Shown one piece after another: positions 1 to 34,063 of a DNA stretch of 34,063 bases. Numbering within the stretch: position 1 is the first letter of the stretch; each line of letters starts with the position of its first letter. The position numbers and the translations under genes were made by a program. The notes under the pieces are model-generated. The model searched no databases, had not been told where the DNA came from, and saw nothing but the letters and a program-made list of their open reading frames with translations. The stretch spans positions 1 through 34,063 of the forward strand of contig PLPI01000057.1 in assembly GCA_003159495.1 (NCBI GenBank), written 5' to 3'. The stretch comes from a candidate division FCPU426 bacterium (GTDB lineage Bacteria; Oederibacteriota; PGYV01; Palsa-1178).

Positions 1-1010
1 GGGAGACCGACACCATGGACACTTTTGTCGATTCATCATGGTATTTTATGCGCTATTGCGACCCGAAAAACACAACCCTGCCGGTGGGCATGGATGCCGC
101 CCAAAAGTGGCTGCCGGTCGACCAGTATGTGGGCGGACCCGAGCACGCCTGCATGCACCTTATATACGCGCGGTTTTTTACCTATGTTATGAGGGACCTG
201 GGGTTGATATCGATCAGCGAGCCCTTCAGCAGGCTGCTGACGCAGGGAATGGTGGTAAAAGACGGCTTTAAAATGTCGAAATCCAAGGGTAATACAGTCT
301 CTCCCGATGATATGCTTGAAAAATACGGCTCGGATACGGCAAGGCTTTTTATGCTTTTTGCCGCGCCGCCGCCAATGGACCTTGAGTGGAGCGATGAAGG
401 GGTTGAAGGGGCAAGCAGGTTTTTAAACAGGGTATGGCGCAAGATATCGCCCCTTGCCGCCGCGGTAAAAAACAGCGGCGCGGAGGTGGATTATACGGCG
501 CTGACGCCGCAGGCTGACAAACTCGTGCGAAAGGTTCACAGGACGATAAAAAAGGTAACGAACGATATTGGAAAAGAACAGCAGTTCAATACCGCAATTG
601 CGGCGCTTATGGAATTATTCAATGAATTTATGCCTTACGAATTTGATGTTAACAATGTCCCGGACCGCGCCCTGTTCAAGTTCACCGCCTCGACAATGGC
701 GCTTTTAATGGCCCCTTTTACACCACATTTTTGCGAGGAACTCTGGGAAATGCTCGGTTATGAGCCTTCCATATTCAGGGCGGCATGGCCTCAATTTGAT
801 GAAAAAATGACCGCCGATGATTATATCGAGTTTGTCATACAGGTTTCCGGGAAGATAAGGGATAAAATCAGGATGCCCGTTAACTTATCCCGGCAGGAGG
901 CCGAAAAGGCGGCCTTTGCCTCGCCGAAGGTACGTGAATGGACAGAAGGAAAAGAAATTGTTAAAATAATTTTTGTCGCTGATAAATTGCTTAATATTGT
1001 GGTAAAATAG
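1..1010 (+). CDS. leuS: Leucyl-tRNA synthetase, C-terminal part (5' end outside window)
   Basis: Class I leucyl-tRNA synthetase, which charges tRNA-Leu with leucine in the cytoplasm. The reading frame is open from the first bases (E-T-D-T before M-D-T-F), so the gene begins upstream and the ATG at 15 is internal. Visible landmarks are the catalytic-core segment DTFVDSSWYFMRYCDP, the HACMHLIYARFF region, and an intact KMSKS loop at 270-284 followed by GNTVSPDDM. The helical anticodon-binding domain follows, and the end has the typical small C-terminal domain (YIEFVIQVSGKIRDKI to LLNIVVK). These are family-diagnostic, so identity is firm. The next gene starts 36 bases downstream with its own Shine-Dalgarno and is probably co-transcribed; leuS, lptE and holA are neighbours in many Gram-negative bacteria. 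Confidence 0.96.
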   Translation, partial: ETDTMDTFVDSSWYFMRYCDPKNTTLPVGMDAAQKWLPVDQYVGGPEHACMHLIYARFFTYVMRDLGLISISEPFSRLLTQGMVVKDGFKMSKSKGNTVSPDDMLEKYGSDTARLFMLFAAPPPMDLEWSDEGVEGASRFLNRVWRKISPLAAAVKNSGAEVDYTALTPQADKLVRKVHRTIKKVTNDIGKEQQFNTAIAALMELFNEFMPYEFDVNNVPDRALFKFTASTMALLMAPFTPHFCEELWEMLGYEPSIFRAAWPQFDEKMTADDYIEFVIQVSGKIRDKIRMPVNLSRQEAEKAAFASPKVREWTEGKEIVKIIFVADKLLNIVVK

Positions 1011-1046
1011 GTCATTAAAGAAAAAATTAAAAAACGGAGGAAAACA

Positions 1047-1559
1047 ATGAAAAGATTCATAACCATCGTCCTTGCAGTTGGTATGTTGCTTGCATTTGCA
1101 TCATGCGCCAGTTATACGCCACAGGTTTCACTGCCGTCTTACATAACAAAGATAGCAATCCCGGTATTCACCAATAAAACTTCCACATACAATATAGAAC
1201 AGTATCTTACGCAGAAAGTGGTGGACCAGTTCATTTCCGACGGCAAGCTTACCGTTACAGACGAACTTAACGCGGATGCCGTGTTAAAAGTTTCCATTGA
1301 CCAGTACGTCAATATGGCGATAGTCCATGACGTGAACAACATACCGCAGCAGTACCTGCTGAAGATAGCCATTACAATAAGTTTCTTTGATGTGAAAAAT
1401 CAGCGCGAGATATGGAATGAGAGCGACCTGTGGGAGCAGACCACGTATTACGTCGTAAACAACATGGGCATGCCCGCTGAAACCGAAGAAATAGCCCGCC
1501 AGAGGGTCCTGGACGCGCTTGCAGGCAGGATATTCAGAAGGGTAGTAAATGGCTGGTAA
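1047..1559 (+). CDS. LptE-like outer-membrane lipoprotein
   Basis: A 170-residue exported lipoprotein resembling the LptE family, the plug lipoprotein that helps LptD insert lipopolysaccharide into the outer membrane. The N-terminus is a short lipoprotein signal (MKRF, hydrophobic stretch, then FASC with the likely lipidated Cys at about residue 20). The mature part carries the family-like run SLPSYITKIAIPVFTNKT, followed by an LTQKVVDQFI helix and DADAVLKVSI strands, as seen in LptE-related proteins. The start is supported by a GGAGG Shine-Dalgarno just upstream. Position between leuS and holA matches the conserved neighbourhood of lptE. Its stop lies inside the next gene (11-base overlap), suggesting translational coupling. 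Family assignment is good; the exact role in LPS export is inferred. The symbol is left empty because sequence identity to characterised LptE is always low. Confidence 0.8.
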   Translation: MKRFITIVLAVGMLLAFASCASYTPQVSLPSYITKIAIPVFTNKTSTYNIEQYLTQKVVDQFISDGKLTVTDELNADAVLKVSIDQYVNMAIVHDVNNIPQQYLLKIAITISFFDVKNQREIWNESDLWEQTTYYVVNNMGMPAETEEIARQRVLDALAGRIFRRVVNGW

Positions 1560-2127
1560 GGCCCTTAAAAGTATACCCGCAGTCATTATGCTGCTGCTGG
1601 CGCTTGCCGCGCCGGCGGCCGCTTCCGAGTGCCAGGGGTACTTAAGCGGGCACATAACCACGTGCACGGGGCTGATCAACAACTATCCGGCCGACACCAC
1701 GAACTGGTTCTTCCGGGCCCAGCATAAGGTTGTGCAATACTGGGCATATTTTCTTTTTCCAACCGGCGGCGACAACCCGGGCAGAAAATCAAAGCAGTAT
1801 CTTTTCATAAATCCGTATGAAATGTATTCGGCAAATTCAAAATACAGGGACGACAATAATTACGTCTTTGAAAACAAATGGATGTCGCCGTCGGGTAAGG
1901 TAATATGCGACAAGGTGGCCAACTGGGACAAATCCACATCCAAAGACGTGCTCCTGGTCGACGGTAAAAAGTATGTGGCCTATATTTTCGCGAATTTTAC
2001 CGGCATAAAGGAAATTGAAAAGGACAACGGGCAGGAGATGGCCCTGGACGAACAGGGGCTCTACCATATTAACCTGTACATAAACGGCGAACTTGCTGCG
2101 GTAACATTTTTTGAAATGAAGGATTAG
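1549..2127 (+). CDS. Exported protein of unknown function
   Basis: A 192-residue protein I do not recognise. It has a clear Sec signal peptide (Lys-containing start, hydrophobic residues about 9-24, APAAAS then EC), so it is probably periplasmic or outer-membrane associated. The mature protein is rich in aromatic residues and Asn/Asp and alternates polar and hydrophobic segments (QYLFINPYEMYSANSKY, VLLVDGKKYVAYIFANF, GLYHINLYINGELAAVTFFE), which suggests a beta-sandwich. Cys residues at about 28, 39 and in VICDKV could form a disulphide. The ATG lies within the last codons of the LptE-like gene (11-base overlap), so the two are probably translated together; this hints at a role in the cell envelope, but that is guilt by association only. 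Confidence 0.75.
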   Translation: MAGKALKSIPAVIMLLLALAAPAAASECQGYLSGHITTCTGLINNYPADTTNWFFRAQHKVVQYWAYFLFPTGGDNPGRKSKQYLFINPYEMYSANSKYRDDNNYVFENKWMSPSGKVICDKVANWDKSTSKDVLLVDGKKYVAYIFANFTGIKEIEKDNGQEMALDEQGLYHINLYINGELAAVTFFEMKD

Positions 2128-2161
2128 TTTTAAATTAAAAATTTAAAATTCAAAACCAAAA

Positions 2162-2191
2162 AGTGAAAGCGGTTTAACCGCGGTTGAGGTG
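2162..2191. repeat. Intergenic palindrome upstream of holA
   Basis: The 56-base gap before holA contains a perfect 13-base palindrome (GCGGTT-T-AACCGC, 2169-2181), preceded by an A/T-only inverted stretch (2128-2150). The 14 bases AGTGAAAGCGGTTT (2162-2175) recur exactly at 27212-27225, upstream of the polyamine operon. It could be an operator or a small dispersed repeat; two copies are not enough to decide. Confidence 0.35.
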
Positions 2192-2195
2192 TTTC

Positions 2196-3185
2196 TTGGG
2201 CGGAGGATTTATCAAGACGGATGAACTTTTGAGGTATTATGTGCTTGCGGGAGACGGGGAGTTTTTCCGCAATGAATTCATAAAAGAGCTCTTTGAGACC
2301 TTTTTAAAGGGCCGGGTTGACGACTCGTCCATCGAGACATTCGACATTTCCGACAAGACACAGGAGACTGACGCGGCCCAGGTAATTGAAGCGGCCAATA
2401 CCGCCCCTTTTTTCTCCGAGAAAAAGTTTGTCCTGGTAAAGAACTTCACAAAATTCAAAAAGGACGAACTATCGAGGCTGTGCGAATTCCTTCCGCGCAT
2501 TCCGGAATTTACAACAATGGTTCTTACAACTTCCGATGACGCAAAGGATATTCTTTCAGCGGGGATTTCTTCGAAAAACATATTAAACCTGGCAACTTCA
2601 CAGGCGGCGGACATAAAAAACTGGTCCGCGGGGTACCTGAAAAATATCGGCAAGGAGATTGACCCGGAACTGCTTGAGTATATAACAGCCGAATCCGGCG
2701 CCGAACCCGCCATAGTAAAGAATGAACTTGATAAGATGATACTCATATCGGGTGATAAAAAGGAAATAACCATGGAGGATTTTTCCAGGACAAGGGGCGT
2801 CGACCGCGGATACGGCCTTGATGAATTAATCGAGGCGATTGTCTCCAGGGATGAGGTGAAATCTTTCGCGATACTCGGCAAAATACTGCCGGACACGGCG
2901 CCCGAGCAGCTCATGGGTTTTATTTTTTACAGGATAAAGTCTCTTTATATTATGCGCTTTTTTCTTTCGGCCGGCGAGTTCAAGAAGCTTTTCAGGTTTG
3001 TTTATATAAAGGACATTGAGAAGGCAAAGGCGCAGGCAAAAAGTTTTGCCAGGGCGCCTTATACGGATATTTTGTCCATAATAAACGACGCAGACAGGGC
3101 GATCAAGCATTCATCCCGGGACAGGGCGGGGGCTATCATTACTGTAATGCTTTCAAGGATTTTCCTCAGGCTTGAAAACAAATAA
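2196..3185 (+). CDS. holA: DNA polymerase III delta subunit
   Basis: Delta subunit of the clamp loader, which opens the beta sliding clamp for chromosomal replication. The protein is about 330 residues, normal for HolA. The N-terminal part shows the family pattern YYVLAGDGEFFRNEFIKELFE, then VIEAANTAPFFSEKKFVLVKNFTKF (the PFF clamp-contact region), the AAA-like lid domain (YITAESGAEPAIVKNELDKM), and the C-terminal helical collar with FIFYRIKSLYIMR. The start is uncertain because no ATG is available. A TTG at 2184 lacks a ribosome site. The TTG at 2196 follows GAGGTG at 2186-2191. A GGAGG at 2202-2206 would instead favour the non-standard ATC at 2211, beginning I-K-T-D-E-L-L. The gene faces rpsT across a shared terminator. 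Confidence 0.9.
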   Translation: MGGGFIKTDELLRYYVLAGDGEFFRNEFIKELFETFLKGRVDDSSIETFDISDKTQETDAAQVIEAANTAPFFSEKKFVLVKNFTKFKKDELSRLCEFLPRIPEFTTMVLTTSDDAKDILSAGISSKNILNLATSQAADIKNWSAGYLKNIGKEIDPELLEYITAESGAEPAIVKNELDKMILISGDKKEITMEDFSRTRGVDRGYGLDELIEAIVSRDEVKSFAILGKILPDTAPEQLMGFIFYRIKSLYIMRFFLSAGEFKKLFRFVYIKDIEKAKAQAKSFARAPYTDILSIINDADRAIKHSSRDRAGAIITVMLSRIFLRLENK

Positions 3186-3198
3186 AAATTACAGAAAT

Positions 3199-3228
3199 AA
3201 AAAAAGGCGCTTGAAAGCGCCTTTTTTT
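3199..3228. terminator. Bidirectional terminator between holA and rpsT
   Basis: A GC stem GGCGC(TT)/(AA)GCGCC at 3206-3221 with a tiny GA loop is flanked by seven A on the left and seven T on the right. It is therefore a Rho-independent terminator in both directions, fitting the convergent holA (plus) and rpsT (minus) genes. Confidence 0.9.
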
Positions 3229-3244
3229 ATTTCCGGTTTACGGC

Positions 3245-3496
3245 TTATTTTTTGACGGCTGTCTTTTTTGATGCCCTTGCTTTGTAACGGTTGCCTGTGT
3301 TTTTCTTTATGATACCGGCCTGAACAGCCTTATCAATAACGGAATAAACACCGGGAAGCATCTTTCCGGCTTCTTCAGGGTTCTTTGTCCTGATTTTTTT
3401 TAATATGTTGCGGACGCCGGACACAACCGATTTTCTCCTGTCCGTCCGTTTTTTGGTCTTTCTTAAATCCTTTATTGAAGCTTTTAAATTGGGCAT
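3245..3496 (-). CDS. rpsT: 30S ribosomal protein S20
   Basis: An 83-residue, very Lys/Arg-rich protein with the S20 pattern: MPNLKASIKDLRKTKKRTDRRK at the start, then a helical middle (GVRNILKKIRTKNPEEAGKM) and an end like VIDKAVQAGIIKKNTGNRYKARASKK. S20 binds 16S rRNA helices in the small subunit. Length is normal for the family. The ATG (complement of 3494-3496) has a GGAGG Shine-Dalgarno nine bases upstream (complement of 3506-3510) and a strong promoter further up. It is transcribed alone, convergent with holA and divergent from argS. Confidence 0.95.
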   Translation of the reverse strand: MPNLKASIKDLRKTKKRTDRRKSVVSGVRNILKKIRTKNPEEAGKMLPGVYSVIDKAVQAGIIKKNTGNRYKARASKKTAVKK

Positions 3497-3535
3497 TCCT
3501 ATTAACCTCCAAAAGTTTTAAAAAAACATAATCAA

Positions 3536-3564
3536 ATTCTAATAAAAGCACGCTGTTTTGTCAA
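3536..3564 (-). promoter_or_regulatory. Sigma-70-type promoter for rpsT
   Basis: On the minus strand TTGACA (complement of 3559-3564) and TAGAAT (complement of 3536-3541) are separated by exactly 17 bases. The -10 box lies 40 bases upstream of the rpsT start codon. Confidence 0.8.
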
Positions 3565-3597
3565 TAGTTTTTAAATGCCGGACGGTTAAAATCCAAA

Positions 3598-3626
3598 TTG
3601 CATATTTGGCCCTTTACTGATAGAAT
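3598..3626 (+). promoter_or_regulatory. Probable promoter for argS
   Basis: TTGCAT (3598-3603) and TAGAAT (3621-3626) are spaced by 17 bases and sit 51 bases upstream of argS, back to back with the rpsT promoter. The -10 is identical to that of rpsT; the -35 is weaker. Confidence 0.5.
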
Positions 3627-3676
3627 CGTTAAAAGCCGTTTTTAAAGCTGGAAAATCATTAAAAATTGGAGAAAAT

Positions 3677-5347
3677 ATGGCATTGATAAATTTTTTAAAG
3701 AAAGAAATAGTTTCTATTGTAAGGGATAAATTCGGCCTGAAAACAGCCCTTACGCAGTTTGATGTTTCACCGGTCCCTTCGAACCAGCCCGGCCACATCG
3801 GGTCCAATATCGCCATGTACCTGGCTAAAGAGCTTAAAAAACCTCCTTATGTGATAGGCGCGGAGATCGCGGAAGCGCTAAAGCTGAAAGAATACGCGGA
3901 AGATGCGGTTGTAATCAAACCGGGTTATACAAATATTACCCTTAAAAATTCCTATCTTAAATCCGAACTGGGCAAATTATTTGATAATGACGATTATTTT
4001 AGGAATGACTTTGGCGCGGGAAAAAATGTGAATATGGAGTTTGTTTCGGCAAACCCTGTCGGGCCGCTGAATATTGTAAGCGGAAGGGCGGCGGCTTACG
4101 GCGATACGCTTGCATCAATATATTCATATTCCGGTTTCAATGTGACGCGGGAAACTTATGTCAATGATTTCGGCAGGCAGATGCATTTGTTCGCGCTGTC
4201 CCTGCTGGCAAGGTATCTACAGCTTTACGGCGATGACATAGCCATACCCGAAGAGGGGTATCAGGGGGAATATGTTACGGAAATAGCAAAAGTTATGAAA
4301 GAGGAAAAAGGCGGGGGTTTTTATACAAAAATGGGCAGGGTTACGGACCTTGAAAAATGCCCGCTTTACGGAGAAGTCAGGGAATTCGGTTTAAAGCATG
4401 TCCTGAATATGCAGAAATCAACACTTGAAAAGTTCGGGGTAAAGTTTGATACCTGGTTTTCCGAGACATCACTTCATGAAAAAGGAGAGGTGGATTCGGC
4501 TTTTAAAATAATAAATGATAAAGGGCTGTTTTACGACAAAGACGACGCGGTCTGGTTTAGGACCACTGATTACGGCGATGACAAGGACAGGGTTGTCAAA
4601 AAAAATGACGGGGAATTTACATATTTCGCAAGCGATATAGCCTACATTCAAAACAAGGTAAAGCGCGGGGCTGACCTGGTTATTAACGTACTGGGACCGG
4701 ACCATCATGGCTACGTGAAAAGGCTTGAATCCATAATGCAGGGGCTGGGATATGACAGGGAGCGCATAAAAGTTATAATACTCCAGCAGGTGAACCTGCT
4801 CGAGGGCGGGGAAAAAATGAAGATGTCAAAGCGGGCGGGCAATTTTGTTTCCCTTGACGAACTGCTCGAGAGCGTCGGGAAGGACGCGGCGCGTTATTTT
4901 TTCATAATGCGCTCATACACATCGCATCTTGACTTTGACCTTGAACTGGCAAAGGAAGCCTCGGACAAGAACCCGGTTTTCTATGTCCAGTACGCATACG
5001 CCAGGCTGTGTAATATTTTTGAAAAAGCGAAAGATGCCGCAAAGCCGGAGGAATACCTTTCATTGGAATCTTTGGGCGGACTTGAAAAAGAAGAAACAGA
5101 GCTTGTCCTTTCAATTCTGACAATACCGCAGTTCATAATGGAATCCGCTGAAAGGGACTCGCCAAACTGGCTCACGCAGGCGGTTCATACGCTCGCGGGA
5201 ACGTTCCATACTTTTTACGCGAAGCACAGGGTCGTCCAGGAGGACAGGCAGGCGATGCTTAAAAGGCTTTATATATTGTCGGCATTAAAAAAGACATTTG
5301 AAGTGACTTTTGAGGTGATTGGCATAACTCCAAGGCAAAAAATGTAG
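3677..5347 (+). CDS. argS: Arginyl-tRNA synthetase with altered HIGH motif
   Basis: Class I synthetase charging tRNA-Arg; 556 residues, a normal length. The N-terminal Add-1 domain (about residues 1-95) has the usual GHIGSNIAMYLAKELKKPP segment. The catalytic signature follows VNMEFVSANPVGPL, but where the HxGH motif is expected the sequence reads N-I-V-S (residues 132-135, bases 4070-4081) before GRAAAYGD. The rest is canonical: VTRETYVNDFGRQM, WFRTTDYGDDKDRV, YFASDIAYIQNK, DHHGYVKRL, KMSKRAGNFVSLDEL, and the DALR anticodon-binding domain (PVFYVQYAYARLCNIF onwards). GGAG lies five bases before the ATG. The reading frame is long and intact, so this is a working gene with a variant motif rather than a pseudogene. 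Confidence 0.95.
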   Translation: MALINFLKKEIVSIVRDKFGLKTALTQFDVSPVPSNQPGHIGSNIAMYLAKELKKPPYVIGAEIAEALKLKEYAEDAVVIKPGYTNITLKNSYLKSELGKLFDNDDYFRNDFGAGKNVNMEFVSANPVGPLNIVSGRAAAYGDTLASIYSYSGFNVTRETYVNDFGRQMHLFALSLLARYLQLYGDDIAIPEEGYQGEYVTEIAKVMKEEKGGGFYTKMGRVTDLEKCPLYGEVREFGLKHVLNMQKSTLEKFGVKFDTWFSETSLHEKGEVDSAFKIINDKGLFYDKDDAVWFRTTDYGDDKDRVVKKNDGEFTYFASDIAYIQNKVKRGADLVINVLGPDHHGYVKRLESIMQGLGYDRERIKVIILQQVNLLEGGEKMKMSKRAGNFVSLDELLESVGKDAARYFFIMRSYTSHLDFDLELAKEASDKNPVFYVQYAYARLCNIFEKAKDAAKPEEYLSLESLGGLEKEETELVLSILTIPQFIMESAERDSPNWLTQAVHTLAGTFHTFYAKHRVVQEDRQAMLKRLYILSALKKTFEVTFEVIGITPRQKM

Positions 5348-5501
5348 GATTGTTTTATAAATACAATTTCAAAATCCGATACAATGTATCACAATTGCCC
5401 AAATCATACAAAATACAATCTTTTTATCAGGTGAAAATCAGAATTAATTGGTTGATTAACAGATTAACCAAAAACGCCGTTTTGGCTATTTTTCAAATTT
5501 T

Positions 5502-5517
5502 GCTTTCACGTGAAACC
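5502..5517. promoter_or_regulatory. parS-like palindrome
   Basis: GCTTTCACGTGAAACC matches 13 of 16 positions of the ParB-binding consensus TGTTTCACGTGAAACA, including the whole CACGTG core and the right-hand AAAC. The inner 12 bases (5504-5515) are a perfect palindrome. It lies in an intergenic region; whether ParB binds it is inference. Confidence 0.4.
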
Positions 5518-5572
5518 AGCCGGTTTTAACATTCAGATTTTGACTGTAATTATTTTGTTAATAGGTGTATCT

Positions 5573-5603
5573 TTGACAAATCCTGAATTTGTAGTAGTAT
5601 TAT
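5573..5603 (+). promoter_or_regulatory. Promoter for the T/P-rich secreted protein
   Basis: A perfect TTGACA (5573-5578) is followed by TAGTAT (5595-5600, spacer 16) or TATTAT (5598-5603, spacer 19). It lies about 160 bases upstream of the start codon, leaving a long 5' leader that carries the AACGTTT boxes. Confidence 0.55.
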
Positions 5604-5611
5604 ACATGAAT

Positions 5612-5697
5612 ATTAAAACGTTTGCATAGAATTTAAAACGTTTTCATTAAAATTGGGAAAAGAGAGGATTTTTTTTTGGCAGTCTGCAATAACGTTT
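5612..5697. repeat. Three AACGTTT boxes downstream of the promoter
   Basis: Two near-identical 16-mers, ATTAAAACGTTTGCAT (5612-5627) and TTTAAAACGTTTTCAT (5632-5647), are spaced exactly 20 bases apart, about two helical turns. A third AACGTTT core lies at 5691-5697. The placement just downstream of the -10 box fits a repressor operator. Confidence 0.45.
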
Positions 5698-5763
5698 AAA
5701 CAGAAGTGAAATTTCAGCCGAGGGTGGCAAAGGATGATGGACGCTAAAATGGGGGTGAAGAAT

Positions 5764-8700
5764 ATGAAAAAGTTGCACCTGCTTGGACTGCTGACGGCAA
5801 TGTTCATATCAATTTATTCGTTTTCATTCGCCCAGCAGCCCGCTATTCTTGCGGTTTCAATGAATCCTCCAAATCCCAGCTATGGTGATGTTGTGGTAGT
5901 AAGCGTGACAATGTGCGCAAGCATTTATAATAATACTTTTTTTGACCTTGCGGTAAGTTCGTATCCGACGCGCCAGATACCCGGGACCGGAGGGCAGGTT
6001 TTTCTTGTTTCGGGAACCAATACTAACGGAGTGGCTTACGTTGATACTCCGTTTGTTAATGTCCCGAATTCATTTGGCGCAAGCTTTCAGCCCCAGCCGC
6101 CAAACGGCACCCTTGCCAACTGCACCGACTGCGGCGGCGACGCCAACAGCGCCACGGTAAATAAAACTTATACCCTTCATATACCGCCGGCCAGTTACTT
6201 TACGACATGCAATATTTCAAAATTATATCTGCAGATAGGGGCGAGATATTCAAATATAAACTCCGGCGACTGGGTCGGGATAACAAGCACGACAGGCTGT
6301 TCCACAAGCGGGTACGCGCTAAGTTGGCCTATACCCGTGCCGCCAAAGTCTTTTAATATCTCAAAAAGATACGAGGGTGTGCTGCAAACCGCGGGGGACA
6401 TGATACTTTTTTCAATTGATTACAGTTACGCGAATGGCGCCGGTTTTAAAATAAGCGACGCGATTCCAGCCGGCGGAAATTTTACCCTTATTTCTTCAGG
6501 CCCGGCGTCAATTCCCGGCGGAAGCGTGACAGGGCCGTTGCCCGGCGCGACAGCAGGTACCTTTACGTGGAATTTTCCGGATATGACAAATATCGGGGGG
6601 GCCGTACAGGGTACGGTCTGGATGCTTTTACAGATGAAAAACACACCTCCGGCAAATACGACATATACAAATACTGCCACCGGGTCAATGACGGGTCTGC
6701 CCGACCAGCCAAGTACGGTAACGTCGACCGTTGGACAGGCCGCAATTACAATTACAAAACAACAGAGCGCAAACTCTGTAATGGCCGGTTCCGACATAAC
6801 TTATTACCTTTCCTACGAAGTCAACGGCGACGCACTGAGGAATTACCAGGCTTTTGACAACACCACAGCAGGAAGTTATTCAGCCACGCCGCCGCCCGGG
6901 TGGAAATTCAGCCCCAGCAACGGCGACAACGGCACATGGGTGGTCTCGGATCCGTGCGCATCCGGGGATAAGACTGTAACCGGTTCATCCTCGAACAGCG
7001 GCAATTATCCGGCACTGCTTCTCGATGACGGAAGCTCTACAAATAATTCGGACCAGTTCTGCACCGGCATAATTGTTTCGGATCTTTATATAAATCCCGG
7101 AACATTTCCCGGAGCGGACGCGCAGATAGTAATAAGGAGCAACGGGCTTGCGGGAGCCGCCGGCAGGAGCCTCGGTATTGTCGCTTCAATAGACGCGTTC
7201 CCGGCCCCGGGATATTTCTTTTACCAGGTGTGCGGAAATTCAGCCTGTACCAATCCGGCCGGCGGCATGCCTGCCGTGGGGGCGATATCGGCGGATAAAT
7301 GGTACAGGGTCAGAATCCAGGTGACAGCCATTGCCGGCGGACAGAGGATACAGGCAAGGATATGGGCAAGGGGAGATCCAGAGCCCGCGGCATGGGATAT
7401 AGACTACAGCGACACAACCCTGGGCACCAGCGACTGGAAATGCGACGGCACCGGGACATCCAACGATTGGAGGCCCGGTGTCAATGAACAGCCGGGTTCA
7501 ACCGGCGATGTCCAGGATACATATGATAATTTTACGGTTTATCAGCCAAGGGTATTCGGCAGCGCGTATGTAAATGATCCGGTACCGGTAGGGATTAATT
7601 ATGAAAGCTGCCTCGGCTGTACATCTACAAGCCCTGTTCACTGGGATATAGGCTCAATTTCAAATACCAGCGGCTCATTCACCTGGTGGGGAGCGGCGAC
7701 ATGCCTTGCCAATCCAATAAATAATCAGGCGTACATAAACGATTCCGCAAATTTTCCTGTATACTCGAATATAACCACACTCAACGTCCTGGGCTGCGGC
7801 TCGCCGACTTTTACGCCTACATATACCGTCACTTCCACATTTACGGCGACTCCCACTGTAACCGTGACTGATACGCCGACTTATACCCGCACCCCTTCCG
7901 ACACGCCGACAAATACTCCCACATTCACATCGACCAGCACGGCCACGCCTACATTTACCGCGACGCCGACTTTTACGGACACAGATACACCGACGGATAC
8001 CATGACGTTCACTCCGACTTTTACCCAGACTGACACAAAAACGGCGACGCCGACTTTTACCGATACAAAAACCGTGACCCCGACCGTGACGGAAACCGAC
8101 ACAATATCATCAAACACGCCGACGGACACTCCGACATATACGGCCACGCCGACAAATACGCCCACGTTCACCGACACGCCCACCTTTACAAATACATACA
8201 CCGACACCGATACGCCGACATATACCGATACCGTTACATCAACCCCGACTTTCACACAGACGCCGTCGGTCACTGACACAAAAACCAATACACCGACATT
8301 TACAGACACCCCGGTGAACAGCCCCACTGATACTCCCACTTTTACCCAGACTTTTACAGCGACGCCGACATTCACCGATACGCCTACATTTACCCCGACA
8401 TATACGATAACCTTCACCCCGACTGACACGCCGACTTTTACACCGACGGACACACCGACGTTTACGCGCACCGCAACACCCACATTTACCGACACGCCGA
8501 CCTTTACCATGACTGATACGGCGACTTTTACGGCCACACCCACTCCGACTTTTACCGATACACCTACAATTACGCCTACGCTGCCGCCTTTCCCTTATGT
8601 TATAACGCTGGGAGTTTATAACGAGGCGGGTGAACTTGTAAAAACGATAGCAACCGATCCGACATCGACAAATTTTACAACGGTTAATTTTGACATTAAT

Positions 8701-9546
8701 GGGGACGCGGGCTCCACGGTAATGGGCAATAATTCCGTATTTGATATTTATCTCGTGGGTGTATTCACCCCGTCAAATATGAATGCCGCTGGAACGCTTT
8801 TTACATGGGATGGGACGACCAACGCCGACCAGAAAGCCGCCCCCGGGGATTATATTATAAAGCTTCAGCAGGTTGACGACTACGGGCATGTTTCGACACT
8901 TACAAAGGATGTAAGCATTGTGAAGGATGAGAATTATATGGAACTGAAAATTTACAATTCCGCCGGAGAGACTGTCTTTTCCGAAAAACAGGGCAACACG
9001 GTCGGGCCGGCCGCGCTGAAACTAAGCGTTCCGGATGTCGCCGCGATAAAAAATAACGGTAATAATATTATCGTGGGGTACGGCCCGTTAAGCGGCGAAT
9101 ATTTTCAGTGGAACGGGATAAGCAACGCGGGAACGGTTGTCGAGCCCGGGGTTTATGAATTTAAGGTGACGGAGGTGCTTGATACGGGGAGCGCGCTTAC
9201 GGCTTCAAAGTCGGTAAATATCATTACACAGGGAAAGAAATATTTTGATTCACTGGCGGTCTATCCGTGCCCATACGACGGTTCGAAGAACGGCATGCGG
9301 TTCAGGTGGGCGCTTTCCGGGATCACCACTGAATCGGGAACCGTTGATTTATTCATTTACAACATTACCGGGGAGCTTGTCAGGGGACTGACCGGAAAAC
9401 TTGAGGACGGGCAGATAAGCTGGATGGGCGATACCAACGGCGGCGCTATGGCGTCGTCGGGAGTATATGTGGCCGTACTCCAGGGCAGGGACGATTACGG
9501 ATATTCCGACAATAAAAGGATGACTATAGCGGTATTGAGAAAGTAA
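5764..9546 (+). CDS. Large secreted protein with DUF11-like domain, Thr-Pro tract and FlgD-like C-terminus
   Basis: About 1260 residues, exported: [14 protein letters not shown] begins a signal peptide ending near FSFA|QQ. ATG 5764 is preferred because GGGGGTG lies six bases upstream and it starts the signal peptide directly; ATG 5734 in the same frame is the alternative. A beta-rich N-terminal region (about 25-200) precedes a DUF11-like repeat (about 200-325, [10 protein letters not shown]-type sequence). A lamin-G-like segment with many Gly/Asp/Cys follows (about 400-620). A tract at 7804-8586 has Thr at nearly every second residue for about 260 residues. The C-terminus has three repeats of [12 protein letters not shown] type, as in FlgD/Ig-like and sorting-type tails ([14 protein letters not shown] to [13 protein letters not shown]). 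It is probably a cell-surface or extracellular adhesin-like protein. No enzymatic domain is visible. Confidence 0.85.
7804..8586 (+). repeat. Coding tandem repeat, Thr-X (mostly T-P-T-F-T) tract
   Basis: About 780 bases with a six-base quasi-period (ACN NNN), encoding alternating Thr with Pro, Phe, Asp, Ala, Tyr or Val. Synonymous third positions vary widely, so the protein pattern and not the DNA appears to be under selection. The antisense frame is also open here only because of this periodicity. Confidence 0.9.
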
Positions 9547-9570
9547 AACTATTAAAATAAGTTTTTGAAT

Positions 9571-9607
9571 AAAAAAAGCCCGGCCGCAAAGGCCCAGGGC
9601 TTTTTTT
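9571..9607 (+). terminator. Rho-independent terminator after the T/P-rich protein
   Basis: GCCCGGCC (9578-9585) pairs with GGCC..GGGC (9591-9600) with a two-base bulge and GCAAA loop. Seven A precede and seven T follow, so it may act in both directions. Confidence 0.85.
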
Positions 9608-9665
9608 ATTATGGAATTAAGGTTGAAATGTTGTTATACTATCCTCTACTAATTGGTAAAAATTT

Positions 9666-10652
9666 ATGAAACGCAAAGAGGAGCAGATGGACGATAAAAG
9701 GGCAGAAAAGCTTGAAAAAGAGATGCGTGAACTTAAGTCCGAGGTAAACTCAATAAAACAGCTCGGCGCGTATGTGCAGGAAAAATACGAGGAACTTCTT
9801 AAAAAAGAAGAGGCATATCTGGGAGAAATCAACGAATCCATCGAAAGGGAACTTACTGTCATAATCCTCGGGACGGTTAAAAAGACCATCAATAAGGAAA
9901 TGGCGGCCCTGAAAATGCTGCGCAGGCATCTGCGTAACCAGGTCAGGCGGCAGGTTATAAAAAATATAGAGACTTCAATTAACCACCTGATGCCGGAAAT
10001 CAAGCATATGATAAAAGAAGAAGTCAGAAAAGTATCGCTTGATATCATGAACCAGCTTAAAAGGCAGACCGGGAAACAGCTTGAAAAAGAGGTCGTGGAG
10101 CAGATAAAGGAATCGACTTCGGCTTTGATAGAGCAAAAAGAGGAGTCGGAGCGCAGGGCCATAATTGACCAGCTTACAGGCGCCTTTAACAGGAGATATT
10201 TTGAGACAAAACTCGAGGAGGAACTGAACCTGGCGAAAAGGTTCAGGAATTCCATGTGCCTGATAATGTTTGACATTGATTTTTTTAAGAAAGTCAACGA
10301 CACATACGGGCACCAGGCGGGCGACGCGGTGCTGCAGGAAGTTGTTGTAGCCGCAAAGAGCTGCCTTTCTTCGGCGGATTTTCTATGCCGGTACGGAGGC
10401 GAGGAATTTACCGTGATACTTTCCGAGACAAAGATAAGCGAAGCCATTGACATAGCGGAGCGCATAAGAAAAACAGTTGAAGAGCATACTTTTTACGGCG
10501 GTGATAAAATAATAAACATTACCATCAGCCTGGGCATAGCCGAATATCCGGAGCACGCCATATTAAAGGAAGCCATAATAGCAAAAGCGGACGGGGCCCT
10601 TTACACGGCAAAAAAGTCCGGAAGAAACAATACGAAAATAGCGATTAAATAA
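9666..10652 (+). CDS. Cytoplasmic coiled-coil diguanylate cyclase (GGDEF)
   Basis: A 328-residue protein with no signal peptide or membrane segment. Residues 1-160 are highly charged and helical (KAEKLEKEMRELK-type heptads), predicting a long coiled coil for dimerisation. The GGDEF domain starts at IIDQLTGAFNRRYF (about 167), has FDIDFFKKVNDTYGHQAGD and an active GGEEF at 244-248, so it should make cyclic di-GMP from two GTP. The inhibitory I-site is altered: SSAD (235-238) replaces RxxD, so product feedback is probably absent. ATG 9687 is an alternative start with GAGGAG close upstream. truA begins four bases after the stop. The input signal is unknown. Confidence 0.88.
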   Translation: MKRKEEQMDDKRAEKLEKEMRELKSEVNSIKQLGAYVQEKYEELLKKEEAYLGEINESIERELTVIILGTVKKTINKEMAALKMLRRHLRNQVRRQVIKNIETSINHLMPEIKHMIKEEVRKVSLDIMNQLKRQTGKQLEKEVVEQIKESTSALIEQKEESERRAIIDQLTGAFNRRYFETKLEEELNLAKRFRNSMCLIMFDIDFFKKVNDTYGHQAGDAVLQEVVVAAKSCLSSADFLCRYGGEEFTVILSETKISEAIDIAERIRKTVEEHTFYGGDKIINITISLGIAEYPEHAILKEAIIAKADGALYTAKKSGRNNTKIAIK

Positions 10653-10656
10653 AATA

Positions 10657-11406
10657 ATGGTAAAAAACTTCAAATGTGTCGTCTCGTATAAGGCCGCGAA
10701 TTATCACGGCTGGCAGAAACAGATTAATACCGCCACGGTACAGGGAATGATAGAATATGCGCTGAAAAAATTTTTCGGCGGAGATATTAAAATAACCGGA
10801 GCAAGCCGCACGGACGCCGGCGTCCACGCTTTCGGGCAGGTTTTTTCCTTTATGGTGGAGACCAGGCTTGAGGGCAACGGGATAAAAAGCGTTTTAAACG
10901 GCATACTTCCGGATGACATCAGAATATTTTCCTGCGATGAGGCGCCGCCGGATTTTTCCGCGCGCAGGGACGTAAAGACAAAACTTTACCGCTATCTCAT
11001 TTATAACAGGCCGTTTTTAAGGCCGGTTTACTCTGGCCTTGCGTGGCACGTACGCGAGAAGCTCGACGTGGGTGCGATGAAACGGCTCCTGCCTCTTTTT
11101 AAGGGAAGGAAGGACTATTTTACTTTTTCCGCGGCTTCCGACAAGGAGGACCATTTCAGGGAAGTTAAATCCATAAGCATCAGAAAAAAAGGGCCCTGGA
11201 TAACCCTTGATTTCAAGGGCAGGGGTTTTTTGTATAACATGATAAGGCGCATAACCGGCGCCATGGTTGAACACGCGAAAGGCGCCCTTTCATATACGGA
11301 TATAGAGGAATTATTCGGAGTTCATGACCGCTCAAAACTGGCCTGCACAGCCCCGCCGCAGGGGCTTTATCTTGTGAAGATAATTTATGAGAAGAAAATC
11401 AAATAG
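10657..11406 (+). CDS. truA: tRNA pseudouridine synthase A
   Basis: A 249-residue enzyme making pseudouridine at positions 38-40 of the tRNA anticodon stem. The N-terminus has YKAANYHGWQKQ, the catalytic Asp is in SRTDAGVHAFGQ (about residue 52), and the second half has the family sequences YRYLIYNRPFLRP and GRGFLYNMIRRITGAMVE. Length is normal. It starts only four bases after the upstream GGDEF gene, without an obvious Shine-Dalgarno, so translation is probably coupled. polA follows after 20 bases. Confidence 0.95.
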   Translation: MVKNFKCVVSYKAANYHGWQKQINTATVQGMIEYALKKFFGGDIKITGASRTDAGVHAFGQVFSFMVETRLEGNGIKSVLNGILPDDIRIFSCDEAPPDFSARRDVKTKLYRYLIYNRPFLRPVYSGLAWHVREKLDVGAMKRLLPLFKGRKDYFTFSAASDKEDHFREVKSISIRKKGPWITLDFKGRGFLYNMIRRITGAMVEHAKGALSYTDIEELFGVHDRSKLACTAPPQGLYLVKIIYEKKIK

Positions 11407-11426
11407 AAATTTCCGGAGGTTTTTTA

Positions 11427-14075
11427 TTGAAAACTTTTTACATAGTTGACGGCAACGGGTACGCGTACAGGTCCTTTTACGCAATGCCCCCGTTGACGGC
11501 ACGCGGTATGGAAGTGCACGCGGTCCTCGGGTTTTATCACATGGTCATGAAGCTGCTCCGTGAAAAGAAGCCCGATTATCTCGCCCTGACTTTTGACCAT
11601 CCAAAGCCAACATTCAGGCATAAACTTTATGCCGGATACAAGGCACAGCGCGAGAAAATGCCGGAATCATTGAGGGCGCAGATGGGTCTCATAAAAGAAT
11701 TTGCCGGAACAGGCAACCTGCCGGCCTTTGAGATTGAGGGTTACGAGGCGGACGATATCATGGCGGCTGCCGCGTCGCTGGCCGGCCCGGGTTTAAAAGT
11801 GGTGATAATATCGTCCGACAAGGACATGATGCAGCTTGTTAACGATAATGTATCCATTATGAAGTTCGGAAAGAAGGGTGAAATGCTGGTCACCCCGGAG
11901 AAAATAATGGAGGATTTCGGCATCCAGCCGGCCCATGTAGCCGATGTGCTGGCCCTTATGGGGGACGCGTCGGATAATATTCCCGGGGTGGAAGGCATCG
12001 GCGAAAAATCGGCATATAAGCTGGTGCAGGAATTCGGGACAATTGAGAATCTTTATGACAATCTTGACAGGGTAAAAGCGGACAAACAGCGGGAAAAACT
12101 CAAGGCCGGAGAAAAAGAGGCCCGCCTTTCAAAAACACTCGCGGTGCTCAAGCCGGACCGGGAACTGCTGGATAACATTGAGCTGAACCTGAAAAGCTGC
12201 TCGACGTCGTTGATAGATATGGAAGCACTGAACGAACAATTTATAAGTTATAATTTCAGGTCCCTTGTTACGGACAGGGGGCTGCTTTTTAAGGATACGT
12301 CAAAAATCGGGGAGAAAAAGAAGGAAACCGCCAATAACGTGAAGGAATCCGCGGCTGACGGCCCTGCCGGACTGCATATGGCGCGCCACGCGGGTGAAAA
12401 TGAAATAAAAAAAATCGGCGCGGCTGAAGAGCTTGTCATACTGCTTGACCGCGGCGATGGCGGGCTTAAGCTGGTTTCCGTCAGGGCAGGCGGCGTGAAT
12501 TATTATATCCACGGCGCGGATTTTAAGGGCATGGACCTGAAGGGCAAAAAAGTCATAACCAATTCCATAAAAGAACTTTACAAATCATGCCGGTGCATGC
12601 CGCGGGAGGCTTTTGACATAATGCTTGCCGCATATCTTTTAAATCCGGACCGGGCAAAACCACATCATTCCCTTGTCTTCTCAGAGTATCTTGGGGGTTT
12701 TTACCCGTCATATGACGACGCGGCAGGCAAAGGCGCCAGGCAGGAAAACTCAAAGGACGCGGACGCGGAAAAAATAGCGGAATATTCAGGAGCAAACCTT
12801 GAAGCCGCGCAAAAAGCGGGCGGCATACTCATGGATAAACTCAAGGAAGCCGGCCTTGAAAAGGTATATACCGGCATTGAAGCCCCTCTGGCGCTGGTTC
12901 TCGCCGAAATGGAACTTACCGGCCTTAAAATCGACGCCCCTTTTCTTGATGAACTTATAAAAAAGACCGCCGCCGATGTTGCCGGGCTGGAAAAAAGGAT
13001 TTACGCAGAAGCCGGAAACGAATTCAACATCAACTCCCCGAAGCAGCTGGGGGAACTGCTTTTTGAAAAGTTAAACCTTCCGAAACAGAGAAAGAACAAA
13101 ACCGGATATTCCACAGACAACGAAGTATTGTTATCCCTTGAATCTTCCCATGTGATAGTCGCGGATATATTAAGGTACAGAATGTTAAACAAGCTCAAAA
13201 CCGGGTTCCTGGAGTCAATAAAGGAAAAGACGACAGTAGACGGAATGCTTTACCCGGATTATAACCAGTCCGTGACCGCCACCGGAAGGCTTTCTTCATC
13301 CAACCCGAACATACAGAATATACCTTCCCGGGGCGATGAGGGTAGGGAAATAAGGAAAATATTCATACCGCTGGCGAAAAAGGAAATACTCATCAAGGCT
13401 GATTATTCACAGATAGAACTGCGCATACTTGCCCATTTTTCCGGCGATGAGAAACTGACCGAGGCTTTCATGAAGGGCGGGGATATCCACTCGCTGACGG
13501 CTTCCGAGGTATTCGCCACGCCCGTTGAATTCCTCACAAAGGCGCACAGGCGCGCGGCAAAGACGATAAATTTCGGCATTGTTTACGGAATCTCGCCGTT
13601 CGGCCTGGCAAAACAGCTCAAAGTGTCAAATAACGAGGCCAGGGGTTATATAGATTCATTTTTTGCGACTTTTAAAGGGGTGAAAAAATACCAGGAAGAA
13701 CTGCTTGAAGGAGCCAGGGCCTCGGGATATGTTTCGACCATTTCAGGAAGAAAAAGGTTCATGGAGGGGATAAATTCCTCCAACAGGAATATCAGGGAAT
13801 TCGCGGAGCGCGCGGCAATAAACGCCCCCATACAGGGAACGGCGGCGGATATAATCAAGCTGGCGATGATATCAATAAATGAAGAGTTCAAAAAATCGGG
13901 GTTTGGTGCTAAGATGATACTGCAGGTACATGATGAACTTGTTTTTTCCGCGGCTAAAAGGGAAGCGGAAGCGGTTAAGGATGCCGTCAGAAAAATTATG
14001 GAAAGCGCAGTTAAAATTAGAGTCCCGTTGACTGTGACCATGGGGCAGGGGGAAAACTGGTATGAGTGCGGTTAA
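11427..14075 (+). CDS. polA: DNA polymerase I, proofreading site degenerate
   Basis: An 882-residue three-domain enzyme for Okazaki fragment processing and repair. TTG at 11427 is the start, six bases after GGAGGT. The FEN-type 5' nuclease (about 1-280) keeps FYIVDGNGYAYRSF, GYEADDIMAA, ISSDKDMMQLV and LMGDASDNIPGVEGIGEK. In the 3'-5' exonuclease-like domain (about 310-490) the DxE metal motif is missing (ILLDRGDGG region) and the later Asp is lost (EYSGANLEAA); only FDIMLAAY remains, so proofreading is probably inactive. The polymerase domain is intact: motif A DYSQIELR from Asp659, motif B RRAAKTINFGIVYG (708-721, Phe716), motif C QVHDEL (833-838). The stop overlaps coaE by 14 bases. Confidence 0.97.
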   Translation: MKTFYIVDGNGYAYRSFYAMPPLTARGMEVHAVLGFYHMVMKLLREKKPDYLALTFDHPKPTFRHKLYAGYKAQREKMPESLRAQMGLIKEFAGTGNLPAFEIEGYEADDIMAAAASLAGPGLKVVIISSDKDMMQLVNDNVSIMKFGKKGEMLVTPEKIMEDFGIQPAHVADVLALMGDASDNIPGVEGIGEKSAYKLVQEFGTIENLYDNLDRVKADKQREKLKAGEKEARLSKTLAVLKPDRELLDNIELNLKSCSTSLIDMEALNEQFISYNFRSLVTDRGLLFKDTSKIGEKKKETANNVKESAADGPAGLHMARHAGENEIKKIGAAEELVILLDRGDGGLKLVSVRAGGVNYYIHGADFKGMDLKGKKVITNSIKELYKSCRCMPREAFDIMLAAYLLNPDRAKPHHSLVFSEYLGGFYPSYDDAAGKGARQENSKDADAEKIAEYSGANLEAAQKAGGILMDKLKEAGLEKVYTGIEAPLALVLAEMELTGLKIDAPFLDELIKKTAADVAGLEKRIYAEAGNEFNINSPKQLGELLFEKLNLPKQRKNKTGYSTDNEVLLSLESSHVIVADILRYRMLNKLKTGFLESIKEKTTVDGMLYPDYNQSVTATGRLSSSNPNIQNIPSRGDEGREIRKIFIPLAKKEILIKADYSQIELRILAHFSGDEKLTEAFMKGGDIHSLTASEVFATPVEFLTKAHRRAAKTINFGIVYGISPFGLAKQLKVSNNEARGYIDSFFATFKGVKKYQEELLEGARASGYVSTISGRKRFMEGINSSNRNIREFAERAAINAPIQGTAADIIKLAMISINEEFKKSGFGAKMILQVHDELVFSAAKREAEAVKDAVRKIMESAVKIRVPLTVTMGQGENWYECG

Positions 14076-14697
14076 GAAAAAAATTGTAGTTGCGGTGACC
14101 GGGGCGACCAAGGCGGGTAAAAGCGAGGCCTGCGCCTATCTTCAGAAACTGTATCCGGTTATTGACGTGGATTGCCTGGCGCATGCGCTTTATAAGAAAG
14201 GCTCCTCGCTGTACGGGATATTAAAAAGAAAATACGGCCCGGTTATTATAAAAAAAGACGGAGAGATAAACAGGCGCATACTGGGCGAGATTGTTTTCGG
14301 CGACAGGCGCGACTACTGGGATTTTAACTGCCTTATTTACCCGGCGCTGATAAAAAAACTTAAAAAAGAGATAAAAAACACAGCCGGCTCCGTGGTCATA
14401 GTGGATATGGCCATTCTCTTTGAGAGCGGTTTTTATACAAGAGCCGATAAAATAATACTCATAAGGGCATCTGCCGGTGAATGGAAAAAAAGGATAGGGG
14501 AAGCGTCCGACCGCAGGTATTTTGAGAAGATTCGCAAATTCCAGGATTTTTTCCCGTCCTCGAAAAAGATTGCATTAAGCGATTATATTGTTTATAATAA
14601 TAGCACCAAAGAGGATTTATTCGGAAAAATAGACAAAATAATGGATAAAATCTTGAAAGGAGACTTATGGACCAGAAAGAACAGGAAGAGGCCATAA
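14062..14697 (+). CDS. coaE: Dephospho-CoA kinase
   Basis: A 211-residue P-loop kinase catalysing the last step of coenzyme A synthesis, phosphorylation of dephospho-CoA. The Walker A loop is GATKAGKSEA (residues about 14-23); this replaces the more common GGIGSGKST but keeps GKS. VIDVDCLAHALY corresponds to the family DAD motif, and VVIVDMAILFESGF to the conserved P-L-L-F-E region. The C-terminal LSDYIVYNNSTKEDL matches the family ending. It overlaps polA by 14 bases and the next gene by 31 bases. Identity is likely; the slightly divergent P-loop lowers confidence a little. Confidence 0.87.
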   Translation: MSAVKKKIVVAVTGATKAGKSEACAYLQKLYPVIDVDCLAHALYKKGSSLYGILKRKYGPVIIKKDGEINRRILGEIVFGDRRDYWDFNCLIYPALIKKLKKEIKNTAGSVVIVDMAILFESGFYTRADKIILIRASAGEWKKRIGEASDRRYFEKIRKFQDFFPSSKKIALSDYIVYNNSTKEDLFGKIDKIMDKILKGDLWTRKNRKRP

Positions 14698-15533
14698 ACA
14701 AGATTCTGGGCAAAATTAAGGCTCTGCCCACCCTTTCAATAGTTGTTGCCAAGGTTATCCAGGTTGTGTCAAACCCCCTTACCTCGGCGTCGGACCTTTC
14801 AAGGATAATAACCGTCGATCAGGCGCTCACTGCCAAGGTTTTAAGGCTCGCTAATTCCGCGTTTTACGGCTTCCCATTCAGAATAAAAAATATAACCCAG
14901 GCTGTGTCAATACTCGGGTTTGATACCATCAGGAACCTGGCTTTGACCGTATCGGTTTACAAGGTTTTTACCGGTGAAAATGATTCGGATTTTTCACATC
15001 AGGATTTCTGGAAACACTGCGTGGGCGTGGCCATATGCGCGTCGCTTCTCGCGAAAAAAATAAAATACCGTTCGCCCGAGGGGGCTTTTACCGCGGGGCT
15101 GCTCCACGATATAGGGAAAAATTTCTTTGAACAATTCATGCACAAGGAATACAGGGATGTGATGAAACTGGCTAAAGAGCGGAATATTTCGGTTTATGAG
15201 GCGGAGAACGAAATTATGCACATTGACCACGCGGTTGTCGGAAAAATGATGGCGGAAAAATGGAACCTGCCCCACGAGTTAAAAGCCGGGATAGCCGCGC
15301 ACCACCACCCGGAGCAGGAAACCGAGGAAAACGTAATGGCCCATATAATTAATGTGGCCGACATTATATGCAAGAAAAAATCAATAGGATTTTCCGGGGA
15401 TTACGTCATAATGCCCATATCAAAAGAGGGCAGGGAGCTCTTTTCCCTGGACGAGGCCGGCGAAGCTGAACTGATGAATTCACTTGATAAGGAACTCAAA
15501 GAGGCGGAAGCTTTTGTAAACATGCCGCAGTAA
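14667..15533 (+). CDS. HDOD domain signalling protein
   Basis: A 288-residue cytoplasmic protein made almost wholly of one HDOD domain, related to HD phosphohydrolases and found in bacterial signalling. Diagnostic segments are IKALPTLSIVVAKVIQVVSNP, DLSRIITVDQALTAKVLRLANSAFYG, ITQAVSILGFDTIRNLAL and the HD-like GLLHDIGKNFF, then GIAAHHHPE. The HD pair and later His residues are present, so metal binding is possible, but HDOD proteins are generally not proven enzymes. AAAGGAG lies just upstream of the ATG, and the gene overlaps coaE by 31 bases. It heads a block of second-messenger genes, suggesting a regulatory role. Confidence 0.9.
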   Translation: MDQKEQEEAINKILGKIKALPTLSIVVAKVIQVVSNPLTSASDLSRIITVDQALTAKVLRLANSAFYGFPFRIKNITQAVSILGFDTIRNLALTVSVYKVFTGENDSDFSHQDFWKHCVGVAICASLLAKKIKYRSPEGAFTAGLLHDIGKNFFEQFMHKEYRDVMKLAKERNISVYEAENEIMHIDHAVVGKMMAEKWNLPHELKAGIAAHHHPEQETEENVMAHIINVADIICKKKSIGFSGDYVIMPISKEGRELFSLDEAGEAELMNSLDKELKEAEAFVNMPQ

Positions 15534-15561
15534 GAAAAACGCGCCGGAGGTATTATTTAAT

Positions 15562-16719
15562 TTGAGCCAGACCGAGGAAGATATAAAGGAAATAAAAGAA
15601 TTAAAGGAATACACAAACAACCTCGAAGTTATAAACGAAGGATTAAGGCAGTCTTTCGAGGAACTCACCACATTATACCGCCTGGTCGAGATAATTGCCG
15701 AGGCGAAAACCCTTGAGCGTGTTTTAAATTCACTGCTTGACCTTGTATCCGAGATAATATCCTGCCAGGGGGCAATGCTTTTTCTTGTTGATGAGAAGAC
15801 CGGGGAAGTCGATATAGCCCTTAAGCGCAATATCAGCAGGAAAATCGAACAGAAAGTGAACCTCCAGAATAAGCAGAAAGTCATCGAGTGGACCCTTAAA
15901 AAAGGAAAAACAATCGCCATGCCGGATATCGAGGAGGATCCTTCCGACAGTGAAAAGGTCACCTTTGTCCTGGTGCCATTAATCGCGCATGACAAGCCGG
16001 TAGGATTAATCGACATAATAACCGATACGCCGGAAGGCGACATTACCACAAAAGATTTATCCCTGCTTACAATACTGGCGAAACAGGCCGCGCTTTCCAT
16101 AGAGAATGTAAAACTTTATGAGTCGATGAAAAGGGACCAGATAAGCATCATAAGGGCCCTGTCGTCCACCGTGGACGCGAAGGACCACTTTACCCTCGGA
16201 CATTCCCAGAAAGTTTCGGAATATTCCCTTAAAATTGCGGAAGCAATGGGGCTGCCGGAACGCGATGTGGAAAATATAAAATACGCGGCGCTGCTTCACG
16301 ACATAGGCAAGATAGCCATACCCGACGATATTATAAAAAAGCCGACAAAGTTGACTCCGGAGGAATTTGAAAAAGTCAGGAAACATCCGGTTATCGGCGC
16401 CATGATCATAAAAGAGATCGAATCGCTGGCGCCGATGGTGCCCATAATACTCCATCATCATGAAAGATATGACGGAAAGGGGTATCCTGACGGCATTAAG
16501 GGCGACGCAATACCGCTCGGTGCGCGCATAGTACACGTAACCGACGCGTATGATACAATGGTATCGGCCCGCGCATACCGCGACATGATACCGCAGGAGC
16601 TGGCGGTTTCGGAACTGCGCAAGAACGCCGGGACACAGTTTGATCCGGCTGTTGTAGAGGCTTTTATAACCATATTAAGAAAAAACTCAGTGGGATATGA
16701 TGGCCAAAACGGTGCTTGA
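15562..16719 (+). CDS. GAF-HD-GYP cyclic di-GMP phosphodiesterase
   Basis: A 385-residue soluble protein. After a short coiled coil (about 5-35) comes a GAF sensor domain (about 40-185, LYRLVEIIAEAKTLERVL to ALSIENVKLYE). An HD-GYP domain follows (about 195-375) with HTLGH-like HFTLGHSQKVSEYS, LLHDIGKIAIPD (His246-Asp247), HHHERYDGKGYPDG from about 298, and DAYDTMVSARAYR. All metal ligands and the GYP motif are present, so it should hydrolyse cyclic di-GMP. The start is TTG 15562, ten bases after GGAGGT. The stop overlaps the next GGDEF gene by 23 bases, pairing a degrading and a synthesising enzyme. Confidence 0.92.
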   Translation: MSQTEEDIKEIKELKEYTNNLEVINEGLRQSFEELTTLYRLVEIIAEAKTLERVLNSLLDLVSEIISCQGAMLFLVDEKTGEVDIALKRNISRKIEQKVNLQNKQKVIEWTLKKGKTIAMPDIEEDPSDSEKVTFVLVPLIAHDKPVGLIDIITDTPEGDITTKDLSLLTILAKQAALSIENVKLYESMKRDQISIIRALSSTVDAKDHFTLGHSQKVSEYSLKIAEAMGLPERDVENIKYAALLHDIGKIAIPDDIIKKPTKLTPEEFEKVRKHPVIGAMIIKEIESLAPMVPIILHHHERYDGKGYPDGIKGDAIPLGARIVHVTDAYDTMVSARAYRDMIPQELAVSELRKNAGTQFDPAVVEAFITILRKNSVGYDGQNGA

Positions 16720-18175
16720 CGCTTTTTATTACAGGAAAAACAGTTCTATCAGGTTTATAGTGATAAATTCGGCAGTGCTTATTGCCCTGACGGTGCTGCT
16801 TTACAATATTTCTTACACTTCAAGGCATGCCGCGGCTATAGCCATGGGGCTTACGCTTGTGATTTACGCTTTTTTAACCATGGGAAAAATCGGCGGCGGC
16901 ATATTCGGCCTTGTTTTCATGCTTGGCAGCATATTCCTTTCTTTTTCCGCTGAAGGAACTGCCAGGACCCCGTTTTATTTTATTGCGGTATTTTGCGCGG
17001 CATTTGTCTGGTATTTCAATGGATTAATAGACAACCTTGACGAGAGGGAACAGCATAACAATCTTATGGAAAACGAGATAGATTCCGACAGGATAGTCTC
17101 CGGCGACCGCCTGAAAAAACTTAACGACGCTATTTCCGCCAATGTGGGGAAAATAGAGAACTACAGGATGTTAAACAGGGTCGCGGAAGAGCTTCTATCC
17201 ACGCTTGACCGTAATAAAATAGTGGGCGTAATCAACAAGTACCTGGCCGGATTGATCGGAGAAAAAGAAGTCACCCCGATGCTGCTTGTAAAAAACCGCG
17301 AGTCCGACACTTTTTCACCGGCGGTAGAGCCCAAAAAGAACGAGATTTCACAGCGGGAAACGGTAAATTTGTACAAGAAGGATCCGTTTGACGAATGGAT
17401 AATAAAAAATAAATACACCCTCCTGATAAAGAACATTGACGACGATTTCAGGTTCAGGAACCTGCGCAGGGACTGGATACATTTTAAGTCCCTGATAGCA
17501 ATACCGCTTTTTGAAACAAAACGCCTCATCGGCATCCTGAAGTTTTATTCGGAAAAACAGGACGTATTTGACAACGAGGATGCCCGGCTCCTGAACTATC
17601 TCGGCGACATGTGCTCTTCGGTGGTGGAGAATTCAATGCTTTACGAGAAGACGGAAACGCTTGCCACCCAGGACGGCCTTACCGGGCTCTATATCAGGCG
17701 CTATTTTATTGAAAAGATGGATGAGGAAATGAAGCGCTCGAAACAGGCAAAATCCTCTTTCTCTTACCTGATGATTGACATTGACCATTTTAAGGACTGT
17801 AACGACAATTACGGACATTTATTCGGGGACAAGGTTTTAAAATGCCTCGGGGATTTTTTAAAGGAAAATCTGAGGGATGTCGACCTTGTGGGAAGGTACG
17901 GCGGGGAGGAATTCGCAATTGTACTGCCCAGCACGAACAGCAACGGCGCGAGGTTTGTTGCCGAGAGGCTGCGCGACGGATTTTCGAAGATGATTGTGGC
18001 TGTCGATGAAAAACAGGGCATAAAGCTTACGCTGAGCCTTGGCGGGGTGGAATTCAAAGCCGGGGACAGCCTGAAGCTCATGGAAATTATAAACAGGGCG
18101 GACAAGGCCCTCTATTATTCAAAGGAAAACGGAAGGAACAAGGTGACTTTCTGGGAGGACCTGAACGATGAATAA
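16697..18175 (+). CDS. Membrane GAF-GGDEF diguanylate cyclase with intact I-site
   Basis: A 492-residue inner-membrane protein. Residues about 15-115 form four or so transmembrane helices (VINSAVLIALTVLLYNI, AIAMGLTLVIYAFL, GLVFMLGSIFLSF, FYFIAVFCAAFVWYF). Next come a charged linker, a GAF domain (about 155-320) and a GGDEF domain from DGLTGLYIRRYF. Active-site GGEEF is at 402-406, with IDIDHFKDCNDNYGHLFGD upstream. RDVD precedes it at the I-site spacing, so unlike the other two GGDEF proteins here it should be feedback-inhibited by cyclic di-GMP. It overlaps the HD-GYP gene by 23 bases and the next GGDEF gene by 8 bases. Three codons in, a second ATG start (16700) is equally possible. Confidence 0.92.
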   Translation: MMAKTVLDAFYYRKNSSIRFIVINSAVLIALTVLLYNISYTSRHAAAIAMGLTLVIYAFLTMGKIGGGIFGLVFMLGSIFLSFSAEGTARTPFYFIAVFCAAFVWYFNGLIDNLDEREQHNNLMENEIDSDRIVSGDRLKKLNDAISANVGKIENYRMLNRVAEELLSTLDRNKIVGVINKYLAGLIGEKEVTPMLLVKNRESDTFSPAVEPKKNEISQRETVNLYKKDPFDEWIIKNKYTLLIKNIDDDFRFRNLRRDWIHFKSLIAIPLFETKRLIGILKFYSEKQDVFDNEDARLLNYLGDMCSSVVENSMLYEKTETLATQDGLTGLYIRRYFIEKMDEEMKRSKQAKSSFSYLMIDIDHFKDCNDNYGHLFGDKVLKCLGDFLKENLRDVDLVGRYGGEEFAIVLPSTNSNGARFVAERLRDGFSKMIVAVDEKQGIKLTLSLGGVEFKAGDSLKLMEIINRADKALYYSKENGRNKVTFWEDLNDE

Positions 18176-19589
18176 TAAGTCTGTCTTCCCGGCAATTCTT
18201 TTTGCGTCCACGGCTGTTTTTATAATAATATTAAACGTATGGCTGCGTTCGCCCCAGGATAACTATTCGGTGCTTTCCCTTTCAATAATCCTTCTTTTTT
18301 CCAGGAATAACATGAACTATGGAGCCCAGTTAATGTTTTTTGCCGCGGCGGTCCTTTTTACAGGCGTCCTTTTATTCCCGTTAAAACAGATAACTCCGCT
18401 TATAGCCTTGATTGCCGTCATACAGTATGCTTCCGTGTATCTTCTTACAATGCCGTTTTTGTCGCATATTGCCGGTATTGAGGAACGCAAAGCCGGGCTC
18501 GGGGAAAACAAGCGCCTGCTGGAAGCCGGCAAACAGGACAGCCTGGACGGGGCGATGCTCAAAGACGACCTTCTTGAAAAGCAGATAAAGGATATAAGGT
18601 CGCTTTATGACGCGGCAAAAGAGCTCGGGTCGTCGCTTAATCATGACGAAACAATGGAACTCACAACGGCTGTTTTGAAGAAAATAATACGCAATAATTT
18701 CAAGATATCCCCGGATGACATAACCTTTATGATAATTTTTAAGAAGGAATACGAGTATTACATTGCGCAGTCGTTCGGTTACGATGAGGAATCCATACGG
18801 GACAATGAGAAAACTTTTGTGAACGCGATCCTGAAATCGGTGGGGAAAAGCCAGGAATATATATACATCCAGGACACGTCAAAAATTCCGGGAGATGCCG
18901 GGCTTACCATGGAACTCAATAAGTGCGTAATTTACATCCCGTTTTATGTAAAAAACAAACTGCTTGGCGTGCTGTTTATTTCAGGCAGCAAGATTAATAT
19001 GTTCGATGAAAAACAGATAGAATCAATCAGGATGCTTTCAAACCAGATAGCCATTTCCCTTGAAAAGGTCCATCTGTACGAGGAGGTCGAGAAACTTTCC
19101 GAGACCGACAGCCTGACCGGGCTTTATGTCCACAGGTATTTTCAGGACAAGCTGGAAAACGAGATAAAACGCACCCAGCGTTACGGCGGAACGCTTTCGC
19201 TTGTGCTCGGCGATATAGACCATTTCAAGGTCATTAACGACACATACGGACACCTGGCCGGGGATTATATCCTGAAAACGATAGCCGTCATACTGAAAAA
19301 TCACACTTCAATAATGGATTCGGTGGCGCGTTATGGCGGCGAAGAATTTGTAATAATACTGCCGGATACGGACAAGGAAAAGGCCCATGCGAAAGCCGTC
19401 AAAATAAGAAAAGAGATAGAAAAGTACCCGTTTAAATATAAGGAAATTCAGATAAAGATAACAATGTCGATGGGCGTTGCCGCATATCCTTTGGATGCGG
19501 ACGCCAGAAGAACGCTTATTGATAAGGCCGATAAGGCGCTATACAGGGCAAAGGAAGAGGGTCGCAACAGGGTAATAAGGGCGGAATGA
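18168..19589 (+). CDS. Membrane GAF-GGDEF diguanylate cyclase, I-site lost
   Basis: A 473-residue paralogue-like neighbour of the preceding gene with the same order: about three transmembrane helices (FPAILFASTAVFIIILNVWL, LMFFAAAVLFTGVLLF, ITPLIALIAVIQYASVYLL), a helical linker, a GAF domain (about 150-300) and a GGDEF domain from DSLTGLYVHRYF. GGEEF is at 390-394 and GDIDHFKVINDTYGHLAGD is intact, so cyclase activity is expected. At the I-site SIMD stands in place of RxxD, so feedback inhibition is probably lost. It overlaps the previous gene by 8 bases. The pair probably arose by duplication, though the membrane parts now differ strongly. Confidence 0.92.
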   Translation: MNNKSVFPAILFASTAVFIIILNVWLRSPQDNYSVLSLSIILLFSRNNMNYGAQLMFFAAAVLFTGVLLFPLKQITPLIALIAVIQYASVYLLTMPFLSHIAGIEERKAGLGENKRLLEAGKQDSLDGAMLKDDLLEKQIKDIRSLYDAAKELGSSLNHDETMELTTAVLKKIIRNNFKISPDDITFMIIFKKEYEYYIAQSFGYDEESIRDNEKTFVNAILKSVGKSQEYIYIQDTSKIPGDAGLTMELNKCVIYIPFYVKNKLLGVLFISGSKINMFDEKQIESIRMLSNQIAISLEKVHLYEEVEKLSETDSLTGLYVHRYFQDKLENEIKRTQRYGGTLSLVLGDIDHFKVINDTYGHLAGDYILKTIAVILKNHTSIMDSVARYGGEEFVIILPDTDKEKAHAKAVKIRKEIEKYPFKYKEIQIKITMSMGVAAYPLDADARRTLIDKADKALYRAKEEGRNRVIRAE

Positions 19590-19615
19590 TTAATTATAAA
19601 AGGATCGGGAGATAA

Positions 19616-20257
19616 ATGGACAGGGAAATTGAAAGAAGGCTTGTGGAAGACGCAAAACGCAGCCCCGCGGCTTTCGGAAAATTATTTGAGGAATATTACA
19701 AACCCATTCACAGGTACGCGCTCCACCGCACTGGAAATGCCGCCGCGGCGGACGATGTAACCGCCGAGACTTTCTTCAAGGCTCTCAATAAAATATCCGG
19801 ATTTAAATGGGCGGGCGTGCCTTTTTCCGCGTGGCTTTACAGGATAGCGGGGAACGAAGTCATAAATTATTTCCGCAGGGGAGCCCGCGAACCTTCCGGT
19901 TTTGAATTAAATCCGGACGGCGTCACGCAGAGGGAACCGGCGTCAACACAGGATATGGAAAAGGAACTTCTCGAGGCCCAGGAAAAAATAGACAATTCCG
20001 CCGCGTATATCCGGGCAAAAGAAGCGCTTAAAACACTTCCGGAAAAGTACCGGGAAGTTCTCACACTGCGGTTCCTGGAGGATAAAAAAATAATGGAAAT
20101 TTGTGAAATACTGGGCAAAAACGAGGGCACGGTAAAATCACTGATATCCAGGGGGACGGCCAGGCTGAAGGTTTATTTTGAAAAAGATGCCGGAGCGCAA
20201 CCCTTACCGGGCGGCGGCGTTATAAATAATGAAAGCAATAGGAAAGGCGGATCGTGA
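19616..20257 (+). CDS. ECF-type RNA polymerase sigma factor
   Basis: A 213-residue sigma-70-family factor of the extracytoplasmic-function type. Region 2 (about 18-88) shows FGKLFEEYYKPIHRYA, DDVTAETFFKALNKI and PFSAWLYRIAGNEVINYFRR. Region 4 (about 125-180) shows ALKTLPEKYREVLTLRFLE and a helix-turn-helix IMEICEILGKNEGTVKSLISRGTARL. A short Gly/Asn-rich tail follows. GGGAG lies upstream of the ATG. It starts 27 bases after the GGDEF gene, so it may be read through from that block. The following gene, in the usual anti-sigma position, is a single-pass membrane protein, implying control by an external signal. Confidence 0.92.
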   Translation: MDREIERRLVEDAKRSPAAFGKLFEEYYKPIHRYALHRTGNAAAADDVTAETFFKALNKISGFKWAGVPFSAWLYRIAGNEVINYFRRGAREPSGFELNPDGVTQREPASTQDMEKELLEAQEKIDNSAAYIRAKEALKTLPEKYREVLTLRFLEDKKIMEICEILGKNEGTVKSLISRGTARLKVYFEKDAGAQPLPGGGVINNESNRKGGS

Positions 20258-20258
20258 T

Positions 20259-21086
20259 ATGGAAGAAAAAGATGTAATTAAAAAACTCGAAGAGGCGTGC
20301 CTTCCGGAGATAGATACTCCGAAGGGCAAATTATCGCTTAAAATGGCCCTGCTGGAAAAAGCAGCTCGGAAAAAACCATTCTGGGACGTCTTTATAAAAA
20401 GATATGTTCCATCCGCCGTGCTGGCTTTTGCCGTGGCGGTTATGACGGTTTATGTCGTTGATAATATGGACTCGGGCTCCAAGTTCAACAGGCAGGGCGG
20501 TATGTGGTCCACGTATTCCGACGCGCAGGAAGGCGGGGACTCGACAGTCTGGCCGCCGGCGCCGACAAAAAGCGGCAATGGATTTATCATGTCAAGCCCG
20601 GGATTCGGATACGCTAAATACGCGGTCCATGTAACGGGCAGGACCGGCAGCAAATTCGGTTTGAATTATAATTATCTCGGCTTTCTTGTAAGGTTCAGCG
20701 CCGAGACGGAATGCCCGGTATGCAAGGGCGTTGACATATCAAAATATACAGGCATCAGGTTTAAGATAAAGGGCAGCCTGCCTTCAGGAAAGCTAAGTTT
20801 TATTCTGCCTTACGAGTCGGGCGAATGTGACAGGGTAAATGTGACGTGCAAAAGCCTTACGGAATACGCGGACTATGAAAAGGATATAACTCCGCTGGTA
20901 ACCGGCAACTGGGCCACGGTAACGATAGATTTCAGGAATGCGTTAAAACAGCCTTCGTGGACCCCTGCTAAAAACCTGGTTAATATTGAGAAAGTGCTTC
21001 AGAATGTGCACCTTTTCAAGTGGCAGTATGAGAACGGGAACGGGTCGCTTGCCGATATCTGGCTTGCGCAGGTGGAACTTTACTGA
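20259..21086 (+). CDS. Membrane sensor in anti-sigma position with carbohydrate-binding-like domain
   Basis: About 275 residues. The cytoplasmic N-terminus (about 1-48, MEEKDVIKKLEEAC onward) is followed by one transmembrane helix (YVPSAVLAFAVAVMTVYVV). The rest is an extracytoplasmic beta-rich domain that resembles CBM11/CIA30-type sugar-binding jelly rolls (GFLVRFSAETECP, ISKYTGIRFKIKG, WATVTIDFRNAL, VHLFKWQYENGNGSLADIWLAQVELY). No zinc-binding HxxxCxxC anti-sigma motif is present, so sigma-factor binding is inferred from topology and gene order only. ATG 20259, one base after the sigma-factor stop, is chosen; ATG 20229 in frame would overlap by 29 bases. Two CxxC-like pairs may form disulphides. 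Confidence 0.72.
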   Translation: MEEKDVIKKLEEACLPEIDTPKGKLSLKMALLEKAARKKPFWDVFIKRYVPSAVLAFAVAVMTVYVVDNMDSGSKFNRQGGMWSTYSDAQEGGDSTVWPPAPTKSGNGFIMSSPGFGYAKYAVHVTGRTGSKFGLNYNYLGFLVRFSAETECPVCKGVDISKYTGIRFKIKGSLPSGKLSFILPYESGECDRVNVTCKSLTEYADYEKDITPLVTGNWATVTIDFRNALKQPSWTPAKNLVNIEKVLQNVHLFKWQYENGNGSLADIWLAQVELY

Positions 21087-21100
21087 AAAAAGATCCGGTT
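21074..21100 (+). promoter_or_regulatory. Possible ECF-type promoter before the glycoside hydrolase gene
   Basis: GGAACTT (21074-21080) and CGGTT (21096-21100) have 15 bases between them, similar to many ECF promoters. It overlaps the end of the sensor gene, and the last codons there explain part of the sequence, so chance is a real possibility. Confidence 0.2.
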
Positions 21101-21140
21101 TTAAGAAAAACGTAATATAAAATTTCAAGGAGGGATTTGC

Positions 21141-23438
21141 ATGGGAAAGTTTTTAAAGGCAGCAATGGCAGTTGTTTTCATCGCTGTGTTTGCCCTGCAG
21201 GCTTTTGCGGAAGGCGAAGACATAGCGGCAAAGCACCGGGTGACCCTGTGGAACTTTGAATCGGGTACAACGGAAGGATGGCACGGAAACGGGAAGTTCG
21301 CCAAATCATGCTCGGTTTCAAAGGAACACGCATCTGAAGGGAAGTATTCCCTTAAGGTGGACCTTACCGGTTCCAAGGACTGGAACCAGGATGTCATGGT
21401 GAACGACGGCCCGTTCGACCCGGCAGTCAACAAACTTGTGGAATTGTCGTTTGACGTTTACGTGCCGGAAACTTCAATAAAGGGGCTGGAGTACCAGGAA
21501 ATGTATCTCGTCTGTTCCAGCAAGTCAAACGCGTGGTACCAGCTGAAAAGCCCGCTTAACCCGGGCGAGAACAAGATAGTTTTCAAACTTGACAACACCA
21601 AGATAAACCAGGATATGTGGCACATATATCTTGTAACAAACAATAACCAGCCTTTCACGGGCCCGATATTCATCGACAACATGGTCGGTAGGATACTCGG
21701 CCAGCCGGGAACCATCGAGGGGCGCGTAACGGACAAGGATACGGGAGAAGCGGTCAAGGGGGCCAGGGTGGTAGTCGGCGACACGCTCATTGCCACCGAT
21801 GACGGCGGGAACTTTAAGCTTACCGTACCCGAGGACCAGTATAAAATGGTCGTAGTTGCATACGGTTACAAGGATATGAACTCGAACGTGGTTGTTTACG
21901 CCGGCCAGGACAAGAATATTGGTAATATATCCATATTTAAAATAAAGGAGCCGGCAAAGGTAGCGGTTTCAATTGATGTGGATACCAATAAGGTCATAAG
22001 GATGATAAACAAGCACGACCTTCTGGGTCAGAATATAGCGCCGTGGCACAAACCCGACGGATACAGGGACGCAGAGGCCCTGCAGAAGATGCTTCAAATC
22101 GGAGCCACTTATTTCAGGATTCCAGGCGGAGATTACGCCAACCTGTATAACTGGAAAACCGGCGATGTTTATAAATTTGACGGGACGGTGAACTGGACCC
22201 CTGAAATGAACTATATGGGCGGAATGGTCCCTTTTTTCAAGAGGATGGACAAGCTTGACAACAATACGACAGAAGTGCTTCCGACAATAAATATCCTGAC
22301 GCCGGCAAGCAAGACAATAAACCAGAGGATCGATTTTGCCATAGATTGGCTCCAGGACATGCACGATAAGGGCATCAAGTTTGAATATGTCGAGGTGGGC
22401 AACGAGCTTGACAACAAACCGGACGTTCCCGGACCCGCCAGGGCAAAGGAAGGCAAATCAGTCCTTGATTCACCGACCGATATGAAAAACACGCACTGGT
22501 GGACAAAGATTGACAATTACTGCATGGTATTCAACCAGGCGGCTTACAAGATTAAATTGTTCGCAAAAAAGAACGGTATGAACCTGAAAGTCATGGGGCC
22601 GGTGCCGATGCAGCCCATGAATCAGCAGAGGCTCGAAGGCGAGCCGTGGAAGGCCACGGGAAAATCGCCGTACTGGGTTGAGGAGTTCCTGAAGAAATCA
22701 GGGCTCTACATGGATACGATATCCATACATGAATACCCGTTCTGGGCGAATACGGACGCCAGACAGCTGCTCTCAAAACCGCAGACAACATGGCCGGTTT
22801 ACATGCCGAAATTCAGGGAATGGATAAAGAAATACATAACATCAAAACAGCCCAACAAGCACGTTGACATTGCCCTTACGGAATGGAACTCCGGGGATGA
22901 AAACGTGATGACGGCACTGATCGAGAACGGGCTTTTCTGCGCCGACTACCTTGGTTCGTTCATGAAATGCGGCGGGAACCTCGCGTTCTGTTGGGACCTT
23001 TACACGCAGAAACCGGGACTCGGAGGCGGACACGGCGTCATGGACGACGAGAACGACCCGACGAATAAATATTCCCAGAGGTCGCATTTCTGGGCCTTTG
23101 ATATGATCAACAACGATTTCGGGACAAAGATGGTGGAATGCTCGTCGACAAACCCGGAACTCTCGGTTTACGCCGCGATGATAGATGATTCGACTGTTTC
23201 CATCATGGCGATAAACAAGACAAAACTCTCGATTTCAAGCGCAAAGATCAATATTAACGGAAAGATAGTATCGGGGTCGGCAACGGCTTACCAGCTTTCC
23301 AACAAGGAATATGTATGGTCAAAGGAGCTCTACAGGCCGATAGTGAATTCGGGCCCGTCGAAACTCGACGTGAACCTGGACAACGGCATTTACAATTTCC
23401 CGCCGTATTCGGTTACGATACTGCAGGTAAAGATATAA
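21141..23438 (+). CDS. Secreted clan GH-A glycoside hydrolase with binding domains
   Basis: 765 residues, exported (signal peptide 1-23, ending QAFA|EGE). GGAGGG precedes the ATG. Residues about 33-187 form a jelly-roll binding-like domain (VTLWNFESGTTEGWHGNGKF onwards, ending FIDNMVGRI). Residues about 190-268 match a carboxypeptidase-regulatory-like fold (GTIEGRVTDKDTGEAVKGARV). A TIM barrel from about 285 to 665 has the paired catalytic Glu of clan A: VGNEL, Glu422 (acid/base), and ALTEWNSGD, Glu581 (nucleophile), with HEYPF between them. A C-terminal beta domain ends the protein. It resembles GH51/GH44-type arabinofuranosidases and glucanases; the substrate cannot be told from sequence. 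Its gene follows the sigma factor and sensor and ends at a strong terminator. Confidence 0.82.
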   Translation: MGKFLKAAMAVVFIAVFALQAFAEGEDIAAKHRVTLWNFESGTTEGWHGNGKFAKSCSVSKEHASEGKYSLKVDLTGSKDWNQDVMVNDGPFDPAVNKLVELSFDVYVPETSIKGLEYQEMYLVCSSKSNAWYQLKSPLNPGENKIVFKLDNTKINQDMWHIYLVTNNNQPFTGPIFIDNMVGRILGQPGTIEGRVTDKDTGEAVKGARVVVGDTLIATDDGGNFKLTVPEDQYKMVVVAYGYKDMNSNVVVYAGQDKNIGNISIFKIKEPAKVAVSIDVDTNKVIRMINKHDLLGQNIAPWHKPDGYRDAEALQKMLQIGATYFRIPGGDYANLYNWKTGDVYKFDGTVNWTPEMNYMGGMVPFFKRMDKLDNNTTEVLPTINILTPASKTINQRIDFAIDWLQDMHDKGIKFEYVEVGNELDNKPDVPGPARAKEGKSVLDSPTDMKNTHWWTKIDNYCMVFNQAAYKIKLFAKKNGMNLKVMGPVPMQPMNQQRLEGEPWKATGKSPYWVEEFLKKSGLYMDTISIHEYPFWANTDARQLLSKPQTTWPVYMPKFREWIKKYITSKQPNKHVDIALTEWNSGDENVMTALIENGLFCADYLGSFMKCGGNLAFCWDLYTQKPGLGGGHGVMDDENDPTNKYSQRSHFWAFDMINNDFGTKMVECSSTNPELSVYAAMIDDSTVSIMAINKTKLSISSAKININGKIVSGSATAYQLSNKEYVWSKELYRPIVNSGPSKLDVNLDNGIYNFPPYSVTILQVKI

Positions 23439-23455
23439 GAAACAGGTTTGATATG

Positions 23456-23488
23456 AAAAGGGCGGCCGAAAGGCCGCTCTTTTTTTTT
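23456..23488 (+). terminator. Rho-independent terminator after the glycoside hydrolase gene
   Basis: GGGCGGCC pairs with GGCCGCTC around a GAAA loop (23460-23479, one G-U pair) and a run of T follows to 23488. It closes the sigma-sensor-hydrolase region and marks the left edge of the AT-rich island. Confidence 0.9.
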
Positions 23489-23539
23489 AGGGCTAAAACT
23501 TAAAGAAAGGAGATTGTGGGACGCATATGTAATACTTTG

Positions 23540-23587
23540 TGGACGAACGAGCTGGAAAGTATTATAATATTAATAGATAAAGGAGGT
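23540..23587 (+). promoter_or_regulatory. Promoter-like element and strong ribosome site upstream of the first Rhs tip
   Basis: TATAAT (23563-23568) has a weak -35 TGGACG (23540-23545) at 17 bases. AAAGGAGGT follows at 23579-23587 but no start codon in the Rhs frame lies at a suitable distance. A 14-codon frame at 23614-23658 (MDMGVLSKKGSIIL) overlaps the Rhs tip ATG as ATGA, so coupled translation is conceivable. Confidence 0.35.
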
Positions 23588-23654
23588 AAATAAACATTCA
23601 AATTCAGGGCAAAATGGATATGGGGGTACTGTCGAAAAAGGGGTCTATAATTCT

Positions 23655-24245
23655 ATGAATTTGGCACTTTATTCGTACGGATATCAGAATCCTGTTAGAA
23701 TGATAGATCCAGATGGAAATGAGGTTAACCCGGACAATCCAGATTATTGGGGAAGTCATGGTAATGAATATCATCCGGCTCCTGAAATAAAAATGCCAAA
23801 CAATGACTTAGGTAATCCAAGCAATGGTGGTACGCAATTGCCGGGATATGCGGTACAATATCAAGAAGGAAATCGTGATAAATTAATAGGAGCAACTTTA
23901 TCTTTGGGCGTTGATATTGCAAGCGAGTTTAGTAAAAAAATTAATAGCATTATATCAAATGTAATAACTCCAGCCTTGGATCTTCAGAGTGGGGCGTCAA
24001 TGCTTGATGTTGGAAAAAATCGTTTATTAGGTATGATTCCAGGTTATAGTATTGGAAAGGATCTGATTGATATTGGAGCAAATTCTGGAAGATTTGTCCC
24101 TTATATGGGACCAACGGCCACGCCAGATACAAATTCTTACTGGAACACAGGTTCTTATGATTATCCTGCAACGGCTACGATTGGTTTTACTCCTGTAACA
24201 CCAGCATTTACCGTAACACCAAATAGAAATAATATTAGATATTAA
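23655..24245 (+). CDS. Orphan Rhs C-terminal tip, first copy
   Basis: A 196-residue reading frame whose first residues are the end of an Rhs/YD-repeat core: NLALYSYGYQNPVRMIDPDGN, preceded in frame by GTVEKGVYNS from about 23625. The rest of the large Rhs shell is missing, so this is a displaced tip. After DPDGN comes a variable region without a toxin motif that I can name: acidic Asn/Pro-rich, then hydrophobic helices (LIGATLSLGVDIASEF, IPGYSIGKDLIDIGANSG) and a Thr/Pro-rich tail. In Rhs systems this region is the toxin; here no such activity can be shown. Codon use is AT-rich. The following gene starts after 21 bases and sits in the immunity position. It may not be expressed as a separate protein. 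Confidence 0.6.
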   Translation: MNLALYSYGYQNPVRMIDPDGNEVNPDNPDYWGSHGNEYHPAPEIKMPNNDLGNPSNGGTQLPGYAVQYQEGNRDKLIGATLSLGVDIASEFSKKINSIISNVITPALDLQSGASMLDVGKNRLLGMIPGYSIGKDLIDIGANSGRFVPYMGPTATPDTNSYWNTGSYDYPATATIGFTPVTPAFTVTPNRNNIRY

Positions 24246-24266
24246 AAAACAACAGAGGAGTACTTT

Positions 24267-25232
24267 ATGTACATATTAAAAAGAAATGCAATAAGATTTT
24301 TTTTAATATTATTTTGTTTGACTTTTTTTATTGATATATATGTAAAGGGAAACGATATAACGCCATTGATAGTTGGCAAGGCAAATAATGAAGGAATTAT
24401 TTTTTTTGATGATAATAATGTTGAAGTCGCCAAATGGATAGTGCTTGATGCAAAAGGGGACTTAAAAAAAGAAGGTAGAGCAATAAATGGAAAAGTAAAA
24501 ATGGTGTCTTCTGACAGAGTGACGGGTGAAGAATGTGATTGTGTTGTGCTATTTAAAGATAATTCTATAGAGGACGGCAAATATGTTGCATATTATAAGA
24601 CTGGTGAAAAACAGTCTGAATTTGCTGAATTACATGGAAAACGTAATGGAACTGAACGTGAATTCTTTAAAAATGATAAAGTCAGAGGGGAATATACGGT
24701 AATAAATAATTTAGAGTTAGGACCATTTAAAGAATATAATAAAAAAGGTTATTTGGAGCACGAAGGAAGTCTTAATATTGATGGAATTAATGGAGATATG
24801 CGAGTTTATGATGAAAACGGCAAGTTGAGTCAATTATTGAAATACAAAAACGGCGCTTTGGAAGGTGTTTCAAAATGGTTTTTTGAAGACGGAAAGCTTT
24901 TTCAAGAAATGGAATATAAAAAAGGAATTTTAAATGGTGTTTTACGGCAATATGATATGAATGAAAAACTAAGTCTTTTGGGGACAAATATAGACGGAAA
25001 ACAAGAAGGGCTCTGTACACAGTATTATCCCGATGAAAAAGTTAAAAGAAAATCGTTGTTTAAAGATGGACTGTTGAATGGATTTGATATTATTTATTAT
25101 GATGATGGAAGTATCATGCAGACAGGAGTATATAAAAACGGATTGAAGAATGGAGTTTTTAAAAAATATAATACCTTGGGGAAAATAATTGACGAAGATA
25201 TGTTTAAAGAAGACAAAGTGATAAAGTACTAG
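24267..25232 (+). CDS. MORN/YwqK-like repeat protein, possible partner of the Rhs tip
   Basis: A 321-residue protein with an N-terminal hydrophobic segment (about 9-26, RFFLILFCLTFFIDIYV), so it is exported or membrane-anchored. From about residue 110 it consists of short repeats of about 23 residues with the pattern Y-x-x-x-G-x-x-x-x-x-x-x-Y-x-x-G-x-x-x-G (for example FFEDGKLFQEMEYKKGILNG and YYDDGSIMQTGVYKNGLKNG). These resemble MORN repeats of the YwqK type, often annotated as antitoxin-like. GAGGAG precedes the ATG. It lies directly after the orphan Rhs tip, in the position of an immunity gene, and shares its AT-rich composition. Partner function is inference. Confidence 0.72.
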   Translation: MYILKRNAIRFFLILFCLTFFIDIYVKGNDITPLIVGKANNEGIIFFDDNNVEVAKWIVLDAKGDLKKEGRAINGKVKMVSSDRVTGEECDCVVLFKDNSIEDGKYVAYYKTGEKQSEFAELHGKRNGTEREFFKNDKVRGEYTVINNLELGPFKEYNKKGYLEHEGSLNIDGINGDMRVYDENGKLSQLLKYKNGALEGVSKWFFEDGKLFQEMEYKKGILNGVLRQYDMNEKLSLLGTNIDGKQEGLCTQYYPDEKVKRKSLFKDGLLNGFDIIYYDDGSIMQTGVYKNGLKNGVFKKYNTLGKIIDEDMFKEDKVIKY

Positions 25233-25334
25233 AAAAAATGGATTCGGAATTTTTTTTCGATTTTGTCAGCAAAGTGCGAAGGAGTTGTGTGCAATTTCCA
25301 GCCGTTTGCCTGATTCTTGCTCCTTTGCCCTTGC
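25233..25334. other. Gap between repeat protein and second Rhs tip
   Basis: About 100 bases, more GC-rich in its right half than the surrounding island. The Rhs homology does not extend into it; the frame upstream of GTVGKGVY closes at a stop at 25311-25313. It may be residue of another sequence joined to the second tip. Confidence 0.4.
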
Positions 25335-25985
25335 GGTACTGTCGGAAAAGGGGTATATGATTCGGAGAATTTAGGGCTTTATTCTTATGGACATCAAAAT
25401 CCTGTAAGACTGGTTGATCCGGATGGAAATGCGCCTGATCCATTTGAAATTATTTGTGGTACAGTTGCAGGCGGAGTTGCAGGTGGAGTTGGAGAAATGT
25501 TTGACCATGAGAAAGGTGAAGGCATTAATTGGAAAAATGTGGGTGCTGGTGTAATTGCTGGCGGAGTTGGGGGAGCGGCTTTGGGGGCATCATGGAATCC
25601 AATGCTTGCTGGAGCAGCTCAAGGAGTAATTCTTGAGGGACTTAAAGAAAAATTTAATAATAAACCATTAAATCCTATTGAAATAGGAAAAAATGCCGGC
25701 ATAGGATTTATTTTGGGTGGAATTACAAGCTTAATTCCATTTGACTCGGGTGATATATTAAGTGATATTGTTTCATCAGGAACTAAGGCAGGCTTTGTGG
25801 ATATTGGTATTAAAGGATTTACGTTAGCAGGAAGCATTGGGCTAGATACTGTGGAATCAAGTATAATTGATGTAGATAAAATAACTGAATCCATGAAACA
25901 AGATGTAAATAATTTGTCGTGGGCAACATCTATAATACTTAATCAAAAAGGAAACAATGAGAATGAACAAACAAACAATAAATAG
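25317..25985 (+). CDS. Orphan Rhs C-terminal tip, second copy
   Basis: A frame of up to 222 residues, opening at TTG 25317 without a Shine-Dalgarno. The Rhs part is GTVGKGVYDSENLGLYSYGHQ then NPVRLVDPDGN, closely similar to the first copy. After DPDGN the sequence is unrelated to the first tip: a Gly-rich stretch (GTVAGGVAGGVGEM, GVIAGGVGGAALGA) and further hydrophobic segments (GIGFILGGITSLIPF). Such Gly-rich hydrophobic segments are seen in the pre-toxin regions of polymorphic toxins, but no catalytic motif is recognised. It overlaps the next gene by 29 bases. Start and expression are uncertain, because it looks like a fragment detached from a full Rhs gene. Confidence 0.55.
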   Translation: MLLCPCGTVGKGVYDSENLGLYSYGHQNPVRLVDPDGNAPDPFEIICGTVAGGVAGGVGEMFDHEKGEGINWKNVGAGVIAGGVGGAALGASWNPMLAGAAQGVILEGLKEKFNNKPLNPIEIGKNAGIGFILGGITSLIPFDSGDILSDIVSSGTKAGFVDIGIKGFTLAGSIGLDTVESSIIDVDKITESMKQDVNNLSWATSIILNQKGNNENEQTNNK

Positions 25986-26502
25986 GCCAATAATAGTTAA
26001 AGCACAGATTGGATATTATATTATTTTTTTACCTATTTTATGTTTCTTTTTAATAGATGAGATTATTAGCTTATGTAAAGGCAACAGCCCAAATATACTA
26101 AATGATATTTTAGGCACGGCAATGGTGAGCTTGCCACTTATTTTAATTTTAATAGGCCTTTCGCGAGTATATTTAAAGATTGAAAATGGATATTTAAAAT
26201 ATCGATATATGATAGGCAAAGAAAAAAGCATAAAGATAGAAGAGGTTGAAACTTCGTATTTTGAGGTGCTCTCAAGGGCTAAAAATGGATTTGTAAGATG
26301 GGTGATAAGGTCAAAGGGAATAATGCATGATTTTTATATAAACCCAACACTATTTACACCAAAGGACCGTGCAAAAATAATGGTATATTTGCCCATGAAA
26401 GAAGTTGAGAGTACTACAGCGGTTGGAAATTCCCTTAGAAAATGGCTTTTAAATAATTCAAATTATTATTTAAAAGAAAGAAAAAAGGATAATGAAAAAT
26501 GA
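25957..26502 (+). CDS. Small membrane protein with PH-like domain, possible partner of the second Rhs tip
   Basis: A 181-residue protein with two transmembrane helices near the N-terminus (about 18-40, IGYYIIFLPILCFFLIDEII; about 50-70, TAMVSLPLILILIGLSRVYL). A cytoplasmic beta-rich region follows (LKIENGYLKYRYMIGKEKSIKIEEV, FVRWVIRSKGIMHDFYI), resembling bacterial PH-like membrane domains. It starts inside the Rhs tip frame (29-base overlap) behind AAAGGA, and overlaps the transposase fragment by 11 bases. Two ATG codons (25957, 25963) are possible starts. The position after a toxin tip fits an immunity gene, but no known immunity family is recognised. Confidence 0.62.
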   Translation: MRMNKQTINRPIIVKAQIGYYIIFLPILCFFLIDEIISLCKGNSPNILNDILGTAMVSLPLILILIGLSRVYLKIENGYLKYRYMIGKEKSIKIEEVETSYFEVLSRAKNGFVRWVIRSKGIMHDFYINPTLFTPKDRAKIMVYLPMKEVESTTAVGNSLRKWLLNNSNYYLKERKKDNEK

Positions 26503-26893
26503 TAAGGAGGCTCTTGTGATTCGAAAAAGCACTAAACAAAGCTCGTTCCTTGACGCTGACTACATCTGCGAGCGCCTTGTCCCGCAGGACAGCTTTTATC
26601 GGAAGTTCAAGGAGCTCGTAACTCCGCTAATAAAGGACGAGCATTTTGAGCATATGTACTGCGAGGACAACGGCCGGCCGGCGATATCACCCGCTATGCT
26701 TGCCTGTGCCTGTATACTCCAGTTCTACCGTGGGCTTTTCGACAGGGAAATGGAATATGCCTGCTCATTTGATATTTGTATTAAGCATGCGCTTGGCCTT
26801 GAGATAGATGAACGGCCTTTTGACCATTCAACACTCGGAAATTTTAGACAGAGACTGCTTGAACATGGCCAAGAAACGAAAATAATTTGTTAA
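26492..26893 (+). pseudogene. Truncated IS1182-family transposase
   Basis: A 133-residue fragment with the N-terminal domain of IS1182-like (DUF772) transposases: SSFLDADYICERLVPQDSFYRKF, ARPAISPAMLACACILQFYRG-type sequence (GRPAISPAMLAC), and IDERPFDHSTLGNFRQRLLEHG. The catalytic DDE domain, which should follow, is absent; the frame runs into ETKIIC and stops. No matching C-terminal part is recognised in 26894-27110. GGAGG lies within the start of the frame, near 26505. It is a remnant of an insertion sequence and cannot transpose itself. Confidence 0.8.
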
Positions 26894-27095
26894 AGAAATG
26901 GATTTTGTAGGGGCTACATGTGGCCGACCTGAACAAAGAAAAAAGCAAGCGAAAGAAAAAAATAACGAGATGAATTGAGTGCTGGAATCCGCTTTACAAT
27001 GGCTGCGGCGGACATGTGACCAGTTAAAGAGAATGAGACAAACAGCGGATGTGAAAATACACGTCTGGCGGAAAACCCTTTTTTTACCGGGGTTC

Positions 27096-27110
27096 TCCGA
27101 CAGTACCCCC
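27096..27110 (-). repeat. Inverted copy of the Rhs-tip boundary sequence
   Basis: TCCGACAGTACCCCC reads GGGGGTACTGTCGGA on the other strand. It shares 13 bases with 23622-23634 and 12 bases with 25335-25346, in the opposite orientation. It may be the right end of an insertion sequence or island. Confidence 0.5.
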
Positions 27111-27149
27111 TTATCACGGCGAATAAGGCGGAATGGCTGAAAAGTATTG

Positions 27150-27177
27150 TTGACAAAAAAAATTCCGGTATTATAAT
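27150..27177 (+). promoter_or_regulatory. Consensus promoter at the right edge of the island
   Basis: TTGACA (27150-27155) and TATAAT (27172-27177) are both perfect, with a 16-base spacer. An AAAAGGAGA ribosome site follows at 27195-27203, upstream of a GTG-started 26-codon frame. Confidence 0.7.
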
Positions 27178-27212
27178 AATGTGCATCAAGAATTAAAAGG
27201 AGACACAACACA

Positions 27213-27293
27213 GTGAAAGCGGTTTTAAACGGCGGAACAAGTCTTTATTGCATGGATTTTCCGAACAACCTTTTCACCATTCTCAAAAGATAA
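27213..27293 (+). CDS. Possible 26-residue leader peptide
   Basis: GTG at 27213 lies nine bases after GGAGA and opens MKAVLNGGTSLYCMDFPNN then LFTILKR before a stop. It has its own consensus promoter. Its last codons lie inside the large palindrome that precedes the polyamine operon, as in some leader-peptide control regions. The first bases coincide with the repeated AGTGAAAGCGGTTT sequence, and no homologue is recognised, so it may be fortuitous. Confidence 0.25.
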   Translation: MKAVLNGGTSLYCMDFPNNLFTILKR

Positions 27294-27308
27294 ACCCCGG
27301 TTTATCTT
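27287..27308. promoter_or_regulatory. Perfect 10+2+10 palindrome upstream of the polyamine operon
   Basis: AAGATAAACC and GGTTTATCTT are perfect inverted arms separated by CC. The very short loop favours a protein-binding operator over a hairpin, though no clear T-run follows for a terminator. It lies 35 bases before the -35 box of the pdaD promoter. Confidence 0.55.
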
Positions 27309-27343
27309 AATATCCTTTTGTCCGGGGCCGCGGCCCAAACCCA

Positions 27344-27371
27344 TTGACATTTACCCTGTATTTATTATAAT
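27344..27371 (+). promoter_or_regulatory. Consensus promoter of the polyamine operon
   Basis: TTGACA (27344-27349) and TATAAT (27366-27371) are both perfect with a 16-base spacer, 60 bases upstream of the first gene. AAAAGGAGA forms the ribosome site before ATG 27432. The arrangement echoes the promoter at 27150-27177 (same spacer, same TATTATAAT and AATTAAAAGGAGA context). Confidence 0.8.
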
Positions 27372-27431
27372 GTGAAATCTTTTAAAAATTAACGCAGTAA
27401 AAATATTCAAAAATTAAAAGGAGAGAAACTA

Positions 27432-27953
27432 ATGGCAAAGAAAGTTGCAAGAAAAAGCGGCATTATTTCCATTCCGGCACAGGGCATGACAACAACAATA
27501 CCGGACAAGTTTTACCTCGTGGCAGGCCACTCCGAGGGCATGACGCCGCTGAACGCATTTGATAACGCCCTTATGGACGCGGGCATCGGAAATACGAACC
27601 TTGTTAAAATGTCCTCCATACTTCCGCCGAACTCAAAGATGATAAAACCGGTAAAACTTCCCCTTGGCGCGCTCGTGCCCGTGGCGTATGCCTCAAAAGT
27701 TTCTTCGCAGACGGACGAGGTTATTTCCGCAGCCGTAGCCATTGCCATACCAAAGGACAAGAAAAAGAACGGCCTTATAATGGAATATTCCGCGGCGGGC
27801 CACAAGGAAGAGGTCGAACGCATTGTGCGCCATATGGCAGCCGAGGGATTCAAGACAAGGGGATATGAATTAAAAGAAGTTGTTTCCATAAGCGCGCAGC
27901 ACAAGGTCAGTAAAATCGGCGCCTCGTACGCCGCCGTAGTACTGTGGTGGTAA
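27432..27953 (+). CDS. pdaD: Pyruvoyl-dependent arginine decarboxylase
   Basis: A 173-residue proenzyme that decarboxylates arginine to agmatine, the first step of polyamine synthesis here. It cleaves itself at a serine pair to create a pyruvoyl group. The site is visible in NLVKMSSILPP (Ser61-Ser62), matching the family cleavage motif. GHSEGMTPLNAFDNALMDAGIGNTNL precedes it, and the beta-strand PVAYASKVSSQTDEVISAAVAIAIP follows, as does the ending YAAVVLWW. The length suits the PvlArgDC family. It begins the operon with speE and the ureohydrolase. It replaces the pyridoxal-phosphate SpeA type found in many bacteria. Confidence 0.95.
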   Translation: MAKKVARKSGIISIPAQGMTTTIPDKFYLVAGHSEGMTPLNAFDNALMDAGIGNTNLVKMSSILPPNSKMIKPVKLPLGALVPVAYASKVSSQTDEVISAAVAIAIPKDKKKNGLIMEYSAAGHKEEVERIVRHMAAEGFKTRGYELKEVVSISAQHKVSKIGASYAAVVLWW

Positions 27954-27958
27954 AATAA

Positions 27959-28798
27959 ATGGCAAAAATGACCGGTAAATGGTGCACGGAAACTTATAAA
28001 GACACCGCGCTGTCGTTTAAGATAAAGAAAAAATTATACTCAAAACGGTCGAAATTCCAGCTCGTCGAGGTTTTCGAGACTGAAAAACACGGCAACCTGA
28101 TGGCCTTAGACGGCTGTTACATGGTCACCACCAGGGAAGAATTCGTTTACCACGACATGCTCGCGCATGTGCCTTTATTTGCCCACCCGGACCCGAAAAA
28201 AGTGCTTGTAATAGGCGGCGGTGACGGGGGGACTGTCAGGGAAGTCATGCGGCACAAAGGCGTCGAATCCATAGATTTTGTTGAGATAGACGGAGACGTT
28301 TACACCGTTTCAAAAAAATATTTTCCGGAACTGGTAAAGGGGCTTGAAGGCGACAAAAGGGTCCACTTTAAATTCGGCGACGGCATCAAATTTGTGAAAG
28401 ATTCGAAGGACATTTATGATGTCATCCTTATAGACGGCACCGACCCTTCGGACATAGCTGGAGGGCTTTTTGGCACGGAATTTTTTAATGATGTAAAAGC
28501 CGCGCTGAAAAAGGACGGCATAATGTCCATGCAGTCCGAGGACCCGTGGTTTGACCTTCCGATAATAAAGGACGTCCAGGCAAGGCTGAAAAAAACATTC
28601 GCGTACTCAGGGCTTTACCTGGCATTTATTCCCATGTATCCATCGGGAATGTGGAGTTTTTCATGCGCGTCAAAAAAATATGATATAAGCGTAATCAGGA
28701 ACAAAAAATCAAAAATAACGGGGTTTAAATACTATACGCCGGAGCTGCATTCGGCGGCCTTTAAGCTTCCGCAATTTGTAAAGGATGGAATAAAATAG
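27959..28798 (+). CDS. speE: Spermidine synthase (aminopropyltransferase)
   Basis: A 279-residue enzyme that transfers an aminopropyl group from decarboxylated S-adenosylmethionine to putrescine. The N-terminal beta domain has the family run KFQLVEVFETEKHGNLMALDG. The Rossmann part has HVPLFAHPDPKKVLVIGGGDGG, FVEIDGDVYTVSKKYFPEL and VILIDGTDPSD (usually DSTDP; the Gly replaces Ser). YPSGMWSFSCASK matches the C-terminal substrate region. It starts five bases after pdaD. No S-adenosylmethionine decarboxylase gene is present in this window, so the donor must come from elsewhere. Confidence 0.93.
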   Translation: MAKMTGKWCTETYKDTALSFKIKKKLYSKRSKFQLVEVFETEKHGNLMALDGCYMVTTREEFVYHDMLAHVPLFAHPDPKKVLVIGGGDGGTVREVMRHKGVESIDFVEIDGDVYTVSKKYFPELVKGLEGDKRVHFKFGDGIKFVKDSKDIYDVILIDGTDPSDIAGGLFGTEFFNDVKAALKKDGIMSMQSEDPWFDLPIIKDVQARLKKTFAYSGLYLAFIPMYPSGMWSFSCASKKYDISVIRNKKSKITGFKYYTPELHSAAFKLPQFVKDGIK

Positions 28799-29653
28799 AT
28801 GAATTTCCTAAAAAACTCGCACTTTGTGGCATGTGACAATTCATTCAAGGACTCAAAAACAGTAATTGCCGGGCTTCCTTATGACGGCACATCGTCTTTC
28901 AGGCCCGGGTCCAGGTTTGCCCCGGAATCCATAAGGAATTATTCCTACGCCATTGAGACATTCTCTCATGAACAGGAAAAAGACCTTATGGAATACAAGT
29001 TCGGCGACCTGGGGAACCTTGAACTTCCGCTCGGCAGCAGCGAGGCGGTATTGACGGAGGTAGAAAATCTCTGCTCGTGGATACTGGAAAACAATAAAAA
29101 AGCCGTATATCTGGGCGGGGAGCACCTGCTCACATACCCGATAATTAAACAGTACTATAAAAAATATAAGGATATTAAGGTAATTTATTTCGACGCGCAC
29201 GCGGATTTCAGGGAAGAGTTTACAGGAAGCAGGCTGTCCCACGCCTGCGCGGCCAAGCTTACAACCGAAGTCATAGGTGATGACAACCTTTTTATGTTCG
29301 GAATCCGTTCCTTTGAAAAAAACGAGTGGCTTGATATGAAGAAACGCAACATTTATGTCGACCATAAGGTGGAACATTTTAACGAGGTTGTTGAAAAAAT
29401 AAAAGGTTACCCCGTATATATGTCCCTTGATATGGATGTATTTGACCCGGCATGCCTTCCCGCACTCGGGACGCCCGAAGCCGGCGGTATGTTTTACAGG
29501 GATTTTATAAACCTGCTGCCCGGGCTGTCAAAATTAAACATCGTCGGGGTTGATGTGCTTGAAATATCGCCTGAATATGACTCGCAGGGGAATTCATCGA
29601 TTTTTGCCGCAAAGGTAGTAAGGGAATTACTTCTAAATACCGCGGAAAAATGA
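28799..29653 (+). CDS. speB: Agmatinase-like ureohydrolase
   Basis: A 284-residue member of the arginase/agmatinase family. Metal-binding motifs are GGEHLLTYP (His), FDAHADFREEF (three ligands), and SLDMDVFDPACLPALGTPEAGG (Asp pair). VGVDVLEISPEYDSQGNSS closes the site. It directly abuts speE. Because pdaD makes agmatine and speE uses putrescine, the reaction agmatine to putrescine plus urea is the natural reading; a related ureohydrolase activity cannot be excluded by sequence alone. The stop TGA overlaps the next gene as ATGA. Confidence 0.92.
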   Translation: MNFLKNSHFVACDNSFKDSKTVIAGLPYDGTSSFRPGSRFAPESIRNYSYAIETFSHEQEKDLMEYKFGDLGNLELPLGSSEAVLTEVENLCSWILENNKKAVYLGGEHLLTYPIIKQYYKKYKDIKVIYFDAHADFREEFTGSRLSHACAAKLTTEVIGDDNLFMFGIRSFEKNEWLDMKKRNIYVDHKVEHFNEVVEKIKGYPVYMSLDMDVFDPACLPALGTPEAGGMFYRDFINLLPGLSKLNIVGVDVLEISPEYDSQGNSSIFAAKVVRELLLNTAEK

Positions 29654-32010
29654 AAAAAAAAGAGGCGCTATATTTTTTGCTTTTTGCCGCCTTTACAATA
29701 ATTTCTTTTTACCCCGTATTTTTTTCTAACAGGGTCACAATGTGGCTGGACATGACATTTTATTTCCTGCCGTTTAGGGATTTGACCTCGCACCTTATAA
29801 GGGCGGGTATAATGCCGTTCTGGAACCCCTATATTTACGGCGGCAACCCGCTGATGGCGAACATGCAGAGCGCGGTATTTTATCCGCTTAACATTTTCTT
29901 CCACCTTTTTTCTTTCCATACGGGGCTGATGTTCTATATATTCCTTACATATTTTATAATGGCGTGTTTTATGTACAAATTCCTGGAGATATGCGGCATA
30001 TCGCAGGAGGGGGCGTTTGCCGGCGCGTCGATATTTGCCTTCGGATTTTACGCGGTAATAAAGGCCCCTGAAATGGCCGAACTGAGCACGCTCGCGTGGA
30101 TGCCCGCGGCCCTCTATTTTACCGCAAGGTACGCGGTGGAAAAGAAGATTCATAATATGGCGCTGATTGTTTTTGCGCTGTCGCTTTCGCTTCTCGGCGG
30201 CCATCCGCAGTTTTTCATTTACTGCTGGCTGGTATTCGCGCTTTATTATTTTTACATGTTCCTTGTGAAAAAAAGGGAAAAACCGCTTGCCGTATTGCGT
30301 GATTTTGCTCTGATACACCTGGCCTTTGCGGCCGTGACGGCAATACAGTGGGTTCCGACACTCAGGTTCCTTTTGAATTCAAAGCGTTTCGCGCTTGGAT
30401 TCGACCTCGCACAGCTGATAGGCAGCTATATGAATTATACCCAGCTTGTGACATTTTTCTGCCCTGTTTTTGGAATGCTGCTGCCGGCGACGGATAATTT
30501 CATGAACTGGGCAGGTAAGATAGATATAGGCGCAGCCGGATTGCTTTTGCTGCCGCTTGGGGTTTTTGCGCTTAAAGACAGGCGCCTTAAAACACTCCTG
30601 CTGTCGGTATTCGCGGTTGTGCTATTCATGGCGTATCTCGGCCAGATGCCTTTTTTCATACCGCTCTACGAACATTTCAGGTTTATAGGGGTATTCCGTT
30701 ATCCGTCAAGGATAATTGTGGCGGTTTATTTTATAATGTGTTATTTCATCGCGTATGGATTTGACGCGCTTTTTTTGCCCGATCAGGGAAAGCGTAAAAA
30801 ATACGCCCTGTTTGCCGCGGCTGTCTTCGCGTGTTTTTCCGCGGTCTATTTTGCGGTATTATATAATGAAAAGTCGATAATACGCGCGGGAATGGATATT
30901 TTCGGGGATAAGAGAAACTTTCAGGATGTTTTCGACAAAGTGGAACAATACGGATATATCATTAATGATTATTTTATATTCATCCTGCTGTGCGGGGCTT
31001 CGGCGGCGGTTTTTGCGCTGGCCGCGCTGGAGCGGTTCAGGGGAACGGCGGCAAAATATTCGGCTTTGGTTCTGGTTGTAATCAGCGTCCTTGTTTTTAA
31101 TAAAATGGGGTACAAATCGTTCGGTGATTACGGGTGGAACCGGATGGATACAAGCCAGATGAAAATCCTTGAAAAAAACGCGGTTGACGGTTACACACGG
31201 GTGCTTGCCCCCAACATCATAAACCCGTTCGACTTTGTCCCGGAAATCGACGATTTAAAACAATGGGCATATTACGCCGCGGATTCACTGGCGCCAAACA
31301 CGGTGCTTTCACATGATATATATAATTCGGACGGATTTGACTCGCTTTTTCTGGGCAGTTATCACAGGCTGACGTCCGGGCTCATGGTGACAAAGGCGCC
31401 GTGGCGCCGCAAAACTTTCGCCTTATTATCGGCAAAATACATCGCCAGCGGTTCCGTAATAAAGGATACATCGTTAAAACAGGCCGGCAGGGGCTACAGC
31501 ATTTTATATGAAACGGGCAATTATTTTAACCGCCTGTTTTTTCTTCCGGGGAGCGTCAATACGGCTTTGCTCGGCGATGATAATGGTATAAAGCTTATGC
31601 TTGAAGATGGTTTTGACCCGGGCAGGACCCTGATACTTGATAAAAACACAGGGTTTGTAAAGGATAAATACCCGGCGCCTGCCGACGTAAAAACATCGGT
31701 TAATATAAAACCATGTGTTAATACAAATGAAATCAACGCAAACGTGGAAAATGGCAGGGCAGGCTGGCTGGTTTGCACGGATAATTATTATCCGGGCTGG
31801 AAGGTTTTCGTGGACAACGCGGAAAAACCGCTGGTAAAGGCATATACCACATTTAAGGCGGTTTTTCTGGAGGCCGGCAGCCACAATGTTTCGTTCAGGT
31901 ATTATCCGCCGGAATTCACCGCCGCGGCATCAACTTCATTCGCGGCGCTTTTGCTTGCGGCATTTTTTGCCGTATTGGCATTAAAGCCTTCCATAGGTGT
32001 AAAACCATGA
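29650..32010 (+). CDS. YfhO-like multi-pass membrane protein
   Basis: A 786-residue inner-membrane protein of the YfhO/GT-C-like type. About twelve hydrophobic helices fill residues 1-500. After the first helix, the extracytoplasmic loop has LDMTFYFLPFRDLTSHLIRA and MPFWNPYIYGGNPLMANMQSA, the characteristic YfhO motif. The C-terminal soluble part has GWLVCTDNYYPGWKVFVDN and HNVSFRYYPPEFTAA, also typical, before a last helix. YfhO proteins are linked to glycosylation of cell-wall polymers, with a lipid-linked sugar donor; substrate here is unknown. Start overlaps the ureohydrolase stop (ATGA) and its own stop overlaps the next gene (ATGA), so the genes are translationally coupled. Confidence 0.85.
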   Translation: MKKKEALYFLLFAAFTIISFYPVFFSNRVTMWLDMTFYFLPFRDLTSHLIRAGIMPFWNPYIYGGNPLMANMQSAVFYPLNIFFHLFSFHTGLMFYIFLTYFIMACFMYKFLEICGISQEGAFAGASIFAFGFYAVIKAPEMAELSTLAWMPAALYFTARYAVEKKIHNMALIVFALSLSLLGGHPQFFIYCWLVFALYYFYMFLVKKREKPLAVLRDFALIHLAFAAVTAIQWVPTLRFLLNSKRFALGFDLAQLIGSYMNYTQLVTFFCPVFGMLLPATDNFMNWAGKIDIGAAGLLLLPLGVFALKDRRLKTLLLSVFAVVLFMAYLGQMPFFIPLYEHFRFIGVFRYPSRIIVAVYFIMCYFIAYGFDALFLPDQGKRKKYALFAAAVFACFSAVYFAVLYNEKSIIRAGMDIFGDKRNFQDVFDKVEQYGYIINDYFIFILLCGASAAVFALAALERFRGTAAKYSALVLVVISVLVFNKMGYKSFGDYGWNRMDTSQMKILEKNAVDGYTRVLAPNIINPFDFVPEIDDLKQWAYYAADSLAPNTVLSHDIYNSDGFDSLFLGSYHRLTSGLMVTKAPWRRKTFALLSAKYIASGSVIKDTSLKQAGRGYSILYETGNYFNRLFFLPGSVNTALLGDDNGIKLMLEDGFDPGRTLILDKNTGFVKDKYPAPADVKTSVNIKPCVNTNEINANVENGRAGWLVCTDNYYPGWKVFVDNAEKPLVKAYTTFKAVFLEAGSHNVSFRYYPPEFTAAASTSFAALLLAAFFAVLALKPSIGVKP

Positions 32011-33992
32011 AAAAAAGCCGGCTGGTTATTATTGCATTCTTTTTCCTGTGCGCAGTGCTTTATCTTGAAAACATGGCGCCGTCTTTTAATTCGGACGACA
32101 GCCCCGAGACCACGCTGGCTTACTGCACGTTGGGCATCCAGCATCCGCCGGGATACCCGCTGGCGTCATTAATAGGAAAAATATTCACCCTTATCCCGCT
32201 TGGAGGCGTTTCCTTCAGGGCAAACATTGCGGCAGCAGCGCTTAACATTTTGGCCGCGTTTGTCCTTTACCTTCTCGCGGCGCTGGTATTCGGGAAGGCC
32301 ATAAAAAAGCGCGATGACGGCCTTATCCAGGCGGCGGCGCTCGCCGCGGCGGCAATCTTTGTTTTTTCATCCTCGGCCTGGCTCCAGGGGTCAATCGCCA
32401 AAGGGTCAATATATTCCCTGAACAGCCTTCTGCTGTGTGCAGGGCTTTATTCGCTTTTTAAAATAGGCGAGTCGGCGAAGTATTTTTATCTTTTTGCGCT
32501 GTTGTACGGCCTTTCCATGTGCAACCACTGGGCCAGCATGATAGTGATTGCCCCGGCGGTTATTTATTATATTGTAATGAAAAGAAAAACACTCAAGCCG
32601 GGAAATTATTGGCCTGCGGCTCTGTTCTTCATGCTCGGTTTGTCGGCTTATCTTTATGTCCCGTTAAGGAACGCGTCGAATCCGGTTTATGCCTGGGGCG
32701 ATGTCAGGTCATTTAAGGATTTTTTATGGCTGGTTTCAAGGGCGCAGTATTCGGGGGCCGAGGTAAGGCACAATTTTGCGGATACCGCGGCTTTGCTTAA
32801 ATTTTATCTTAAAAATCTTTTTACATTTGAATACCCGTGGTTTATAGCGGCGGTTGTAATCCCGGGCGCCGCGGCGCTGGCATATTTTCTCCCGGCGGAG
32901 GGCGGCGCGCTTTTAATGGCATTCATTATGCTGGTTTTCGGCGTGGCATCTTTCGCGACTCCGCCGCCGGATACACAGTGGATAACGAAACCATACCTTG
33001 TTTCCGCGAATGTTTTTGCCGGCATTTCAGGGGCCTTTATAATCTTTTATTTTATAAACTATATAAAAAGAAAAAACACAAGGACCGTGGTTTCTTTCGG
33101 CGTGTTAACGCTGATGGTGTGTTCGCTTGTTTTTACAGGCAGGCCGGATTACTCGGAATATTTTATCGGCTATGATTACGCCAATAACCTTGTAAAGTCC
33201 CTTACGCCCGGATGTGTTTATTTTGCCGAGGGTGATATGAACGTCGGGGCCGCGTTATATAAGACCCTGATAGACAGGGAAAATTTTGCCCCTGTCATAC
33301 CGGTGGTTTCGCTATACCCGTGGTATGAACGCCGGCTTGCAAGGAACTACGGCAGGATAATAAACGTACCGCCGCCCGAAAGTAATACAAAGGCCTATAT
33401 TTCCGATATGATGACATGGAACAGCGGCAGGGATTTTTTCTATTCAAACGTATTTACAAAAGATATGGTAAATCCCGCGGAGTTTGTGCCGGACGGCATT
33501 GTTTACGGCATAAACACGGGAAGCGGGAAGCCTGTGATATCAGATTATTACCTGAAGCTTTACTCGTGGCGGGGCATTATAGGGGACAGGATAAGATATG
33601 ATGAATTCACCCGCAGGCTGGTGGTGGAAAATTATGCCATGGCTTTTTTCAACCTGGGAGATGTGTTAAGGTCGGCCGGAAATAACAGGCTGTCGGCGCT
33701 GTTTTATGAAAAGGGGCTGTTTTTCTATAAAAATCACGGCGCTTATATAAACGCGGGGCTTGCATATTACATGTCGGGAAATCTGGACAAGGCCCTTTAT
33801 ATGTGGCAAAAAGCCATGGATGACGGGCCCGACGACCCGTCGGTTTACTGTAATATGGCTTTTGTTTACGCCGCAAGAAAAGATTACCCCCTTGCCGGTG
33901 AATTTATAAAAAAGGCGCTGTCGCTCGACCCGGGAAACAGCACGGCCATCGGATTAAGTGAAGCCATAAAAAAAATGGAACGGCCGAAATAA
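32007..33992 (+). CDS. DUF2723 membrane protein with C-terminal TPR repeats
   Basis: A 661-residue protein. The first about 385 residues hold eleven or so transmembrane helices and the DUF2723 pattern: NMAPSFNSDDSPETTLAYCTLGIQ with the acidic pair in DDSPE, then HPPGYPLASLIGK. This family is related to GT-C protein O-mannosyltransferases and presumably uses lipid-linked sugar. A soluble extracytoplasmic domain follows (about 385-540), then TPR repeats at about 540-655 (MAFFNLGDVLRSAGNNRLSALFYEKGLFF, AYINAGLAYYMSGNLDKALYMWQKAM, PSVYCNMAFVYAARKDYPLAGEFIKKAL). It overlaps the YfhO-like gene by four bases. Together they may glycosylate exported proteins or surface polymers; target unknown. Confidence 0.85.
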   Translation: MKKSRLVIIAFFFLCAVLYLENMAPSFNSDDSPETTLAYCTLGIQHPPGYPLASLIGKIFTLIPLGGVSFRANIAAAALNILAAFVLYLLAALVFGKAIKKRDDGLIQAAALAAAAIFVFSSSAWLQGSIAKGSIYSLNSLLLCAGLYSLFKIGESAKYFYLFALLYGLSMCNHWASMIVIAPAVIYYIVMKRKTLKPGNYWPAALFFMLGLSAYLYVPLRNASNPVYAWGDVRSFKDFLWLVSRAQYSGAEVRHNFADTAALLKFYLKNLFTFEYPWFIAAVVIPGAAALAYFLPAEGGALLMAFIMLVFGVASFATPPPDTQWITKPYLVSANVFAGISGAFIIFYFINYIKRKNTRTVVSFGVLTLMVCSLVFTGRPDYSEYFIGYDYANNLVKSLTPGCVYFAEGDMNVGAALYKTLIDRENFAPVIPVVSLYPWYERRLARNYGRIINVPPPESNTKAYISDMMTWNSGRDFFYSNVFTKDMVNPAEFVPDGIVYGINTGSGKPVISDYYLKLYSWRGIIGDRIRYDEFTRRLVVENYAMAFFNLGDVLRSAGNNRLSALFYEKGLFFYKNHGAYINAGLAYYMSGNLDKALYMWQKAMDDGPDDPSVYCNMAFVYAARKDYPLAGEFIKKALSLDPGNSTAIGLSEAIKKMERPK

Positions 33993-34063
33993 TCATTTAG
34001 ATACTGTAGAAAAAACCGTTGCACGTTTGATCCAGGGTATATGACATTTTTCTTGGATTGTCG
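33993..34063. other. Window end without recognised feature
   Basis: The final 71 bases after the DUF2723 gene show no gene start, terminator or promoter that I can support. Confidence 0.6.

Follow-up and report, generated by a model that had tools for sequence, protein, structure and literature searches.

A predicted ECF sigma factor and CBM11-like membrane sensor pair for the control of polysaccharide degradation in Goldbacteria

Sigma factors paired with membrane-bound carbohydrate sensors have been described in Clostridium thermocellum. In its SigI/RsgI systems, a CBM-type membrane sensor is combined with an autoregulated sigma factor and a glycoside-hydrolase regulon, SigI carrying a SigI-C domain in place of sigma4 and RsgI an N-terminal domain of its own (PMC6056542, PMC3990059). 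An ECF-type precedent exists in the same Gram-positive organism: in sigma24C/Rsi24C, a Sigma-24-type sigma gene adjoins that of a membrane anti-sigma factor whose non-catalytic GH5 sensor domain binds crystalline cellulose (PMC3990059, PMC3526467). Among diderm bacteria, carbohydrate-degrading genes, for glycans and cellulose, are under ECF/anti-sigma control in Bacteroides, where such systems frequently regulate TonB-dependent transporters, and in Cytophaga hutchinsonii (reviewed in PMC10766802). Short, zinc-free helical cytoplasmic segments are known from RsbN/BldN and CnrY/CnrH, which represent class III and class II anti-sigma factors (PMC7406223, PMC8103513). The Goldbacteria were described in 2019 as cellulose degraders rich in CBM11, in a paper that does not discuss regulation (PMC7031533).

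Here, we analysed a stretch of 34,063 nucleotides (the window) from a Goldiibacteriota (Goldbacteria) genome. Its relevant features, all on the forward strand, are as follows.

14667 to 19589, +, conserved genes upstream (HDOD, HD-GYP, two GGDEF), found in the same arrangement throughout the order wherever contigs extend far enough
19616 to 20257, +, ECF sigma factor (sigma2 plus sigma4, BldN/SigW-like), 213 aa, from Pfam, NCBIfam and PDB matches and orthologues
20197 to 20224, +, predicted promoter element of ECF type, GCAAC-N17-GTTATA, 34 bp upstream of the sensor start codon and thus within the 3' end of the sigma coding sequence
20259 to 21086, +, CBM-type membrane protein, predicted anti-sigma factor/sensor, ATG at 20259, 275 aa, from an AlphaFold model and Foldseek
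20259 to 20390, +, its cytoplasmic segment, residues 1-44, predicted sigma-binding part without a zinc motif, with two predicted helices (3-12 and 21-37)
20391 to 20444, +, its transmembrane helix, residues 45-62, from the AlphaFold model and hydrophobic in all 19 relatives
20466 to 21083, +, its CBM11/CIA30-like outer domain, residues about 70-275, from the AlphaFold model and Foldseek
21141 to 23438, +, secreted GH-A-type glycoside hydrolase, 765 aa, with signal peptide, CBM_4_9-like domain, CarboxypepD_reg and a GH44/GH51-related catalytic domain
23462 to 23488, +, probable operon terminator (G+C-rich hairpin, then a T run), from the window sequence

A check of the open reading frames confirmed the row of three genes that an earlier sequence-only reading had reported, with a single base between the sigma and sensor genes. 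Gene-order comparison found the three as neighbours in 10 genomes of the order, and the row is therefore far from chance; in these genomes the order HD-GYP/GGDEF/GGDEF/sigma/sensor/GH is kept as far as the contigs reach. Nine genomes of the order hold a second, paralogous set of sigma factor, sensor and secreted lone domain. Two relatives that lack both sensor pairs keep the order HDOD-HDGYP-GGDEF-GGDEF-GH exactly, and their genomes also lack the promoter element considered below. Order-wide synteny, the second set, the common element and this joint absence leave next to no credence to the notion that these are independent neighbouring genes with no regulatory relation. Instead, we consider it likely that they form an autoregulated system of an ECF sigma factor and a CBM-sensor anti-sigma factor for polysaccharide degradation, which in our best reading works like SigI/RsgI and Rsi24C while being no member of the SigI/RsgI family.

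The sigma factor has sigma2 and sigma4 domains only and is thus of the ECF group, with Pfam matches above cut-off to Sigma70_r2 (1.5e-17) and Sigma70_r4_2 (2.9e-15) and orthologues in 9 other genomes of the order. This two-domain architecture sets it apart from SigI. Its best PDB matches are 6dxo (BldN), the closest, and SigW; the BldN family TIGR02952 is its best NCBIfam match, and the 124.5 bits fall below the curated cut-off of 206, outside family membership. The sequence-only reading had presented the locus as an independent system built with an ECF sigma factor, to which it must be added that C. thermocellum itself offers an ECF-type precedent. As in sigma24C/Rsi24C, a Sigma-24-type sigma gene adjoins that of a membrane protein, here a predicted anti-sigma factor whose outer domain would recognise carbohydrate; compared by outer domain and host, the two differ in that the domain here is CBM11-like rather than GH5-derived and that the host of Rsi24C is Gram-positive. 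GH5 matched none of the 19 sensor relatives. In the sigma tree, types A and B are not cleanly separated, and the argument for cognate sigma-sensor pairing is therefore one of position.

The claim that the sensor lacks a zinc anti-sigma domain is borne out, as the Hx3Cx2C motif (zf-HC2 type) is missing from the N-terminal segment of every relative; the emphasis placed on this deserves correction, absence of the motif being common among anti-sigma domains. With only about 44 residues, the cytoplasmic segment showed no sequence match to anti-sigma domains in a Pfam search or in a comparison of its profile with the PDB, where small-GTPase and FliL matches alone were returned and were dismissed as meaningless. 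Pfam likewise found no RsgI-type N-terminal domain in the 19 relatives, the short helical segment standing where RsgI has its own domain. Such a segment resembles those of RsbN and CnrY, although no N-terminal sequence similarity to either was detected; to our knowledge, neither RsbN/BldN nor CnrY/CnrH carries a CBM sensor. In a fused-chain AlphaFold model, the sigma factor adopts a SigW/RsiW- and CnrH/CnrY-like arrangement, and the confidence of the cytoplasmic helices is about 81-87 beside sigma versus 59-65 alone. The model, of an orthologue's fused chain and without inter-domain error estimates, is consistent with sigma binding by the N-terminal helices but no more than suggestive of it.

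The membrane protein could also be a binding protein under sigma control, serving to retain sugars or to fix the cell to its substrate, with sigma regulated in some other way, through its abundance or through the c-di-GMP proteins encoded next to it. The lack of a match to any anti-sigma family would fit such a role, as would the promoter element before the sensor gene, which makes the sensor itself a target, and the conserved GGDEF and HD-GYP genes upstream. Anti-sigma genes, however, are typically co-transcribed with their sigma gene and are themselves among the targets of that sigma, and six other ECF genes in this genome adjoin zinc-type anti-sigma genes, a place that the CBM protein occupies here. 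Furthermore, the two-helix segment is kept in both sensor paralogues, where a pure anchor would have no need of it, and lone secreted versions of the sensor domain carry a signal peptide in its stead. We therefore regard this alternative as rather unlikely.

The outer domain was modelled by AlphaFold as a confident beta-sandwich. Its sequence profile found no match in the PDB, and fold comparison was therefore needed: Foldseek against the PDB placed C. thermocellum CBM11 at the top (1v0a, 2.1e-7; 6r3m, 2.7e-7), then NDUFAF1/CIA30 (7zkq, 3e-7) and CBM30. The "CBM11/CIA30-type jelly roll" read from the sequence was thus right, even though the protein itself lies below the Pfam cut-offs for the CBM11/CIA30 families and weak matches to CBM_11 are confined to 3 of 19 relatives (best 0.0018). 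In the same genome, GH8 and GH9 enzymes and a polysaccharide-deacetylase protein carry homologous domains as modules, and the glycoside-hydrolase modules do exceed the Pfam cut-offs for CIA30 and CBM_11, which together with the fold places the domain in the CBM11/CIA30 superfamily. Four cysteines (C152, C155, C190 and C197) are invariant in type A. For relatives of the domain outside the order (Firestonebacteria, Myxococcales, other members of the phylum), the short stretches covered showed no adjacent sigma gene, and the viral contigs searched held no relative.

A predicted ECF-type promoter element, GCAACC-N-RTTATA, is a finding beyond the claims of the earlier reading. A GCAAC..TTATA-type element lies upstream of all 19 sensor genes, including those where it falls outside coding sequence. 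Exact sites number 22 in 9 sensor-bearing genomes (0.95/Mb; 3 for a reversed-pattern control) and 6 in 20 sensor-less genomes (0.10/Mb), a 10-fold difference in density, and the two genomes lacking both pairs have none. Outside the two sensor loci, 11 of 12 sites immediately precede secreted polysaccharide-related genes or orthologues of such genes, with GH9, GH44, an operon with GH3 and module-bearing enzymes among the predicted targets. The window's own genome has no exact match to the strict pattern and few convincing sites besides the two sensor loci; looser patterns there are not discriminating (9 matches, the element at 20197 to 20224 among them, versus 4 in the control; with two mismatches, 36 versus 20), and the case for a regulon therefore rests on the relatives.

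The hydrolase had been read as a secreted clan GH-A enzyme with a binding domain. A signal peptide is present, and the catalytic domain is related to GH44/GH51 (profile matches to GH44 CelM2, 1.2e-9, residues 519-724, and to GH51, 2e-4). Across 9 orthologues, Glu422 and Glu581 do not vary; the CBM_4_9-like domain, at 25.8 bits, is just below the Pfam cut-off of 25.9, and no Pfam GH family exceeds its cut-off. The enzyme's family is widespread in the phylum; the hydrolase is conserved even in genomes without the pair, and in other places it sits after a LacI-type gene. The wide distribution of the family might suggest that what the sensor detects is not foraged plant glucan but an exopolysaccharide or envelope glycan of the cell's own, produced under c-di-GMP control and remodelled by the hydrolase, and the conserved association with four signalling genes (two GGDEF, one HD-GYP, one HDOD) points the same way. 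CBM11 binds mixed-linkage glucan (6r3m), which is also made by some bacteria. We nonetheless find this improbable given the sensor-homologous domains on GH8/GH9 enzymes, the predicted GH9, GH44 and GH3-operon targets, and a phylum that degrades cellulose and abounds in CBM11 (PMC7031533). Since the outer part of the sensor resembles the cellulose-binding pieces of the cell's own enzymes and sites precede digestive enzyme genes, the pair is probably a plant-sugar sensor that switches digestion on.

In the sugar-sensing switch that we favour, the membrane protein would hold sigma through its short helical segment when no ligand is present. A glucan or its oligosaccharide meeting the CBM11-like domain in the periplasm would free sigma, by conformational change or proteolysis, and the freed sigma would direct RNA polymerase to GCAACC-N-RTTATA promoters. 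From the one within the end of the sigma gene, both the secreted hydrolase and the sensor, which would restore the block, would be expressed; further promoters would serve secreted glycoside hydrolases elsewhere. The shared logic with SigI/RsgI that had been proposed (CBM-type sensor, sigma factor, GH regulon, the latter predicted here) has strong comparative support from synteny, the enriched promoter element, the joint absence of element and pairs, and anti-sigma gene position, along with the fold and the modules in common with cellulases, while we infer sigma and sugar binding, ligand identity and the release mechanism. Since an Omp85/BamA-like protein is encoded in the genome, the cell is probably diderm; the sensor domain would then lie on the periplasmic side, in contrast to RsgI, whose host is Gram-positive. 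A sensor behind an outer membrane would be out of reach of polymers, which counts against our explanation, as do the conservation of the hydrolase without the pair, the unmatched N-terminus and the few convincing sites in the window's own genome. The diderm setting recalls Bacteroides and C. hutchinsonii, with the difference from Bacteroides systems that the membrane protein here itself carries the CBM fold. One could imagine, though we hold it doubtful, that this diderm phylum has a lineage-specific class of ECF anti-sigma factors. A CBM11 domain of enzyme type, bearing a four-cysteine loop, would then be a periplasmic receptor that responds to sugar directly and acts through a minimal segment of two helices that binds sigma; two paralogous pairs would share one promoter code, and one of them would release a soluble copy of its own sensor domain as feedback or relay.

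For the question of when uncultured cellulose-degrading phyla make their enzymes, this locus provides a concrete candidate regulator, promoter code and list of targets, all testable in a heterologous host. It also suggests that an enzyme-type sugar-binding domain has been joined to an anti-sigma segment more than once in bacteria.

Genes for an ECF sigma factor, a membrane protein (the sensor) and a secreted enzyme (the hydrolase) are genuine and tightly packed in the window, and the open reading frames and coordinates bear out the row proposed in the sequence-only reading. A hairpin and T run lie directly 3' of the enzyme gene. The features are:

19616-20257, plus strand, ECF sigma factor gene
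20197-20224, plus strand, predicted promoter element within the 3' end of the sigma gene
20259-21086, plus strand, sensor, a membrane protein of 275 residues, one base after the sigma gene
21141-23438, plus strand, secreted enzyme of 765 residues

The window corresponds to contig C136 in a draft genome of 3.05 Mb, and several Candidatus Goldiibacteriota or FCPU426 (Goldbacteria) genomes are among the nearest named relatives. Goldbacteria are described as a cellulose-degrading phylum in which CBM11 is the commonest binding module and cellulases belong to GH5, 8, 9 and 44 (PMC7031533). Elsewhere in the window, two ORFs (23655-24245 and 25317-25985) have different tails and a similar start, LYSYGYQNPVRMIDPDGN and LYSYGHQNPVRLVDPDGN, resembling RHS/YD-repeat protein ends; another (26492-26893) resembles a transposase start.

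The window sensor sequence alone had no Pfam match above cut-off, and CBM_11 was matched weakly by 3 of 19 relatives. In the AlphaFold model a pair of N-terminal helices and a membrane helix lead to a confidently modelled beta-sandwich, and the best solved structures in Foldseek were C. thermocellum CBM11, then NDUFAF1 (a CIA30 protein) and CBM30, which bears out the CBM11/CIA30-type outer domain first suggested from sequence. Since homologous modules, scoring above the CIA30 cut-off and partly above that of CBM_11, sit on two GH8 enzymes and one GH9 enzyme of the same genome (and on one deacetylase-type protein), the sensor carries the same kind of domain as the bacterium's cellulases. Cysteines C152, C155, C190 and C197, including a CPxC motif, are invariant in the outer domain (20466-21083) of all ten sensors from loci like that in the window (type A); sensors of the paralogous type B set have CPxC and one further cysteine. 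The secreted lone-domain proteins of that second locus lack CPxC, as does the GH8 module protein examined, but two secreted relatives from G040 and G041, genomes of the same order, have it. These cysteines could possibly form a disulfide or metal loop tied to sensing.

The sensor directly follows sigma in every pair, the position held by a HxxxCxxC-type anti-sigma gene at six other ECF genes of the genome, and both sensor paralogues share the N-terminal two-helix segment. Gene position, this segment and element-based autoregulation speak for an anti-sigma role. At L010:13415-15052 (minus strand), this genome's two GH8 cellulase genes come immediately after another ECF sigma gene and its zinc-type anti-sigma gene. 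To model the proposed contact between sensor N-terminus and sigma, a fused chain was built from the G002 relative, with the stop codons between the two genes read through and alignment rows from this order only. Confidence in the two-helix region was about 81-87, versus 59-65 for the window sensor alone, a different orthologue; linker confidence was about 42. The fused-chain sigma fitted SigW/RsiW and CnrH/CnrY complexes best, and its superposition on polymerase-bound sigmas was poor. Because two orthologues are compared and free ECF sigmas are also modellable in closed form, the model is only suggestive of this contact. Class II (CnrY) and class III (RsbN) anti-sigma domains are short zinc-free helical segments (PMC7406223, PMC8103513), and the sensor N-terminus is like them in kind. 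A PDB profile search found no sequence similarity between it and CnrY or RsbN; the best solved relative of the sigma factor is BldN, the partner of RsbN. The sensor does lack a zinc anti-sigma domain, but this loses its value as a distinction, as about 44% of class I domains are also without zinc (PMC7406223).

Adjacency of the three genes holds in relatives: ten genomes of the order share (HDOD)-HD-GYP-GGDEF-GGDEF-sigma-sensor-hydrolase, as far as contigs reach. The HDOD, HD-GYP and two GGDEF genes (window 14667-19589) are thus conserved upstream of sigma, and c-di-GMP may be linked to the switch. Nine genomes carry the type B set, sigma-sensor-secreted lone domain, with sigma missing in one at a contig end. 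The lone-domain proteins (L009:7361-7999, minus strand, and eight orthologues) consist of a signal peptide and a sensor-type domain, and might be soluble decoys or sugar carriers. G040 and G041 keep HDOD-HDGYP-GGDEF-GGDEF-hydrolase with exactly sigma and sensor gone (L212:1153-3763, L213:1327-3757), and the paralogous set is absent from them too. In trees of the hydrolase and neighbouring genes, their family falls within or next to sensor-bearing families (moderate support), so loss, a natural deletion of the pair, is the simpler reading. In the distant Goldiibacteriota G031 and G026, the place of the pair ahead of the hydrolase is taken by a LacI-type gene (L214:3845-7917, L216:3539-7494), which would mean that one enzyme has switched regulators.

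Among the upstream regions compared, a GCAAC-(17-18)-RTTATA-like element precedes all sensor genes (10/10 type A, 9/9 type B) and, in type B, most sigma genes as well; the GCAAC half is invariant and the second slightly variable. In several type A genomes the element lies in non-coding DNA between genes, and is therefore conserved by constraint on DNA rather than protein coding. GCAAC (-35) and RTTATA (-10) have the form of ECF promoters. In 23.1 Mb from nine sensor-bearing genomes, the tight version of the element has 22 sites (3 for the reversed-pattern control); the two genomes of the order without sensors have none, and 20 sensor-less genomes of the phylum (60.6 Mb) have 6. Ten of the 22 sit at sensor loci, the source of the pattern, and were left out of the test; the remaining 12 compare with 2.3 expected (Poisson 5e-6). 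Of these 12, eleven immediately precede genes for secreted polysaccharide-related proteins, or orthologues of such a gene; two of these assignments depend on a contig end or broken frame (G037:C41, G037:C70). Behind the sites are GH9, GH44, GH42-like and CBM4_9/CIA30-bearing enzymes and, at one, a lipoprotein gene with GH3 and a GH43-like frame after it. The genome that contains the window offers fewer supportable targets, namely the two sensor loci, a secreted protein encoded next to the GH8 genes and a secreted protein resembling an epimerase. Downstream of predicted sites, L154:850-4653 and L157:2009-4996 (both minus strand) encode large secreted proteins whose C-terminal regions weakly match the sorting tails of type IX secretion (CHU_C, Por_Secre_tail).

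The sequence-only reading also proposed a separate build of SigI/RsgI logic. The working logic is alike, and both features tested differ: sigma4 is present and the RsgI N-terminal domain absent, so membership was rejected. An ECF sigma, not SigI/RsgI, therefore stands; the separateness is qualified by an ECF-type precedent, sigma24C/Rsi24C. Sigma24C is an ECF sigma factor. With an anti-sigma carrying a cellulose-binding, non-catalytic GH5 (Rsi24C of C. thermocellum; PMC3990059, PMC3526467), this pair is the nearest functional precedent. The genome encodes an Omp85 protein, which points to an outer membrane, so that the sensor domain, unlike clostridial anti-sigma sensors, probably faces the periplasm and probably sees oligosaccharides rather than fibres. 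The three-gene unit is real and conserved, and probably works as a polysaccharide-responsive ECF switch, in which sigma binding, ligand and release are the steps that we infer.
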